NCBI GenBank assembly: GCA_009835735.1 | Contig: VXWX01000079.1 | Coordinates: 1 to 63,082 of the forward strand | From: Acidimicrobiaceae bacterium | GTDB lineage: Bacteria > Actinomycetota > Acidimicrobiia > Acidimicrobiales > Aldehydirespiratoraceae | DNA length: 63,082 bases | Reading direction: 5' to 3' | Part shown: in pieces, positions 1-63,082 of the stretch | Layout: every line of letters begins with the position of its first letter | Position numbering within the stretch: position 1 is the first letter of the stretch | The notes under the pieces: model-generated | What the model saw: only the letters and a program-made list of their open reading frames with translations | What the model was told of the DNA's origin: nothing | Database searches by the model: none | Translations under genes and position numbers: made by a program

Positions 1-841
1 TCTCCAGCTGGCGGTGCACCTCCGCCAGGGTGTCCTGGCCGAGCCGGCGAGACGTCGTGAGCAGGACTGCGGGCGAGGTGGGACCGTGCTCCGCCTGGCC
101 CAGCAGGTCGGTGGCGCACATCTCGCCGTCTACGGTGTCGTCCGCCAGCAGGAGGGTCTCGGTCGGGCCGGCCAGCAGATCGATACCCACCCGGCCGTAG
201 AGCTGTCGCTTGGCCTCGGCCACGAATGCGTTCCCGGGCCCAACCAGCACATCCACACGGTCGACGAACTCGGTTCCCAGCGCTAGAGACGCCACCGCCT
301 GCACACCGCCGAGCAGGTAGATCTCGTCCGCGCCCGCGAGATGCATCGCAGCGACGGTCTCAGCCGGAATCCTGCCGCTGATCGGCGGAGTGCAGGCGGC
401 CACCCTCGGAACACCGGCGACCTTGGCCGTCAACACGCTCATGTGCGCCGACGCCACCATCGGATACCGGCCTCCCGGGACATATGCGCCCACGGAGGAG
501 ACCGGGATGTGCTTGTGGCCCAGCGTCACGCCGGGCAGCGTCTCCACCTCGACACCGTGCAGCGAGTCGAGTTGCACCTGGGCGAAGTTGCGGATCTGGG
601 CCTGCGCGAAGCGGATGTCGTCCAGGGTGCCGGCATGGACGCCGGCCACGATCTCGTCGATCTGCTCGGCGCTCAAGCGGAACTCGTCCGGCGCCCAGTC
701 GTCGAAGGTCCTCGACATCTCCCGCACGGCTTGCTCGCCCCGCTCGGCGATCTCGGAGATCAGCGCATTGACCCGTTCCGCCAGCGCGGGGTCCGCTCCG
801 TGGGCGCCCTTCGAGGCGGCTTCCTTCAGCATCTCGGCCAT
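1..841 (-). CDS. hpsN: HpsN-like histidinol dehydrogenase family protein (partial)
   Basis: This reading frame is open from an ATG at 841 to the window edge, so the C-terminus is missing. Translation gives a histidinol dehydrogenase fold with [60 protein letters not shown] and [10 protein letters not shown]. The GGRYPM form and the overall run are, from memory, closer to the HpsN branch ((R)-2,3-dihydroxypropane-1-sulfonate 3-dehydrogenase) than to biosynthetic HisD. No other his or hps genes lie nearby, which argues against a histidine role but does not prove sulfonate use. It is the last gene of a minus-strand series and has its own promoter-like sequence at 918-946. HisD remains possible. 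Confidence 0.75.
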
Positions 842-917
842 CGGCCCTCCATATCGTCCTGCCTAACTCGGATGAGAAGTCCGCATGACGACTCTCCCGG
901 CGGTAGGTCGGAGTGCG

Positions 918-947
918 AGTATGAATACGCGACTATTGACTATCAAT
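918..947 (-). promoter_or_regulatory. promoter with inverted repeat over the -35 box, for the HpsN-like gene
   Basis: Read on the minus strand there is a TTGATA -35-like box (946-941), a 17-base spacer and a CATACT -10-like box (923-918). A perfect inverted repeat ATTGA-CTA-TCAAT (935-947) covers the -35 box, as an operator would. The stretch is AT-rich against its surroundings. No regulator is adjacent. Confidence 0.45.
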
Positions 948-976
948 CGCACGCTTTGGAGGCAACGTGGACTGGG

Positions 977-1921
977 TCACGCGGACAACCGTCGCGAGTG
1001 TGACCCCGTCAGGAAGACAGCGAGTTCGTCCAGAGCCTTTCCGGCTTCAGGGAGGTGGTGTCGCAGTTGCCAGCCGTGCCACAGGCCGTCCCACACCGAC
1101 AACTCCACCGGGACCCCGGCGCGGCGCAGCGCGGACTCGAGCCGGCACGAATCCGACAGCAGGAGCTCGCGGCTGCCTGTCTGGATCAACGCGGGCGGTA
1201 GTCCAGCCAAGTCGGCGAACAGCGGGGAGGCGTCCGGGCCGGCCGTGTCCGGTCCGGCATAGACAGCCGCGAACGCGGGCGGATCGAGAGTTCCCAGGAC
1301 GGGATCAGCCGACTCCAGCGTCCGGTAGGTGTCGCCCGAGCAAGTGAGATCGACCCACGGTGACAGCAGGCCGAGCCGGCTCGGCAGCGCTGCGCCCCGA
1401 TCGCGCAAGGCGACAGCCGCGGCCAGGCTCAGGTTCGCGCCGGCGGACTCGCCGTAGATAGCCGCGAGCCGGCGCGAAGCCAGAACATCGAGGCAGACGT
1501 TCACGATGTCGATGAGCCCAGCCGGGCACCGGTGCTCGGGGGCCAGGCGGTAGTCCACCGACACGACGGGCATGCCGGTGCGCTGGGCCATGCCCACGGC
1601 CAGCGCGGCGCTGGCAGTCGGCGAACCGAGAACAAACGCCCCGCCGTGCAGGTGCACCATGACTTGCTCCGCGCCGAGAGCGTGCTCGTCGACCGCGAAG
1701 GTCACGACCGGCACACCGGCGATCGTCGAAGGCCGGCTGATCCAAGGCCCCTCGAGTCCCTCGTTGAGGGCGACCCAGTTAGCGAGAGACATCCGGCGGG
1801 CTGTCTCGACCGCGTCCAGGTCGGTCGGATCGAGCGGAGGAAGAGGCACGAAGTCCGCCAGGAACTGCCGGGCCTCGTCGCTCAGGTGAGAAGCGGGCTC
1901 GATCAGACCCATGGTTCGCAC
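977..1921 (-). CDS. alpha/beta hydrolase, hormone-sensitive-lipase type
   Basis: This 314-residue protein is probably a cytoplasmic esterase or lipase. The HSL-family oxyanion motif HGGAF is at residues 92-96. The nucleophile elbow GESAG has Ser159, followed by an aspartate region and a late His in LWHGW. The VDYRLAPEH motif typical of the family is present. The longest start is a GTG at 1921; an ATG at 1912 (residue 4) is equally plausible and neither has a clear ribosome-binding site. It lies 26 bases downstream of the anchored hypothetical protein and 135 bases before the HpsN-like gene, on the same strand. The natural ester is unknown. Confidence 0.88.
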   Translation of the reverse strand: MRTMGLIEPASHLSDEARQFLADFVPLPPLDPTDLDAVETARRMSLANWVALNEGLEGPWISRPSTIAGVPVVTFAVDEHALGAEQVMVHLHGGAFVLGSPTASAALAVGMAQRTGMPVVSVDYRLAPEHRCPAGLIDIVNVCLDVLASRRLAAIYGESAGANLSLAAAVALRDRGAALPSRLGLLSPWVDLTCSGDTYRTLESADPVLGTLDPPAFAAVYAGPDTAGPDASPLFADLAGLPPALIQTGSRELLLSDSCRLESALRRAGVPVELSVWDGLWHGWQLRHHLPEAGKALDELAVFLTGSHSRRLSA

Positions 1922-1947
1922 CCTACCGACTGCTCCGCGCCCGCTTC

Positions 1948-2607
1948 TCAGCCTCGAAGATCGGCCAGGGACGCCCGCACCAGGAAATCGTCTTCGGAGC
2001 CGGGCCGCGTGTCATCGCCGGGGTGCTCGACCCGGACCAGTCCGATGAGCCGGAACTGCGCGTCATCGGGTTGACCGGAGACGTCGATGGAGAACCGGGC
2101 CACCGATCCGTCGAGGCGACCCTCGCAGGCACGGTCGTCGGTGAGCTGTCTGGGGACGGTGTTCGGATCCAGCGCACTGGAGACGACCTCCGGACCCACT
2201 CGGCCGTCGTAGTTGACGTTGGAAAGCCTGCAGATGACTCCGCCGTCCGTGTGGCTGCTGGCGGCGTCGGCGTAGAACTCCGCCGTCCACGCCAGCGACG
2301 GGCTGGGTCTCGGTTTCACGGAGAGCTGTAGTTCGACAACGAGTGCTTCCTCGCCCGACAGCGAGAGGTTGATCACTTCGATGTCGGCGCCTTCGTCGCA
2401 GCCCTCCCCCCTGTCGAGTCTGGGCTCACGGCAGTCCTCCAGCTTGTCAGCCACCTCCACTCCCGCCGTGTCGGCGGGGGCGAACGGGCCGAGGTCCAGC
2501 AGGGCGGCGGTACCGAGCGCCACGACCCCGAGAGCACCCAGAGCCATGATGATGGCAGCCAACAATAGGAAAGCCCAGCGGCCGCGCCCCTCAGGAATCC
2601 TGGTCAT
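1948..2607 (-). CDS. hypothetical protein with one N-terminal membrane segment
   Basis: I do not recognise this 219-residue protein. Residues about 11-37 form one hydrophobic segment after a basic start (MTRIPEGRGR), so it is probably membrane-anchored with an extracytoplasmic C-terminal domain. That domain is acidic, holds a few cysteines and ends with a beta-rich stretch. There is no lipobox. Its ATG overlaps the end of the upstream dioxygenase gene by 17 bases, which suggests co-translation. No function can be assigned. Confidence 0.7.
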   Translation of the reverse strand: MTRIPEGRGRWAFLLLAAIIMALGALGVVALGTAALLDLGPFAPADTAGVEVADKLEDCREPRLDRGEGCDEGADIEVINLSLSGEEALVVELQLSVKPRPSPSLAWTAEFYADAASSHTDGGVICRLSNVNYDGRVGPEVVSSALDPNTVPRQLTDDRACEGRLDGSVARFSIDVSGQPDDAQFRLIGLVRVEHPGDDTRPGSEDDFLVRASLADLRG

Positions 2608-3583
2608 CCTCCAGCATCGACGCCGACTTGGCCGCGATCCACTCGCCGGACACGACCGGCTCGTAGCGGGCGGGGCGCTCTGACGTGATGGTGGTCGGGA
2701 TGGTCTCGATGACGGCCCGGTACGACGGCTGGAAGAAGAACGGCACCGACATCCGGTCCCTGCCCCGGTCGCCGCCGTCGGGGATGACCACCCGGTGCAG
2801 TGTCGAAACCCAGCGGTCGTTCGTCCAGCGAGCCATCAGATCGCCCAGATTCACCACGAAGCCGCCGGGGACCATCGGCACGTCGGCCCAGTCGCCATTG
2901 GCTCGGATCTGCAGGCCCGGTATCTGCTCGGCCGCGACGATGGTGAAGGCGCCGTAGTCGGTGTGAGCGCCGCGGCGCAGTTGGCCCGGACGGGTCGCTC
3001 CCGCCACCGGCGGGTACCAGTTGAACAGCAGCAGCGCCGTGTGGTCCCGCACCTTGTCCTCGAACCACTTATCGGGCAGGTCCAGGGCCCGGGCGAAGAT
3101 CGGCAGCATCTGCATGCAGAGCCGCTCCATCACCGCGTAATAGCGCTCGAACAGCGGTCGGAGCCCCGAGGGCTCGTCCGGCCATCGATTGGGGCAGAAC
3201 GTGGCCTCGGCGCCGGGGACGTAGGCGCGAGCGCGGATCTCAAGATCGTCAAAGCGACCCACGTTGAACGACTCGCACAGGTCGGGCGGAGTCTCATCGT
3301 CGCCCAGGGTGGCCGCCAGCGAGGTTGTGTCGAGGCCCAGGAAGCCCCGGTAGTCCTCGAAGTCGGGCGGTGCCACCTTCTGCTTCTCCTCGTATGGAAG
3401 CCGAAAGAACTGCCGGGCGGTGTCCATGGTCTCGTCCACCAGGGCCGATGGCACACCATGCCCCATGGCCACGAAGAAGCCGCTGGCGACGCACGCGTCG
3501 TCGACCGCTCTGGCCGCGGCCTCCATCCCGCCCGGATCGCCGGCCAGCGCGCCGGAGATGTCAACCGTCGGAACCGAGGACAC
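2591..3583 (-). CDS. isopenicillin-N-synthase-like Fe(II)/2-oxoglutarate dioxygenase
   Basis: This 330-residue cytoplasmic oxygenase has an N-terminal DIOX_N region (GFFVAMGHGV near 36-44, then RQFFRLPYEEK) and a C-terminal 2OG-FeII_Oxy domain. The iron ligands are visible as His207 and Asp209 in AHTDYGAF and His263 in STLHRV. Arg277 and Ser279 (RMS) would bind 2-oxoglutarate. I chose the GTG at 3583, 15 bases after the stop of the upstream permease. The open frame runs much further upstream, but that part only shadows the permease gene. Its place behind a BMP-type importer suggests action on the imported compound; the substrate is unknown. Confidence 0.9.
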   Translation of the reverse strand: MSSVPTVDISGALAGDPGGMEAAARAVDDACVASGFFVAMGHGVPSALVDETMDTARQFFRLPYEEKQKVAPPDFEDYRGFLGLDTTSLAATLGDDETPPDLCESFNVGRFDDLEIRARAYVPGAEATFCPNRWPDEPSGLRPLFERYYAVMERLCMQMLPIFARALDLPDKWFEDKVRDHTALLLFNWYPPVAGATRPGQLRRGAHTDYGAFTIVAAEQIPGLQIRANGDWADVPMVPGGFVVNLGDLMARWTNDRWVSTLHRVVIPDGGDRGRDRMSVPFFFQPSYRAVIETIPTTITSERPARYEPVVSGEWIAAKSASMLEDDQDS

Positions 3584-3597
3584 CTCGCCGGAAGCCC

Positions 3598-4533
3598 TCA
3601 GGTCAGGCCGCGGACGAAGGGCTGAGCCAGCGCCCGGGGCTCGCGGGTGCGGTGGGCGAAGAAGGTCACGGTGACGATGGTCACCACGAACGGGGCGGCC
3701 GACAGCAGCTCGGAGTTGAGTTCGTGGCCCACGGTGGGCAGGGTCAGACGGAATGAGTTGACCGTACCGAACAGCAGGCAGCCGCCTATCACGCCCCGCA
3801 TGGTCCAACCACCGAAGATGACGGCGGCGATGGCGATGAATCCCTGGCCCCCCACCACGGCGTCCTCGAACCGCCCGATCTGGCCCAGCACCAGATAGCC
3901 GCCACCCAGTCCGCTCGTGAGCCCCGCGATGTAGATGGACTCTCGGCGGCGCTTGTTGACGTCGATGCCCGACACGTCGGCCGACTGGGGATTCTCTCCG
4001 ACGGCCCGCACCTCCAGGCCCCACCGGGTGCGGTACAGCAGCCACCATGCAGCCGGGATCATCGGGTACACCAAGTACAGGGGCCACGGCTGGTTGAAGA
4101 GGGCGTCGCCGATCAGGGGGAGCTCCGACACCCCCGGGATCTCGAACCGGTGGGCCGCCCTCGTCACCGGCTGGATGCTGGTGTTGAGGAAGCTGGCAAT
4201 GCCCAGCACGAGGGTGTTGAGGGCCAGCCCGACCACGAACTGGTTGGCGGTGAGCCGGTGGCTCATGTTGGCCTGCACCGACGCGACGATGATGCCGATG
4301 ACGGAGGCGAAGACCAGCCCGACCGTGACCGACTCCGTGAGGTGCATTCCTAGCGCCCCCGCGAAGGCGCCGCCCAGGACCATCCCCTCCAGCGAGATGT
4401 TGAGGGTGCCGGCCTTCTCGGCGATGGTCTCACCGATGGCCGCGAAGGCCAGCAGCGCGGCGAAGCGCATCGCCCCCGAGTAGGTCACCTCGTTGGTGAC
4501 TACGTCGCCGATGGCGGAGAAGAAGTCGCCCAT
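3598..4533 (-). CDS. ABC transporter permease, nucleoside/BMP type (second permease)
   Basis: This 311-residue integral membrane protein of the BPD_transp_2 family has about eight to ten hydrophobic segments. The family motif GTLNISLEGMVLGGAF lies near residues 42-57, and RAVGENPQSADVSGIDV is the cytoplasmic coupling loop that contacts the ATPase. It resembles YufQ/NupQ/RnsD-type permeases. It lies three bases downstream of its partner permease and completes a four-gene importer. Substrates of such importers are mostly nucleosides; here that is inference. Confidence 0.93.
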   Translation of the reverse strand: MGDFFSAIGDVVTNEVTYSGAMRFAALLAFAAIGETIAEKAGTLNISLEGMVLGGAFAGALGMHLTESVTVGLVFASVIGIIVASVQANMSHRLTANQFVVGLALNTLVLGIASFLNTSIQPVTRAAHRFEIPGVSELPLIGDALFNQPWPLYLVYPMIPAAWWLLYRTRWGLEVRAVGENPQSADVSGIDVNKRRRESIYIAGLTSGLGGGYLVLGQIGRFEDAVVGGQGFIAIAAVIFGGWTMRGVIGGCLLFGTVNSFRLTLPTVGHELNSELLSAAPFVVTIVTVTFFAHRTREPRALAQPFVRGLT

Positions 4534-4536
4534 GGC

Positions 4537-5703
4537 TTAGGTCCTGGCCCTGGTCGCGGCCAGCGCCCGGCGGCGCTCCCGGATGAAGAGGATGGCCGGC
4601 GGCACGAGCAGGGCCAGCACCAGCAGGGCCAGCACCACCTGGGAGATCTCACGCTCCACCCCGGTGGCGGCCAGGAAGCCCGAGCCGGCTCGCAGTCCGG
4701 CGAAGCTGAAGCCCACCACCACGATGCCGACGGGGTGCGAGCGGGCCACCAGCGCCACCAGCAGCCCCTCCCACCCGATGTTGTTGGCAAAGCCCGGCGT
4801 GAACCGGTAGTTGCCGAAGTCACCGCCGGAGAGCATCAACGCTCCGGCCAGTCCCGCGCACGCTCCGGATATGAGCATGGCGTTCGTCCCGTACTTGACG
4901 GTGGACACGCCGGCCCGCGTCGCGGTGCGGGCGTTGCGGCCCAGCATTCTCATGCGGAAGCCCCACACGCTGCGCTTGAACAGCAGGAACACGATCACCG
5001 CCATCAGCACCACGGCGATGGCACTGATCGGAAAGTCGTTGCCCCAGATGTCGATGCGGGGCAGCCGGGTGTCGGTGGCCAGCTGTTCGCTCACCTGGTT
5101 GCGCACCGAGCGATCCGCTCGGAAGGGAGCCAGCAGCAGCCAGTCCACCTTCAGCGCGTAGCCGGTCGCCTGGGATGCCACCGTGATCAGCAGCAGGGTG
5201 GTGAGCACCTCCGGCACCCGCCGCCAGTAGAGGAGCCAACTGGCGATGCCCGCCCACATGGCTCCGGCGAGAGCGCCCACGATGAGCAGGCACACCACCA
5301 CGATCGGTCCGGGTCCGCCCAGGTTCACGCCGACGTAGGTGGCGAAGGCGGTGCCCATCATCACCTGGCCCTCCTGGCCGATGTTGACCACACCGGCTCG
5401 GCCGTTGATGGCGGTCCCCAGGGCCACTACCACCAGCGGGATGGCGATGCCGATGGTCTCTCCCCACCGTCCGGGGGCCCGCAGGCTGCCGTCGAGCAGG
5501 GCCGAGAAGACAGCCTGCCAAGACCCGCCAGTAGCCCACACGATCAGAGCCGAGGCGAACAGGGCGACGATGATGCATCCCAGGTACATCGCCGCGGCGA
5601 CGCCCGCCTCGCGCAGCCGCGAGGGCGCGGACCTAGACCCTTCGGTGGCGGTGGGGGCCGTTTCGGGGCCTTCGGCGGCCAACGGTGCTTGCTGCTCGCT
5701 CAT
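4537..5703 (-). CDS. ABC transporter permease, nucleoside/BMP type (first permease)
   Basis: This 388-residue membrane protein (start MSEQQAPL at 5703) has a cytoplasmic N-terminal tail of about 35 polar residues and then roughly ten membrane segments. The family motif GRAVNIGQEGQV-like sequence (NGRAGVVNIGQEGQVMMG) and the coupling loop RMLGRNARTATRAGVST are clear. It matches the YufP/NupP/RnsC group. Its start falls 20 bases inside the preceding ATPase frame's downstream side, so the two overlap or nearly touch. A longer in-frame start at 5754 would overlap the ATPase more and lacks support. Confidence 0.92.
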   Translation of the reverse strand: MSEQQAPLAAEGPETAPTATEGSRSAPSRLREAGVAAAMYLGCIIVALFASALIVWATGGSWQAVFSALLDGSLRAPGRWGETIGIAIPLVVVALGTAINGRAGVVNIGQEGQVMMGTAFATYVGVNLGGPGPIVVVCLLIVGALAGAMWAGIASWLLYWRRVPEVLTTLLLITVASQATGYALKVDWLLLAPFRADRSVRNQVSEQLATDTRLPRIDIWGNDFPISAIAVVLMAVIVFLLFKRSVWGFRMRMLGRNARTATRAGVSTVKYGTNAMLISGACAGLAGALMLSGGDFGNYRFTPGFANNIGWEGLLVALVARSHPVGIVVVGFSFAGLRAGSGFLAATGVEREISQVVLALLVLALLVPPAILFIRERRRALAATRART

Positions 5704-5722
5704 GCCGACACCCGGGCCCGAT

Positions 5723-7342
5723 CTACGCGGCCTCGGTTCCGGCTTCGGCACCACCCAGCAGGAGGCCGAGTTCCTCGAGGTCCACGTCGGCTCGGTCCAT
5801 CTCGCCGATGATGCGGCCCCGGAACAGCACGACGACGCGGTCCGACAGTTGCAGGATCTCCTCCAGCTCGCTCGAGATGAGCAGCACGCCGACGCCGCTC
5901 TCCGCCACCTGGCGGAGGCGGTCGGTCATCCACTCGATGGCACCTACGTCGAGCCCTCGGGTGGGCTGGGCGGCAACCAGCACCTTGGGCGAGTAGCTCA
6001 GTTCCCGGGCCAGCACCACCCGCTGCTGGTTGCCGCCGGAGAGCGACCAGAACGGAGCGTCCGGACCAGCCGTCTGGATCTCGAAGTCCTCGATGAGTCG
6101 AGCCGCGTCGCGTCGCATGACGGCCGGGTCGTAGATGCCGCGTTTGGCAATCCGCTCGATGTCCACCAGGAACAGGTTCTCGGCCACGGTCATGTCGAGC
6201 ACGCAGCCGGAGGTGTGGCGGTCCTCGGGGACGACGGCCACCCCCGCTCCGGACATGGCGCCCGGCCGGCCCGGCTGCACCCTCATGCCATCGACCTCCA
6301 CCGTGCCCGCCTCTGCGTTCAGCAGGCTCGACAGCAGATCGGTCAGTGCGGCCTGGCCGTTGCCCTCCACCCCGGCCACTCCCACGATCTCGGAGTCGTA
6401 CACGTCGACGCTCAGACCGTCGAGGGCGATCCGCCCATCGGGACCGCGGGCCTTGATGTCGCTGAGGCGGAGCGCGGGCACCCTCGACTCGGAATCGGCT
6501 CCGGCGCCCGGTGCCGCCTGGTGTCGAGGGCCCTCTACGTCATCGACACTGGCCGCGACCGTCTCGATGAGACCCAGAGCAGATGCCTCCGACCGGAGCG
6601 AAACCTCCCGGCCGACCATCGCCCTGGCCAGCATGGGCGCATCCGCCTCCGCGGTCTCCAACCGCTTCACCACGGCACCGGCTCGCATGATGGTCACCTC
6701 GTCGGTGGCGTGGAGGATCTCGTCGAGCTTGTGACTCACCAGGGCCACCGCCCGGTTCTCCTCCCGTACAGCCAGACGCAGCACATCGAACAGCCGCTCC
6801 GACTCGCCCGGGGTGAGCACCGAGGTCGGCTCGTCGAAGATCAGGATGCTCGGATCGCGGCGCAGGCACTTGATGATCTCGACGCGCTGGCGGATCCCGG
6901 CCGAGAGATCCTCGACTTTGGCATCCGGGTCGACTCCCAGCCCGTAGTGCTCGCTGATCTCACCGACTCGTCGGCGGGCCGCGGCCGCGTCGAACCGGCC
7001 GGTGTCGCCCAGCATCACGTTCTCCCACACCGTGAGCGGCTCGACCAGGCTGAAGTGCTGGTGGACCATGCCGATGCCGCGGGTCGCGGCGTCGTGGGGA
7101 TCGCGTATCTGGCAGCGCTCGCCGTCCACCTCGATGGTGCCGCCGTCGGGTAGCACCAGTCCGATGAGCACCTTCATGAGGGTGGACTTGCCCGCGCCGT
7201 TCTCTCCGAGGATGCCGTGTATCCGGCCGCGATGAAGAGTCAGATCAACGCGGTCGCAGGCCACAATGGCCCCGAACGACTTGGAGATCGAGGAGAGACG
7301 GACGGCGGGAACCTCCGTTCCCGCCGTCCGTTGATCAGCCAT
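5723..7342 (-). CDS. ABC transporter ATPase, two-domain nucleoside/simple-sugar type
   Basis: This 539-residue ATPase has two ABC domains. The first has Walker A GENGAGKST, signature LSAGIRQRVEI and Walker B LIFDEPTSVL. The second has a degenerate Walker A, GVEGNGQAAL, and the signature SGGNQQRVVLAREL. This asymmetry is normal for the YufO/NupO/RbsA group and does not indicate damage. An extra acidic linker sits near residues 245-285. It follows the binding lipoprotein by 38 bases and precedes the two permeases. Confidence 0.95.
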   Translation of the reverse strand: MADQRTAGTEVPAVRLSSISKSFGAIVACDRVDLTLHRGRIHGILGENGAGKSTLMKVLIGLVLPDGGTIEVDGERCQIRDPHDAATRGIGMVHQHFSLVEPLTVWENVMLGDTGRFDAAAARRRVGEISEHYGLGVDPDAKVEDLSAGIRQRVEIIKCLRRDPSILIFDEPTSVLTPGESERLFDVLRLAVREENRAVALVSHKLDEILHATDEVTIMRAGAVVKRLETAEADAPMLARAMVGREVSLRSEASALGLIETVAASVDDVEGPRHQAAPGAGADSESRVPALRLSDIKARGPDGRIALDGLSVDVYDSEIVGVAGVEGNGQAALTDLLSSLLNAEAGTVEVDGMRVQPGRPGAMSGAGVAVVPEDRHTSGCVLDMTVAENLFLVDIERIAKRGIYDPAVMRRDAARLIEDFEIQTAGPDAPFWSLSGGNQQRVVLARELSYSPKVLVAAQPTRGLDVGAIEWMTDRLRQVAESGVGVLLISSELEEILQLSDRVVVLFRGRIIGEMDRADVDLEELGLLLGGAEAGTEAA

Positions 7343-7380
7343 ATGGCGACCTCTCGGGTCTGGCTGCCCTCAGGGAGCGA

Positions 7381-8688
7381 TCAGGCGTCCGAGCAGACCA
7401 GCGGAGCCTCCATGTCGACGCCGCCGTAGGCGATTGCCCTGATGGCATCGAACTCGGCCAGGCAGTAGCCGTTCCAGACATCGGCGTGGGCCTGGTCCAG
7501 TTGCTCCTTCTGCTCCGGCGTGGGATCGCAGATCAGCGCGCCGACCTCCGGGTCGCGGCCGACCGCGAACTTGTAGATGTCGCCCTCCACAAACGCTCCC
7601 GACACGATGAGTGGGAACACGGCCCGGGCGAAGTCGCCGCCGTCGAACAGGGCGGCCATGTCCCAGTGCAGATCGGTCCGGGAGCACACGTCGGAGGCGC
7701 CCGCGCTCGTCACCGGGATGCCGTGCTCGTTGGCCAGCTGGACCAGGGGCTCGTGGGCCCCGCCCAGGTACGGGTAGACGAGGTCCATCCCCGCGTCCAG
7801 GGCGACGTTGAACGCCTCGGTGGCTCCGGCCACGTTGTCGAAGTCGAAGGGGAAGTTGCCCGTCGGCGTGTAGACCACGTCGAAGCTGGGATCCACCGCC
7901 TTGAGGCCCAGACGCATCGCCAACTCGGTCTCGACCTCGAAGCCGAGGTCGCAGCAGCCGATCATGTAGGCGGTGTCGCCACCGTGCTCCTGGAGGAGCA
8001 GGCCGGCGGCGACGCCGACGACATACTCGATCTCGGCGCCGTCGTTGGTGCTGAGGGCCACCCCGTCCATCTGCGGGAACCCGGTGCCGCAGTTGCAGTA
8101 CCAGAAGATGTCGGGGTACTGCGCCACCAGGTCGGGCAGCGGGTCGGAGATCTCGCCCGCTCCGACCGCGATGATGTCGACGCCCTGCGCGGCCAGGTTC
8201 TCCAACTCGGTGGCGGCCACCGCCGGCTCGATGTTGTCGACCACGATCGGCGGCTCCCAGCCCTGCGCCGCCGAGATGTCCTCGGCTGCATCGACCAGGG
8301 CCTGGTAGTAGGCCCCGTCGTCGCGGGGGCCGGCCGCGGCCACGCCGAGGATTACCTTGCCGTCGCCGTTTGTGTCCATGTCGAGGGTGGCAATGTCGGC
8401 TATGTCGCCCTCTTCGATGGCCTCGGTTATCGCCTCTTCCTCAGCCATCGCCTCTTCTTCAGCCATCGCCTCTTCCTCGGCCATCGGCTCTTCCTCGGCC
8501 ATGGGCTCCTCTTCGGCCATGGGCTCCTCTTCGTCGGCGGCCGTAGGCGCCTCGTCCTCTGGGGCAGGGGCGGTCTCGGTCACCGCGCTCGTGTCGTCTG
8601 CGGCGTCGTCGTCGCCGCCGCAGGACGCGGCAAGTAGCCCGAACACCGCCGTCACGGCTGCGATCCAGAAAATCGTGTGTCGTTTCAT
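7381..8688 (-). CDS. BMP-family substrate-binding lipoprotein with acidic repeat linker
   Basis: This 435-residue protein is the extracytoplasmic receptor of the adjacent importer. It begins with a lipoprotein signal (KRHTIFWIA... LLAASC, lipidated Cys23). An acidic spacer of about 70 residues follows, containing six copies of a hexad of the type MAEEEP/MAEEEA. The Bmp (PnrA/Med) periplasmic binding domain starts near residue 110 (VILGVAAAGPRDDGAYYQAL). GGAHEPLVQLANEHGIPV lies late in the domain. An excellent ribosome-binding site (ACTGGAGGAAAC) precedes the ATG. BMP proteins usually bind nucleosides; the ligand here is unverified. Confidence 0.94.
   Translation of the reverse strand: MKRHTIFWIAAVTAVFGLLAASCGGDDDAADDTSAVTETAPAPEDEAPTAADEEEPMAEEEPMAEEEPMAEEEAMAEEEAMAEEEAITEAIEEGDIADIATLDMDTNGDGKVILGVAAAGPRDDGAYYQALVDAAEDISAAQGWEPPIVVDNIEPAVAATELENLAAQGVDIIAVGAGEISDPLPDLVAQYPDIFWYCNCGTGFPQMDGVALSTNDGAEIEYVVGVAAGLLLQEHGGDTAYMIGCCDLGFEVETELAMRLGLKAVDPSFDVVYTPTGNFPFDFDNVAGATEAFNVALDAGMDLVYPYLGGAHEPLVQLANEHGIPVTSAGASDVCSRTDLHWDMAALFDGGDFARAVFPLIVSGAFVEGDIYKFAVGRDPEVGALICDPTPEQKEQLDQAHADVWNGYCLAEFDAIRAIAYGGVDMEAPLVCSDA
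8431..8532. repeat. 18-bp tandem repeat, six units, inside the BMP lipoprotein gene
   Basis: Six head-to-tail 18-base units (the last partial) are seen at 8431, 8449, 8467, 8485, 8503 and 8521, differing by a few bases. They encode hexads (MAEEEP or MAEEEA) in the acidic linker between the lipidated N-terminus and the binding domain. Such in-frame repeats can change copy number by slippage. Confidence 0.9.
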
Positions 8689-8722
8689 GTTTCCTCCAGT
8701 GTGTGGAACCGCGTTTCGTGCC

Positions 8723-8739
8723 GTTGTCTGACAATCAGA
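8723..8739. promoter_or_regulatory. overlapping palindromes, GntR-type operator candidate
   Basis: In the 146-base divergent region between the BMP operon and the Rieske gene lies TTGTCTGACAATCAGAC. It holds TTGTC-T-GACAA (8723-8733), which fits the GntR-family pattern TnGTnnnACnA, and a second perfect repeat GTCTGA-CAA-TCAGAC (8725-8739). The position between two divergent starts suits a shared operator. No regulator gene is adjacent; the only GntR gene in the window is at 48293. Confidence 0.5.
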
Positions 8740-8834
8740 CCCATCGACGGGCGGACGTTACCACTAGCCCATCTTTACTGTCTCACCGGGCCGGCGGGTA
8801 CTTTCTGCGAAGACGGAGACTGGAGGCAACTGGA

Positions 8835-10079
8835 ATGGAACCGATCCGCAGCCCGATCCCACTGGCGGAGATGGAGCCGGCTGCCCGCCCGGTGCACACC
8901 GCAATCGGCCTTCCGCCGGCGTGTTACACCGACGCCGACTTCTATGCCTTCGAGAAGGCTGCCGTGTTCGACACCGAATGGCTGTGCGTCGGCCGCTCCA
9001 GCCAGATACCCGAGCCCGGCGATTACTTCACCGCCACACTGCTGGGCACCGAGCCGGTCGTCGTGGTTCGCAACCGCGACGGCCGGATCAATGTCATGTC
9101 CTCGATCTGCCAACACCGTGCCATGTGCATCACCGCTCCAGCCGAGCGGCCCAAGGACGAGTGGTTCGATCCGCCGCCGGAGTGCAGCGGCTCCACCCGG
9201 AATTTCCGCTGCCCCTACCACTGGTGGACCTACGACCTCGACGGTCGTCTCATCGGCGCACCGGAGATGCATCAGCGTCCCGGCTTCGTGCGCTCGGAGA
9301 TCTCTCTGCCCCAGCTAGCGGTGGAGGAATGGCAGGGCTTCGTCTTCTGCTCGTTCGCTGCGGATCCCCCGCCGCTGGGCCCGAGGCTGAGTGCATTCGA
9401 CGAGATGCTCGCCAACTACTGCATCAAGGAGATGGTCACCACCGAGCCCGAGATGCTGCCGATGCCGTTCAACTGGAAGGTCTTCGCCGAGAACTTCATG
9501 GACGCATACCACTCGCTGCGGCTGCACGCCTCCCTCTACGACTTCACCGAGGCCGACACCAGCAACGAGACCCTGCTGTCCGGCACCTTCCCGCCGTTGG
9601 AGCCGGGCTCGATCGGCATCGGCGGCAAGGGTCGCACCGGCTTCAAGGACCGCGGCATGAATCCCACCCAGTCGGCGCTGTTCCCGCCCATCGCGACCCT
9701 CAGCGAAGACGACCGCTGGAACGTCGTGTACCTGTACGTGGCCCCCAGCCTGCTGATCGGCTGCCACAGCGACTCGGTCCACTGGCTGGCGGTGCAACCT
9801 GCCGGAGCGGGCTCGTCCATCATGACCTCCGGCTTCCTGTTCCCCGAGTCGACCACCAAGCTGAAGCTCTTCGACCAGCTCCTCAAGCAGCACACCCGGG
9901 GCATCGAGCTCTTCTACGACCAGGACATGCCGGTGGCAGTGGCCAGCCAGCGCGGCATGGCCTCGCGCTTCGCGCCCCAAGGGCCGTTGAGCCAGCAGGA
10001 CTTCTTCCGCGCCCAGCTCGCGGAGTGGCTCATCGAGCGCTACCGGGCCGCCGAGGAGGCCGCGACTTCACACGGCTGA
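8835..10079 (+). CDS. Rieske-type non-haem iron oxygenase, alpha subunit
   Basis: This 414-residue oxygenase hydroxylates or demethylates an unknown substrate. The Rieske [2Fe-2S] ligands are Cys92 and His94 (ICQHRAMC) and Cys126 and His129 (CPYHWW). The catalytic domain shows Asn213 to His231, with bridging Asp223, Fe ligands His226 and His231, and a late Asp at 362 or 364. The bridging residue is Asp, not the Glu known in carnitine and glycine-betaine oxygenases. The start is the ATG at 8835, eight bases after GGAGG (8822-8826); an upstream in-frame ATG at 8703 lacks a site. No reductase or ferredoxin gene is adjacent. Confidence 0.92.
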   Translation: MEPIRSPIPLAEMEPAARPVHTAIGLPPACYTDADFYAFEKAAVFDTEWLCVGRSSQIPEPGDYFTATLLGTEPVVVVRNRDGRINVMSSICQHRAMCITAPAERPKDEWFDPPPECSGSTRNFRCPYHWWTYDLDGRLIGAPEMHQRPGFVRSEISLPQLAVEEWQGFVFCSFAADPPPLGPRLSAFDEMLANYCIKEMVTTEPEMLPMPFNWKVFAENFMDAYHSLRLHASLYDFTEADTSNETLLSGTFPPLEPGSIGIGGKGRTGFKDRGMNPTQSALFPPIATLSEDDRWNVVYLYVAPSLLIGCHSDSVHWLAVQPAGAGSSIMTSGFLFPESTTKLKLFDQLLKQHTRGIELFYDQDMPVAVASQRGMASRFAPQGPLSQQDFFRAQLAEWLIERYRAAEEAATSHG

Positions 10080-10110
10080 ACCAGGCTGCTTGCCGTTCCG
10101 GTGCAACCCC

Positions 10111-10971
10111 CTAGTCGTCGAACTGGGCGCGGCGCCAGGCCAGCGCGGCCTTCAGGCCGTCGCTGGCGGCCCGCTCCCGGAACTCCTTGCCGACAGCGGT
10201 CTCCGCCGCGTAGACGGGGGCCACCACGTCGAGCCCCGCGTGGATGGCCGATCGGAACCCGGCGGCGTCGGCGCCCCGGTTGATGCCCAGCTTGGCAGCG
10301 GCCAGAGCCTCTGGGGCGATCAGCGCCATGCGACGCGCGTAGGCGAGGGTCTCGGTGCGCAACTCCTCGGTGGGGACGACCCGGTTGACCATGCCCAGCT
10401 CCAGCGCGGTGGGTGCATCGATCAAGTCACCCAGGTAATGGAGCTCCCGGGCCCGCTTGTAGCCGATGATCCAAGGCATGATCAGCCCGGGGCCGGGGTC
10501 GGAGAAACGGACCTCGGGCTCCCCGAACACTGCGTCAGCGGCCGCGATGGTGATGTCGCACAGCAGAGCGATCTCACATCCCCCGCCCACCGCATGGCCT
10601 TGGACCGACGCGATGACCGGCTTTCGCAGGTACCAGTGAGCCAGCATGAACTCAAGTCCCTCGGCCAGCATGGCGTGCCTCGACAGGGCGTCATGGCCAT
10701 AGACCTTCTGGCCCGGCTCCGGCTCCGCCCCCGAGATGTCGAACCCCACACAGAAGCTGCGGCCCTCCGATCGCAGCACCACGACGCTGGTCGACTCGTC
10801 GGCTTCCGCAGTCCGCAGCGCGTCCCACCAGGCGTGCATCAGTCGAGGACTGATCGCATTGAGCTTGTCGGGCCGGTTGACGGTGATGATTCCCACCTGA
10901 GCGTCGGTCTCATAGAGAACCAGCTCGGAGAGCGCCCTCCGACTCTCAGATCCTTCTGGGTCAGCAGCCAT
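10111..10971 (-). CDS. enoyl-CoA hydratase/isomerase (crotonase) family protein
   Basis: This 286-residue protein has the crotonase fold. The oxyanion-hole motif GHAVGGGCE is at 125-133. Both glutamates used for hydration are present by alignment to rat crotonase, Glu133 (GGGCE) and Glu153 (FGEPE). It can therefore be a true hydratase rather than only an isomerase or hydrolase. The gene overlaps the upstream acyl-CoA synthetase by 11 bases and is convergent with the Rieske gene. Together they suggest activation and hydration of an organic acid. Confidence 0.92.
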   Translation of the reverse strand: MAADPEGSESRRALSELVLYETDAQVGIITVNRPDKLNAISPRLMHAWWDALRTAEADESTSVVVLRSEGRSFCVGFDISGAEPEPGQKVYGHDALSRHAMLAEGLEFMLAHWYLRKPVIASVQGHAVGGGCEIALLCDITIAAADAVFGEPEVRFSDPGPGLIMPWIIGYKRARELHYLGDLIDAPTALELGMVNRVVPTEELRTETLAYARRMALIAPEALAAAKLGINRGADAAGFRSAIHAGLDVVAPVYAAETAVGKEFRERAASDGLKAALAWRRAQFDD

Positions 10972-13102
10972 GGGTCTCCTCCTCGGGTTTTGCAGATCTG
11001 GGCACGATCAGGGCGTCGACCACCGCGCAGCCCCGCCCGTCGGGTAGCACAACCACCGGATTCAGGTCGACCTCGGCCAGCTGTTCCCGTTCGGCCCAGG
11101 CGAAACCAGCCAGCGACTCGATGCACTCGACAAGAGCGTCAACGTCGGCTGGCGGCTGCCCTCTGAACCCCGAGAGCATCCGGCACAGCCGCGACGACTC
11201 CGAGACCATGTCGGCCGCGTCCCCGACGCCGAGTGGAAGGACACGCCGGGCCACCTCGTCCGGTTCGGACAGGTCGGCGGCGACGCCGCCGGGGCCGAGG
11301 GCCAGCACCAAGCCGAAGTCCGCGTCCCGGCTCACCCCGACGAGCACCTCGACACCACCGGCGACCATCTCCTGAACCAGCACGCCGGCTACTTCAAGAC
11401 CTTGCTCCTCGACGTTGGCGGCCAGGTCGTCCCAGGCCCGCTCCAGGGACTCGGCGTCGACGATCCCAAGCTTGACCAGACCGAGATCCGACTTGTGCGC
11501 GGCGCGGTCCGACAACGCCTTCAACGCGACGGGGAACCCCACCTCAGCCGCAGCTCCCTGGGCTTCGGCCACGCTCGTCACCTTCTGTTCGGAGGCGACG
11601 GGCACGCCGTAGCCCCCCAGAACCCGCTTGGAGTCGTACTCGTGGATCGCCGGCCGGTCGCCGCCTGCCAGCAACGCGGCCACCCGGTGCTGGCTGGGCG
11701 TGCCGTCCAGCGCTGGCCGGGGCCTCCAGAGTGAGAAGTCTGCCAGCCGCGCGATGGCCGACAGACCCTGGCGCAGTCCGCCCAGCGTGGCGCCGCCGCC
11801 GGTGGCCAGCAGCTCCACCTGGGAGCGGTGCATGAGTCCGGGACGGGTGTTGAGCTGGTAGTGCGGCTTGTCGCTGGCAGCCGCCGACGCGGCCAGCCAG
11901 GGCGTGTAGGCCCGGCCGAAGTCCCAGCCTCCCATCGGCTGGCCGTCGAAGGCGTCGTTGGGGAACACCACCACATCGATGTCGTCGCTCGCTCGGGCCA
12001 CCTCCAGCGCCTTGGGAAGGTTGGTCTCGAAATGGCCGCTGCCCCACGCGTCCAGAGGGTTGCCCTCCCCCGGCACGGGCCCCATGAAGCTCTCCACCGC
12101 GTCGCGGTCCGCCGCAGACAGCGGGGGCAGCTCGATCCCGACGGTGGGCGCGGCGTCGAGCATGAGTTCCACCAGTCCGCCCGAGGCCGTCACCACCGAT
12201 GCCCGGTGACCGGCCGGCAGGTGTGCGGCCTGGCAGGCGGCCAGGACCTCGGTCAGCTCGTCGAGACCGTCCACCTCGATTGCCCGGTGGGCTCGCAGGA
12301 GCGCCGAGAAGACGGGCGCGGAACCGCAGAGCGCCCCGGTGTGGCTGGTGACGGCCCGCTGGGACCGGCTGGTGCGCCCTGCTTTGAGAACGACGACCGG
12401 CTTGCCGGCCGCCGCAGCCCGATCAAGAGCGGCCACAAAGTGCTCCGGATCGGCGATGTACTCGCTGAACACTGCGATCACGCCAGTGCTCCGGTCGTCG
12501 ACGAGATGATCGATGTAGTCGGCGGTGGTCACCACTGCCTCGTTGCCCGACGAGACGATGGTGGAGAACCCGAACCGGCGGGTGTCGCTCATCAGCCCGA
12601 TGCACACCGAGCCGCTCTGGGACACGAGACCCACGTTCCCGTTCAACTGGCCCGGGTCGTGGACGAGTTGCGCGTAGGCGGCTGTGGCCCCTGTCGGATT
12701 GAGGAATCCCATGCAGTTGGGCCCGCACAGGACGATGCCTGCACCGTGGCTGATGGCCGCGATCTCGGCTTGGAGCTCCCTCCCGCCCGGCCCCGCCTCG
12801 GCGAAACCGCCGTCGAAGATGACCGCACCGGCGGCGCCGATACCCGGCAGGAGCCGGTAGCCGTCCAGCACCCGGCGGGCTCCCACGCAGAACACCACCA
12901 CGTCGGGGCTGATGTCCAGATCCGTTAGGGACGGCCGGCATTCCAGGCCGAGGACTTGGGTGTACTTGGGATTGACGGGGGCGATGGTCCCGCCGAATCC
13001 GATGTGCCGGAGGTTCTCCACCACCGAACGGCCGATCGACGGGTTCTCGGACGCGCCGACCACCGCCACAGACGATGGGTTCAGCAGCGCCTCGACGTCC
13101 AC
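10961..13102 (-). CDS. acyl-CoA synthetase, ADP (NDP)-forming, fused alpha and beta
   Basis: This protein of about 713 residues joins a CoA-binding domain (LLNPSSVAVVGASENP at the start), a succinyl-CoA-synthetase-like flavodoxin domain with the catalytic His in VTSHTGALCGS, and a C-terminal ATP-grasp domain (GYGVPVASEQ, then GFPVALKALS and LVQEMVAGGVEVLVGVSRD). It makes acyl-CoA from a carboxylate, ATP and CoA. I chose the GTG at 13102 because domain homology begins there. The frame extends upstream to 13489, but that part lies across the divergent iron-sulfur gene. The acid is unknown. Confidence 0.92.
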   Translation of the reverse strand: MDVEALLNPSSVAVVGASENPSIGRSVVENLRHIGFGGTIAPVNPKYTQVLGLECRPSLTDLDISPDVVVFCVGARRVLDGYRLLPGIGAAGAVIFDGGFAEAGPGGRELQAEIAAISHGAGIVLCGPNCMGFLNPTGATAAYAQLVHDPGQLNGNVGLVSQSGSVCIGLMSDTRRFGFSTIVSSGNEAVVTTADYIDHLVDDRSTGVIAVFSEYIADPEHFVAALDRAAAAGKPVVVLKAGRTSRSQRAVTSHTGALCGSAPVFSALLRAHRAIEVDGLDELTEVLAACQAAHLPAGHRASVVTASGGLVELMLDAAPTVGIELPPLSAADRDAVESFMGPVPGEGNPLDAWGSGHFETNLPKALEVARASDDIDVVVFPNDAFDGQPMGGWDFGRAYTPWLAASAAASDKPHYQLNTRPGLMHRSQVELLATGGGATLGGLRQGLSAIARLADFSLWRPRPALDGTPSQHRVAALLAGGDRPAIHEYDSKRVLGGYGVPVASEQKVTSVAEAQGAAAEVGFPVALKALSDRAAHKSDLGLVKLGIVDAESLERAWDDLAANVEEQGLEVAGVLVQEMVAGGVEVLVGVSRDADFGLVLALGPGGVAADLSEPDEVARRVLPLGVGDAADMVSESSRLCRMLSGFRGQPPADVDALVECIESLAGFAWAEREQLAEVDLNPVVVLPDGRGCAVVDALIVPRSAKPEEETHGC

Positions 13103-13193
13103 CGGCGCGGACGCTAGTGGGCCGCACCGGCGACAGCCGACGCGGCGAGACCGGCTTCCACCTACCGGAGCAGCCCCCCTACAGTCGCGGGTC

Positions 13194-13667
13194 GTGCTCG
13201 TCCGCCTGGTTGTCAACGGATCCCAAACGACTGCCGACACGACCTCGGCGGCCACGCTGCTGGACATTCTGCGCGACCACCTCGGCCTGACCGGAACCAA
13301 GGAGGCCTGCGGCCGGGGCGACTGCGGAGCGTGCACCGTGCTGGTCGGCGAGCGGGCCGTACCCTCGTGCCTGGTGCTGGCAGTCCGGGTGGACGAGCCG
13401 GTGCGAACCGTCGAGGGCTTGGCCGCCGATGCCTCGGCTCTCCGGGAGTCGTTTGCCGACTGGGGCGGGCTGCAATGCGGGTATTGCACACCCGGACTGG
13501 TTGTGCGGGCCTATCAGCTCATCGAATCCGGTGAGTGCGACACCTTCTCCGATGACGAAGTCCGGCAAGCCCTGGCAGGGAACTTCTGCCGCTGCACCGG
13601 CTACAACGGCGTGGTCGCGGCGGTGCAGCAGGCCGCCAGCCGTCACGTCGCACCGGACGGAGCCTGA
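13194..13667 (+). CDS. [2Fe-2S] subunit of xanthine dehydrogenase-family hydroxylase
   Basis: This 157-residue small subunit carries two [2Fe-2S] clusters that pass electrons from the Mo site to FAD. The plant-ferredoxin part shows CGRGDCGACTVL and a following Cys in VPSC. The all-alpha part shows GYCTPG and CRCTGYNG. The GTG at 13194 gives the family's usual start (VLVRLVVNGSQ) and length; a longer in-frame start at 12912 would overlap the divergent synthetase gene. It is followed after 12 bases by the fused large subunit. Confidence 0.95.
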   Translation: MLVRLVVNGSQTTADTTSAATLLDILRDHLGLTGTKEACGRGDCGACTVLVGERAVPSCLVLAVRVDEPVRTVEGLAADASALRESFADWGGLQCGYCTPGLVVRAYQLIESGECDTFSDDEVRQALAGNFCRCTGYNGVVAAVQQAASRHVAPDGA

Positions 13668-13679
13668 GGGGCGGCCAGC

Positions 13680-16600
13680 GTGAGCGTTCTCGGTCGGCGG
13701 GTTCGGCCCAACCAGTGGGATGAGAGAACCTCGGGGAGAGCCGTCTACACCACCGACGTGGTGCTGCCCGGAATGCTCGAGGCCCGCATCCTGCGCAGCC
13801 CCCATCCCCACGCCGACATCCGCAGCATCGACACGTCGCGGGCCGAGGCGTACGTCGGGGTGGCCGCAGTCATCACCGCCGACGACCTGCTCGACCGCAC
13901 CTATCTGCACTTGGGCGAGCCGTTCAGCGATCGATCCGCGCTGGCGCGCGGCCGGGTGCGCTTCATCGGCGAGGAGGTGGCCGCAGTCGCGGCCCGCACC
14001 CGGGCCGACGCCGACGCGGCCCTCGATCTGATCGATGTGGACTACAGGCTCAAGGACGGTGTGTTCACGTCCGGAGCCGCCCGCAGTTCCGGCGCAGCCA
14101 CCGTGCACGACGACGTCGAGGGAAACCTGGCTCTCCAGACAGTGCGCTCCTACGGGGACCCCGACGCGGCCAGGTCGCAGGCGGAGGCTTCGGCGAGCGG
14201 TACCTACATCTACAGACCTGCGGCCCATGTGTGCCTGGAGCCGCACTCAACGGTCGCCAGATGGGACCCGACCCGGCAGCAACTCGACCTGTGGGTGTCC
14301 ACGCAGGCGCCCTATTTCGTGCGCAAAGAGGTCGCTCACCTGCTCGACCTGGACATGGATCAGGTTCGCACCCACCCGGTCGCCGTGGGCGGCGGCTTCG
14401 GGGCCAAGGCCAAGGCCGGCTGCCACGAGGTGATCGCCGCCGCGCTGGCGATCAAGACGAAGCAGCCGGTGCGGCTCGTGCTCGACCGCAACGAGGAGTT
14501 TGCGGTCACCGCTGTGCGCCACGCTTTCGCGGTCGACCTGGCCACCGGAGCCCGGCGCGACGGAACGCTCACCCACCGCGACGGCTACGTGACGGTGGAC
14601 AACGGCGCCTACAACCACGCCGGGCCCTCGGTAGCCATCTACGCCACCATGTTGGCAGCAGGGCCGTACCGGTTGGAGGGGTGTGAAACGGCGGCGTCGC
14701 TGGTCTACACCAACAAGCAGCCGGGAGCGTCGTTCCGGGGCTACGGCAATCCGCAGATGACCTTCGCGATGGAGTCACAGATTGACGAACTGGCCGACAA
14801 GCTGGGCATGGACCCGGTCGAGTTGAGGCTGCTCAACGCCCCCGAGCCGGGTGACGTGACCATCACCGGCTGGCGGCTCGGTTCAGCCCGCCTGGACGAG
14901 TGCCTCCGGCGGGCCCGCGACGAGATCGGCTGGGAGGCGAAGCGGGAGTCGGGCGGCCGCGGGCGGGGAGTGGGCATTGCCGCCGCGATGCATGTGTCGG
15001 GTGCCAACGCCTTCGAGCACTCCGAACTGAGCGAGGCTGCGGTGGAGATCCATGACGACGGCACTGCTCGGGTGTGCTTCGCCGGCGCCGACGCCGGAAC
15101 GGGCCAGGCCGCTCTGTTGCGTCAGATCGTGGCCGAGGAGTTGGGAATCGCCTTCGACGACGTGTCGGTGACCATGATGGACAGCCACGACGCACCCCAG
15201 GATCTGGGAGCGTGGTCGTCGCGGGGCACTATGTGGAGCGGCCACGCCACCGCCGACGCGGCCCGGAACGCGGCCCGATCCCTCAAAGAGGTCGCGGCGG
15301 CCAAGTTCGGCGTGGGCTCCGCCGAGGTGCGGCTACTGGAGGGCGAGGCCCGCTGCGGCGCCGACGCCGTGCCTATTGGGGACCTAGTGGCGCTCACCGA
15401 GGGAGCGGCCGACGGGTGCCTGCGGATGCAGGGGAGCTACCTCACCGACGTGGACAAGATGGACAAGATGCACGGCTTTGGACATTTCTCGCCGGCGTAC
15501 TCCTTCTGCGTGCAGGCGGTGGAGGTGGAGGTGGACTACGCCACCGGCCAGGTCACGGTGCTTGACGCGGTGACGGTTCACGACTCGGGTGCCGCGCTCA
15601 ACCCGGCCGCGGCCGAGGGTCAGGCAGTCGGGGCCATGGCCATGGGACTGGGCGCCGCGCTCGGAGAGGAGCTGGTCTACGAACAGGGACGCCTCGTGAA
15701 CCCCAGCTTGCTGGACTACCCCGCGCCTCGGGCTTCGGACCTGCCGCCGATCCGGGCCATCCTGCTCGACGGGCACGACCCGGCCGGACCTTACGGAGCG
15801 AAGGGAATCGGCGAGATCGGCGTGGTGCCCGCGCCGGCCGCGGTGGCCAACGCGGTGGCCCACGCCACCGGCGTGCGGGTCCGGGAGGTGCCAGTCACCC
15901 CGGACAAGCTGCTGAAGCAACTCGAACCGCACACGACCACGGCCCGCATCGCGCGCCATCGACCGCTGAACGCGGGAGCCACGGTTCACCTGATGTGGAC
16001 CGACCTGATCCGCAAGCTGTACGAGCACGGACTCTTCCGGTTGCTGCACCGCGCCGGCACCGGTTGGGCACGGCGGCGCGGCCGCGGCCGTCCACACGCA
16101 CCTCCGGCCGGCATTGAGGCTGTCGAGCGGCCCAGCACCGTGAACACCGCCCTCCAGGCCCACACGCAAGCATCGCCGGGCGCCGACTACATCGCCGGGG
16201 GTACCGATCTGCTCGTTGCCCGGCAGCAGGGGTTGCGGTCGCCGGTACGCCTGATCGACACCACGTCGGTCCTCAAGTTGCGCGGCCTCGAGGAGACGCG
16301 GGAAGGCGGCCTGCGGATCGGTGCCGCGGTCACTCTCGAGGACCTTCGCCGGCGGGTGTCGGAACCCGATGCCCGGCCGGGCGACTCGATGCTGTCGGAT
16401 CTGCTAACAGAACTGGCCACCCACCAGATCCGGGAGGTGGCCACGGTGGGCGGCAACCTCCTACAGGACAAGCGCTGCGCGTTCTACCGGAACGGCTTCA
16501 ACTGCTACAAGCGGGGCGGCTGGACCTGTCCCTGCTACGCGGTGATGGGCGACCACCGGTTCCACCACGCCGTGATCGGCGGCCACCGCTGCCAGGCCGT

Positions 16601-17111
16601 CACGCCCTCGGATCTCGCTACCGGACTGCTGGCCCTCGATGCCGTCGTCTTCAGCGAAGTGTCCGGACCAAAGCCGACGCGACACAGAGCGATCGACGAG
16701 CTCTATGCGGGGCCTGGCGAGCCAGACCTGTCCCCTGGCGAGCTGCTCACGATGCTGGAGGTGCCCGTCGAGGCCCGAACCCGTCCTGCCGCGTTCGAGA
16801 AGTTGAGGCTCTACACCGGCGATTTTGCGGTGTGCTCCGCGGCGGTGTCGCTCGGTCTCGACGCCGACGGCGTCACCATCGCCGATGCCCGCGTCAGCTT
16901 GGGCGCGGTGGCTCCCAAGCCCTACCGGGCCGAGCGCAGCGAGAAGCGCCTCCAAGGCACCAACCTGAGCGACGGCACGGCCCTCAAGGAGGCGTCATGG
17001 GCCTGGGCCATCGACGCCCACCCGCTGCTCCGCAACGGATGGAAGATCGAAGCCGCCTGCGGCCTGCTGTACCGGGCCCTGACACGGATCGCCGACAACG
17101 CCAATCCATAA
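13680..17111 (+). CDS. fused molybdopterin-FAD subunit of a xanthine dehydrogenase-family enzyme
   Basis: This 1143-residue protein joins two normally separate subunits. Residues about 1-745 are the molybdopterin subunit: an Ald_Xan_dh_C hammerhead, VGGGFGAKAKAG, GASFRGYGNPQ, and Glu712 in GAKGIGEIG as the expected catalytic glutamate. A basic linker spans about 750-830. Residues about 835-1143 are the FAD subunit (YIAGGTDLLV, ATVGGNLLQ, then the CO_deh_flav_C region). A cysteine-rich loop near 935-965 (KRCAFYR, FNCYKRGG, TCPCY, GGHRC) recalls the 4-hydroxybenzoyl-CoA reductase beta subunit, where a similar loop binds a [4Fe-4S] cluster. With the small subunit it hydroxylates an N-heterocycle, aldehyde or aryl-CoA; which one is unknown. 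Confidence 0.92.
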   Translation: MSVLGRRVRPNQWDERTSGRAVYTTDVVLPGMLEARILRSPHPHADIRSIDTSRAEAYVGVAAVITADDLLDRTYLHLGEPFSDRSALARGRVRFIGEEVAAVAARTRADADAALDLIDVDYRLKDGVFTSGAARSSGAATVHDDVEGNLALQTVRSYGDPDAARSQAEASASGTYIYRPAAHVCLEPHSTVARWDPTRQQLDLWVSTQAPYFVRKEVAHLLDLDMDQVRTHPVAVGGGFGAKAKAGCHEVIAAALAIKTKQPVRLVLDRNEEFAVTAVRHAFAVDLATGARRDGTLTHRDGYVTVDNGAYNHAGPSVAIYATMLAAGPYRLEGCETAASLVYTNKQPGASFRGYGNPQMTFAMESQIDELADKLGMDPVELRLLNAPEPGDVTITGWRLGSARLDECLRRARDEIGWEAKRESGGRGRGVGIAAAMHVSGANAFEHSELSEAAVEIHDDGTARVCFAGADAGTGQAALLRQIVAEELGIAFDDVSVTMMDSHDAPQDLGAWSSRGTMWSGHATADAARNAARSLKEVAAAKFGVGSAEVRLLEGEARCGADAVPIGDLVALTEGAADGCLRMQGSYLTDVDKMDKMHGFGHFSPAYSFCVQAVEVEVDYATGQVTVLDAVTVHDSGAALNPAAAEGQAVGAMAMGLGAALGEELVYEQGRLVNPSLLDYPAPRASDLPPIRAILLDGHDPAGPYGAKGIGEIGVVPAPAAVANAVAHATGVRVREVPVTPDKLLKQLEPHTTTARIARHRPLNAGATVHLMWTDLIRKLYEHGLFRLLHRAGTGWARRRGRGRPHAPPAGIEAVERPSTVNTALQAHTQASPGADYIAGGTDLLVARQQGLRSPVRLIDTTSVLKLRGLEETREGGLRIGAAVTLEDLRRRVSEPDARPGDSMLSDLLTELATHQIREVATVGGNLLQDKRCAFYRNGFNCYKRGGWTCPCYAVMGDHRFHHAVIGGHRCQAVTPSDLATGLLALDAVVFSEVSGPKPTRHRAIDELYAGPGEPDLSPGELLTMLEVPVEARTRPAAFEKLRLYTGDFAVCSAAVSLGLDADGVTIADARVSLGAVAPKPYRAERSEKRLQGTNLSDGTALKEASWAWAIDAHPLLRNGWKIEAACGLLYRALTRIADNANP

Positions 17112-17156
17112 CAAGCGTTTTCATATCATTCTGTTGTCATAGTTTATCTAAGCCCG

Positions 17157-17332
17157 TCGCTGTCGACGACGCAGACATCGGCCGCCTCGCCGATCGCTAC
17201 CACATCGTCAAGGACGCATTGCACGGCGACTGCTTCTACCTCGGGTTCTGCGAGCCGGTCGAACGAACTGGACGCCTCATCCACGAGACCGGCAACTACA
17301 TCACCGACGCCGAACGACTCGCGGCCGTCTAA
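17157..17332 (+). pseudogene. unassigned C-terminal gene remnant
   Basis: This stretch translates as a protein-like tail of about 57 residues (DADIGRLADRYHIVKDAL ... GNYITDAERLAAV) ending in TAA. It has no ATG, GTG or TTG in frame between the end of the XDH gene and the first such residues. The sequence before it (17112-17150) is AT-rich. It therefore looks like the end of a truncated gene rather than an intact one. I do not recognise the family. Confidence 0.35.
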
Positions 17333-18879
17333 GGGGACGCGGCTGCGGCGCGTTCGGTAAGCAGGAACTTGCGGATCTTGCCGACGCTGGTTCGGGGCAG
17401 CTCGTCAATGAGGGTGATGGCAACGGGACGCTTGGCCTTGGCCAGGCGCTCGGTGCACCAGGCGTCGAGTTCGGAGACGGACGGTGCCGCCGATGGGTCG
17501 GCGGCGACCACGAACGCCACCGGCACCTCGTCGCGGATCTCGTCGGGGCGGCCCACCACTGCGGCCTCCAGCACCGCGGGATGCTCGGCCAGGGTGGACT
17601 CGACCTCCACTATCGAGACGTTCTCACCCGACACCTTGAGCACGTCCGAGCGGCGACCGTCGAAGTAGTGGCGTCCGGTGTCGTCGCGCGTCGCCCGATC
17701 ACCGGTCAGGAACCAGCCGTCCCGGAAGCTGGCCGCGGTGATGTCCGGAGCGTCGAGATACCCCGCGAACAGGGTGACACCCGGCTCGCCCCCCACGACC
17801 ACCTCGCCGACAACACCCGGCTCCACCGAGTACCCGGCCGCGTCCTGAACATCGACCGCGCAGCCCACAGATACTCGGCCCATCGAGGTGTGGTGCGGGT
17901 CAGCCGACTCGTCGGTGAGGACCGCGGGGATGGTCTCGGTCATGCCGTACAGCTGGCGGGGCCGGCAACCGAACCATCGGGCCACGGTGGAGTACTGGTC
18001 GGCGGCGATGTTCTGCGCATACCAGCAGTGACGCAGGCGCAGGTCGCCGACGGGGCCGCCCCGGGCCAGGATCATGCGGATGGGCGCGGCGAACAGGCTG
18101 GCACAGGTCGCCGAGTGGCGGGCCGCCGCCGGCAGGAACCCTGATGCCGAGAAGGCCGGCATCAGGGCCACGCTCGCCCCGGTCCAGATTGCCGATGCGA
18201 ACGAGTAGTACTGCGCGTTGGCGTGGAACAGCGGCAGCACCACCAGCTGCCGGTCGTCAGGGGCAAGCCCGGCCGCGGTGGCCATGACCTTGCCGGCAAA
18301 CGCGTAGTTGGCCTGGGTCACCTCCACACCCTTGGGCCGTCCGGTGGTGCCTGAGGTGAACATCACCGCGGCCCTGTCACTCAATCCGGGCTCGGGGCGT
18401 TCGGCGGCGGCCAGAGGTGGCGCATCGAACAGTGCCAGCGTGGTGTCGGCCTCGTCGATCTCGATGACACTCAGATCACTCCGGCCTGCATCTGCCACCG
18501 CAGCCCGGTAAGTGCCGGCCCTGGCCCCGGCGCACAGCCCGACGGCGGGGCGGGTGCGGTCGATGTGTCCGGCCAGCTCCGGCGCTCGACCCATGGGGTC
18601 CGACGGCACGATCCAGGCACCCAGGCGGGACGCAGCCAGCCATACGGCCACGAAGGTCGGCGAGTTGGTCAGAGCGAGATGGACCGCCGCGCCCGGCTCC
18701 GCGCCCAAGGCAGCCAGCGTCCCGGCCACCCGGTCCACCGCCTCATCGAAATCTCCGTAGCTCCAGCGGGACACGTCGCCCGACGGCGTCTCGAAGATCA
18801 GGAATGTCTCGTCGGCGCGGCCGGACACAGCCCGATCCCACGCTGAGGCGAAGGACACGGGCTCAGCCCAGGTGCTCAC
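17329..18879 (-). CDS. class I AMP-forming acyl-CoA ligase, CaiC-like
   Basis: This 516-residue ANL-superfamily enzyme makes acyl-CoA from acid, ATP and CoA. It shows the P-loop FTSGTTGRPKG, QLYGMTET, GWFLTGD and the hinge and C-terminal motif with catalytic Lys in RTSVGKIRKFLL. The compact layout is like crotonobetaine/carnitine-CoA ligases, but substrate choice cannot be read by eye. The start is a GTG at 18879 overlapping the HyuB stop by four bases (GTGA), so it is translationally coupled. It is the last gene of the seven-gene operon. Confidence 0.9.
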   Translation of the reverse strand: MSTWAEPVSFASAWDRAVSGRADETFLIFETPSGDVSRWSYGDFDEAVDRVAGTLAALGAEPGAAVHLALTNSPTFVAVWLAASRLGAWIVPSDPMGRAPELAGHIDRTRPAVGLCAGARAGTYRAAVADAGRSDLSVIEIDEADTTLALFDAPPLAAAERPEPGLSDRAAVMFTSGTTGRPKGVEVTQANYAFAGKVMATAAGLAPDDRQLVVLPLFHANAQYYSFASAIWTGASVALMPAFSASGFLPAAARHSATCASLFAAPIRMILARGGPVGDLRLRHCWYAQNIAADQYSTVARWFGCRPRQLYGMTETIPAVLTDESADPHHTSMGRVSVGCAVDVQDAAGYSVEPGVVGEVVVGGEPGVTLFAGYLDAPDITAASFRDGWFLTGDRATRDDTGRHYFDGRRSDVLKVSGENVSIVEVESTLAEHPAVLEAAVVGRPDEIRDEVPVAFVVAADPSAAPSVSELDAWCTERLAKAKRPVAITLIDELPRTSVGKIRKFLLTERAAAASP

Positions 18880-20513
18880 GACGCGACCGGCTGATCCTGA
18901 TCTGGCGGATCCGATTCCGGCGCGCCGTATCCGCCGCCGCCGGGCAGTTCCAAGCGCACGGTGTCGCCGGGCTGGAGCGTTATGCGGGTCTGGGTGGTCA
19001 CCGGTTCTCCGTTCACCTGGAACGACCCCGATGCGCCCGGCTCTCCCCCGAAGATGCCCTGGGGCGGCTCGGTCAGGCGGCTGGTCACCGCGTTGAGCTG
19101 CCAGGGCCGGGTCGTGTCCACCTCGAATTCGATCACCTGGCCCAGCCCGCCGGGCTGGGCTCCGACGCCGCCCGAGCCCGGGCGTAGAGCCTTGCGCAGG
19201 AACCGGACCGGGGCCGACGCCTCCACCACCTCGATGGGCACCGCCGACACGCCGGTTGGGTACGAGCAGGCATCGAGGCCGGGCTTAGCGGCCCGGGCTC
19301 CCACACCGCCCGCGTAGGTGAACATGGCGGTGATGAACGGCGACCCGGCGTCGTGGTGGCCGTTGACCTGCATGGTCCATACCGCACCGGCGCCCTCGGC
19401 CATGGCACCAGAGGGCTTCACCCGGGCCAGGGCCTTGAGCAGCGCATTGGGCAGGAACATCCCGACCACATGACGGGCCGTGCCCGGCTGCGGGGGAACC
19501 GCGTGCACGACCGATCCCTCCGGGGCTCTCATCTTGATGGGCGCCAGGCTGCCGTGGTTGTTGGGTATGTCGGGGTTGAGGACCGACCGGACCGTGAACG
19601 TGGTGTAGGCGTGGGTGTAATTGCGAACGACGTTGATCCCCCAGGGACTGGCCTCGCTGGAGCCCTCGTAGTCCACCGTGATCTCCCCGGCCTCGGGGTC
19701 GACATGCATGGCGCACACGATGTCGACCCGGCTCCCGTCGGCCAGATCGAGAACCGCTGACGCGCCATAGCTGCCTGCGTCCAGCTCACGGATGGTGGCC
19801 CTGGTCGCAGCCTCGGAGCGCTCGATGATCTCGTCGGCGAGGTCCTCTATGTCATCGAGGCCGTGGGCATCGCACAACGTGGCCAGCCGCTGCGCTCCCA
19901 CCTCGCCCGAGGCCATCTGGGCATGGAGGTCGCCAGCCATGTGATCCGGCTGGCGGACATTCGACAGGATGAACTTCCAGACATCGGCGTTGCGCTCCGA
20001 GCCGCCGGAGCCGTCGCCCTGCATCAGCCTGCAGATCGGGATCCAGAGCCCTTCCTCGAAGCAGTCCCGACCGCCGGCGCCGATGCCATAGCCGCCCACA
20101 TCGGTGTGGTGGATAGTGGAACCGAACAGCGCGATCAGCCGGGGCTCGCCCCCGCCCGCCGGTACCCGCCAGGCCGGCACCAACACGGTCACGTCGAGGA
20201 GCTGGCCGGCGGTCTTGTAGGGATCGTTGGTAATGAGCACGTCGCCCGGGACAAGCGACCCGACCGGATACTCCTCGAGCATGGCAGCCGCGCCGAGGGC
20301 CAGGCTGTTGATGTGGCCCGGTGTTCCCGTCACCGCCTGGGCCACCATGCGGCCCCGCCGGTCGAAGACCGCGTTCGCCAGGTCCCCGGCCTCGCGCACG
20401 ATGGGGCTGAACGCGGCCCGCTGAAGGGCTCGGGCCTGCTCGTTTACGGTGGAGATCAACGACTGCCACAGGATCTCCAGCTCGACCGGGTCGAAGGCGC
20501 GATCTCTGCTCAT
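18876..20513 (-). CDS. hyuB: hydantoinase B/oxoprolinase family subunit
   Basis: This 545-residue protein matches the HyuB family of N-methylhydantoinases, 5-oxoprolinases and acetone carboxylases. Typical stretches are VELEILWQSL at the start, REAGDLANAVFDRRGRMVAQA, HINSLALGAAAM, DVLITNDPY and a late GGGGYGAP. It forms the second subunit of an ATP-dependent amidohydrolase or carboxylase with HyuA, 13 bases upstream. The true substrate (hydantoin, oxoproline or other lactam) is not evident. Confidence 0.95.
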   Translation of the reverse strand: MSRDRAFDPVELEILWQSLISTVNEQARALQRAAFSPIVREAGDLANAVFDRRGRMVAQAVTGTPGHINSLALGAAAMLEEYPVGSLVPGDVLITNDPYKTAGQLLDVTVLVPAWRVPAGGGEPRLIALFGSTIHHTDVGGYGIGAGGRDCFEEGLWIPICRLMQGDGSGGSERNADVWKFILSNVRQPDHMAGDLHAQMASGEVGAQRLATLCDAHGLDDIEDLADEIIERSEAATRATIRELDAGSYGASAVLDLADGSRVDIVCAMHVDPEAGEITVDYEGSSEASPWGINVVRNYTHAYTTFTVRSVLNPDIPNNHGSLAPIKMRAPEGSVVHAVPPQPGTARHVVGMFLPNALLKALARVKPSGAMAEGAGAVWTMQVNGHHDAGSPFITAMFTYAGGVGARAAKPGLDACSYPTGVSAVPIEVVEASAPVRFLRKALRPGSGGVGAQPGGLGQVIEFEVDTTRPWQLNAVTSRLTEPPQGIFGGEPGASGSFQVNGEPVTTQTRITLQPGDTVRLELPGGGGYGAPESDPPDQDQPVAS

Positions 20514-20526
20514 GATGGACTGCCTC

Positions 20527-22614
20527 CTACCCGCTCGGCCTCCGGGTGGCCACCAGGCTCCCGTCGGATGCCACCTCCGCCTCCCAGCCGGGACGGATCA
20601 CGGTGGTGGTCTCGCGCTCCTCCACGATGGCCGGGCCCCCGAACGTCGCTCCCACGCCCAGATCCTGCCGCCGGTACACCGGCACTTCAACCGCGGCAGA
20701 GCCCCGCGCGAACACCACCGGACGCCGCGACACCGGCTCTGCCGCGCCGGCCTCACCGGTGGCCCCGGTGTCCGGGCGCACCTGAACCTTCTCGGCGTAG
20801 GCCGACAACCGCCAGGTCACAGCCTCGATGGCCACATCGGGAATGGTCATGCCGTAGATCCGCCGGTATTCCGACTCGAAGGCGGACCGCACACCGGCCT
20901 CGCTTGCGGGCCAGGCCTCGCCCGTGCCCACCCAGACCGTGATCTCGTTGCCCTGGCCCGAGTACCGGGCATCGAGCCCGTAGCGGAAGCGCACGTCGGC
21001 GGCGGGCACACCGGCGGCGGAGAGCACCCTGCGACCCTCGCCTCGCAATTCGTCGAGCAGCCCGTCCCGCTCGGCGATGTCCACGCTCTCGAGCAGGCGC
21101 GGCATGGAACGGGCCAGATCGATGCGCACCGGCGACACCAGCGTCCCGAACGCTGAGAGCACGCTGGCGTTGACGGGGAAGATCACCCTGTCGCTCTCCA
21201 GGAGATCGGCCACGCCGCAAGCGTGCACCGGTCCAGCGCCGCCGAAGGCGAGGATGGTGACCCCGCGAAGGTCCACCCCCTGCTCCACGCCGTGCATGCG
21301 GGCGGCTGCGGCCATGTTCTGGTTGACGACCTCGTGGATTCCCGCAGCCGTGTCCACCGGTGACAGCCCCAGACCCTGGGCCTGACGAGCGGTCGCGGCA
21401 GAGGCCGCGGCCGCGTCGAGGGGCATGTCGCCTCCTAGGAAGGCGCCGGGATCGAGCAGTCCGAGCACCACGTCGGCGTCGGTCACCGCGGCCGTAGTGC
21501 CGCCCCGGCCGTAGGAGGCGGGGCCCGGATCGGCCCCGGCGGACTCCGGCCCCACCTTGAGCAGACCGAAGCGGTCGAGACGGGCCAGCGATCCCCCGCC
21601 CGCACCGATCTCGACCAAATCGACCGACGGCACCGAGACCGGGAAGCCCGACCCCTTCTTGAACCGGTAGATCCTGGCCACCTCGAAGGTGTTGGTGAGT
21701 GCGGGCTCACCATCCTCGATCAGGCAGGCCTTGGCCGTGGTGCCGCCCATGTCGAAGCACAGCAGCCGGTCGGATCCGAGCCGGTGCGCGTACCACGTGC
21801 CGGCCAGAGCGCCGGCAGCCGGCCCCGACTCGACCAGGCGGATCGGACCCCGGGCCGCGTCGTCGGCCGATACCACACCCCCGTTGGACAGCATCATCAG
21901 CACCGCACCGCCGAAACCCTCCGCCGAGAGCCACCTCTGCAACTCGTCGAGGTAGGGGCCGATCACCGGCATGGTGGCTGCGTTGCACGCCGCAGTGATC
22001 ATGCGGGGGTACTCGCGGATCTGGGGCGAGATCTCGGCCGAGATGCATACCGGCACCCCGAGCCTGTCGCGGAGATACTCGGCTACAGCCTGCTCGTTGG
22101 CCGGATTGACGTAGGAGTTGAGCAGGCACACGGCCACGGACTCCACAGCCGCGCCGGACAACTGCGAGCACAGCCGATCCAGGTCGGCGGCCGACGGCTC
22201 AGCCAGCACTGCGCCGGTGGCCGACGTGCGCTCATCGATCTCGAAGGTGAGATCCCGACCGATGGGGGGATCGGGAAACTCGATCTGAAGGTCGTACATG
22301 TCGTAACGGTGCTCGTCGCGGATCAGCAGCGTGTCGCCGAAGCCCACCGTCGTCACCAGCCCGGCCCGGCCGGTGCGACCCTCGATCAGGGCATTGGTGA
22401 TGAGGGTGGTCGCGTGCACGATGGGCGCGGTGATATCCGCCGGCGTTACCTGTGCCTTGGACAGGAGCTGGGTGACGCCGGCCCGCACGCCCTCCAAGGG
22501 CGCGGCCGGAGTGGTGAGGGTCTTGTCCACCACCACCCGGCCCGACTGGGTGTCGAGCAGCACCACATCGGTGAAGGTCCCACCGATGTCGACGGCGAGC
22601 CGCCAGTCAGCCAT
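20527..22614 (-). CDS. hyuA: hydantoinase A/oxoprolinase family subunit
   Basis: This 695-residue subunit has the ASKHA ATP-binding fold: VDIGGTFTDVVLLD at the N-terminus, HATTLITNALIEG, MLSNGGVVSADDA, FDMGGTTAKACLI and ILAFGGAGPVHACGVAD. It would phosphorylate the substrate carbonyl before hydrolysis by HyuB. I chose the ATG at 22614 because the family motif starts nine residues later. The upstream extension to 22683 overlaps the cupin gene. Confidence 0.95.
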   Translation of the reverse strand: MADWRLAVDIGGTFTDVVLLDTQSGRVVVDKTLTTPAAPLEGVRAGVTQLLSKAQVTPADITAPIVHATTLITNALIEGRTGRAGLVTTVGFGDTLLIRDEHRYDMYDLQIEFPDPPIGRDLTFEIDERTSATGAVLAEPSAADLDRLCSQLSGAAVESVAVCLLNSYVNPANEQAVAEYLRDRLGVPVCISAEISPQIREYPRMITAACNAATMPVIGPYLDELQRWLSAEGFGGAVLMMLSNGGVVSADDAARGPIRLVESGPAAGALAGTWYAHRLGSDRLLCFDMGGTTAKACLIEDGEPALTNTFEVARIYRFKKGSGFPVSVPSVDLVEIGAGGGSLARLDRFGLLKVGPESAGADPGPASYGRGGTTAAVTDADVVLGLLDPGAFLGGDMPLDAAAASAATARQAQGLGLSPVDTAAGIHEVVNQNMAAAARMHGVEQGVDLRGVTILAFGGAGPVHACGVADLLESDRVIFPVNASVLSAFGTLVSPVRIDLARSMPRLLESVDIAERDGLLDELRGEGRRVLSAAGVPAADVRFRYGLDARYSGQGNEITVWVGTGEAWPASEAGVRSAFESEYRRIYGMTIPDVAIEAVTWRLSAYAEKVQVRPDTGATGEAGAAEPVSRRPVVFARGSAAVEVPVYRRQDLGVGATFGGPAIVEERETTTVIRPGWEAEVASDGSLVATRRPSG

Positions 22615-22625
22615 GCCAGCGGCGG

Positions 22626-23024
22626 TCAGCCCGTATCGACGAGGTCGGAGCGGGGTGGTGCGAACACATCGAGGATCCAGCACTCACCGAACTCGTCATC
22701 GCCGATGAACACCGAGTCTCCGTGCCATACCGAGCGGGGGGCCAGGTAGGAGTCGCCCTCGCTGAGCACGATGCGCTCGTCGTTGGCTCCGTCGGGGCCG
22801 ATGCGGAAGTCGAGCTTGCCTCGCATGATGACGCCGAGTTGCTCGTTCTCGGTGTGGTTGTGCAGCACGGAGCCCCGAGCACCTCCGGAGATGCGCCAGA
22901 AGCAGAGTTGCAGGTGTTCGCCGGTTATCACCCGGTGCCTGAAACCGGGGCGGGCGGTCTCGACGAAGGCGGCGTCGTCGAGGAAATAGCAGTAGGGGTT
23001 GCCGAGGCTCTCGGCGATGCTCAT
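22626..23024 (-). CDS. cupin-domain protein
   Basis: This 132-residue protein has a single cupin fold, with LCFWRISGGARGS, HNHTENEQLGVIMRGKLDF and later YLAPRSVWHGD. The HxH...E metal ligands of cupin motif 1 are present. It may be a small isomerase or dioxygenase, or a ligand-binding protein, acting within the operon. It lies 11 bases upstream of hyuA and 33 bases downstream of the VOC gene. The substrate is unknown. Confidence 0.85.
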   Translation of the reverse strand: MSIAESLGNPYCYFLDDAAFVETARPGFRHRVITGEHLQLCFWRISGGARGSVLHNHTENEQLGVIMRGKLDFRIGPDGANDERIVLSEGDSYLAPRSVWHGDSVFIGDDEFGECWILDVFAPPRSDLVDTG

Positions 23025-23057
23025 GGTGAGCGCTCCTTGAGATTCTCCGGGAGGGGG

Positions 23058-23531
23058 TCAGCCGAGAGCGGCGAACCGCTCGCGGTCGGCGTCGAGGTCG
23101 AGTGGGCGAATGATGGCCTCATGTTCCTCGTCTCCCCAATACTGCGGGGGCACCAGCCACATCACTTCGAATTCCAAGCCGTCGGGGTCCTTGGCGTAGA
23201 GGCTCTTGTTGGGGCCGTGGTCGCTCTGTCCCACCAGGGCCCCGGCCTCGATCAGCCGCTCGCGCATCTCGGCCAGCTCATCGAGGGTGCCGACCTCCCA
23301 CGCGATGTGGTAGAGGCCGACGGTGCTGCGGCCGGCCTGGGAGGGGGCCGCGTCCTCGCCGATCGAGAAGAAGACGATGTCGTGGTGATTCACCGATTCG
23401 GGCGCCCGCATGAACACGTAGGCGCCGGGCCCGTCGATCACGGTGTTGAAGCCGAGCACGTCGGCGTAGAACTCCTGGTGGCGGCGGGCGTCGCGGACGT
23501 ACAGGACGGCGTGGTTCATTCCCGAGATCAT
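23058..23531 (-). CDS. VOC (glyoxalase/extradiol dioxygenase) superfamily protein
   Basis: This 157-residue protein has two beta-alpha-beta-beta-beta modules. The likely metal ligands are His7 (NHAVLYV), His75 (LYHIAWEV) and Glu122 (GLEFEVMW), the pattern of type I extradiol dioxygenases and related VOC enzymes. The start is the ATG at 23531; Met5 (23519) would also fit the family. It sits inside the seven-gene operon. It could be a ring-opening dioxygenase, lyase or epimerase. Confidence 0.85.
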   Translation of the reverse strand: MISGMNHAVLYVRDARRHQEFYADVLGFNTVIDGPGAYVFMRAPESVNHHDIVFFSIGEDAAPSQAGRSTVGLYHIAWEVGTLDELAEMRERLIEAGALVGQSDHGPNKSLYAKDPDGLEFEVMWLVPPQYWGDEEHEAIIRPLDLDADRERFAALG

Positions 23532-23561
23532 CGCTTCGACGATACGTCTGGAGTGAAGCAG

Positions 23562-24197
23562 TTAGCCAATATGGCGGGCCGGGCACCAATTGAACTCGGT
23601 GAGGACCATCCCGTGCCCGACCGGGCCGAAGGCGGTGACCGAGGCCAGGCTCACCCGCAGGCGCATGATCATTTCGGCCTCACCATCCAGCAACCACGCC
23701 ACCGCCGACTTGATGGGGGTGGCATGGGTTACTACCACGACGTTGCTGGTCGCGGCCTCCTCCGCGATCTCGGCGACCGCCTCGCCCACCCGCTCGTGCA
23801 GGCAGGCCATCGACTCACCTCCGGGTGGCATGTAGGAGATATCGGAGGCCCAGGCCGCACCGAGCTCGGCCATGACGTCGGAGATGCGGCGGTCGTCGTA
23901 GGCCCCGAAATCGATCTCCATCCACCGGTCGTCGATCGTGGTGGGTGCATCACTGAGGCCGGCGGCCCGGGATGTCTGCCGGGTGCGGCGGCGCGATGAC
24001 GTCACCACGCGATCCACGGGCCAGCGGTCTCGAAGAGCCTTGCCGACCACTGCGGACTGCTCGAAGCCGACCTCGTCGAGAGGCGAGTCGATCTGGCCCT
24101 GAAGCCGGGCCTGGGCGTTGTTGGGAGTGCGGCCGTGCCGCAGGAGGATCAGGATCCGCCGATGGTAGACCGGGCACCGGCCGGCCCGCCCCGTCAA
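23562..24197 (-). CDS. histidine phosphatase superfamily (phosphoglycerate mutase-like) protein
   Basis: This 211-residue protein has the RHG motif (LLRHGRTPNN, phospho-accepting His21), the family's RLQGQIDSPLDEVG, and a late catalytic His in VVTHATPIKSAV. It is likely a phosphatase for a small metabolite rather than a glycolytic mutase. The start is an unusual TTG at 24197 overlapping the TauD-like stop (TTGA), with no ATG or GTG before the RHG motif. This implies translational coupling within the operon. Confidence 0.9.
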   Translation of the reverse strand: MTGRAGRCPVYHRRILILLRHGRTPNNAQARLQGQIDSPLDEVGFEQSAVVGKALRDRWPVDRVVTSSRRRTRQTSRAAGLSDAPTTIDDRWMEIDFGAYDDRRISDVMAELGAAWASDISYMPPGGESMACLHERVGEAVAEIAEEAATSNVVVVTHATPIKSAVAWLLDGEAEMIMRLRVSLASVTAFGPVGHGMVLTEFNWCPARHIG

Positions 24198-25060
24198 CCG
24201 GGCTCGGCGCTGGAGGCCAGGGGGCGACGGCTGCCTGCCGTGCAGCGGTGCAACCGGCGTGCGTGAGGAGCAAAGTCGTTTGGGCCGCGGTGGACGGTGC
24301 GGTGCTCATCCCACACGGCGACATCGCCCGGCCTCCAGCTGCGGCTGAAGGTGATGGCCGGATCAGTGAAGGCTTCGAACAACCGGGAGAGCAGGGCGTC
24401 GCTGCGGTCTGGGGGCAGTCCGATCACATGACGGGTGAAGCCCGCATTCACGAACAGCAGCTCATCACCGGTTCGTGGATGCACAGCAACAATGGGATGG
24501 CGGTAGCCGGCTCCGAAGCGTGCATCGAGCTTGTCGGCCATCTCGGTACCGAACCGGGCCTCCATCTCACGCCGGAAGCCCGGCCCCATGTCGTGATGGG
24601 CGACCCGGCCCCGCAACCCGTTCACCACGTCGTCGTCAAGGAGTTCCAGAGCGGCACGCGCGTCCGACCACAGCGTTGCCCCGCCCACGGGCGGGATCAC
24701 CAACGGTCGCAGCACCGCCACATCAGGGATCTCGGGATTGAACGAGTAATCGGTGTGGAACGAGCTGTCACCGCCCGCGGCCGGAGGGTGATCGGCGTCG
24801 TTGTAGACCACGCCGATCACCTCGTCGCTGCCGAGGAACTCCACTATCGGATGTGGCTGCGGAGCAGCCCAGATGGAGGCGATCCGCTTCTGGGACTCGT
24901 CGTCGACGGCGTCCTGGCCCGCGAACACAAGGACCCCGCGCTCGTCCAGCGCTGCCCTGATCTCGGCAGCGAGTCCGTCGCCGATGTCCTCCGACAGGTC
25001 CACGCCCGATACCTCGGCGCCGATGGTGGATGCGGCGGGACTGATGCTGAGCGCCCCCAC
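24194..25060 (-). CDS. TauD/TfdA-family Fe(II)/2-oxoglutarate dioxygenase
   Basis: This 288-residue dioxygenase has the iron ligands His102 and Asp104 (FHTDYSF) and His257 (EHRTVHRGP), with Arg268 or 269 for 2-oxoglutarate. The N-terminus (IGAEVSGVDLSEDI) is typical of the family. Members hydroxylate taurine, 2,4-D, gamma-butyrobetaine or similar acids. It is the first gene of the minus-strand operon and diverges from the XRE-cupin regulator 65 bases away. That makes it a likely entry enzyme of the pathway. Confidence 0.93.
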   Translation of the reverse strand: MGALSISPAASTIGAEVSGVDLSEDIGDGLAAEIRAALDERGVLVFAGQDAVDDESQKRIASIWAAPQPHPIVEFLGSDEVIGVVYNDADHPPAAGGDSSFHTDYSFNPEIPDVAVLRPLVIPPVGGATLWSDARAALELLDDDVVNGLRGRVAHHDMGPGFRREMEARFGTEMADKLDARFGAGYRHPIVAVHPRTGDELLFVNAGFTRHVIGLPPDRSDALLSRLFEAFTDPAITFSRSWRPGDVAVWDEHRTVHRGPNDFAPHARRLHRCTAGSRRPLASSAEPG

Positions 25061-25125
25061 GGCACCAATGCTAACGGCGGTGTGTCCACCGGGTCGGCCG
25101 GCCCCAGTACCCTCCGAAGCCGCCT

Positions 25126-25827
25126 ATGTCTGGCATCATCTCCGGTATGGCACTTGCGGATGCCACTCAATCCGGTTCCGACGGCGACCGCGTGGACCTG
25201 GGACTCGCCGACGCGCTGGGCCCTTCGGTCTCCACCGAGGAGTTGTGTCGCGTGGTGGGGAGCCGCGTCCGGGAGTTCCGCCGGTCGCTGAACATGACGA
25301 TGTCGGAGTTCGCGGCCGGCGCCGAGATCTCCCTGGGAATGCTCTCCAAGATCGAGCACGGCCAGAGCGCACCGAGCCTGTCGACCCTCGTGCGGCTGGC
25401 GGCCACCGCCCGCGTACCGGTCACCGCCCTGTTCCGAGGCCTGGACGAGGAGCACGACCTGGTGATCGTGAAGGCGGGCGAGGGTCACGAGATCCATCAC
25501 CAGGGAGGTGGGCCGGGGCGTCTCTACCAGGATCTAGGCAGCCTGCGCGGCCCCAACCGGGTGATCGAGCCGATGATCACCACCATCACGGAGCCGGGCG
25601 GCGTGTTCCCCCTCTACCAGCATCCCGGGGTGGAATTCATCCATGTGCTGGAGGGATCGATCGACTACGGCTACGGCGGGAAGGCCTACCGCCTCGACGC
25701 GGGCGACACCATGCAGATCCACGGCGAGGTGGCCCACGGTCCGGTCGAGCTCGTCAAGTTGCCGATACGTTTCATCTCCATCAAGGTGTACCCGGCCGGC
25801 GAACCGGGGACCGGCGCGGGAGGATGA
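25126..25827 (+). CDS. XRE-family regulator with C-terminal cupin domain
   Basis: This 233-residue transcription factor has an N-terminal helix-turn-helix near residues 45-100 (VREFRRSLNMTMSEFA, then SLGMLSKIEHGQSAPSLSTL). A cupin ligand-binding domain spans about 145-222 (PLYQHPGVEFIHVLEGSIDY, then GDTMQIHGEVAHGP). It probably senses a small molecule of the divergent HyuAB operon and controls it. The start may be the ATG at 25126 or at 25147; neither has a clear ribosome-binding site. Confidence 0.92.
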   Translation: MSGIISGMALADATQSGSDGDRVDLGLADALGPSVSTEELCRVVGSRVREFRRSLNMTMSEFAAGAEISLGMLSKIEHGQSAPSLSTLVRLAATARVPVTALFRGLDEEHDLVIVKAGEGHEIHHQGGGPGRLYQDLGSLRGPNRVIEPMITTITEPGGVFPLYQHPGVEFIHVLEGSIDYGYGGKAYRLDAGDTMQIHGEVAHGPVELVKLPIRFISIKVYPAGEPGTGAGG

Positions 25828-25831
25828 GTCT

Positions 25832-26059
25832 GTGGGCCTGATGCTCATCCTCAGTTGGTTCGGTGAGGGCGAGGTCATTCGCCAGAGCATCGTGCTGTGG
25901 ATCCTGCTGGTCGCCGCGGTCGGGCTCACGGTCTGGGAGTGCCGCGAACGCGGCTACCGGGTCCACATTCTGCTGTGGTGGGTTAGCGTCGTGGCCATCA
26001 CGCACGTGCTGGGGTACATAGTTCTGCGCTTCTTCGTGCGACCGCCCGACAAGGCCTGA
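25832..26059 (+). CDS. small membrane protein, 75 residues
   Basis: This short protein starts at a GTG at 25832, eight bases after GGGAGG (25818-25823). That site overlaps the end of the XRE-cupin gene, so the two are coupled. It has two hydrophobic segments, about 16-31 and 45-65, joined by a short charged loop (ECRERGYR). I do not recognise it. Confidence 0.65.
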   Translation: MGLMLILSWFGEGEVIRQSIVLWILLVAAVGLTVWECRERGYRVHILLWWVSVVAITHVLGYIVLRFFVRPPDKA

Positions 26060-26089
26060 CCCAGCCTCACCGACGCCAGGACCGCAACG

Positions 26090-26488
26090 ATGACCGACCC
26101 GACACCCGAGGAGAGGCCCGCAGGTCTGCTGGGCCGCATCACAGGAATGCAGGGACGCACCAAGTTGCTGATCGCGGTCGGACTGGCACTGGTGCTCGTC
26201 TCGGTGTTCGCCCCGCAGAGCTGCGGGGGCAGGAACGTGGAGGAGGAGCAGGCCATCGCCACTGCCAGCGCTGCGCTGGCAGCCGAGCCCGACGCCTTCG
26301 CACCCGACAAGACAGAGGCCAAGCTGCTGCGCCAGGGCTTCCCGGCCAGGTTGATGTGGGTGGTGGTCTTCACCGTGGACGACCCGGAGGGCGGCCCGGA
26401 GGACTTCCTGCACAAGGCCGACATCTGGGTCAACGCCAACACCGGGGACCTCGAGCAAGTCATAGTCCACAAGCCGGACGAAGAGTAG
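26090..26488 (+). CDS. hypothetical membrane-anchored protein
   Basis: This 132-residue protein has one hydrophobic segment (about 24-41, ending near FAPQSC) and an extracytoplasmic domain of about 85 residues. That domain ends in a strand-rich part (ADIWVNANTGDLEQVIV) that recalls PepSY-like folds, though this is only an impression. The Cys at about 46 is not in a convincing lipobox. It lies 30 bases after the small membrane protein gene. Confidence 0.65.
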   Translation: MTDPTPEERPAGLLGRITGMQGRTKLLIAVGLALVLVSVFAPQSCGGRNVEEEQAIATASAALAAEPDAFAPDKTEAKLLRQGFPARLMWVVVFTVDDPEGGPEDFLHKADIWVNANTGDLEQVIVHKPDEE

Positions 26489-26500
26489 CGCCGCGACGCT

Positions 26501-26560
26501 AATCCTGGGAAAGATTCGCGAACCCTGGGAAAGGTTCGCGACCCCTGGGAAAACGTCCGA
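26501..26560. repeat. three direct 20-bp repeats upstream of the Amt-like gene
   Basis: Three exact-length 20-base units follow each other at 26501, 26521 and 26541. They share CCTGGGAAA, and the first two share the next bases to TTCGCG as well. A weaker partial copy (TGGGAACGTC) starts at 26561. Twenty bases is about two helical turns, so bound proteins would sit on one face of the DNA. The array lies just upstream of an extended -10 sequence (TGCTATTGT, 26583-26590). An activator or repressor site array for the transporter locus is likely. Confidence 0.8.
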
Positions 26561-26614
26561 TGGGAACGTCGGCGCGGTCTGTGCTATTGTCGGCAGGTCC
26601 GGCCGACCGGTCGG
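26561..26614 (+). promoter_or_regulatory. promoter region of the Amt-like operon
   Basis: An extended -10-like box TGCTATTGT (26582-26590) has TGGGAAC (26561-26567) about 17 bases upstream in the -35 position. The latter resembles -35 elements used by ECF sigma factors, and also the preceding repeat units. Downstream is a perfect 12-base palindrome CCGACCGGTCGG (26603-26614) in the expected leader. The start site is not proven. Confidence 0.4.
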
Positions 26615-26643
26615 AGCGGACAAGAAGAATTGGGGGTGAGTCA

Positions 26644-28032
26644 ATGAGCACTGCCATAGTGTTCACCGAGGCTTACTACTTCTTCACCGTCGCAATCATG
26701 TGGCTGCTGCACGTGGGGTTCATGACCTACGAGGCCGGCGTCAGCCGCCGCAAGAACATCATGTCGACGGCGATGAAGAACATCATGACGATTGCCGTGG
26801 TGACGCCGACGTTCTACTACCTCGGCTGGTACGTGTACTTCTGCATGCAGGAAGGTTTGAAGTTCACAGTTTCAGCCGATGGAGCAAGCCCCGCAGGTCT
26901 GACGGGGCTTTACTTCTGCGGCGACGGCTACGGCCTGGCGTGGGACGGCTCCGCGGGACCACACCTCGGCGACAACATCACGGGCGTCTTCTGGGCGGCC
27001 TTCGTGCTGTTCTCCTGGACGACGGGATCGATCATGTCCGGCGCGGTGATCGAGCGCATCCGCATCTCGGCCTACCTGTGGCTGACCGCCCTGATGGGCG
27101 GCTTGGTCTGGGTCGTCGCTGCGGCTTGGGGATGGAGCTACGGAAGCTGGCTGGGCGTGCACTTCGGCTACCACGACTTCGCGGCTTCGATGGTGGTCCA
27201 CGGTGTGGCCGGCATCTTCGCCCTGGGCGTGCTGTACAACCTCGGTCCGAGGATCGGGAGGTACGACAGCAACGGCGGCACGAGAGCTTTCCAGCCCCAC
27301 AACCTGCACCTCACGCTGATGGGGCTGATGATCATCTTCACCGCGTTCTACGCCTTCTACGCGGCGTGCCTCGCCATCACAGCCGACACCACTCCGGGTT
27401 GGGCCAACATCTACTTCAACCCGGCCACGCTGTCGGCCATCACCTACACCATCACGATGGGCTTCGCGGGCGGTTTCGCCGGCGGCTACATCTTCTCCAA
27501 GGGTGATCCGTTCTGGACCATCTCCGGAGGCCTGGCCGGCGTGGTGGCGGTATCGGCGGGCGCCGACATCTACAGCCCCAACCTGGTGCTGATTCTGGCC
27601 TTCTTCTCGGCCGGAGCCTGCTACTACATCGGCGGCTGGCTGGAGAGCAAGGCCCGCGTTGACGACGCCGTCGGCGCAGTGTCGGTCCACGGCTTCATGG
27701 GAATGTGGGGCGCGCTGGCCGTTGGCATCTTCGCCTCCGGGTACCCGACGGGCCCCGCCGGTGTGGAGACCAGCTTCCTGGGCCAGCTCGTGGGTGTGAC
27801 CGCGATCTTCGCGCTGTCCTTCGTGACCGGCTACGTCGCATCGTGGATCCTCAAGAAGCTGAACCTGCTGAGGGTTCCGCCCGAGGTGGAGGTCGAGGGC
27901 CTCGACATGGCCGAGTTCGAGACGGACTTCTATCCGGAGTTCGGCCGGGCCGACGAGCCCATCACCCACGCCGACGGCTCACGGGAGTCGGCCGCAGCCA
28001 CGCTGCGGGCGGAACTCGCCGCCAACCGCTAG
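26644..28032 (+). CDS. diverged Amt/Mep/Rh-family ammonium (or amine) transporter
   Basis: This 462-residue membrane protein (ATG after GGGGGTGAG) has about eleven membrane segments. Against E. coli AmtB it keeps the gate Phe (FSWTTG), the Trp of the outer site, Asp178 (DFAAS), and both pore histidines, His186 (VVHG) and His349 (SVHGFMG). It departs elsewhere: the N-terminal FYGG is TYEAG, DFAGG is DFAAS, and the FNAGS region is FYAAC, placing Cys242 at AmtB Ser219. The cytoplasmic tail is long and acidic. Conduction of ammonium is likely, but the changed outer site allows another amine. No glnK gene follows. Confidence 0.85.
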   Translation: MSTAIVFTEAYYFFTVAIMWLLHVGFMTYEAGVSRRKNIMSTAMKNIMTIAVVTPTFYYLGWYVYFCMQEGLKFTVSADGASPAGLTGLYFCGDGYGLAWDGSAGPHLGDNITGVFWAAFVLFSWTTGSIMSGAVIERIRISAYLWLTALMGGLVWVVAAAWGWSYGSWLGVHFGYHDFAASMVVHGVAGIFALGVLYNLGPRIGRYDSNGGTRAFQPHNLHLTLMGLMIIFTAFYAFYAACLAITADTTPGWANIYFNPATLSAITYTITMGFAGGFAGGYIFSKGDPFWTISGGLAGVVAVSAGADIYSPNLVLILAFFSAGACYYIGGWLESKARVDDAVGAVSVHGFMGMWGALAVGIFASGYPTGPAGVETSFLGQLVGVTAIFALSFVTGYVASWILKKLNLLRVPPEVEVEGLDMAEFETDFYPEFGRADEPITHADGSRESAAATLRAELAANR

Positions 28033-28035
28033 TAG

Positions 28036-28164
28036 GTGTCCGCCTCATGGCTGCAGCTCGTCGGAGGACTTGCCGTCATGTACTTGGTGGTCGCAGCCGC
28101 CGGGTACTGGGGCAAGCGCAGGCGAGCGCAGCTGGAGGCCCAGGATCATCGAACCGACAACTAA
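28036..28164 (+). CDS. single-TM microprotein 1 of the Amt locus (42 residues)
   Basis: This GTG-started frame begins three bases after the transporter stop. It encodes 42 residues with one hydrophobic segment (about 5-25, QLVGGLAVMYLVVAAAGYW) followed by a basic tail (GKRRRAQLE). The length, tight spacing and membrane character support a real small subunit or regulator. It was too short for ordinary gene calls and has no recognised family. Confidence 0.55.
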   Translation: MSASWLQLVGGLAVMYLVVAAAGYWGKRRRAQLEAQDHRTDN

Positions 28165-28190
28165 CAACGTTCAGAACTAAGGAGGACTGA

Positions 28191-28415
28191 ATGAACAGCT
28201 TCCCCTTCGACAGTTGGGAACAAGGCGTAGAGCTGGCCGGCCCGTATTTCACGTGGGCTGAAGGCCCCGTCTTCGGTGCCGGCCCCTCGGTCGTCCTCGC
28301 CATTATCGGGATCGCGGTCTCCGTGATCTCCGCGATTCTGGTGACGACCCGCGAGGACAAGCTACTGAACCACGCGGCCGACCGGCTCGCCGACAAGTAC
28401 GGCTCGGAGGACTGA
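28191..28415 (+). CDS. single-TM microprotein 2 of the Amt locus (74 residues)
   Basis: A strong site (AAGGAGGACTGA) precedes the ATG. The 74-residue protein has an aromatic, acidic N-terminal part, one membrane segment at about 34-51, and an amphipathic basic/acidic tail (TTREDKLLNHAADRLADKYG). It resembles no family I know. Position and spacing argue for function together with the Amt-like transporter. Confidence 0.75.
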   Translation: MNSFPFDSWEQGVELAGPYFTWAEGPVFGAGPSVVLAIIGIAVSVISAILVTTREDKLLNHAADRLADKYGSED

Positions 28416-28416
28416 C

Positions 28417-28542
28417 ATGGCTCGTCGTAAGCAAATCGAGTTCCAGGGAAAGCACGGCCACGACAAGGGCATCGAGATGGCGTTCATCGTCTTCACGATC
28501 GCCTGCATCGTCTTCACGATTATCGCCATCCAGGCTTTCTGA
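28417..28542 (+). CDS. single-TM microprotein 3 of the Amt locus (41 residues)
   Basis: The ATG at 28417 lies one base after the stop of the previous gene. Its GGAGG (28406-28410) sits inside that gene, in the same GGAGGACTGA context as the previous start. The 41-residue product has a basic, polar N-terminus (MARRKQIEFQGKHGHDKG) and one C-terminal membrane segment (about 21-41) ending in the membrane. It is probably a small subunit; the family is not recognised. Confidence 0.7.
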   Translation: MARRKQIEFQGKHGHDKGIEMAFIVFTIACIVFTIIAIQAF

Positions 28543-28566
28543 CACCTGACTCACCCCATTCAAGGA

Positions 28567-28605
28567 GGCTGGCGCCGTGCCGCACTGAGCGGTGCGGCGC
28601 CAGCC
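28567..28605 (+). terminator. hairpin terminator after the Amt locus
   Basis: A long GC-rich stem, GGCTGGCGCCG...CCGC pairing with GCGG...CGGCGCCAGCC, has two mismatches and a five-base loop (ACTGA). It follows the last microprotein by 24 bases. There is no T-run, as is common in high-GC actinobacteria. Confidence 0.7.
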
Positions 28606-28633
28606 CCTGCATCTGGGCCCCTAGCCTGACGCC

Positions 28634-29044
28634 GTGAGGATCCCTCGTAAGCGGATCGCGCAGGCTTGCGCGATCGTTGCAGCCGCGGCGATGTTCTTGC
28701 CGTGGCACACGACTGCATCAGCGAGCGGCACGGAATCGGTGCAGGGGGTCGCCGTCAATGACGGCCAACTGGTCCTAGTCGTGAGCCTGGTCACCGCCGG
28801 GCTCGTCCAAGTGGGCTGGCGACCGGCTTGGATCGGCGTCGGCTTCGCCGGTGCTGTCGCTATCCGGAGGATTCTTGACGGCGGGACCGACCCGGCCGTG
28901 GGGCTCTGGATAGCGGCCGCGGTCTGTGTCGTGGCCACCGTCCTACTGATCTGGGAGATGTTCGCTGGTGTCTCCGCATCCGGTGCCGACGACAAACCAC
29001 CGGGGCACGGACTGTCTGGGCCGTTGGGCAGACGGAGGCGCTGA
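28634..29044 (+). CDS. hypothetical membrane protein, 136 residues
   Basis: This GTG-started protein has a basic start (MRIPRKRIAQ) and about four hydrophobic segments: 9-24, 45-60, 66-80 and 92-110. A polar tail rich in Gly, Pro and Arg follows. It contains no motif I can name. It lies between the terminator of the Amt locus and the Tdm gene. Confidence 0.6.
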   Translation: MRIPRKRIAQACAIVAAAAMFLPWHTTASASGTESVQGVAVNDGQLVLVVSLVTAGLVQVGWRPAWIGVGFAGAVAIRRILDGGTDPAVGLWIAAAVCVVATVLLIWEMFAGVSASGADDKPPGHGLSGPLGRRRR

Positions 29045-29114
29045 TGCCGGTTGCGTGCCCAGGCGCGCACCGACGAGACTGGCCACGAAGATCATCACCT
29101 CGAGGGAGGCGATC

Positions 29115-31508
29115 ATGACCACGACCGCACCGGACCAGCCCAGGGTCCTGGTGCCGGGGCTGTTGATGCTCGGACCGGGAGTCGAGCGCTACCGGGTGAC
29201 CGGCGGCGGCGCCACCGTCCTGGCCCTCGACGCCGGTGACGAGCTGGAGATCGTCGATCCCGAGGGCCGCCAGCCATGCGAGCTGGTGGCATTCGACGCC
29301 AACGGTCGATCCGATCCCAGCCTGCTCGGCCCCACTGATGCCTCAGGGAGCGGCAACGGCAGCCGGGCCGGCTCCACCGAAGACCCGGCCGCAGTGGGCA
29401 TCCTCTCCGCGGAGATTCAGGACGCCCGCCGGGTGCGGGTCGGGTTGGAACGCGTCGGCGTGGACCTGGCCGCGCTGGGGGCCGCGACCCCATTGAGGGT
29501 CCTCGGCGACGACACCACCGTTGGCGCCCGGACCAGGGTGGTGGCCCATGACGACGTCACCTGCGTGATCGTCGCGCCGGGCGAGTCGATGTCAGCCCAT
29601 GGCGGCTCTCCCCCCACCGACCTGATCGTCTACGTGCACCGCCGCGATGCAACCCGCTCCTCCAGCGAACCCCTGCTTCCCGCGCCGCTGGCCGATCCCA
29701 GCCAGGACTTCATCGTGAAGCACAGCACCGCCAGGGCGTACGAGGTCGCTAAGGGCGACTGGTTCCAGGTGGTCGATGTGGAAGGTCGGCAATGCTCTGA
29801 CTTCCAGTGCTTCGCGACAGCCGATCTCGACACCGGGCTGGACGTGAGCCTCGACGCCACGATCACCCGCTCCCTCATGGGGGCGACCTGTCCGGCGCCC
29901 GGCCTCTACTCCAAGTTCTACAACGCCAAGATGCAGCCCCTGGTCGAGGTGGTCCAGGACACCGTGGGCCGCCACGACACCTTCAACACCGCCTGCAACG
30001 CCCGCTACTACGAGGAGCTGGGCTACCCCGGCCACATCAACTGCACCGACAACATCAACGACGTCCTCAACCCCTACGGAGTGGCCCGCCGCCGGGGCTG
30101 GGAGGCCATCAACTTCTTCTACAACACCAACCTCGACGACCACAACCAGATCTACCTCGACGAGCCGTGGTCCCGTCCGGGCGACTACGTCCTGCTGCGA
30201 GCTCTGGAGGACCTGGTGTGCGTGTCCACCTCATGCCCCGACGACATCGACGCGGCCAACGCCTGGAACCCCACCGACATCGCGGTGCGGGTCTACCCCT
30301 CTGCCAACCGGTTCAAGAAAGCGACGGCGATCCGCATGACCGCAGACTCCGAGGCACAGCTGACCAAGGAGACGGGGTTCCATCCCCGCACCTCCGCTCT
30401 GACCCGCAGCTTCGGCGAGTACTGCGGCTACTGGCTGGCCGATTCCTACACGGCCCACGGTCCTATCGAGGAGTACTGGGCCTGCCGGCAGGCGGCGGCG
30501 GCCATCGACCTCTCCCCGCTCCGTAAGTACGAGGTCACCGGCCCCGACGCCGAGCTGCTGATGCAGACCTGCGTCACCCGCAACGTCCGCAAGCTCGCCG
30601 ACGGCCAGGTGTCGTACACGGCCATGTGCCACCACACCGGCGGCATGATCGACGACGGCACCGTGTTCCGGCTCGGGCGCGAGAACTTCCGCTGGATCGG
30701 CGGCCAACTCGGGTACAGCGGGGTCTGGCTGCGGGAGCAGGCCCAGCGCCTGGGGCTGCAGGCATGGGTGCGCAGCTCCACCGAACAGCTCCACAACCTC
30801 CAGGTCCAGGGGCCCAACAGCCGTCAGATCCTCGAACAGGTGATCTGGACCCGTCCCGACCAGCCGACGATCACGGAGCTGGGATGGTTCCGGTTCGCCA
30901 TCGCCCGTATCGGCGACTACGACGGGATCCCGCTGGTGGTGTCTCGCACCGGCTACACCGGCGAGCTCGGCTACGAGGTGTTCTGCCACCCCTCGGACGC
31001 CCCTGCGGTGTGGGACGCCATTTTCGAGGCCGGCGCGGAGCACGGCCTGGTGCCCATGGGCCTGGCCGCTCTCGACATCCTGCGCATCGAGGCCGGCCTC
31101 ATCTTCGCCGGGTACGAGTTCTGCGATCAGACCGACCCCTACGAGGCCGGCATCGGCTTCACCGTGCCGCTCAAGACCAAGGAGGACGACTTCATCGGCC
31201 GGGACGCCCTCCTCAAGCGCCGTGACAACCCGCAGCGGCGGCTAGTAGGCCTGGAGGTGGACGGAGGCGAGCCCGCCTCCCACGGCGACGGTGTGTACGC
31301 CGGCCGCAACCAGGTGGGCGTCGTCACCAGCGGCACCATCTCACCCACACTGCGCAAGAACATCGCCCTGTGCCGCATGGCGGTGGAGCACGCCGAGATC
31401 GGCACGGCCGTGGAGATCGGCAAGCTCGACGGTCACGAGAAGCGGATCGCGGCCGAGGTCGTGCGGTACCCGTTCTACGACCCCGACAAGACCCGCGTTC
31501 GCTCCTAG
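29115..31508 (+). CDS. tdm: trimethylamine N-oxide demethylase (DUF1989-GcvT)
   Basis: This 797-residue protein has the architecture of marine TMAO demethylase: an N-terminal DUF1989 domain and a C-terminal GcvT (aminomethyltransferase) domain. A short DUF1989-like segment lies near residues 14-50. The main DUF1989 domain spans about 198-396 (EGRQCSDFQCF, FNTACNARYYE, VSTSCPDD). The folate-binding GcvT domain spans about 430-797 (SRTGYTGELGYE, then MGLAALDILRIEAG). The known reaction is TMAO to dimethylamine plus formaldehyde, which the GcvT part can place on tetrahydrofolate. The start is the ATG at 29115. Tmm 5 kb away supports the call; other DUF1989-GcvT proteins cannot be fully excluded. 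Confidence 0.88.
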   Translation: MTTTAPDQPRVLVPGLLMLGPGVERYRVTGGGATVLALDAGDELEIVDPEGRQPCELVAFDANGRSDPSLLGPTDASGSGNGSRAGSTEDPAAVGILSAEIQDARRVRVGLERVGVDLAALGAATPLRVLGDDTTVGARTRVVAHDDVTCVIVAPGESMSAHGGSPPTDLIVYVHRRDATRSSSEPLLPAPLADPSQDFIVKHSTARAYEVAKGDWFQVVDVEGRQCSDFQCFATADLDTGLDVSLDATITRSLMGATCPAPGLYSKFYNAKMQPLVEVVQDTVGRHDTFNTACNARYYEELGYPGHINCTDNINDVLNPYGVARRRGWEAINFFYNTNLDDHNQIYLDEPWSRPGDYVLLRALEDLVCVSTSCPDDIDAANAWNPTDIAVRVYPSANRFKKATAIRMTADSEAQLTKETGFHPRTSALTRSFGEYCGYWLADSYTAHGPIEEYWACRQAAAAIDLSPLRKYEVTGPDAELLMQTCVTRNVRKLADGQVSYTAMCHHTGGMIDDGTVFRLGRENFRWIGGQLGYSGVWLREQAQRLGLQAWVRSSTEQLHNLQVQGPNSRQILEQVIWTRPDQPTITELGWFRFAIARIGDYDGIPLVVSRTGYTGELGYEVFCHPSDAPAVWDAIFEAGAEHGLVPMGLAALDILRIEAGLIFAGYEFCDQTDPYEAGIGFTVPLKTKEDDFIGRDALLKRRDNPQRRLVGLEVDGGEPASHGDGVYAGRNQVGVVTSGTISPTLRKNIALCRMAVEHAEIGTAVEIGKLDGHEKRIAAEVVRYPFYDPDKTRVRS

Positions 31509-31522
31509 GGCCCAGCGTAGAG

Positions 31523-32407
31523 CTAGCGGCGCAGGACCTTCGGGACGGTGGTTCCGAAGTCGGACGGCAGCTTGACGATCTTCACGCCGCACTCCCGCAT
31601 GAGCTTCACTTTCTCGGCGGCCGACTCCCCGACAGTGGAGACGATGGCGCCTGCATGTCCCATGGTGCGCCCCTTGGGCGCGGTCAGGCCGGCGATGTAG
31701 CCCACTACCGGCTTGTGCATGTGGTCGCGGGCGTACTGGGCGGCCTGGGCCTCCTGCAGCCCCCCGATCTCACCGATCATCACGATCGCCTCGGTCTCGC
31801 CATCGGCTTCGAAGCGCTTGAGGTGATCGAGGAACGAGCTGCCGTTGATGGGGTCGCCCCCGATCCCGACGCTGGTGCTCACCCCGATTCCGACCGCCTT
31901 GAGCTGTGACGCCGCCTCGTATCCGAGCGTCCCCGACCGGCTGACGATGCCGACCGGGCCCCGCTCGTAGATGTGGGGAGGCATGATGCCCATCATGGCC
32001 CGGCGCGGGCTGATCACCCCGGCGCAGTTCGGTCCGATCAAGCACATCCGGCTGGCGTGCTGGTAGCGCCGCTGGTAGCGCTTCACCTGGATCATGTCCT
32101 GTACCGGGATGCCCTCCGTGATGCACACGCAGTACTCGATCCCAGCGTCGGCCGCCTCCATGATGGCGTCGGCCGCGAACGGTGGCGGCACGAACACCAC
32201 GCTGGCGGTGGCCTCGGTGGCCGCCACGGCCTGCTTCATGGTGTCGAAGACCCTCACGCCGCAGTGGGTGTCGCCACCGCGGCCGGGCGTGACGCCTCCC
32301 ACCACATTGGTGCCGTATTCGAGCATTTCAGCCGTGTGAAAGCTGGCAATGCGGCCGGTGATGCCCTGGACCAGCACCGGAGTCGTCTCATCGAGGATGA
32401 TGCTCAT
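31523..32407 (-). CDS. mtkB: malate-CoA ligase (or succinate-CoA ligase) alpha subunit
   Basis: This 294-residue subunit has the CoA-binding Rossmann domain (VLVQGITGRIASFHT), IGPNCAGVI, VSRSGTLGYEA and the phosphorylated His251 in TMGHAGAIVS. Sequence alone does not separate malate thiokinase from SucD. The same-operon malyl-CoA lyase favours malate-CoA ligase, which makes malyl-CoA from malate, ATP and CoA. Its ATG overlaps the beta-subunit stop by one base. It is convergent with tdm, 14 bases apart. Confidence 0.85.
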   Translation of the reverse strand: MSIILDETTPVLVQGITGRIASFHTAEMLEYGTNVVGGVTPGRGGDTHCGVRVFDTMKQAVAATEATASVVFVPPPFAADAIMEAADAGIEYCVCITEGIPVQDMIQVKRYQRRYQHASRMCLIGPNCAGVISPRRAMMGIMPPHIYERGPVGIVSRSGTLGYEAASQLKAVGIGVSTSVGIGGDPINGSSFLDHLKRFEADGETEAIVMIGEIGGLQEAQAAQYARDHMHKPVVGYIAGLTAPKGRTMGHAGAIVSTVGESAAEKVKLMRECGVKIVKLPSDFGTTVPKVLRR

Positions 32408-33579
32408 CAGGCTGCGCTCCGTTCGGTAGCTGCAGCCGCCTTCGTACCCGCCTCGGCCAGCGAGTCGGCGGTGATCACTGGAACCTGGGCATCAGCCAGG
32501 ATGCGCCGTCCCTCCTCGACGTTGGTGCCCGACAGTCGCACCACCACCGGCACCGAGGGATCAAGCTGCTGAAGTGCCTGGACAACACCCTCGGCCACCC
32601 AGTCGCACCGGTTGATGCCGGCGAAGATGTTCACCAGCACGGCTTCCACGTTCTCGTCGGAGAGCACCAGCCGGAAAGCCTTCAGCACGCGCTCGGGGGA
32701 TGCGCCCCCGCCGATGTCGAGGAAGTTGGCCGGCTCGCCTCCGGCGTGCTTGATCATGTCCATGGTGGCCATGGCCAGACCGGCACCGTTGATGATGCAG
32801 CCGATGTTCCCTTCGAGCCCCACGTAGCTGAGTCCCCGGTCGACGGCCGTCCGCTCACGGGGGTCCTCCTGGGACTTGTCCCGCAGTTCCGACACGTCCT
32901 GGTGGCGGAACAGGGCGTTGTCGTCGAAGGTCATCTTGGCGTCGAGCGCCAGAAGGCGGCCGTCGCCGGTGACCGCCAGCGGGTTGATCTCCAGCATGGT
33001 GGCGTCGAGCTCGCCGAAGATCCGGTAGCAGCCGGTCATCATCTGGACAGCCTGGGGCACGAGGCTCGCGTCGAGCCCTACCGCGAAGGCGATCTCGCGG
33101 GCTTCGAACGCCTGGAGCCCGACGGCCGGCTCCACGTTGACGCGTACGATGGCATCCGGGTCGCGGGCCGCGATCTCCTCGATCGCCATACCACCCGAGG
33201 CTGAGGCCACCACCATCACCCGCTCGGCGGATCGATCGAGGACGAACCCCAGATAGATCTCGCGCTCGGCGGAGACGGCCGCCTCCACGTACAGCCGGTA
33301 CACACCCTTGCCCCGCTCGCCGGTCTGGTGGGTGACCAGCCGCTTGCCCAGCAGCTCGTCGGCGGCCTCCCACACCTCGCGCTCGTCATTGCAGAGCTTG
33401 ATGCCCCCGGCCTGACCTCGCGCGCCGGAATGGATCTGGGCCTTCACTACCCACCGTTCGCCGCCGATCTCCGAGGCTCGGTAAGTCGCCTGCTCGGGGC
33501 TGTAGGCAAGCCCTCCTTCCGGTATGGACACGCCGTAGTCGGCCAGGATGGCCTTTGCTTGGTACTCGTGGATCTCCAT
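32407..33579 (-). CDS. mtkA: malate-CoA ligase (or succinate-CoA ligase) beta subunit
   Basis: This 390-residue ATP-grasp subunit begins [17 protein letters not shown]. It shows [59 protein letters not shown] and [13 protein letters not shown] with [16 protein letters not shown]. It pairs with the alpha subunit downstream. The malate assignment rests on the malyl-CoA lyase gene 50 bases upstream on the same strand. Confidence 0.88.
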
Positions 33580-33630
33580 GAACGCCCCTCCTTGCGCTCT
33601 CCATTCACCGAACCGCCCGCGACTAGACGG

Positions 33631-34575
33631 TCACGAACTCCTGCCCTCGATGGCCTCGGCCGTCTCGACCACGTTGCGCGCCATCCGGGCTGACGCGGCG
33701 TCGATCATGCGCCCGTCGAGCTGGGCCGCGCCCCGGCCGGCCGCGGCGGCTTCCTCCAGCGCCCGCAGCACGCGGCGCGCCTGGTCGACCTCGGCCTCCG
33801 GAGGTGTGAACACGTCGTTGGCCAGCTCGATCTGCGAGGGATGTATGGCCCACTTGCCGTCGTAGCCGAGGGCTGCGGCCCGGCGGGCGCCCGCAAGGAA
33901 CCCGTCCGGATCGCCGAAGTCTCCGAATGGACCGTCGATGGCCCGCAGACCGTTGGCACGGCAAGCCACCAGCATGCGAGAAAGGGCCGAGTGCCACTGG
34001 TCTCCCGGATAGTCGGGGTTGAGCCCTCCGATGGAAATTGTTCTGGCTCTGCAAGAAGCTGCATAGTCAGCCACGCCAAAATGAAGCGCTTCCAGCCGCG
34101 GGCTCGAGGCCGCCACCGCCTCGACGTTGGCCATGCCCAGGGCGGTCTCCACCAGCGCCTCCACCCCGATCCGGTGACTGAGTCCCATCGCCTGCTCGAG
34201 CTGGGTGAGAAGGGCGTCGACCGCATAGATGTCACCAGGCACGCCCACCTTGGGAACGAGGACCGTGTCGAGGTGGGCTCCAGCCTGCTCGACCACGTCG
34301 ATCAGATCGCGGTACATGTAATGGGTGTCGAGCCCGTTGACCCTTACTGAGATCGTCTTGTTGGAACCGCGCCAATCGACATCGCCCAACGCCTCGATGA
34401 CGTTGCGTCGGGCCGCTTCCTTCTCATCAGGCGCCACCGCGTCCTCAAGGTCCAGGAACACGTAGTCGGCCCGGCTGGCCGCCGCCTTCTCGAACAGTTC
34501 GGGCCGCGACCCCGGCACAGCCAGCTCGCTGCGGTGCAGCCGGCGCCTCGCCTCGGTGATCTGATGATGGCTCAT
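33631..34575 (-). CDS. mcl: malyl-CoA lyase (HpcH/HpaI, CitE-like)
   Basis: This 314-residue TIM-barrel lyase splits L-malyl-CoA into acetyl-CoA and glyoxylate. It has RLHRSELAVPGSRPELFEKA at the start, then VFLDLEDAVAPDEK with metal-binding acidic residues, TVLVPKVGVPGDI, GVEALVETALGMANVE, LHFGVADYA and GKWAIHPSQIE. The LHRSELAVPG opening is characteristic of Mcl. It is the first gene of the mcl-mtkA-mtkB operon and diverges from the aminotransferase gene. Confidence 0.93.
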   Translation of the reverse strand: MSHHQITEARRRLHRSELAVPGSRPELFEKAAASRADYVFLDLEDAVAPDEKEAARRNVIEALGDVDWRGSNKTISVRVNGLDTHYMYRDLIDVVEQAGAHLDTVLVPKVGVPGDIYAVDALLTQLEQAMGLSHRIGVEALVETALGMANVEAVAASSPRLEALHFGVADYAASCRARTISIGGLNPDYPGDQWHSALSRMLVACRANGLRAIDGPFGDFGDPDGFLAGARRAAALGYDGKWAIHPSQIELANDVFTPPEAEVDQARRVLRALEEAAAAGRGAAQLDGRMIDAASARMARNVVETAEAIEGRSS

Positions 34576-34591
34576 AATGGCTCCTGCGGGG

Positions 34592-34710
34592 GATTCTTTT
34601 GGCAGAATCGTTGCAAGCCGTCTCTCCTACAGGCATCTTCCGACAGAATTCTCTGTGTTATTGCTCACACAGGCGTGTTCTTGAAGATTTGTCGTGGGTC
34701 TACGCCTGTG
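34592..34710. promoter_or_regulatory. cluster of four inverted repeats between mcl and the aminotransferase gene
   Basis: The 194-base divergent gap holds GATTCT-n6-AGAATC (34592-34609), ACAGA-n4-TCTGT around the palindrome AGAATTCT (34643-34656), CTGTGT-n8-ACACAG (34653-34672), and CACAGGCGT paired with ACGCCTGTG (34668-34676 and 34702-34710). The repeats share CTGTG half-sites. This is AT-rich DNA between divergent genes. A regulator of the serine-cycle genes, such as a LysR-type protein, is a plausible binder. Confidence 0.6.
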
Positions 34711-34769
34711 CGGGATAGCTCAAGCGGGGTGGATTCTCCTATGCTCTCGGTGACCAAATCGCTAATCTG

Positions 34770-35915
34770 ATGGAAGGTAGCACCACTTCTATGAAAGATC
34801 AAGGGGACTTGGATCAGCCGAGCCCGTGGGTCGAGCGGGTTCTGATGGGTCCCGGCCCGTCCAATCCCTACCCGGAGGTGATCGAGGCCTTCACCCGCCC
34901 GGTGATGGGCCATCTCGACGGCGCGTTCCTCGACTTGCTCGATGAGACCTGCGACCGCCTGAGAACCGTGTTCCGCACCGGCAACACGCTCACCTTCCCG
35001 GTGTCGGGTACGGGTTCGGCCGGCATGGAAGCGGCCTTCGTCAACGTCGTACACGAGGGTGACGCCGTCGTCGTGGGGGTGAACGGCGTGTTCGGCGAGC
35101 GCATGTGCGATGTCGCGGCCCGGTGTGGCGCCAACGTCGTGCGGGTGGACGCCGACTGGGGCGAGCCCCTCGACCCGCAGCGCATCCTCGACGCCCACGC
35201 CGCCCCCGCGGTGATCGCGGTAGTCCACGCCGAGACCTCCACCGGGGTGCGCAACGACCTGGCCGAGCTGGGCGCGGCCAAGGGAGACGCTCTGCTGCTG
35301 GCGGACTGCGTCACCTCGCTCGGCGGCATCGACGTGAGGCTCGACGACTGGGGCGTCGACATCGCCTACAGCGGGACCCAGAAGTGCCTCGGCGTGCCGC
35401 CCGGGCTGGCCCCCGTCAGCGTCTCGCCCCGAGCCGTCGAACGGATGCGCTGCCGACCGCAGTCGTGGTACTTCGACATGGGGATGATCGCCGACTACGT
35501 GACCGGCGGAGGGGCGAGGGCCTACCACCACACGGCGCCGATCTCGATGATCTACGCGCTCCACGCGGGACTGGGCGTGGTGCTGGACGAAGGGCTCGAG
35601 GAGTCCCACTCCCGGCACCAGCGCTGCGGTGACATGCTCCAGGACGAACTCGAGGCTCGGGGCTTCTCACTGGCGGCCCGAGCCGGTGCCCGCCTGCCGC
35701 AGATCACCGCGGTGCGGGTGCCTGAGTCCCGACTGCCGCCGTCGATGACCGAGGCCGATGTCCGTCGAACGCTGCTCGACCGCTACGGCATCGAGATCGG
35801 CGGTGGGCTGGGTCCCTGGGCAGGCCAGTGCTGGCGGATCGGCAGCATGGGCCACACCGCTAGGCGCCGCAACGTGACGCTCGTGCTGGCCGCTCTCGAC
35901 GAAGTGCTCGGCTAG
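34770..35915 (+). CDS. class V aminotransferase, serine/alanine-glyoxylate type
   Basis: This 381-residue PLP enzyme has MGPGPSNPYPEV at the start, GTGSAGMEAAF, AETSTGVRND, Asp179 (LLLADCVTSLGG) and Schiff-base Lys205 (SGTQKCLG). These are marks of the alanine/serine-glyoxylate aminotransferase group. In the serine cycle this enzyme turns serine and glyoxylate into hydroxypyruvate and glycine. A second start at 34791 (MKDQGD) is possible. It diverges from mcl. Confidence 0.9.
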   Translation: MEGSTTSMKDQGDLDQPSPWVERVLMGPGPSNPYPEVIEAFTRPVMGHLDGAFLDLLDETCDRLRTVFRTGNTLTFPVSGTGSAGMEAAFVNVVHEGDAVVVGVNGVFGERMCDVAARCGANVVRVDADWGEPLDPQRILDAHAAPAVIAVVHAETSTGVRNDLAELGAAKGDALLLADCVTSLGGIDVRLDDWGVDIAYSGTQKCLGVPPGLAPVSVSPRAVERMRCRPQSWYFDMGMIADYVTGGGARAYHHTAPISMIYALHAGLGVVLDEGLEESHSRHQRCGDMLQDELEARGFSLAARAGARLPQITAVRVPESRLPPSMTEADVRRTLLDRYGIEIGGGLGPWAGQCWRIGSMGHTARRRNVTLVLAALDEVLG

Positions 35916-35936
35916 CGGCTATTTTCGCCCTGCGCC

Positions 35937-35989
35937 TTGCCAAGAAGGTGCGCAAGTTTTACTGTAGATATAGACATACCTAACTACAG
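35937..35989 (+). promoter_or_regulatory. tmm promoter with inverted repeat
   Basis: TTGCCA (35937-35942), a 17-base spacer and TACTGT (35960-35965) form a sigma70-like promoter. The perfect repeat CTGTAG (35962-35967) and CTACAG (35984-35989) starts inside the -10 box and covers the expected start site. This is a placement expected for a repressor or a leader hairpin. GGGGGGG (35989-35995) serves as ribosome-binding site. Confidence 0.5.
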
Positions 35990-36003
35990 GGGGGGTCACG
36001 ATC

Positions 36004-37347
36004 ATGACACGAGTGGCTGTCATCGGCGCTGGGCCGTGCGGCCTGGCACAGTTGCACGCCTTCGCCAGCGATTCGGGGGCGGGCAGCCCGTCGGCGCCTG
36101 AAGTCGTCTGCTACGAGAAGCAGAGCGATTGGGGCGGGCTCTGGAACTACGACTGGCGCACCGGTCTGGACGAGCACGGCGAGCCCTGCCACGCCAGCAT
36201 GTACCGCTACCTGTGGTCGAACGGCCCCAAGGAGTGCCTGGAGTTCGCCGACTACGGCTTCGAGGAGCACTTCGGCAAGCCGATCGCGTCGTTCCCGCCC
36301 CGCGAGGTGCTGTACGACTACATCATCGGACGGGCCACGCGCAGCGGTTTCCGCGACCAGATCCGCTTCAACCACGCGGTGCGGCGCGTCAGCCGCTCCT
36401 CGGGCGGCGGTTTCACCGTCACCGCCCACGATCAGGCCAACGACACCGACACCAGCGAGGACTTCGACCACGTGGTGGTGTCCACCGGCCATTTCTCCAT
36501 CCCCAACATGCCCCACTACCCGGGCTACGAGACCTTCGGCGGAACGTTGATGCACGCCCACGACTTCCGCGACGCCGTGCAGTTCAGCGGCCGGGACGTG
36601 CTCGTGATCGGATCGAGCTACTCGGCCGAGGACATCGCCTCGCAGCTCTGGAAGTACGGAGCCCGCTCGGTGATCTGCACGTCGCGCAGCGGGCCCATGG
36701 GCTTCGACTGGCCCGACGGCATCACCGAGAGGCCCATCCTCACCCATGTCGACGGCCGCACCGTGCACTTCGTCGACGGCTCGACCGCTGAGGTTGACGC
36801 CATCGTCTCCTGCACCGGGTACCTGCACTACTTCCCGTTCATGGACGACGAGCTGCGCCTGGTGACCGCCAACCGCCTGGCCACCTCGATGCTGTACCGC
36901 GGGGTCGTGTTCCAGCCGGAGAACCGGATCCTCTACCTGGGTATGCAGGACCAGTGGTACACGTTCAACATGTTCGACGCCCAAGCCTGGTACGCCCGAG
37001 ACGTGATCCTGGGCCGCATCTCCCTTCCCGACGCCGCGGAACAGGCCCGCTGGATAGAGGAGGCCCAAGCCGATGAGGACGCGCTGGCGGACGACTACGC
37101 GTGCATCGACTTCCAGGGCGCCTACACGCAGGACCTGGTGGACCAGACCGACTATCCCGACTTCAACACGCCTCTGGTCAACCAGATGTTCTACGACTGG
37201 AAGAAGCACAAGAAGCAGTCGATAATCGGCTACCGCGACCACGGTCACACTTCCCCGCTCACCGGCACGGTGGCACCCATCCACCACACCGCCTGGGAGG
37301 ATGCGCTGGACGACTCGCTGGAGTCCTACCTGGCCGGCTCGACCTGA
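36004..37347 (+). CDS. tmm: trimethylamine monooxygenase
   Basis: This 447-residue flavin-containing monooxygenase has the FAD motif VIGAGPCGLA, the FMO signature FGGTLMHAHDF (178-188) and the NADPH motif VIGSSYSAEDIA. The stretches MYRYLWSNGPKECLEFADY and SFPPREVLYDYI closely match marine bacterial Tmm proteins as I recall them. The enzyme uses NADPH and oxygen to make TMAO from trimethylamine, and also oxidises some sulfides. TMAO is the substrate of Tdm encoded at 29115. It has its own promoter and seven-G ribosome-binding site. Confidence 0.93.
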   Translation: MTRVAVIGAGPCGLAQLHAFASDSGAGSPSAPEVVCYEKQSDWGGLWNYDWRTGLDEHGEPCHASMYRYLWSNGPKECLEFADYGFEEHFGKPIASFPPREVLYDYIIGRATRSGFRDQIRFNHAVRRVSRSSGGGFTVTAHDQANDTDTSEDFDHVVVSTGHFSIPNMPHYPGYETFGGTLMHAHDFRDAVQFSGRDVLVIGSSYSAEDIASQLWKYGARSVICTSRSGPMGFDWPDGITERPILTHVDGRTVHFVDGSTAEVDAIVSCTGYLHYFPFMDDELRLVTANRLATSMLYRGVVFQPENRILYLGMQDQWYTFNMFDAQAWYARDVILGRISLPDAAEQARWIEEAQADEDALADDYACIDFQGAYTQDLVDQTDYPDFNTPLVNQMFYDWKKHKKQSIIGYRDHGHTSPLTGTVAPIHHTAWEDALDDSLESYLAGST

Positions 37348-37387
37348 CAGGGAATAGAACACAAACCCAGCACGATTCCGACCCGCC

Positions 37388-38635
37388 ATGGACGATGTGA
37401 TCATCGTCGGCGGTGGCATCGGAGGGCTCACGCTCGCCCTCATGCTCCACGAGCGGGGCATCGGCGCCCGCGTCTACGAGGCTGCGCCGGAGATCAGGCC
37501 CATCGGCGTCGGGATCAGCCTGCTGCCCCACGCAAGCAAGGAACTAGGTCTGCTGGGCCTCACCGATCCGCTCGCCGAGGTGGCCGTGACCACCAGGGAC
37601 TCCCGCTTCTTCAACCGGTTCGGCCAGTTCGTCTACTCGGAGCCCGTCGGGCGCTATGCCGGCTACGACTGGCCCCAGTTCCAGATACACCGCGGAGACC
37701 TACAGCAAGTGCTCGTACGCGCCTTCCTCGACCGGCTGCCCGACGGATCCGAGCGCCTGCTGACCGCTCACCGATGCACCGGCACCGACTCCGGCGCCCG
37801 GGGTGCGGCGGCCCACTTCGTGGACTCCGTCACCGGCCGAACCCTGCCGTCGGCGGAGGGCTCGGCCGTCATCGGCTGCGACGGCATCGGATCAGTCGTG
37901 CGGCGGCAGTTCTTCGGTGACGAGGGTCCGCCCGTCTACTCGGGCGTGAACATGTGGCGTGGCACGACCGTGTGGGAGCCGTTCCTCAGCGGTTCCACCT
38001 ACCTGCGGGCCGGCTGGCTGACGGTCGGGAAGATGGTGATCTACCCGGTCCGGCACGATGTCGACGGTCAGGGCCGCCAACTCGTCAACTGGGTGGCCGA
38101 GGTGCAGACCGATCAGTACAACGAGCAGGACTGGAACCGCACCGGCCGCCTCGAGGACTTCTACGACGTCTTCGCGGACTGGACCTTCGACTGGCTCGAT
38201 GTGGCCGGACTCATCCGAGGCGCGGAGCAGATCCTCGAGTATCCGATGGTCGACCGCGATCCGCTTCCCCGCTGGACTCACGGGCGGGTGACGCTGCTCG
38301 GCGACGCCGCCCACCCCATGTACCCGCGGGGCTCCAACGGCGCGGGCCAGGCCATCCTCGACGCGCGGTCTCTGGCCGACTGCCTGCAGTCGCACCCATC
38401 GGTGGATGAGGCGCTTCAGGCCTACGAGGACCAGCGGCTCGCGGCCACAGCCGCGGTGGTGCACGCCAGCCGCAACGCGCCGCCGGACGTGATTCTCAAG
38501 ACCGTCCATGAACGGACCGGCGACAGGCCGTTCAAGCGCATCACCGACGTGATCACGACCGAGGAGATGGCCGCGCTGTCGGACAGCTACAAACGCGTGG
38601 CCGGCTACGACCGCGAGTCCCTAGTCCCCCGGTAA
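37388..38635 (+). CDS. FAD-dependent aromatic monooxygenase, PhzS/salicylate hydroxylase-like
   Basis: This 415-residue single-component flavoprotein has VIIVGGGIGGLTLAL at residues 3-17, the DG motif (AVIGCDGIGSVVRRQFF) and GDAAHPMYPRGSNGAGQAILDA. The PRGSNGAGQA form resembles the PhzS group of flavin-dependent oxidoreductases. It would hydroxylate an aromatic or heteroaromatic acid using NAD(P)H and oxygen. It follows tmm by 40 bases and may be co-transcribed. The substrate is unknown. Confidence 0.9.
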   Translation: MDDVIIVGGGIGGLTLALMLHERGIGARVYEAAPEIRPIGVGISLLPHASKELGLLGLTDPLAEVAVTTRDSRFFNRFGQFVYSEPVGRYAGYDWPQFQIHRGDLQQVLVRAFLDRLPDGSERLLTAHRCTGTDSGARGAAAHFVDSVTGRTLPSAEGSAVIGCDGIGSVVRRQFFGDEGPPVYSGVNMWRGTTVWEPFLSGSTYLRAGWLTVGKMVIYPVRHDVDGQGRQLVNWVAEVQTDQYNEQDWNRTGRLEDFYDVFADWTFDWLDVAGLIRGAEQILEYPMVDRDPLPRWTHGRVTLLGDAAHPMYPRGSNGAGQAILDARSLADCLQSHPSVDEALQAYEDQRLAATAAVVHASRNAPPDVILKTVHERTGDRPFKRITDVITTEEMAALSDSYKRVAGYDRESLVPR

Positions 38636-38645
38636 GCCGTCACAG

Positions 38646-39446
38646 CTAGAGGTGCGGCCTCAGCCAGTCCAGCGTGACCCGATTGAACTCCTCGGAATTC
38701 TCCATCGTCACCAGGTGCCCGCAGCCCTCGAAGACCACCAGTTCGGACCCCTCGATGGCCGCATGCAGCTCCCGCGAGCACGACACGGGCAGCACGTAGT
38801 CGAGATCGCCGACCGTTATGAGGGTGGGAGCCTTCACCCGCCCGGCCTCTGCGCTGAGGTCGTAGCTGAGATTGGCCTCGATCTGCCCGAGCAGTCCCTC
38901 CCTGGTAGCGGAGTGAGCCTGCATGTGGGCGAGGATCTTCATGAGGTGATCGAAGTTGTCCATCATGAAGGAGCAGCTGAACAGCAGCGGCAGGGTCGCC
39001 TCGTAGTAGAAGTCGGTCCCGCCGGTGACGAGGAACTTCTTCAGCAGGCCCAGGGAGTAGGCGGAGAAGCCCCGGGTGGCCAGCCAGCTCGAGTGCAGTT
39101 GCAGGGTGAGCACGCGATCGGGAGCATGAACGGCCAGGTGGAGGCCGATAGCCCCACCCAGCGACGAGCCGGCGACGTGGGCCGCACCGATGCCGGCTTC
39201 GTCCATGACGGCGAGAGTGTCGCCGGCCATCTGCTCCACCGTGTACGGGGCCGGTGTGGTGTCGCTCTGGCCCACACCTCTTCCATCGAAGATCACACAC
39301 GGAACCTCGGGCGAGTAGGCCTCCACCTGAGGCATCCAGCGCGTCCCGTCGGCTCCGGTACCCCGTATCAGGACCAGAGGCGGGCCCGAGCCATCGCCGT
39401 GCTGCTCGAAATAGATCCGAGCGTCGTCGGATTGTGCGTAGGGCAT
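38646..39446 (-). CDS. alpha/beta hydrolase, enol-lactonase/haloperoxidase-like
   Basis: This 266-residue hydrolase has the nucleophile motif GSSLGG (Ser95), an oxyanion region VLIRGTGADG, GRGVGQSD, an acid in GDLDYVLP and a late His in GCGHLVTMEN. It resembles 3-oxoadipate enol-lactonases and C-C hydrolases. The start at 39446 follows AGGAGTCCTGGC; the open frame extends upstream only as a shadow of the amidase gene. It lies 10 bases downstream of the amidase and is convergent with the monooxygenase gene. Confidence 0.9.
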   Translation of the reverse strand: MPYAQSDDARIYFEQHGDGSGPPLVLIRGTGADGTRWMPQVEAYSPEVPCVIFDGRGVGQSDTTPAPYTVEQMAGDTLAVMDEAGIGAAHVAGSSLGGAIGLHLAVHAPDRVLTLQLHSSWLATRGFSAYSLGLLKKFLVTGGTDFYYEATLPLLFSCSFMMDNFDHLMKILAHMQAHSATREGLLGQIEANLSYDLSAEAGRVKAPTLITVGDLDYVLPVSCSRELHAAIEGSELVVFEGCGHLVTMENSEEFNRVTLDWLRPHL

Positions 39447-39456
39447 GCCAGGACTC

Positions 39457-40908
39457 CTATTCGCTTGATGTTGCTGCGGCGGCGTGACCGGCCAGTTCGG
39501 GGAACGCTGCCGCGGGCGGCTCGACCGCCAGTTCGAGGGCCGCCGCGATCTCAACGGCCTTGTCCTCCCGCCAGCGGCCGGCCATCAACTGAACGGCCAC
39601 GGGCAGACCGTCCGCATCGACGCCGGCGGGCACGATGCTGGTGGGCAGGCCGGTCACATTGTGCGGCACGGTGAAGATCATCACGGCGTCGCGCAGAGGC
39701 CGGGTCCGACCGTTCCAGACCGCTCGATCACTGTCATCGACACGGCTCGGCCCGACCCCGGACACCGGACTCAGGATGGCGTCCACGGACTGAAGTCCCC
39801 GCTCGAACGCCGCAACGATCCGGCGGCGCTGCTCCGAGGCGGCCAGATAATCCCCGATCGACACATCGGTCGCCGCCTCGAGCCGCGAGCGCACGTCCGA
39901 GCCGTAGTCGGCAGCCCGTTGCGGGTACAGCCCCATCGAGTGGTGCACGTGATGGGCCTCTGCCATCTGCAGAGGCACGAACGCCGACCGGATCGACTCC
40001 GCATCAGGCAGCCCGACCTCCACGATCTGGGCGCCCAACGCCTCCAGGAGACCCACTGCGGCGTCGAACACTGCCTTGACGGACTCGTCGAGCCCGACGC
40101 TCATGAGGTCGGCCGAGACGCCGATGCGGGCGCCGTCAAGCGAATCGCGCGCTACGGGGACTCCAGGAGGCGGTAGATCCGGCGGGCAGGCCGGGTCGAC
40201 GCCATCCGCTCCACTCATGGCCCCCACCACCACCGCCGCGTCCCCGACCGTCCGGCCCAGCGCTCCCGCGGTGTCGAACGAGGGTGCCAGCGCCATTCCG
40301 CCCGTGCGGCTGATCCGGCCGAAGGTGGGCTTCAGACCGGCCACTCCACAGAAACTGGCCGGGATGCGGATCGAGCCCCCCGTGTCGCTGCCCACCGCCA
40401 CCGGGACCATCCCCGCCGCGACGGCGGCGCCCGACCCGCCACTGGAGCCGCCGGGGATGCGATCGAGATTCCAGGGATTCCGGGTGCCGGCCCTTCGCTC
40501 ATGCTGGGTGGTGATACCCCACCCGAACTCGTGGGAGCGGGTCGTGCCCACGATCAGCGCCCCGCCCTGCCGGAGCCGGCGAACCAACTCGGCATCAGCC
40601 ACCGCCACACGGCCCGACAGCACATCGGACCCGTAGTCACACGGAGCGCCCTCAACGTCGAACAGCTCCTTCACTGCCACAGGAACGCCGTGAAGCGGAC
40701 CACGGCTCACGCCCCTGGAGAGCTCGTCCTGCAGGACGCGGGCGGCCGAACGGGCCTCCTCGTCAAGGACGCACGCGAAGGCCCCGACCATCGGTTCGAC
40801 GGCCCGAAGCCGCTCGAGCGAAGCGTCGAGCGCCTCGACGGGGCCGGCCTGGCGGGCGCCGTAGAGTCGGGCAAGGGCGCGAGCACCCAGTTGCCAAAGC
40901 TCGGTCAC
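39457..40908 (-). CDS. amidase signature family enzyme
   Basis: This 483-residue hydrolase has the Ser-Ser-Lys triad: Lys80 (VAVKELFDV), Ser155 (PGGSSGGSG) and nucleophile Ser179 (GSDTGGSIRIPA). It would cleave a small amide. I chose the GTG at 40908, which overlaps the cupin stop by four bases (GTGA). A longer GTG start at 40980 would run into the cupin gene. The operon order is cupin, amidase, hydrolase. Confidence 0.93.
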   Translation of the reverse strand: MTELWQLGARALARLYGARQAGPVEALDASLERLRAVEPMVGAFACVLDEEARSAARVLQDELSRGVSRGPLHGVPVAVKELFDVEGAPCDYGSDVLSGRVAVADAELVRRLRQGGALIVGTTRSHEFGWGITTQHERRAGTRNPWNLDRIPGGSSGGSGAAVAAGMVPVAVGSDTGGSIRIPASFCGVAGLKPTFGRISRTGGMALAPSFDTAGALGRTVGDAAVVVGAMSGADGVDPACPPDLPPPGVPVARDSLDGARIGVSADLMSVGLDESVKAVFDAAVGLLEALGAQIVEVGLPDAESIRSAFVPLQMAEAHHVHHSMGLYPQRAADYGSDVRSRLEAATDVSIGDYLAASEQRRRIVAAFERGLQSVDAILSPVSGVGPSRVDDSDRAVWNGRTRPLRDAVMIFTVPHNVTGLPTSIVPAGVDADGLPVAVQLMAGRWREDKAVEIAAALELAVEPPAAAFPELAGHAAAATSSE

Positions 40909-41309
40909 CGATTTGGAAGGATCGTCGGCACTGACACATAGCCGGCCTTCTCCAGCGATGGAACACCCCCCAGGATCCACAGAATCACCATGGGCTCTCC
41001 CGGATCGCTCCCCGCGGAGTGCGGCGCGTTCGCTGGAATGAACACGATGTCACCGGGGCCGATGTCGTAGAACTCCGATCCGACCCGGTGCCAGCCCCGG
41101 CCCGACACGACGATCACCACTTCCTCCGCGTCGGGGTGGAGGTGATGCTCATGAGTGCTGCCGGGCGGGTAGATGGTCTGACCTACCATCACCTTCTCCG
41201 AGCCGAGGCGATCCTCGGAGATCAGCGACCTCACGTCCAAGTGCGCGAAAGCGGTGCCCGACCAGTCGTCGGGCTCTGTCGTGTCCGCTCGAACCACTTG
41301 CTCTCCCAC
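40905..41309 (-). CDS. cupin-domain protein
   Basis: This protein of about 134 residues has cupin motif 1 (PPGSTHEHHLHPDAEEVVIVV) and motif 2 (GDIVFIPANAPHSAG). Its His and Glu metal ligands are intact. The GTG at 41309 follows GGAGGCGGGAGAC; slightly longer starts exist in frame. It begins a three-gene minus-strand operon and diverges from the phytanoyl-CoA-type dioxygenase across the TATACTATAG element. It may be a small enzyme or ligand-binding protein. Confidence 0.8.
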   Translation of the reverse strand: MGEQVVRADTTEPDDWSGTAFAHLDVRSLISEDRLGSEKVMVGQTIYPPGSTHEHHLHPDAEEVVIVVSGRGWHRVGSEFYDIGPGDIVFIPANAPHSAGSDPGEPMVILWILGGVPSLEKAGYVSVPTILPNR

Positions 41310-41370
41310 GTCTCCCGCCTCCCGGATTGTGGCCTCGAACACGCCTGACGCACTCGATGAATGACCGAAA

Positions 41371-41382
41371 GATATACTATAG
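41371..41382. promoter_or_regulatory. TATACTATA operator/-10 element
   Basis: GATATACTATAG lies between the divergent cupin and dioxygenase genes. Its core TATACTATA is a near-palindrome. The same 11 bases (CTATAGTATAT) occur in the opposite orientation at 45185-45195. It also reads as a -10 box only 12-15 bases before the dioxygenase ATG. FCD-type GntR regulators bind similar AT-rich palindromes, and one is encoded at 48293. Confidence 0.5.
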
Positions 41383-41393
41383 CCTTGCCTCCA

Positions 41394-42248
41394 ATGACGA
41401 CCCGTGACGATCTCCTGAGCGGTTCGGAGATCCTCGATTTCTACGAGTCGGGATACCTGTGTCCGGGGCGGGTCTTCAACGACGTAGAGATCGACGCCCT
41501 GCGCGGTCTTGTGGCCTCGGTCCAGGACCGGGAACGGGACGAGGGGCGGGTCTACGACCTGCTGGACCCCGACCTCTGGCCCGACGTCGACGAGCCGCGG
41601 CCCACGGGCGCCGGTCCCGTCGAGTTCCTGTTCAATCTGTGGCGCGTGGAGCCCGAGATCCAGCCCTTCGTGTTCAATCCGATCCTGGCCCGCTGGGCTT
41701 CCCAGCTCATCGGGGCCCGCCGGGTGCGCCTCCTCGAGGACAACGCGCTCACCAAGGCTCCGGGATCGGGGGGCGAGCTGAAATGGCACCAGGACTTCCC
41801 CTACTGGCCGTTGGCGCAACCGAACGCGGTGACGGCGTGGATTGCCCTCGACGACACCGACGCCGGCAACGGTGCCATGCGCATGGCCGTAGGCAGCCAT
41901 CTGACCGGCGAGCGCCTGCCCTCGGTCTTCGGCACGGGAACGCCGTACATGCGGGATCAGCGACCCGCCGTGGTCAAGCCCATCGAGGATCCGGCAGCCA
42001 TGGGGTTCGAGGTGCGGACGGTCGCCCTCGCGGCCGGTGAGGTGTCCTTTCACTCATCGCTCGTGTGGCATGCGTCAGGACCGAACCGGACCGACCATCC
42101 GAGACGGGCCCTCGTCATCCGTTTCGTGGGAGACGGGACCATCTGGCTGGGATCGCAGCGATACGAGTACAACTACAGTGACACAGAGGTGGGGCTGTCC
42201 GCCGGGCAACCCATAGGGGGCGAGTACTTCCCACTCATCCCGTGCTAG
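41394..42248 (+). CDS. phytanoyl-CoA dioxygenase-family Fe(II)/2-oxoglutarate oxygenase
   Basis: This 284-residue oxygenase has iron ligands His132 and Asp134 (KWHQDFPYW) and His226 (VWHASGPN), with Arg238 for 2-oxoglutarate. I chose the ATG at 41394 because the domain starts soon after. It has no ribosome-binding site and lies very close to a -10-like box, so the messenger may have a very short leader. It precedes the amidohydrolase by 23 bases and probably opens that catabolic operon. Confidence 0.9.
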   Translation: MTTRDDLLSGSEILDFYESGYLCPGRVFNDVEIDALRGLVASVQDRERDEGRVYDLLDPDLWPDVDEPRPTGAGPVEFLFNLWRVEPEIQPFVFNPILARWASQLIGARRVRLLEDNALTKAPGSGGELKWHQDFPYWPLAQPNAVTAWIALDDTDAGNGAMRMAVGSHLTGERLPSVFGTGTPYMRDQRPAVVKPIEDPAAMGFEVRTVALAAGEVSFHSSLVWHASGPNRTDHPRRALVIRFVGDGTIWLGSQRYEYNYSDTEVGLSAGQPIGGEYFPLIPC

Positions 42249-42271
42249 ATCGCTAGATCGAAGGAGCAACG

Positions 42272-43597
42272 ATGAACAGTCCCAGCCTCCGATTGAGTCG
42301 CATCGAGAACGCCCGACTGCTTCCCTGCGTCGACGAGACGACGATCACCGACGGCACCGTGGTGATCGACGGTGAACTGATCGCCTGGGTCGGGCCGTCG
42401 CACGATCTGCCCCGCGAGTTCAACGACGAGACGATTCCGGCGGTGAGCGTCGACGGCGCCACGGTCATGCCCGGGCTGGTCGACGGCCACATGCACATCA
42501 GCTTCGGTGAGCCCCACACTGAGGAGGAGCTGTACATATACACGCCGTCGGCCTACCGAGCCATCCGGGCGGCGGCCAACGCCGAGACGGTCCTGCTGGC
42601 CGGGGTGACCAGCGCCTGTGATCCGGGTGGGCCCACCGGGATCGCCCCCGCGGTTCGCGACGCAGTGGCTGCCGGGCTCATCCAGGGTCCGAGATTCTCC
42701 GCCGCGGGCCGGCAGATCACCACTCAGCAGGGCATCGGCGACACCCTGCCCCGCTGGATCAACGTGGAAGAGTCGTCGTTCGGGGCGCTCGTAAACAGCC
42801 GCGACGAACTCCTGAGCGAGATACGCGACCAGGTCAAGGATGGCGTGGACCTGATCAAGATCGCCGGATCCGGCCCCGGGACCACCGAGTGGGCCGCGTT
42901 CCGGCGCGACGAACTGCAGCTCGCCGTCGATGAGGCCCACCGGCTCGGGCGCCCGCTGGCCATGCACGCCCGATCCCGGCAGTCCGTCGCCGATGCGGTC
43001 GCGGCCGGCGTCGACTGGATCATGCACGCGTCCTACATGGACACCGAGACCCTCGACAGGGTGCTTGACCAGCGCATCCCCCTGCTGCCGGCCATGACCC
43101 TGCTCGTCAACTCCCTGGAGGCCGGCGGCATGCGACCGGCCACCAACGACGCCATCCGGCGGGAACTGGACGCAGCCGTCTCAATCCTCTCCAAAGCCCA
43201 TGAGCAGGGAGCGACCCTTATCGCCGGATCCGAGAGCGGCTTCGCCATGACGCCCTACGGCCAATGGCATACGCGTGAGATGGAGTTGTTCGTCAGCCAT
43301 CTCGGCATGAGCGACATGCGGGCCCTGCTGTGCATGACCCGCGACGCCGCGGTCGCCGTGCCCTCTCACTCGGCCATGATCGGCACGCTGACCCAGGGCA
43401 AGTACGCCGACATGCTGATAGTCGACGGCCGGCCCGATGAGAACGTGTCCGTGCTGGCAGACCGGCGCCGTTTCCGCGTCATCAAGGGCGGTCAGGAAGT
43501 CGAGCCGTGGCGACCCGACGCACTACCGGCCCGCCGCATGCCCTTCGAGCAGTCCCGTCCCTACGTCCCGGCCCTGTTCGAGCGCGAACTTCCATGA
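42272..43597 (+). CDS. amidohydrolase superfamily protein (imidazolonepropionase/prolidase-like)
   Basis: This 441-residue hydrolase has the metal motif DGHMH, further ligands in LAMHARS and WIMHASYMD, and a catalytic Asp region in AGSESGFAMTP. The C-terminal composite beta domain shows GTLTQGKYADMLIVDG. The ATG follows AAGGAGCAACG. It is coupled to the downstream SDR by ATGA overlap. Substrates in this group are cyclic amides or peptides; here unknown. Confidence 0.92.
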   Translation: MNSPSLRLSRIENARLLPCVDETTITDGTVVIDGELIAWVGPSHDLPREFNDETIPAVSVDGATVMPGLVDGHMHISFGEPHTEEELYIYTPSAYRAIRAAANAETVLLAGVTSACDPGGPTGIAPAVRDAVAAGLIQGPRFSAAGRQITTQQGIGDTLPRWINVEESSFGALVNSRDELLSEIRDQVKDGVDLIKIAGSGPGTTEWAAFRRDELQLAVDEAHRLGRPLAMHARSRQSVADAVAAGVDWIMHASYMDTETLDRVLDQRIPLLPAMTLLVNSLEAGGMRPATNDAIRRELDAAVSILSKAHEQGATLIAGSESGFAMTPYGQWHTREMELFVSHLGMSDMRALLCMTRDAAVAVPSHSAMIGTLTQGKYADMLIVDGRPDENVSVLADRRRFRVIKGGQEVEPWRPDALPARRMPFEQSRPYVPALFERELP

Positions 43598-44427
43598 CGC
43601 CGCTCGCGGATCTCTGGTCCCTGGAGGGCCGCTGCTCGATCGTCACCGGCGCCGCCCAAGGGTTCGGGGCCGCGATCGCCCGGCGGCTGGCCGAAGCGGG
43701 GGCGACGGTCACCGTCGCCGACATCAACGAGGCCGCCGCCCGGTCGACTGCCGACCGGCTCGCGGCCGAGACCTCGAGCACCTGCCGCGGCCTCCGCGTC
43801 GACGTCTCGGACGAGATGTCGGTGGCAGCGTTGTTCGACGCCGTCGAGTCCCGGAGCGGACCGGTGGACGTCCTGGTGAACAACGCCGGTGTGTTCTCCA
43901 ACTATCTCGCCACCGAGATGCCCCGCGAGGAGTTCGCTCGGATCATCGACGTCAACGTCACGGGCGGCTTCCTGTGCTCACGGGCCGCGGCTCGCAGCAT
44001 GCGGCCCAGGGGGGCGGGGGTCATCATCAACGTCGCCTCGGTCGACGCCCAAGTTCCCTCGGCGGAGGGGCTGGCGCACTACACCACCTCCAAGCACGCC
44101 ATCGCCGGACTCACCCGCTCGCTGGCCATGGAATTGGCGCCTCACGGGATCCGCGTCAACGCCGTGTGCCCGGGAGCGGCCATGACCGAGGGAGCCGTCG
44201 AGTTCGTTAAGGCCGGAGCCCCGCAGGGCATCGATCTTGAGGCGCAGTGGGCAGGCATCGTGGACCGGACGCCGCTCGGCCGCCTGTGCAGGCCCGACGA
44301 CGTGGGCCGGGCGGCCGTCTTCCTGGCGTCGGACATGGCCGAGTTCATAACGGGCGCGCTTCTAGCGGTAGACGGTGGAATCCTCATCCAGCCCCTCGAG
44401 GGCTACGTGTCCGCCGGCCATGACTGA
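43594..44427 (+). CDS. short-chain dehydrogenase/reductase (FabG-like)
   Basis: This 277-residue oxidoreductase has a TGAAQGFGA nucleotide motif, NNAG at 96-99, and the catalytic Ser149, Tyr163 and Lys167 (YTTSK). VADI near 41-44 suggests NAD preference. The ATG at 43594 overlaps the amidohydrolase stop, and its end overlaps the ABC ATPase start, so three genes are coupled. It probably oxidises an alcohol or sugar imported by the ABC system. Confidence 0.93.
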   Translation: MTPLADLWSLEGRCSIVTGAAQGFGAAIARRLAEAGATVTVADINEAAARSTADRLAAETSSTCRGLRVDVSDEMSVAALFDAVESRSGPVDVLVNNAGVFSNYLATEMPREEFARIIDVNVTGGFLCSRAAARSMRPRGAGVIINVASVDAQVPSAEGLAHYTTSKHAIAGLTRSLAMELAPHGIRVNAVCPGAAMTEGAVEFVKAGAPQGIDLEAQWAGIVDRTPLGRLCRPDDVGRAAVFLASDMAEFITGALLAVDGGILIQPLEGYVSAGHD

Positions 44428-45166
44428 CCCCATCCTCGAAGTCCGGCGCATCGACAAGTCCTTCGGCGCGGTCGAGGCCCTGCGCCAAGTCAGCCTCGGC
44501 GTGCACGCCGGCGAGGTACTGGGACTGATCGGCGACAACGGCGCAGGCAAGTCGACCCTCGTCAAATGCGTGGCCGGGATCATCAAGCCCGACGCCGGTG
44601 AGATCCTCATCCATGGCGAGAAGGTCGAGTTGGCATCGCCGCGCGATGCCCATGAGCGAGGCATCGAGACCGTCCATCAGGATCTCGCTCTCATCGACAC
44701 ACTCGACGTCACCGGCAACATCTTCCTGAACCGGGAGATCCGCCACCGGCCGCGGCTCGCGGGCTGGATGGACAAGCGCCGTATGCACCGCGAGGCGAAG
44801 GAGATCCTCGAGGGCCTGCACATCAATATCCCGTCGGTCCGCCACCCGATCCAGAAGCTCTCGGGCGGGCAGCGCCAGGCGGTGGCCGTCGGCCGCTCCG
44901 TGGCCTGGGGACGCCAGATCGTGCTGATGGACGAGCCGGCGGCCGCGCTGGGCGTCGAGCAGTCCCGCCTCGTGCTGGAACTCATCAAGACGCTGCGGGA
45001 CCGGGGGCTCGCCGTCATGTTGATCAGCCACAACATGCAAGAGGTGCTCGACGCCTGCTCTCGGGTCGTGGTGCTGCGGCACGGCGCCGCCGTGGCCGAC
45101 ATCGAACTGGCCGATGTGACCACCAGGGATCTCGTTCAGTTGATCACAACGGGAACGGCGGCATAG
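44420..45166 (+). CDS. sugar ABC transporter ATPase, single-domain
   Basis: This 248-residue ATPase has Walker A GDNGAGKST, signature LSGGQRQAVAVGR and Walker B IVLMDEPAAALG. It resembles FrcA-type ATPases that work with RbsB/RbsC-like partners and carry one ABC domain. Its ATG at 44420 lies inside the SDR stop region. The binding lipoprotein and permease follow after the deacetylase gene. Confidence 0.95.
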   Translation: MTDPILEVRRIDKSFGAVEALRQVSLGVHAGEVLGLIGDNGAGKSTLVKCVAGIIKPDAGEILIHGEKVELASPRDAHERGIETVHQDLALIDTLDVTGNIFLNREIRHRPRLAGWMDKRRMHREAKEILEGLHINIPSVRHPIQKLSGGQRQAVAVGRSVAWGRQIVLMDEPAAALGVEQSRLVLELIKTLRDRGLAVMLISHNMQEVLDACSRVVVLRHGAAVADIELADVTTRDLVQLITTGTAA

Positions 45167-45184
45167 CGCCCGTCGCCTGGCTGC

Positions 45185-45196
45185 CTATAGTATATT
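45185..45196. promoter_or_regulatory. CTATAGTATAT element upstream of the deacetylase gene
   Basis: CTATAGTATATT lies in the 76-base gap after the ABC ATPase. Its first 11 bases repeat, in reverse orientation, the element at 41371-41382. It could be an operator or an internal promoter for the deacetylase and transporter genes. GGAGGAAGGGG serves as ribosome-binding site for the next gene. Confidence 0.5.
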
Positions 45197-45242
45197 CTGG
45201 TCAGGGAGCGCAGATCTTTCGCGTCTGGAGGAAGGGGATCCA

Positions 45243-46091
45243 ATGGCGCAGTTGCTGGTCGGTTACGACGTCGAGTCGTTCGCCATAGGAGAGGGCCTCG
45301 CCCGGATCGGCGACCACGGGATGGTCCAGGCGACCGAGCCGGATTCCACACCCCAGGGCCTAGAGGTGATCCTCCGGAACCACGAGGAGTTCGACGCGCC
45401 GGCCACGCTGTTCGTGTGCGGCCGGACGCTCGTGCACCACGTCGCACTGTTCCAGGAGCTGGTCCACCATCCGCTGATCGACATCCAGCAGCACACCTAC
45501 AGCCACGCCCTCTTCAAACCCGACTACTGGAACGGGGGCGTATTCCTGGCATCGCCCGAGGAGGCGCTCGAGACGGAACTGATGACGACATCGGCCGCCA
45601 TCGACAAGCACCTCGGGATCGAGTGCATCGGGCTGCGCACGCCCCACGGCCACCACCTGGGGTTGAGCGACCGCCCCGAGCTGCTCGACATCGTGGCCCG
45701 GTGCGGCATCCGGTACATCAGCTCGTGGGGACGCGACGCCAACGGAGAGAACCCCACCCCGATCTCGACGCAGCCGTTCTGGTACGCCGAGCAGGGACAT
45801 CCTGAGATCCTCGAGATCCCGTTCCAGCACTGGCTCGACGGCATCTGGTTCGAGGCCAACGGCCTCGACAAGGGCCGGGAGTTCGGCCAGGTGCTGCAGG
45901 GCGCCATCGACGAGATCGTCGCCGATGACCTCACCTACGGCGCCTGCTTCCACGACTGGGCCATGCTCCGTTACGACGAGGCAGGCACGCAGTGGGTCCG
46001 CTCCCTTCTCTCCTACGCGCGAGCCAGAGACGTGGAAATCGTCTCCTACACCGACTACTACCGGTCGATGCCCGCTCTCGTGCCGGCCTGA
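45243..46091 (+). CDS. polysaccharide deacetylase (NodB) family protein
   Basis: This 282-residue protein has a cytoplasmic-type NodB fold. The catalytic Asp9 (VGYDVES) and metal ligands His84 and His88 (QQHTYSH) are visible, with LRTPHGHH later. It has no signal peptide, so it acts inside the cell on an imported N-acyl compound rather than on the wall. It is inserted between the ATPase and binding-protein genes of one importer. Confidence 0.9.
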   Translation: MAQLLVGYDVESFAIGEGLARIGDHGMVQATEPDSTPQGLEVILRNHEEFDAPATLFVCGRTLVHHVALFQELVHHPLIDIQQHTYSHALFKPDYWNGGVFLASPEEALETELMTTSAAIDKHLGIECIGLRTPHGHHLGLSDRPELLDIVARCGIRYISSWGRDANGENPTPISTQPFWYAEQGHPEILEIPFQHWLDGIWFEANGLDKGREFGQVLQGAIDEIVADDLTYGACFHDWAMLRYDEAGTQWVRSLLSYARARDVEIVSYTDYYRSMPALVPA

Positions 46092-46142
46092 TCGACACAT
46101 CAACACCATCCGGTGACCAACACAACAACACAGGGGGATCCC

Positions 46143-47150
46143 ATGTTCAAGAACACTGTTCGTCTCTTCGCGGCGCTGCTGGCGTTCGTTCTGATCGCGG
46201 CCGCGTGCAGCGGCGACAGCGGCGACGGCGACTCGTCCGCGGGGACGGTTGCCTTCAGCTACGGCAACGAGACGGCCGGCATCTATCCCATCGTGGCCGG
46301 CCCGGCCCGGATCCAGGCCGAGTCCCGGGGCTACGAGTTCATCGAGGGCGCAGCCAATGGCGACTGCGAGCAGCAGGTCCAGGACATAGAGAACTTCATC
46401 GTCCAGCAAGTGGACGCCATCGTGGCCCTGCCGCTGTGCGGAATTGAGCCGCTGCAGCCGACGATCGACAAGGCCAAGGAGGCGGGTATCGTCTTCGTCG
46501 GCTACTCGACCGAGGTTCCCAACGGCGACGCGGCCATCGTCTACCAGAACGTGGCCGGAGCCGAGAAGGTGGCCAACGAGGCCCTCAGGTGGCTGGAAGA
46601 GGACTTCACCGGGGATCGCAACGACTTCTCCTGGGTCCTGTTCACCTTCGACCAGTGCGGATCGGCCTGCACGCAGCGCACCGACCCGATCAGGGAGATC
46701 ATCGTCAACGCCACCGGAGTCGCCCCGCTCGAAGCCGCGGTCGTGGCGGAGGACGCCGGCCTGGAGGCAACCGAGACCTTCTTCCAGTCCAATCCCAACA
46801 TCGCCATGATCATCGGCATCAACGATGCCGGCGCCTTGGGCGCCTACCAGGCTGTCCTGGCCCAGATGAGGACCGGTCGCGACGCCAGCGAGTTCTTCGT
46901 GGCCGGAATGGACGGCCAGAACGAGGCCCTCGAACTGCTGGCTGCCGGCGGCGGCGAGGGCGGCATCTACCGGGCGAGCGGTGCACTGGTTCTCGATGAC
47001 CTGGGACGGGCGGTCGCCGACCTTCCCATCGACCTACTCGAGGGCAACACCACCGAGAACCTGGAACTGCCCTACGAGTTGATCACTCCGAACGACGCGG
47101 CCCGGGCTCAGGAGATCCTCGACGCCTACCAGGAATTCACAGGCGGCTGA
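46143..47150 (+). CDS. sugar-type ABC substrate-binding lipoprotein (RbsB-like)
   Basis: This 335-residue lipoprotein has a signal with LIAAAC (lipidated Cys22) and a Peripla_BP_4 domain: CEQQVQDIENFIVQQVDAIV, GIEPLQPTIDKAKEAGI and late IIGINDAGALGAYQA. The ATG follows GGGGGATCCC. It is the receptor for the adjacent permease (47200) and ATPase (44420). Ligands of this family are pentoses, inositols or similar polyols. Confidence 0.93.
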   Translation: MFKNTVRLFAALLAFVLIAAACSGDSGDGDSSAGTVAFSYGNETAGIYPIVAGPARIQAESRGYEFIEGAANGDCEQQVQDIENFIVQQVDAIVALPLCGIEPLQPTIDKAKEAGIVFVGYSTEVPNGDAAIVYQNVAGAEKVANEALRWLEEDFTGDRNDFSWVLFTFDQCGSACTQRTDPIREIIVNATGVAPLEAAVVAEDAGLEATETFFQSNPNIAMIIGINDAGALGAYQAVLAQMRTGRDASEFFVAGMDGQNEALELLAAGGGEGGIYRASGALVLDDLGRAVADLPIDLLEGNTTENLELPYELITPNDAARAQEILDAYQEFTGG

Positions 47151-47199
47151 TCCTCGCCAGAAAAATGGGCCGCTCCAACCGGAGACGATCCCAGCCAAC

Positions 47200-48246
47200 A
47201 TGAACACACCCGGAGACTCCTCTTCTGGATCGCGCCCCGCCGCGGCGGCGAGCACTGTCGGATTTGACCCCGAGTCCCAGTTGGCGCGCATCCGGGCCGG
47301 GTTCCTCAGGAACGGCATCGTCATCGCGCTGGTCTTGGAGGTGTTGTTCTTCTGGTCGCAGTCCGAGAAGTTCATGACCACGTCCAACATCCGGCTCATC
47401 TTCCTGCAGGTGGCCGTGGTCGGGATCATGGCGGTGCCCACCGCCCTGCTGTTGATGTCGGGCTACATCGACTTCGCGGTCGGGTCCACTCTCGGCTTGA
47501 GCGCCGTCGTGCTTGGAAAGCAGCTCGAGGCTGGAACGCACCCGGTCACGGCCTGCACACTCACGATCATCGTGGCGGCCGGCGTCGGCCTCTGCCAGGG
47601 CACCCTGGCGACACGAGGCCGGTTCGCCCCGATCATCGTCACCCTGGGCTTCTACACCGCGGTGCGCGGGCTGACCTACGTGGTGAACGACGGGGATCTG
47701 GCCAGCGGCTGGACCGGCAGATTCAAGGAGATCGGCCAGGGTCTCCTCCCCGGCGTCGGGATCCCGAACCCGGTGATCATCGCCGGGACCGTCTTCATCA
47801 TCGGCGCGCTGTTCCACACCAAGACGGTGTGGGGCCGGCACATGGTGGCTTTAGGCGTGAACGCGGAGGCCGCCCGCCGGGCCGGCATCAATCCCTGGCG
47901 GCTACCCCTCCTGCTCTACGTCGCCAGCAGCGTCGGTGCCGGCGTAGGGGCCATCGTGCTCGTGTCCCGGCTCAACTCGGCTCCCCCGACCCTCGGCGAA
48001 GGGATCGAGATCGAGGTGCTGAGCGCCATCCTGCTGGGAGGGGTGGCCTTCGGAGGGGGAAAGGGCAACCTCCTCGGTGTGGCCGCCGGGGTATTGTTCA
48101 TCGGCGTGCTTAACGACGGGCTGCTGCTTCTGGGAGCCAAGCCCTTCTGGGTCCGCGTGAGCGCCGGGCTCGCCCTGGTAGCCGCGGCCGCCTTGGACGC
48201 TACCAGCAGATACTTCGAGCGCCGAGCAACCGGAGGAGAGGAATGA
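47200..48246 (+). CDS. sugar ABC transporter permease (RbsC-like)
   Basis: This 348-residue membrane protein has about eight to ten membrane segments. It has the family stretch LLLMSGYIDFAVGSTLGLSA and the coupling loop VALGVNAEAARRAGIN. A late glycine-rich segment, LLGGVAFGGGKGNLLG, is typical of BPD_transp_2. It completes the importer after the binding lipoprotein and precedes the GntR gene by 46 bases. Confidence 0.95.
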   Translation: MNTPGDSSSGSRPAAAASTVGFDPESQLARIRAGFLRNGIVIALVLEVLFFWSQSEKFMTTSNIRLIFLQVAVVGIMAVPTALLLMSGYIDFAVGSTLGLSAVVLGKQLEAGTHPVTACTLTIIVAAGVGLCQGTLATRGRFAPIIVTLGFYTAVRGLTYVVNDGDLASGWTGRFKEIGQGLLPGVGIPNPVIIAGTVFIIGALFHTKTVWGRHMVALGVNAEAARRAGINPWRLPLLLYVASSVGAGVGAIVLVSRLNSAPPTLGEGIEIEVLSAILLGGVAFGGGKGNLLGVAAGVLFIGVLNDGLLLLGAKPFWVRVSAGLALVAAAALDATSRYFERRATGGEE

Positions 48247-48292
48247 CACGGCCGCATTCACGCCCGCGACTCCGCTCCAGGGCGGGTGATAT

Positions 48293-49000
48293 GTGATGAG
48301 CATTGTCGGCAGCAGGGATTCCAAGAAGGCAGCCGCTTCGGTGCCCGACATCGTTGCGAGCGAGGTACGGGGATTGATACTGGACGGGACGATCAGTCCT
48401 GGCGAGCGCATCAACATCCGCGATCTGGAACGACGCCTCCAGGTCTCCCACATCCCCATCCGGGAGGGCATCCGCATGCTCCAGGCCGAGGGGCTGGTGG
48501 AGACGATGCCCAACGTGGGAGCGGTGGCGACCAAGATCTCATTGCGCGAACTCGAGGACGTGTACGACCTGCGCCGCCTGATCGAGCCGCCAGTGGCGCG
48601 GCGCGCCGCTTCGAGCATGCCCGACTCGCACATAGGTGTCCTGCACGCGGCCCTGACGGAATTGGAGAGCTCCGTCGACACTCCCGGAGCTATGGACGGC
48701 GGCTATATCGCCGCCCATCAACGGTTTCACCGGGTCCTGCTTGCCCCCAGCCTCACGCCGACCATCGAACGGACTCTCGAGCGGCTCTGGGGGGTGACCG
48801 AGAGATACCTGAGGCTCACGCGTGGGGCTGCCCTGCCCGTCGCCGACACGCAGCACCGGCTCATGGTCGAGTTGTGCGAAGAACGCCGAGGCGAGGAGCT
48901 GGCCGACGTGTTGAGCCAGCACCTTCATCTGACGACCGACACGATCCACATCCTGTACGGCGCGTCCGGATCGGACAGCCCGGATCCTGAGAGAGCATGA
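48293..49000 (+). CDS. GntR-family regulator with FCD domain
   Basis: This 235-residue repressor-type protein has an N-terminal winged helix (about 18-85; SEVRGLILDGTISPGERI, then VSHIPIREGIRMLQAEGLV) and a C-terminal all-helical FCD ligand-binding domain. Metal-binding residues are in DLRRLIEPPVARRA, HQRFHRVLL and HRLMVELC. Starts at 48293 (GTG) and 48296 (ATG) are both usable. It probably controls the surrounding catabolic operon; the CTATAGTATAT elements are candidate sites. Confidence 0.93.
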   Translation: MMSIVGSRDSKKAAASVPDIVASEVRGLILDGTISPGERINIRDLERRLQVSHIPIREGIRMLQAEGLVETMPNVGAVATKISLRELEDVYDLRRLIEPPVARRAASSMPDSHIGVLHAALTELESSVDTPGAMDGGYIAAHQRFHRVLLAPSLTPTIERTLERLWGVTERYLRLTRGAALPVADTQHRLMVELCEERRGEELADVLSQHLHLTTDTIHILYGASGSDSPDPERA

Positions 49001-49236
49001 CCTACGAGGTCATCATGCCCAAGACGGGGATGTACGAGGGCAGCGTGACGTTGACCGAGTGGCTCGTAGAAGACGGAGGCGAGGTCGTTGCAGGCGAGCC
49101 GCTGTTCGTGATGGAGAGCGACAAGGTCGAGATGGAGATCGAGGCCGAGTTCTCCGGCCGGGTCCATCAAGAAGCGGAGCCGGGCCTCGAAGCTCCGATC
49201 GGCACCCGCATCGGTGTCATCGTCGAGACGCCGTGA
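48997..49236 (+). CDS. stand-alone lipoyl/biotinyl attachment domain protein
   Basis: This 79-residue protein is a single lipoyl domain. The modification site is Lys43 in MESDKVEMEI, and the surrounding fold (MPKTGMYEGSVTLTEWLVEDGGEV) is complete. No catalytic E2 domain is attached. It overlaps the GntR stop by four bases (ATGA) and the E1 start by GTGA. That makes it a probable swinging-arm partner of the fused E1. Biotin attachment is less likely without an AMKM motif. Confidence 0.9.
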   Translation: MTYEVIMPKTGMYEGSVTLTEWLVEDGGEVVAGEPLFVMESDKVEMEIEAEFSGRVHQEAEPGLEAPIGTRIGVIVETP

Positions 49237-51269
49237 AACAGTCTCCCAGCCAATCGGGAACGGAGCCTGCGGCACCTCCCCGGTCCGCAGAGGTGCTCGA
49301 GAGCGGACTGCGAACGATGCTTCGCATTCGCGGGTTCGAGGATCGTCTCTTGAGAGAGTTCGCCAAGGGCGACATGCCTGGGTTCGTCCACACCTATCAC
49401 GGAGCCGAGCCCGTCGCCGCCGGCGTTTGCGCTCATCTGACCGACGACGACATCATCACCAGCACCCACCGAGGTCACGGACACTGCATCGCCAAGGGCT
49501 GCGACCTCTCAGCGATGGTGGCCGAGCTCTACGGGCGGGAGACCGGCCTCTGCCGGGGTCGGGGCGGATCAATGCACATCGCCGACTTCGGCAAGGGCGT
49601 GCTCGGTGCCAATGCCATCGTGGGGGGCGGCATCTCGCTGGCTGTGGGGGCTGCGCTCGCGGCCCGCGTGCTTGGCGACGACCGCGTGGCCGTCTCGTTC
49701 TTCGGCGACGGGGCCTCCAACCAGGGCATCTTCCACGAGTCGCTCAACCTGGCGTCCATCTGGCGCCTGCCTGTGGTGTTCGTGTGCGAGAACAACGGCT
49801 GGGCCGAGTCGACACCGACGGCCTACGCCACCAGCGTCGCCGACATAGCGGTCAGGGCTCAGGCCTACAACATGGCAGGGGTAATGGTCGACGGATCCGA
49901 CTACCTGGACGTGCTCACACAGGCCGGCCACGCCATCGATCGGGCTCGGCGGGGCGAGGGGCCCACGCTGATCGAAGCCAAGATCACCAGGATGCGCGGC
50001 CACTATGTGGGCGATCCCGAGCAGTACCGGTCCCGGGAACAGCGCCGCACGGCTCGGAGCCTCGATCCCGTCGCTCGGCTTGTCGACGCTGCCGACTTCG
50101 ACGTCGAAGGGTGCAAGACCGGAATCGAGGCTGAACTCGACGAAGCATACGACGCGGCCCGAGCCGCGCCCTGGCCCGATCCGGCCGAGGTGGAGCGCTA
50201 CGTTCTCAAAGGGGACCAGCCCGACCGCAAGCTGCCGGTCGCCGTGCCTACCACGGCGCGGGAGGGCTCATTCGTCCAAGCCGTTCACGAAGCGCTTGCC
50301 GAGGCCATGAGAGCAGACCCCAGCGTCATTGTCCTCGGTGAGGACATCGCCGGCGGCGCCGGACTCGGAGCGCCGCTGGAGGGCGCCATGGGCGGAACGT
50401 TCGGCGTCACGAAGGGCCTTATCGAGGAGTTCGGTTCCGAGCGGGTCCGCGACACTCCGATCTCCGAAGCCGGCTTCGTGGGCGCGGCCGTCGGGGCGGC
50501 CATGGCCGGCCTTCGGCCCGTGGTCGACATCATGTGGGCAAGCTTCGTTCCCTATTGCTTCGACCAGATCTTCAATCAGGCCGCCAAGATGCGTTACATG
50601 TTCGGTGGCCAAGCCACCGTTCCAGTGGTGTTGCGGATGGCGGTGGGCGCCGGGCTGCGGGCCGGGGGCCAGCATTCCGACACACTGCAGCAGATCTTCA
50701 CCAGCATCCCAGGACTGAAGGTGTTGGCTCCGGCTACTCCGGCCACGGCCAAGGGGCTGCTCCTTCGGGCCGTCTCCGACGACGACCCGGTCGTGTTCCT
50801 GGAGCACATGAGCCTGTACCGGACACGTGGGCCGTTGCCCGAGGGTCACTACGAGTTGCCTATCGGGCGAGCGGCTATCGAGCGCCGCGGCGACGACGTG
50901 AGCCTGATCGCCGCCGGTGCCGGGGTCCTGCTGGCCATCCAGGCTGCCGAGCGGCTGGCCACCGAACACCAATTGTCGGCCGAGATCGTCGACCTGCGAA
51001 CCCTCTCACCCCTGGACATGGACACGGTCGGGGCCTCAGCGAGACGGACCGGGCGGGCGGTCGTCATCGACGAGAGCCCACCCCGCTGCAGTGTGGCCTC
51101 CGAACTAGCCGCCGCCATCTCCGAAGTCGCATTCGACCAACTTCGCGCCCCCGTAGCGCGGGTCACTGCCGCAAACTCACCGGTGCCCTTCAGCCCTCCT
51201 CTGGAGGACGCGTACCTTCCCTCAGTCGACAGAGTGGTCAACGCCGTCCTGAGAATGTCGCACCGCTAG
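49233..51269 (+). CDS. fused E1 alpha-beta thiamine-diphosphate 2-oxoacid/acetoin dehydrogenase
   Basis: This 678-residue protein joins the E1 alpha domain (about 15-320) and the beta domain (about 343-678). The thiamine-diphosphate motif runs from GDG at 158-160 to the NN pair at 187-188. The beta half has VLGEDIAGG, RDTPISEAGFVG, ASFVPYCFDQIFNQ and DLRTLSPLD. It would decarboxylate a 2-oxoacid or acetoin and acylate the lipoyl protein encoded just upstream. No E2 or E3 gene is in the window. The GTG at 49233 is coupled to that lipoyl gene. Confidence 0.92.
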   Translation: MKQSPSQSGTEPAAPPRSAEVLESGLRTMLRIRGFEDRLLREFAKGDMPGFVHTYHGAEPVAAGVCAHLTDDDIITSTHRGHGHCIAKGCDLSAMVAELYGRETGLCRGRGGSMHIADFGKGVLGANAIVGGGISLAVGAALAARVLGDDRVAVSFFGDGASNQGIFHESLNLASIWRLPVVFVCENNGWAESTPTAYATSVADIAVRAQAYNMAGVMVDGSDYLDVLTQAGHAIDRARRGEGPTLIEAKITRMRGHYVGDPEQYRSREQRRTARSLDPVARLVDAADFDVEGCKTGIEAELDEAYDAARAAPWPDPAEVERYVLKGDQPDRKLPVAVPTTAREGSFVQAVHEALAEAMRADPSVIVLGEDIAGGAGLGAPLEGAMGGTFGVTKGLIEEFGSERVRDTPISEAGFVGAAVGAAMAGLRPVVDIMWASFVPYCFDQIFNQAAKMRYMFGGQATVPVVLRMAVGAGLRAGGQHSDTLQQIFTSIPGLKVLAPATPATAKGLLLRAVSDDDPVVFLEHMSLYRTRGPLPEGHYELPIGRAAIERRGDDVSLIAAGAGVLLAIQAAERLATEHQLSAEIVDLRTLSPLDMDTVGASARRTGRAVVIDESPPRCSVASELAAAISEVAFDQLRAPVARVTAANSPVPFSPPLEDAYLPSVDRVVNAVLRMSHR

Positions 51270-51280
51270 GAGACAAGCGC

Positions 51281-53467
51281 ATGCGTACCGGGTCACTTGA
51301 GATCGCTCCACCACTCCATGAATTCATCGCGGTCGAGGCCCTGCCGGGTACGGGCGTCCAGATCGACGAGTTCTGGAGCGCTCTGGAGTCCATACTGACC
51401 GACCTCGGGCCGCGCAACGCGGCACTGCTGGCCCACCGCGACGAGCTACAGACTCAGATCGACGACTGGCACCGGGCGGCCCGCGCCGACGGCCGCGGCC
51501 ACGACGGTGACGCCTACGCCAACTTCCTGCGCGACATCGGGTACCTGCGGTACATGGACAGCGCGGTGACCGCCACGACGACCAATGTCGACCCCGAGAT
51601 CGCTGAAGTGGCCGGACCACAGCTGGTCGTGCCCGTCGACAACGCTCGCTACGCGCTGAACGCAGCCAACGCGCGCTGGGGCAGCCTGTACGACGCCCTC
51701 TACGGAACCGACGTGCTCAGCGAGGCGGACGGTTGCAGCCGCGGCGACGCCTACAACCCGGTCAGAGGTGACCGGGTTGTCGCTGCGGGCCGCGAGTTCC
51801 TCGACACACACTTCGGCCTCGACTCGGCGAGCCATGCCTGGGCGACCGACTACCTGGTGCAGGACGGCTCGTTGAGAGTTCGCAGCGGGGACGGCACGGT
51901 GAGCGCGCTGCTGCGCCCCGAGCAGTTCGTCGGCTACACCGGCGCCGCGGATGCTCCCGCATCGATCCTGCTGCGCAAGAACGGCCTCCACTGTGAGCTG
52001 CGAATCGACGCCGACCACCCGGTGGGTCGCCGGGACCACGCCGGCATCTTCGACATCCGGCTCGAGTCCGCCCTCACCGCGATCATGGACTTCGAGGACT
52101 CGGTCTCGGCCGTGGACGCCGATGACAAGGTGGCGGTCTACCGGAACTGGCTCGGACTGATGCGGGGCACACTGGAGACGACATTCGTGCGCGACGGCAG
52201 GACGGTGAACCGGTCGCTGCACGGTGACCGCAGCTTCACTGGCCCGGACGGCATGCAGATCACGCTGCCGGGACGCTCATTGATGCTGGTCCGCAACGTG
52301 GGACACCATCTCACCACCGACATGGTGACGCTCGATGGCGATCCGGTCTACGAGACCATGGTCGACGCCATGGTCACCGCTCTGTGCGCGCTCCACGATC
52401 TGCGGGGGATGGGGCGGGTGGACGGCCGGCCCATACGCAATTCGGCCTCCGGCTCGGTGTACATCGTCAAGCCCAAGCTGCACGGACCCGACGAGGTCGC
52501 CATGGCCTGCGATCTGCTCAGCCGGGTGGAGACCGCCCTGGGTCTGGTGCAGCGCACCCTCAAGATGGGGATCATGGACGAGGAACGCCGTACCTCGTTG
52601 GGCCTGAAGGAGTGCATCTGGAGGGCACGGGACCGGGTGGTGTTCATCAACACCGGCTTCCTGGATCGCACCGGCGACGAGATCCACACCGACATGGAGG
52701 CGGGACCGGTGATCCCCAAGACCGAGATGAAGGCGGCCGCCTGGCTCGGTGCCTACGAGAACTCCAACGTGGACACCGGCCTGGCCTGCGGGCTGCGGGG
52801 ACGCGCACAGATCGGGAAGGGCATGTGGACGATGCCAAGCGAGATGGCGGCCATGGTCAAGGCCAAGATCCAGCATCCGATCGCGGGAGCCAGCACCGCT
52901 TGGGTGCCTTCCCCCACCGCCGCAACCCTGCACGCCATGCACTACTTCCTGGTGGACGTGACCGACCGCCAAAGGGACCTCGCCGACCGCACACCCGCCC
53001 GCCTCGCCAGCCTGATCGACATTCCCGTGCTGGCGGCGGGCCGGGAGCTCGGCCCGAGTGAGATACAACGCGAGCTGGACAACAACATCCAGGGCATCCT
53101 CGGATACCTGGTCCGATGGGTTGGCCAGGGAGTGGGATGCTCAACCGTGCCCGACATCGGTGATGTCGGCCTCATGGAGGATCTGGCCACCCTCCGGATC
53201 TCCAGTCAGCACATCGCCAACTGGCTGCATCACGGACTTGTGTCCGCTGAGGTGGTGCGCGAGACCATGCGTCGTATGGCCAATCTGGTCGACCAGCAGA
53301 ACAGCGGCGACGCCGACTATGAGCCCATGGCCCCCGACTACGACTCCAGCGTTCCGTTCGCGGCGGCTGTCGAACTCGTGTTCTCGGCCCGAGACGAACC
53401 CAGCGGCTACACCGAGCGGGTGCTTCGGGCCCATCGCCGGGCCGTGAAGGCCCGCTCGACCCGGTAG
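51281..53467 (+). CDS. glcB: malate synthase G
   Basis: This 728-residue enzyme condenses glyoxylate and acetyl-CoA to malate. It has the G-isoform length and motifs: LGLMRGTLETTF, RSLHGDRSFTGPDG, GRSLMLVRNVGHH, KPKLHGPDEVA, GIMDEERRTSLGLKEC, FINTGFLDRTGDEIHT and CSTVPDIGDVGLMEDLATLR. The ATG at 51281 follows TAGGAGACAAGCGC; the longer frame from 50534 shadows the E1 gene. It would consume glyoxylate, including any from malyl-CoA lyase. Confidence 0.96.
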   Translation: MRTGSLEIAPPLHEFIAVEALPGTGVQIDEFWSALESILTDLGPRNAALLAHRDELQTQIDDWHRAARADGRGHDGDAYANFLRDIGYLRYMDSAVTATTTNVDPEIAEVAGPQLVVPVDNARYALNAANARWGSLYDALYGTDVLSEADGCSRGDAYNPVRGDRVVAAGREFLDTHFGLDSASHAWATDYLVQDGSLRVRSGDGTVSALLRPEQFVGYTGAADAPASILLRKNGLHCELRIDADHPVGRRDHAGIFDIRLESALTAIMDFEDSVSAVDADDKVAVYRNWLGLMRGTLETTFVRDGRTVNRSLHGDRSFTGPDGMQITLPGRSLMLVRNVGHHLTTDMVTLDGDPVYETMVDAMVTALCALHDLRGMGRVDGRPIRNSASGSVYIVKPKLHGPDEVAMACDLLSRVETALGLVQRTLKMGIMDEERRTSLGLKECIWRARDRVVFINTGFLDRTGDEIHTDMEAGPVIPKTEMKAAAWLGAYENSNVDTGLACGLRGRAQIGKGMWTMPSEMAAMVKAKIQHPIAGASTAWVPSPTAATLHAMHYFLVDVTDRQRDLADRTPARLASLIDIPVLAAGRELGPSEIQRELDNNIQGILGYLVRWVGQGVGCSTVPDIGDVGLMEDLATLRISSQHIANWLHHGLVSAEVVRETMRRMANLVDQQNSGDADYEPMAPDYDSSVPFAAAVELVFSARDEPSGYTERVLRAHRRAVKARSTR

Positions 53468-53519
53468 GGGTAGACACTGCTTCGGAGGCGGAGCGAGTAG
53501 GCGGCTACGATCCGCCACC

Positions 53520-54731
53520 ATGCGCAGCATTCCGGTCGACGCCGATGTTGTCGTCATCGGCGCCGGGGTGGCCGGAGCCAGCATCGGCTACCAGCTCGCC
53601 CGGCATTCGGACCGCCGGGTGGTCGTGGTGGACGCTCGACCGCCTGTAGGCGGCATCTCAGGACGCACCTTCGGCCAGATCCGCCAGCACTACTCCAACG
53701 AACTCATGGTGCGCATGGCCCTGCGAGGCTTCCACTGCATCCGCAACTGGGCTTCGGAGGTGGGGTACGGCGACCCCGGCTACACCCGCCTCGGATACAT
53801 GCTCATCGTCACCGAGAACCAGATCGACGGCTTGCAGCGCAACGTCGAGTTGGGTCGCGGACTCGGCGTGGACACCCGCTTCGTGGGCCCGGAGGAGATC
53901 GCGGCGATTGAGCCCCTCGTGAACGCTGAGAACCTGGCGGGCGGCGCCTACGAGCCCGACGGGGGCTACATCGACGTGACCAAGATGGTGTTGAGCTGGC
54001 TGGGCGCCGCCACCGCGTGCGGTGCGGACGTGCTGACTCCACTCGCCGTGCAGGAGATCCTGGTGGCCGATGGCGCGGTCAGCGGAGTGGCTACTGAGCG
54101 GGGCGAGATCAGAGCTCCCGTCGTCGTGGCAGCAACGGGCGCGTGGGCGCCCGATCTGCTCGAGCCTTTGGGCGTGCACCTGCCCATCGAGCGACGGCGC
54201 CTCGACATGGCAACCCTCGAGCAGGAGCCCGGAGCCCGGGCCCTGCAATCCTGCATCACCGATGGCAATTCCAATCTAGTGATACGTCCCGATATGGGTC
54301 GCCGGATAGTTGCGGTGGCGTACCCACCGGAGATGCCCCCGGTCGACGATCCGCTGGCCGACGCCCCGCCGGCGGCCCTCCACGCCCATGCCGCGCGTCT
54401 GGAGAGAGCCCTGGCGGAGCGGCTCCCAGCGCTGACCATGGCCGGGATCGTCGCGAGCACCAGCGGGGCCTATGACATCACGCCGGACTACCATCCCGTC
54501 CTCGGGTGGGCTTCTGAGATCGCCGATGTGACCGGCCTATACCTCGCCGTGGGGCTGTCTGGACACGGACTCAAGCTGTCGCCGTGCATCGGCGAGATCG
54601 TCGCCTCCCAGGTTCTCGGCGTAGAGCAGGTCGGCAGCGCCCCAGCGATCGACGCCCGAGCGCTCAGACCCAGCCGGTTCGACGACGGTGACCTCATGCA
54701 CCTCACCTACGGCCCCAGCGCGCGCGCATGA
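53520..54731 (+). CDS. FAD-dependent oxidoreductase, DAO/sarcosine-oxidase type
   Basis: This 403-residue flavoprotein has the dinucleotide motif VVVIGAGVAGASIGYQL at residues 9-25. The DAO-family pattern continues with GRTFGQIRQHY, CITDGNSNLVIRPD, and a late GWASEIADVTGLYLAVGLSGHGLKLSP. It likely oxidises a secondary amine or amino acid such as sarcosine, glycine derivatives or proline. It starts 52 bases after malate synthase. Confidence 0.88.
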   Translation: MRSIPVDADVVVIGAGVAGASIGYQLARHSDRRVVVVDARPPVGGISGRTFGQIRQHYSNELMVRMALRGFHCIRNWASEVGYGDPGYTRLGYMLIVTENQIDGLQRNVELGRGLGVDTRFVGPEEIAAIEPLVNAENLAGGAYEPDGGYIDVTKMVLSWLGAATACGADVLTPLAVQEILVADGAVSGVATERGEIRAPVVVAATGAWAPDLLEPLGVHLPIERRRLDMATLEQEPGARALQSCITDGNSNLVIRPDMGRRIVAVAYPPEMPPVDDPLADAPPAALHAHAARLERALAERLPALTMAGIVASTSGAYDITPDYHPVLGWASEIADVTGLYLAVGLSGHGLKLSPCIGEIVASQVLGVEQVGSAPAIDARALRPSRFDDGDLMHLTYGPSARA

Positions 54732-54797
54732 GGCTCGTCAGGACCCGTAGGCTAGGATCCATCTGACCGCTGAGAGATATTCGTAGGGAGCATCGCG

Positions 54798-55136
54798 ATG
54801 GAGATCACCGCCCAGAGAGAGAGCGAAACGGTAATCGCCAGGGCCAATGGGCGCATTGATAGTTCCAACTCTCGGGAATTTCACTCTAGCTTGGATGCGG
54901 TAATCGCCAAGGATGACCCTGCCGTTGTATTGGACTTTGAGGACGTCTCCTACATCAGCAGCGCTGGGATGAGAGTGATCCTTCTCACAGCCAAGAGTCT
55001 CCAGAGCAGTGGTGTGAAGCTTGTTCTTTGCTCAATGAACGAATCAATTCGTGAAGTATTCAAGATCAGCGGATTCGACAAGATTATTCCGATCCACGGC
55101 TCGCAGTCCGAAGCGCTCGCTGCAGTCAGCACATAG
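54798..55136 (+). CDS. STAS-domain anti-sigma factor antagonist
   Basis: This 112-residue protein is a single STAS domain of the RsbV/SpoIIAA type. The phosphorylation site region is YISSAGMRV, with Ser55 as likely target of the kinase encoded at 56348. Base composition is clearly lower in GC than the neighbours (32 of 60 bases G or C in 54841-54900). It opens a five-gene signalling cassette; the PP2C protein follows 31 bases later. Confidence 0.92.
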   Translation: MEITAQRESETVIARANGRIDSSNSREFHSSLDAVIAKDDPAVVLDFEDVSYISSAGMRVILLTAKSLQSSGVKLVLCSMNESIREVFKISGFDKIIPIHGSQSEALAAVST

Positions 55137-55167
55137 TGGCCGTCTCCAATCGCTAGAGAGGACTCAA

Positions 55168-56340
55168 ATGACAATGACTGAGTCGCCGCAGAAGCACAAG
55201 ATCCTTGTGGTCGATGATGAGCCAGATCTCGAGCCTCTCATGCTGCAGCGCATGCGGCGCTACATCAGGACTGGCGTGTACGAGTTCGTCTTCGCCCACG
55301 ACGGGGTGGAGGCACTTGAAGCGCTGGACGCGGACGAGAGCATCGACATGGTCCTGTCGGACATCAATATGCCCAAGATGGATGGCCTCACACTTCTTGA
55401 CAGGATTCCGGATGTAGCACCGGACATACGGGCCGTCATAATCTCCGCTTACGGCGATATGAAGAACATCCGTATTGCTATGAACCGTGGCGCTTTTGAT
55501 TTCGTCACAAAGCCGGTTGATTTCGACGATTTGAAGTTCACAATTGATCGAACTCTGCAACACATTCGTGAATGGAAAGAAGCCCTCAGTGCTCGTGACA
55601 AGCTTGTCGTCCTACAGAACGAACTGAACGTTGCAAGCATGATGCAGCAGTCCATCCTGCCGAACAAGTTCGCCCGCAATGACGACTACAAGCTATTCGG
55701 TACCATGCAGCCTGCCCGCAACGTAGGGGGCGACTTCTTCGATGTGATCGGTCTGTCCGACGAAAGAGTGGGCTTGGCCATCGCGGACGTGTCCGGAAAG
55801 GGCGTGCCGGCGGCGCTGTTCATGATGTCCAGCCGCACACTGCTGAAGGGTGCAGCCATGCGGGCCGACGGTCCCGGCGAGGCGCTCACGGAAGTGAACG
55901 ATGTGCTCAACGAGGACAACGACGCCTGCATGTTCGTCACCATGATCTATGCCGTGTACGACCCGACAACCGCGGTGCTCACCTACGCGGACGGAGGCCA
56001 CGACCCGCCCCTCGTCATACACGCCGACGGCAGCAGCACCCAACTGCCGGTGACCGACGGCCTTGCGCTAGGCGTGCTGCCCGGATTCGACTTCCTCCAG
56101 CACTCCTACGAGTTGTCCCCCGGTGACACTGTCGTTCTCTACACCGACGGCGTAACCGAGGCAATCAACGCCGAGGAGGAGCAGCTGGGCCTGACCCGCC
56201 TGCGAGAGGCCTTCGCGACCAACCCACCGAGCGATGCAGAGGACGCCGGCCATCGAGTCATCGATCTCGTCAATGAATTCGCCGGCGATGTGCCGCAGTT
56301 CGACGACACGACCTGTCTCGTGCTGCGCCGAGAGAACTGA
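55168..56340 (+). CDS. response regulator with PP2C (SpoIIE/RsbU) phosphatase output
   Basis: This 390-residue protein has an N-terminal receiver domain (about 10-130; VVDDEP, phospho-acceptor Asp65 in LSDINMP, Lys in FVTKPVDF). A short coiled segment (about 135-165) links it to a PP2C-like phosphatase domain (VGGDFFDVI, ADVSGKGVPAALFM, YADGGHDPPLV, LYTDGVTEA, DDTTCLVL). Phosphorylation by a kinase would switch dephosphorylation of the STAS protein. The ATG at 55168 follows AGAGAGGACTC. The receiver half is AT-richer (28 of 60 G or C in 55441-55500) than the phosphatase half. Confidence 0.94.
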   Translation: MTMTESPQKHKILVVDDEPDLEPLMLQRMRRYIRTGVYEFVFAHDGVEALEALDADESIDMVLSDINMPKMDGLTLLDRIPDVAPDIRAVIISAYGDMKNIRIAMNRGAFDFVTKPVDFDDLKFTIDRTLQHIREWKEALSARDKLVVLQNELNVASMMQQSILPNKFARNDDYKLFGTMQPARNVGGDFFDVIGLSDERVGLAIADVSGKGVPAALFMMSSRTLLKGAAMRADGPGEALTEVNDVLNEDNDACMFVTMIYAVYDPTTAVLTYADGGHDPPLVIHADGSSTQLPVTDGLALGVLPGFDFLQHSYELSPGDTVVLYTDGVTEAINAEEEQLGLTRLREAFATNPPSDAEDAGHRVIDLVNEFAGDVPQFDDTTCLVLRREN

Positions 56341-56347
56341 CCGCGCC

Positions 56348-56773
56348 ATGCTGTTCCTGACCACCAACACCAACGGCGAGCAGGTCCGCTCCAGCTACGA
56401 GGAGCTGCCGGAGCTGGTCGCGGCCGTCGAAGCACTCGGTGAACGGGACGGATGGTCCGGCGAGCTGACGTTCCGGGTCAGCCTGGTGATCGACGAGTTG
56501 GCTCAGAACGTCGTGGACTACTCCCACGAGGGCCGGCCCGGCGATGTCGAGGTGGAGGTGACCACTCAGGAAGAGGACATCGTCATCGAGATAATCGACG
56601 ACGGCATCCCGTTCGATCCCCTGACCGAGGCACCCGACCCGGACCTGACATCTTCAATCGAGGACCGGCCGATCGGCGGTCTGGGCGTGCACTTCACCAA
56701 GACCCTGATGGACGACGTGGAGTACTGCAGGGAGTCGGGGAAGAATCGCCTGAAGATCGTCGCCCGCAAGTGA
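56348..56773 (+). CDS. anti-sigma factor serine kinase (HATPase_c, RsbW-like)
   Basis: This 141-residue protein has a GHKL ATPase fold: N-box VIDELAQNVVDYSHEG, G1 IIDDGIPFDP and G2 GGLGVHFTK. It would bind and phosphorylate the STAS protein at 54798 and release or hold a target such as a sigma factor. No sigma factor gene is adjacent. The ATG is 7 bases after the PP2C stop. Confidence 0.92.
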   Translation: MLFLTTNTNGEQVRSSYEELPELVAAVEALGERDGWSGELTFRVSLVIDELAQNVVDYSHEGRPGDVEVEVTTQEEDIVIEIIDDGIPFDPLTEAPDPDLTSSIEDRPIGGLGVHFTKTLMDDVEYCRESGKNRLKIVARK

Positions 56774-56774
56774 G

Positions 56775-58052
56775 ATGATCCACCACCGCGGGCCGCGTCG
56801 CCGATGGACTGCCGGCGGATGGTGGATGGTGGTGCTTGCGGTGTTGCTCGCCGCGTGCGGCGACGATGGAGAAACCGGGGACACCCCGGAGATCGGCGAA
56901 TCGGTGTCGGCCCAACCTACTGTCGAGCCGGACGGAGACTCACTGGGCCTGAGCGAAGAACGGATCCTGTTCGGGCAATCCGCCGCGCTCAGCGGACCGG
57001 CCAAGGAGTTGGGCATCAACATGAGGCTGGGGATCCTGGCCGCGTTCGACGAGGTGAACGCGGCCGGAGGCGTCCACGGGCGCGTCCTCGAACTGCAATC
57101 CCTCGACGACGCGTACGAGCCCGAGGACGCGATAGTGATGACACGCCATCTCATCGAGCAGGAGCAGGTGTTCGCGCTGATCGGCGCTGTGGGCACCCCG
57201 ACCTCGCGCTCCGCCACCCCGATCGCCCGCAACGCCGGGGTTCCCTACATCGCACCGTTCACCGGCGCCGCCTTCCTCCGCGACGACGAGTGGGACAACA
57301 TCATCAACCTGCGGGCCTCCTACAACCAGGAGACCGAGGAGATGGTGGCCCGCCTCACCGAGGACCTCGGGATCACCCGGATCAGCGTCATGTACCAGAA
57401 CGACTCCTTCGGACGGGCCGGGTTCCGGGGCACGGTCGCGGCGCTCGAGCGACGGGACATGGAACTCACCTCGATCGGGATCTACCCCCGCAACACGACC
57501 GCGGTGAAGACGGCCCTGCTCGACCTGCGGCAGGGCGACCCCGAAGCGGTGATCATGATCGGTGCCTACGAGCCGGTCGCGAGGCTCATCCTGTGGGCCC
57601 GCCGCACGGGCATGGACGCGGTCTTCATGACGGTCTCCTTCGTGGGCAGCAACGCCCTGGCCCAGGAACTCGGTCCCGACGGCGCCGGGGTGCTGGTGAC
57701 CCAGGTCGTCCCGTTCCCGGAGGACAACTCCCAGCCCGTCGTCCTGTCGTACTTGGACGCCCTGGCGAGCCACGATCCGGCGGCGGAGCCCGGGTTCGTG
57801 TCGCTCGAGGGCTATCTGGCGGGCCGGATGGTGATCGCGGCGCTCGAGGAGTGCGGGGCGGAGGTCGACCGATCCTGCCTGCTCGACCAGCTGATCGACC
57901 GCGGCGACTTCGACATAGACGGGTTCAAGCTTCAGTTCGGCGACGGCGACAACCAGGGCTCCGACGAGGTGTTCCTGACGGTGATCGGCTCCGACGGCAA
58001 GTACCACCCGGTTCACACCCTGCACGAGACCGTTCTCTGGGTGACTCGATGA
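56775..58052 (+). CDS. LivK-like periplasmic binding lipoprotein (sensor partner)
   Basis: This 425-residue protein has a lipoprotein signal (LAVLLAAC, Cys28) and a type I periplasmic binding domain of the branched-chain amino acid receptor group: FGQSAALSGPAKELG, GMRLGILAAFDEVNAAGGVHGR-like stretch (INMRLGILAAFDEVNAAGG), IGAVGTPTSRSATPIA and YQNDSFGRAGFRG. No permease or ATPase genes are adjacent. Its stop overlaps the kinase start. It is therefore more likely a ligand sensor feeding the kinase than a transporter part. Confidence 0.9.
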   Translation: MIHHRGPRRRWTAGGWWMVVLAVLLAACGDDGETGDTPEIGESVSAQPTVEPDGDSLGLSEERILFGQSAALSGPAKELGINMRLGILAAFDEVNAAGGVHGRVLELQSLDDAYEPEDAIVMTRHLIEQEQVFALIGAVGTPTSRSATPIARNAGVPYIAPFTGAAFLRDDEWDNIINLRASYNQETEEMVARLTEDLGITRISVMYQNDSFGRAGFRGTVAALERRDMELTSIGIYPRNTTAVKTALLDLRQGDPEAVIMIGAYEPVARLILWARRTGMDAVFMTVSFVGSNALAQELGPDGAGVLVTQVVPFPEDNSQPVVLSYLDALASHDPAAEPGFVSLEGYLAGRMVIAALEECGAEVDRSCLLDQLIDRGDFDIDGFKLQFGDGDNQGSDEVFLTVIGSDGKYHPVHTLHETVLWVTR

Positions 58053-60403
58053 GCTCCCCGCTCGACGACCCGGTGGCCGATGATGCCGTGACTCCGGCGC
58101 CCGACGAACCCGTGGAGGACCCCGCGGCACCGGCGCCCGACGAACCGGCAGCCGGTGACACCGACCAGTCGTCGACCGACGAACTTGCGAGCGACGACTC
58201 AGCGACACCAGCGCCCGACGATCCGGGCATGGACGGCTCGATGCAGTCCTCGCTCGGGTTCTGGTCCCGGATCTCCACCAAGCTCTACGTGGGCATCGGC
58301 GGAGCGGTGGCCATGACGCTGGCCGCCAGCCTGGTCGGGTGGTTCTCCTTCAACCGCGTGGGCGACGTTCAGAAGCGGGTCAACGAGGGAAGCGTTCCCG
58401 AACTGGTTGCCGCGTTCGGCGTGGCGCAGTACGGCGGGGTCCTCGCCAACGCCGCGCCCAGCCTGGCCGCCGCGGTCACGCCCATGGAGCTCTTCCAGCA
58501 GAGCCAGCAGATAGACCAGACCGTTCTCCAGTTCGAGGAGCGGATGGCGGTCCTGGAGCAGAGCGACAGCGACGACGCCGGCGTGGCCCGCATCCGCGAG
58601 AGTGCCGACACCCTGATCGCCAACATCGCCGAGATCCGGCGCGAGGTCTCGGAGAGGTTCGACATCACCGAGCAGCGAACGGTGCAACAGGCGGAGCTCG
58701 TCAACCTGAGGGCCCGGGTGAGCGATGTCCTGGTCCCTGCCTTGGACGACCAACTCTTCTACACCCTCACCGGCCACTCCGAGCTCGATGCGTCCCCGGC
58801 TCCCCGATCCGAGCACTTCTCGGAGGACGAGGTCTTCCGGTACCGGCGCCTGGCCGAACTCGAGGCCGACGCCAACATCACCTCCGACCTCCTGGCCAGC
58901 GCCTTCGCCGTGAGCGATCAGAGCCTGCTGGAGCCGCTGCGGGAGCGCTTCGAAGCGGCTGCCGGCCGGATCGACAGGAACCTCATAGCGTTGCAGGGAA
59001 CGCAGTTCCATGCCGACGCGGCCCCGATCTTCTCCCGCCTGCGGGAGCTGGGACTCGGCCCGGAGAACTCGTTCGACCTCGCGGCCAGCGACTTCACGAT
59101 CATCCAGCACCACCAGGAGCTCCTGGACCAGAACAGCCAGCTCTCGGTCACGCTGGTCTCAGAGGTCGACAGCCTGGTGAGCGCCTCCCGGGACCGGGCC
59201 GCGGAGGCCACCACCGCGTCCGAGCAGGCCATCATCACCGCCCGCACGCTGCTGCTAGGCATCAGCGCGTTCAGCATCGTGGGCGCCCTGTTCATCATCT
59301 GGTTCTTCGTGGGCAAGGCTCTGGTGCGGCGCATCGCGCTGCTGTCGGACTGGATGCGACGCATGGCCGGCGGTGATCTCGAGGTGACCGTCCCGATCAC
59401 CGGCCGGGACGAGGTCGCGGACATGGCCGCCACCTTGGAGGTGTTCCGGCGCCACGCCCTGGAGGTCCAGCGCCTCAACCTGGTCGAGCAGCTCGCCTCG
59501 GAGCTGCAGGGCAAAAACGAACAGCTCGAGGGCGTGTTGGCCGAGCTGCAGAAGGCTCAGGACCAGATCGTCACGCGGGAGAAGCTGGCCGCTCTGGGTG
59601 AGCTGACCGCAGGCGTCGCCCACGAGATCAAGAACCCCTTGAACTTCGTGAAGAACTTCGCCGAGGCCTCCGAGGAGCTCATCGACGAGCTCAAGGAACT
59701 GCTGGAGGACATCGGCGACAACATCAGCGACGACAACAAGGACTACGTCAACGAGATCGCCAGCGATCTGACCGGCAACATCGAACGCATCCGCTCCCAC
59801 GGCGAGCGGGCCGACCGCATCGTGCGCGACATGCTGATGATGGGACGCGACTCCGGCGAGTGGCAGATGACCGACATCAACGACCTGCTGGAACAGCACG
59901 CCCAACTGTCATTCCACAGCGCCCGAGCGCTGGACTCGGACTTCCAGCTCGACATCCAGCAGGACCTCGACCCGGATGTGGGCCAGCTCAAGGTGATCGC
60001 CCAGGACCTGGGGCGGGTGTTCCTGAACATGGTGACCAACGCGGGCCACGCCACCAACGACCGCCACCGCGCCGAGATCGCGGCCGGCAACGCCGGCTTC
60101 CAGCCGACGCTGTGGCTCAAGACAACGCGGTCCAACGATCACGTCGAGGTCCGCATCCGTGACAACGGCACGGGCATGCCCCCCGATGTGATCGAGAAGA
60201 TCTTCAACCCCTTCTTCACCACCAAGCCGACCAACCAGGGCACCGGCCTCGGCCTGTCCATCTCCAGCGACATCATTCGCCGTCACGGCGGCAACATCGC
60301 AGTCGAGTCCGAGCCCGGCGAGTACACCGAGATGTGCATCACCCTGCCGGTGGAGGCGCCACTGGAGGCCGAGCAGGCCGACGCGGGCGACTCCTGGGTC
60401 TAA
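58049..60403 (+). CDS. membrane histidine kinase with HAMP domain and acidic-Pro tail
   Basis: This 784-residue kinase starts at 58049 (ATGA overlap). Residues 1-75 are cytoplasmic and low-complexity, with repeated APDEP/APDDP. TM1 is at about 79-101, an all-helical periplasmic sensor at about 102-398, TM2 at about 400-424, then HAMP (about 425-477) and a coiled coil. The HisKA H-box has His525 ([12 protein letters not shown]), followed by N-box [17 protein letters not shown] and GTGLGLSIS. It probably reads the adjacent binding lipoprotein and phosphorylates the receiver-PP2C protein. Confidence 0.94.
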
Positions 60404-60407
60404 GTCC

Positions 60408-61643
60408 TCACCACCAGCGCGACTCCTCGGCGTGCACATGGTCGGGCAGCTTGTAGTCGATGTCCAGATCCTGGAGGGCCGAGACATCCAGGAGCGTGTT
60501 GAACGCGGCGAAGTTCGATTCCCGGGTCAGCTTCGGTAGACGCTTCCTCAGGAACTGGTGGTAGTGCCGCTGAAAACGGAACCACGGCAGCACTCCGAAG
60601 GTGCGATTGGGCGGGTACTGCAACTGGTCGGCCATCGGCTTGCCGATCATGGCACGCGACACCAGGAAGACGTACTTGGCGAGCTTGCGGCGCGCATCCG
60701 GATCAGTTATTCCCGCCACCAGAGGGGCAGAGTTCACCAGCGAGTTGGCCAGGACGACCGACTCCTCGCCAGGGTCGGGCTCGCACAACCCGCCGATCCT
60801 GAAGAGCTCCAAAGCATCGTCGTAGTCGCGATACAGGATCGTCTCGGGGATCCCCATCAAGTACCCCGAGTACCGCCAGACGGCCATGAAGCCGTCGCGC
60901 TCGCTGTCGTCGTAGGAGGCGCCGAGGCTCTTCATGTGCTGAAGCATCCGCGCCGAAAAGGCGGTGAGCGCGAATCCGACCTGGGCCGCGCTGAGCGGCA
61001 CACCCCCGGCATCGGTGTCCCACTCATCGGAACCGTTGAACAGCTGTCTGACCTTGGCGTGCACCAGCCGGATACGCACCGAGAGCCTCCACCCGTCGCC
61101 CCGAGTCTCCAAGCCCCCTGGGAGCAGTATCTCGATCATGTGGCGGTTGTTCTGTCGCAGGCGCCTGACGCCTTGGTCGCGCAGCCTTCCCGTGATGAAG
61201 AAGGACTTGGCGATTGTGGTCGAGAACCCCTCGACCAGCACGCCGCCCAGCATCGCGGCAAGGCACGCCGACGAGTCCCGGTGGAAGGCGCGAATGCCAC
61301 CCCTGAACGCGTCGTAGTCGACCCAGGCGGGAACGGTCTCCAGTTCCTCGATGAACCGGTGCACCACGGCTGGTGCATCGTCCAGCGAAGGATCGTCGGG
61401 ATCCTCGATAGCCATCCGTATGAACCGGTCGGCGTCTCGCAGCGGGACCGCCTCGAGCTGCACCATCATCTCGTCGCACACCGGATCCGGGATCATCGTA
61501 TGGACGATGTAGTTCCTAGCCCTCTGAGGATCCACACGCCGAGCGCGTTCGTAGGACGCGGTGTAGTCGGAGGGTATGACTAGCGATGCAGTGCCTTCAG
61601 TTACTTCGGTGCTGGATTCAGCTGCCGGTTCATCCTGCACCAT
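60408..61643 (-). CDS. oxygenase MpaB-family protein (DUF2236)
   Basis: This 411-residue protein matches the DUF2236 family, which includes latex-clearing protein and fungal MpaB. It has the conserved core RIRLVHAKVRQLF (about residues 195-208) with the His expected to bind haem, then PLSAAQVGFALTAFS and WRYSGYLMGIPE. There is no signal peptide. It ends four bases from the kinase gene, convergent. The substrate is unknown; a haem-dependent oxidation is possible. Confidence 0.85.
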   Translation of the reverse strand: MVQDEPAAESSTEVTEGTASLVIPSDYTASYERARRVDPQRARNYIVHTMIPDPVCDEMMVQLEAVPLRDADRFIRMAIEDPDDPSLDDAPAVVHRFIEELETVPAWVDYDAFRGGIRAFHRDSSACLAAMLGGVLVEGFSTTIAKSFFITGRLRDQGVRRLRQNNRHMIEILLPGGLETRGDGWRLSVRIRLVHAKVRQLFNGSDEWDTDAGGVPLSAAQVGFALTAFSARMLQHMKSLGASYDDSERDGFMAVWRYSGYLMGIPETILYRDYDDALELFRIGGLCEPDPGEESVVLANSLVNSAPLVAGITDPDARRKLAKYVFLVSRAMIGKPMADQLQYPPNRTFGVLPWFRFQRHYHQFLRKRLPKLTRESNFAAFNTLLDVSALQDLDIDYKLPDHVHAEESRWW

Positions 61644-61733
61644 CTAGGACGCGCCTTTCTGAAGTTGCATCTACACAACCTCGTGAAGCGTAACCGCTGC
61701 GTGCCAATCGGCACCTAGCGGAACCGGGCGGAC

Positions 61734-63065
61734 TCAGCTCCAGGGATAGGGCGAGTTGCTCACCGGGTGGAGCTTGCCCTCGGCGTAGCGCGACCACCGG
61801 AACGGCTCGAGAAGGGCCTGGGGCTCGCCCAGCAGTTCCCGGGCCACCAGGGTGCCCACCCCGATCATCTTGTAGCCGTGGTTGGAGTCGGCGATGAAGT
61901 AGACGTTGTCGCAGAACGTGTCGAACACCGGGAAGTTGTCGGGCGAGAAGCTGCCGATACCGCCGGAGGGCTCAGTGCTCATGAGATGCGACTTGCCCTC
62001 GAAACGCTTCTGGCAGTGGGCCAGCGCCGCGGTCCACGTGCGGTAGAAGTCCTCGCCCACGATGAAGTCGGGCGAGTCGGGCCCATAGGGGTCGACGGCC
62101 ACCTCCGAGGCTGGCTTGTCCACCACGTAGGGCATATAACCACCCTGCACGCCGCCGAAGCTGAAGTCGGGCTTGTAGTAGATGCCCCACGGGCCTTCGG
62201 TGACCAAGCCGTCCTCGTCGTAGAGCGGGACGTCGGTGTCGATGTGGACCACGGGCGGCATGTCGCCGTCGTTGTCGGTGAGGTAACCGGGATCGACGGC
62301 GAGGGTGCCCTCCTGCAGACACATATAGGTCCAGGTGGGCCGGCGATGGAGACGTCCGTCGCCGCCGAGCACGTCGACGCTGAACGGCAGATCGAGCATG
62401 GCCCATATCTGCTGCACCCACGGACCTACCGCCACCACCACCTGCTCGCAGGCGACGGGACCCTGGTCGGTGAGCACTGCGGTGACCGCTCCGGAGGCGT
62501 CACGGTCGAAGCCGTTCACGGTGACCCCGCCCACGACGGCGACCCCCTGGGCTTCGGCCTTCTGGAGCAGCCCCTTGAGCGACGCCATGTTGTTGGCGTA
62601 GCCGCCGCGGTGCTCATGCAGCACGCTGGTGATGCCCTGGGCCTGCCAGTCATCGAAGATGCCCCGCATGTAGCGAGCCGACTCGGTGGCACCCTCGACG
62701 AACGTCGACGAGTAGCCGGTGGCCTTCTGCTGCTCGTGGATCGAGGCCACATCGGACCGCATGGCCTCGTGGCTTATCTGCAGGTAGCCCACCGGATGGT
62801 AGGAGAAGGCCTCCGGATCGCTCTCCCAGACGTCGACACAGTGGGCCATCAGCTCGCGCATGGCCGGCTGGAAGTAGTTGTTGCGGACGACGCCGCAGGC
62901 GATGCCCGACGCTCCTGCGCCCACACCGGTCTTGTCGATCACGACCACATCGTCGCCCGAGCCGCGACCGGACGACTTCAGGTCCCGGGCCAGACTCCAA
63001 GCAGTCGACAGACCGTGTATGCCGGCGCCGATGATCACATAGCGCGCCGCGCTAGGAAGTCCCAT
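61734..63065 (-). CDS. FAD-dependent oxidoreductase, sarcosine oxidase beta/DMGDH-like
   Basis: This 443-residue DAO-family flavoprotein has YVIIGAGIHGLSTAWSLA at residues 9-26, VVIDKTGVGAGASG, GVVRNNYFQPAMRELM and a late DNVYFIADSNHGYKMIGVG. The RNNYFQPAM stretch is typical of a marine/actinobacterial group near N-methyl-amino-acid catabolism. It likely demethylates sarcosine, dimethylglycine or a related N-methyl compound. The ATG at 63065 follows AAGGAGGGTTAGCAGCC, so the start is firm. No folate or delta/gamma subunits are in view. Confidence 0.9.
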   Translation of the reverse strand: MGLPSAARYVIIGAGIHGLSTAWSLARDLKSSGRGSGDDVVVIDKTGVGAGASGIACGVVRNNYFQPAMRELMAHCVDVWESDPEAFSYHPVGYLQISHEAMRSDVASIHEQQKATGYSSTFVEGATESARYMRGIFDDWQAQGITSVLHEHRGGYANNMASLKGLLQKAEAQGVAVVGGVTVNGFDRDASGAVTAVLTDQGPVACEQVVVAVGPWVQQIWAMLDLPFSVDVLGGDGRLHRRPTWTYMCLQEGTLAVDPGYLTDNDGDMPPVVHIDTDVPLYDEDGLVTEGPWGIYYKPDFSFGGVQGGYMPYVVDKPASEVAVDPYGPDSPDFIVGEDFYRTWTAALAHCQKRFEGKSHLMSTEPSGGIGSFSPDNFPVFDTFCDNVYFIADSNHGYKMIGVGTLVARELLGEPQALLEPFRWSRYAEGKLHPVSNSPYPWS

Positions 63066-63082
63066 GGCTGCTAACCCTCCTT

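Follow-up and report, generated by a model that had tools for sequence, protein, structure and literature searches.

Few transporters have been studied as thoroughly as the Amt proteins, and the usual description is of a homotrimer under the control of soluble PII proteins; in the AmtB-GlnK system of E. coli type, the partner is a PII protein of this kind. Other membrane proteins have one-helix accessory subunits, such as KdpF, AcrZ, and CydX. To our knowledge, no one-helix accessory subunit is known for the Amt/Mep/Rh family. A small protein that does act on an Amt is sP36 of Methanosarcina mazei, a soluble protein of 61 aa without a transmembrane helix, which regulates AmtB1 and works with GlnK1 (available part of PMC10714827). 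Ks-Amt5 is an ammonium sensor kinase (available part of PMC5764959). Genes for Amt proteins have also been published in the methylated-amine clusters of Ruegeria, Methylocella, and other bacteria, where, in the available parts of these articles, they are named only as ammonia or ammonium transporters and a small partner goes unmentioned (PMC5520151, PMC7574528).

Here we describe an amt locus in the window, by which we mean the whole 63,082-nucleotide stretch of DNA analyzed, from an assembly of 3.29 Mb that is 84% complete. As in the published clusters, amt lies among methylated-amine genes (available parts of PMC5520151, PMC7574528). The locus resembles AmtB-GlnK in its Amt profile and conducting pore residues but differs in that one-helix frames follow amt, while its genome gave no match to the soluble PII partner of that system. 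In the role proposed below, their products would be like KdpF, AcrZ, and CydX, tiny membrane subunits that stabilize or tune a large partner. The presence of amt in such clusters is already known, and the small partner appears to be the new part. We found no account of a membrane microprotein partner of Amt in the open-licence literature. The available part of the review PMC10433425 uses neither small protein nor accessory nor heterotrimer as a term, that of PMC9870897 has nothing on this amt, and a term look-up in the available main text of PMC13390433 (2026, on R. pomeroyi regulation) did not return amt.

Results and Discussion

Organization of the locus

The features of the locus are collected in Table 1. 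A sequence-only reading of the window had described an Amt followed without gaps by three proteins of 42, 74, and 41 residues with one membrane segment each, and then by a terminator. The three frames are located as described, each with its membrane segment, while the spacing is not gapless: 3 nt separate amt from mp1, 26 nt separate mp1 from mp2, and 1 nt separates mp2 from mp3. No Shine-Dalgarno sequence was seen before the GTG of mp1, 3 nt past the amt stop, and mp1 is probably translationally coupled to amt. The same initiation sequence, GGAGGACTGA, does stand before both mp2 and mp3, and its second copy overlaps the mp2 stop. As for the terminator, a very strong hairpin is present, but it has no T run and an intrinsic-terminator scan gave no match; it is perhaps a U-less terminator or a transcript-end stabilizer.

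Table 1. Features of the amt locus in the window
Feature	Positions	Strand	Details
amt leader: small hairpin and GGGGGTGAG	26585..26643	+	upstream sequences compared by eye; fold z -2.0
amt: Amt/Mep/Rh transporter of the Cys clade	26644..28032	+	ATG 26644, TAG 28032, 462 aa; PF00909, residue table, tree
mp1: one-helix protein, 42 aa	28036..28164	+	GTG start 28036; predicted N-out/C-in
mp2: one-helix protein, 74 aa	28191..28415	+	ATG 28191; predicted N-out/C-in
mp3: one-helix protein, 41 aa	28417..28542	+	ATG 28417; predicted N-in/C-out
Strong GC hairpin 3' of mp3	28563..28608	+	-44.2 kcal/mol, z -6.25
orf5: conserved hydrophobic protein, 136 aa, between mp3 and tdm	28634..29044	+	no known family
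tdm: trimethylamine N-oxide demethylase	29115..31508	+	NF053776 1191.6 bits, cut-off 1100; start codon chosen by eye
tmm: trimethylamine monooxygenase	36004..37347	+	NF058570 730.1 bits, cut-off 675

The amt leader looks similar in some Acidimicrobiia loci when compared by eye and has no Rfam match. We regard orf5 as a neighbor and do not propose it as a subunit. Among the Pfam and NCBIfam families scanned, nothing above curated cut-offs was found for mp1, mp2, mp3, or their relatives (in one scan of relatives, one of 10 queries, a 33-aa stretch of L001, was meaningless), and the sequence records examined annotate the frame after Amt as a hypothetical protein.

Two of the small proteins carry recognizable motifs: MN(S/T)xPxxxW...(Y/F)T(F/W) at the N-terminus of mp2 and KQIEFxxxxxHDKxxE on the predicted cytoplasmic side of mp3. 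The positive-inside rule predicts an outer N-terminus for mp1 (20/20) and mp2 (25/26, with one tie) and an inner one for mp3 (20/20). At one relative, L019, a hydrophobic, signal-peptide-like stretch lies in frame ahead of the mp2 sequence SFPYDSW, which fits an outer N-terminus of mp2. We also obtained an AlphaFold prediction for a single read-through chain of Amt, mp1, mp2, and mp3 from L010 (mean pLDDT 63.3, pTM 0.70). It shows the long helices expected of Amt and then one long helix per small protein, with 10-residue mean confidence of 32 to 69 across the small proteins and no confident placement of them. Alone, mp2 is predicted to form a 9-residue and a 40-residue helix at a mean pLDDT of 80, with an alignment depth that differs from the read-through run.

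Conservation and selection of the small frames

Relatives of the locus were collected from a genome-collection search with the Amt protein as the sole query, which returned 39 loci; the nearest by Amt similarity are Acidimicrobiia, many of them presumably sponge-derived bins, judging from their names. The small frames played no part in this search, yet mp2 or a diverged relative of it was found at all 38 testable loci, including 32/32 testable actinobacterial ones, although loci and genomes are related to one another and the counts are not independent. The frame was complete in 36 loci and partial in two (L005, which has an N run, and L028, which ends early), and the remaining locus, L008, was untestable as it ends inside Amt. 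The six loci L035-L040, which come from Planctomycetes, Acidobacteria, and Cyanobacteria, have a diverged mp2 relative, identified by its motif, position, and collective profile scores, the individual scores being weak.

The other two frames have a narrower distribution. They are in place in 31/38 (mp1) and 31/37 (mp3) testable relatives; searches of L035-L040 gave no match to either, and mp1 was not found in L026. Within the sampled loci, both were seen in Actinobacteria only, and mp3-related frames were also present in L074 and L075, two loci that came from a separate search (see below).

All three frames are under codon-level purifying selection. Median pairwise dN/dS was 0.49 for mp1, 0.32 for mp2, and 0.35 for mp3, compared with 0.17 for amt, with a wider range for single pairs. 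Pooled over equal-length pairs, pN/pS was 0.45-0.60 in the frames themselves, as against 0.88-1.48 in the two alternative frames. The sequence-only reading had named two observations that would count against it, namely small frames that are not kept behind related amt genes or that lack such selection. Since both position and selection are kept in actinobacterial relatives, the small frames withstand this check.

Pairing of mp2 with one group of Amt proteins

We then reversed the query. A blind search of 396 actinobacterial genomes with an mp2 profile returned 23 places at E ≤0.01, and all five matches with E <1e-4 lay behind an Amt of the same clade. These comprised our own genome, one close relative from the same family, and three new loci with Amts of 62% (L074), 62% (L075), and 47% (L076) identity. 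At the other 18 places, no Amt was found within the roughly 3 kb examined around each.

As a control, we used ordinary Amt loci of the same family, 20 in all, of which 18 had downstream sequence. Of these 18, none matched mp2 at E <1, and in two a TM-like small frame began within 260 nt of the Amt. We also ranked 1300 frames, taken from 19 loci outside the training set and the 20 ordinary Amt loci, against a profile built from actinobacterial mp2 only. Frames behind a clade Amt took 16 of the top 17 places, three with E <1e-5 and the remainder with E from 0.008 to about 6; some of the top 17 were not TM-like by the filter used, L107 was not among the matches listed, and the L102 frame exceeded the length limit and lay outside the set. 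A P value for this ranking that counts 19 target frames is accordingly rough. Scored singly against the actinobacterial profile, non-actinobacterial frames were weak (E 0.008 to 12).

Clade members are also carried on plasmids. A tblastn search of 72,556 plasmid records with the Amt gave 12 matches, nine of which were examined. In eight, the Amt was followed by an annotated hypothetical protein of 58-71 aa; the ninth is L132, whose Amt match was in three pieces, with no annotated gene. The Pseudomonas small protein among these matched the Planctomycetes/Acidobacteria mp2 profile (E 1.4e-6). We considered the Roseobacter-type small protein as an mp2 homologue and set this aside, as there was no profile support: hhalign gave four such proteins a probability of 1% against the mp2 profile (and 29% against the mp3 profile). 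We refer to them as positional counterparts of mp2, with homology unproven until shown otherwise.

A protein with one helix, encoded immediately after a Cys-clade Amt and backed by profile support, the combination proposed to define an mp2 family, was found in these data. By sequence comparison, the support is strong in Actinobacteria, whereas in Planctomycetes, Acidobacteria, and Cyanobacteria it is only collective, and the Roseobacter group lacks it.

The system is common in the window's own family and patchy elsewhere, because the Amt occurs in 20/51 genomes of that family as against 3/296 genomes of the class (E ≤1e-100), 4/244 of the Cyanobacteria, the phylum of L040 (E ≤1e-90, the query's own included), and 1/246 of the phylum of L037 (the query's own genome). 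In all four cyanobacterial genomes, an mp2-like frame lies directly after the Amt.

A transporter clade with an altered outer site

The window's Amt scored 215.7 bits against PF00909 (cut-off 23.2), which places it in the Amt/Mep/Rh family. It fell below the cut-offs of the TIGR00836 amt subfamily (228.7 vs 343.3 bits) and of the TIGR03644 marine Amt subtype (168.7 vs 514 bits). We computed a midpoint-rooted FastTree of 72 Amts, comprising 50 partner-linked Amts, 18 ordinary paralogues, and stretches of four solved proteins; the tree and the residue table leave out L005, L008, L031, L033, L041, and L132, where the Amt is incomplete or broken, and two of the 20 ordinary Amts. The 50 partner-linked Amts split from the 22 others with support of 0.84 and 1.0 on either side. 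The plasmid-borne Roseobacter-type Amts group with that of the window.

What we take to be the pore positions in AmtB numbering (F107, W148, D160, H168, F215, D310, and H318) are retained in 50/50 clade members, corresponding to F123, W164, D178, H186, F238, D341, and H349 in the window. The outer positions have changed. Where AmtB has Ser219, all 50 clade members have Cys (Cys242 in the window), whereas 18/18 ordinary paralogues have Ser, and at the Asn216 position (Tyr239) the clade has Tyr (39/50) or Leu (11/50). We take this loss of Ser219 and Asn216 as variation within the Amt/Mep/Rh family. In addition, the residue preceding the D160 position is His in 48/50 members, and a Gly of DFAGG is replaced by Ala or Cys in 50/50. 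By tree and alignment, the partner-linked Amts thus form one clade marked by Cys in place of AmtB Ser219. The residue table bears out what had been described for D178, H186, H349, Cys242, and DFAAS; TYEAG, also put forward as distinctive, is not diagnostic, as its Glu is found in 18/18 ordinary paralogues.

Association with methylated-amine catabolism

The place of the locus before tdm had raised the possibility of a tie to methylated amines, and gene neighborhoods in several phyla now agree with this. We searched the available flanks by tblastn with Tdm, Tmm, DmmC, GmaS, and MgsC at set thresholds. Methylated-amine genes (tdm, tmm, dmm, gmaS, or mgs) were near 31 of the 39 loci found by Amt similarity, compared with 0/19 ordinary Amt loci (about 8 kb on each side where the contig allowed; two of these 19 stretches, L154 and L169, did not show their own Amt again at threshold). 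They were likewise near 7/8 plasmid loci, of which L109 and L133 are close to each other and Thioclava L106 was the negative one, and near 5/6 further loci (L134-L139, with L139 negative). Six other stretches repeat loci already listed and were not counted (L140 = L029, judged by the length of 12,064 bases, L142 = L037, L144 = L038, L146 = L034, L147 = L032, and L141 = L040), and L143 and L145 are without the Amt.

The eight negative loci are L008, L028, L032, L035, and L037-L040. At L028 and L032, only a sarcosine-oxidase-alpha-like gene was found, and L040 was negative on its 5.5-kb contig. Four Planctomycetes loci were negative, and for two of them the longer stretches L142 and L144 were negative too. 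The Planctomycetes retain the small frame without such neighbors, so the partner link extends beyond the methylated-amine link.

Curated models gave further detail. In the window, they identified both tdm and tmm; they also identified tmm in L030 and L137 (phylum of L040), and type III glutamine synthetase, a model which we take to represent the GmaS family, in L036, L034, L134, and at C80 of our own genome. About 2 kb from the C80 gene lies an mgsC homologue, which has 75% identity in tblastn and matched no NCBIfam model at E ≤1e-40. Our own genome has, in sum, tdm, tmm, gmaS, and an mgsC homologue; DmmC gave no match there in a search without a positive control. Across the 51 family genomes, gmaS above cut-off was present in 19/20 with the clade Amt vs 6/31 without it (Fisher 6e-8, with species that are not independent).

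Proposed mechanism and alternative explanations

The earlier proposal of dedicated small subunits stands in part. Conservation of the small frames, the purifying selection on them, and their link to one Amt clade make dedicated subunits the simplest reading; the three are not equal, though, as only mp2 (or a diverged relative) accompanies the whole clade as sampled. We consider it probable that this is a methylated-amine-linked Amt with mp2 as a dedicated one-helix subunit, and that it carries ammonium, methylammonium, or both; complex formation and substrate are what we infer here.

The data show the frames, their conservation and pairing, the residue changes, and the gene neighborhoods; the role of each small protein in the following model is putative. 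A distinct Amt clade would serve methylated-amine catabolism, working with the mp2 encoded directly behind it. The Amt retains the pore residues for binding, stripping, and passing the amine, but has an altered outer binding site (Cys for Ser219, Tyr or Leu for Asn216). The aromatic N-terminus of mp2 would lie at the outer surface, with the charged tail of mp2 reaching into the cytoplasm, and mp2 may pack on the Amt trimer, stabilizing it or tuning its selectivity. The capture or recapture of methylammonium (and ammonium) could in this way feed the Tdm/GmaS route. Actinobacteria would have added further one-helix proteins, namely mp3 and, at almost every Acidimicrobiia locus seen, mp1, with mp1 predicted to be oriented like mp2 and mp3 in the opposite sense.

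A more ambitious version, which we offer tentatively and think somewhat doubtful, is that mp2 is the constant, unannotated transmembrane subunit of the entire multi-phylum Amt clade, which would make this the first hetero-oligomeric Amt. Its aromatic N-terminus at the outer vestibule, together with the Cys/Tyr change, would turn an ammonium channel into a transporter of methylammonium (and ammonium) for methylated-amine users.

Alternatively, the small proteins might be regulators of Amt (gates or inhibitors) that replace GlnK/PII rather than subunits for stability or selectivity, the substrate being plain ammonium. The window had been noted to lack glnK, and the same holds further afield: the entire assembly, at 84% completeness, has 0 PF00543 matches, while 13/14 control genomes were positive. 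Of the 38 genomes that carry loci L003-L040, 14 likewise gave no PII match, and sP36 offers a precedent for a small protein that regulates an Amt (available part of PMC10714827). The other 24 genomes, however, combine PII with at least mp2, so there is no complementary pattern of PII and mp2, and we rejected PII replacement as the whole story. sP36 also differs from the small frames in having no transmembrane helix (available part of PMC10714827). We judge regulation of this kind to be unlikely, if still worth considering.

Far less likely is that the Amt is a sensor (transceptor) of ammonium or methylammonium, with the small proteins relaying its signal. The best PDB sequence matches of the window's Amt are 8qpf, 8qj3, and 6eu6, the last of which we take to be the Ks-Amt5 sensor, and E30, N46, S129, and S132 agree with part of the extra cation site of Ks-Amt5. 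E30, N46, and S132 are, however, found in 18/18 ordinary paralogues, where S129 is Ser (15) or Thr (3). The features expected of a Ks-Amt5 type (a fused histidine kinase with Q24, E31, N47, D50, T51, T109, and T112) are not all there: D50 and T51 are lost, with Thr, Ala, Ile, or Val in place of D50 across the clade, Q24 is His, and a kinase is neither fused nor among the scanned neighbors. We dropped this reading because most of the shared site is equally conserved in ordinary paralogues.

Least probable of all is that the small frames are mere neighbors, co-transcribed with amt but working elsewhere (e.g. with Tdm or orf5), for even though orf5, up65, and up132 are likewise conserved in Acidimicrobiia with no evident link to transport, mp2 accompanies Amt at loci where tdm, orf5, and others were not found, and the blind search gave no match at E <1e-4 away from a clade Amt.

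Implications

An Amt gene with a tiny one-helix partner in several groups of methylated-amine users suggests an overlooked multi-part membrane complex for the uptake of ammonium or methylammonium. In a limited search of the open-licence literature, we found no dedicated methylammonium transporter for the methylated-amine cycle, and this Amt with mp2 would, if our reading is true, be a candidate for bacterial methylammonium uptake in that cycle. Since clade members are present on plasmids of cultured Roseobacter-type bacteria, experimental tests are possible at once. A conserved one-helix partner of a whole Amt clade would, if true, alter the picture of Amt proteins as homotrimers regulated by soluble PII.

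Conserved genes around amt

The hydrophobic product of orf5 belongs to no known family, and the position of its gene between mp3, the last of the one-helix small frames behind amt, and the trimethylamine N-oxide demethylase gene tdm is conserved. In two loci from the genome-collection search with the Amt protein (L027 and L029), orf5 still comes after mp3, but tdm lies upstream there.

On the other side of amt, a pair of small genes is kept upstream in most Acidimicrobiia loci. The first encodes a hydrophobic product of about 65 aa, and the second a 132-aa product with a weak PepSY resemblance. Both match downstream on the other strand in L032, as does the first in L034. Farther upstream, an HTH-cupin gene kept in many tdm-linked loci encodes a possible regulator.

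Features flanking amt (window coordinates)
Feature	Position	Location
HTH-cupin gene	25126-25827	upstream of amt region
Two small genes	25862-26488	upstream of amt
Triple repeat	26504-26552	upstream of amt
amt leader with small hairpin	26585-26643	
orf5 (136 aa)	28634-29044	between mp3 and tdm
CoA-ligase genes and CitE-like lyase	31523-34575	beside tdm

Upstream region and PII

Three copies of CCTGGGAAA with a 20-bp period, spotted by eye in close relatives only, represent a possible regulator site. The amt leader and its hairpin, also compared by eye, are similar across a subset of the Acidimicrobiia loci, with a different leader in others; an Rfam search of the leader gave no match.

No match to PII (PF00543), the usual soluble Amt partner, was found in the incomplete assembly GCA_009835735.1, nor in 14 of the 38 genomes, themselves incomplete assemblies, of loci L003 to L040. 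Among loci L003 to L040, L005 (record title "Acidobacteria bacterium") encodes an Amt 96% identical to that of the window, and its genome is possibly a mixed bin.

Possible C1-assimilation genes beside tdm

The CoA-ligase beta subunit exceeds the cut-offs of the malate-CoA ligase and succinate-CoA ligase models alike. Together with the CitE-like lyase, the CoA-ligase genes near tdm could point to C1 assimilation of the serine-cycle type.
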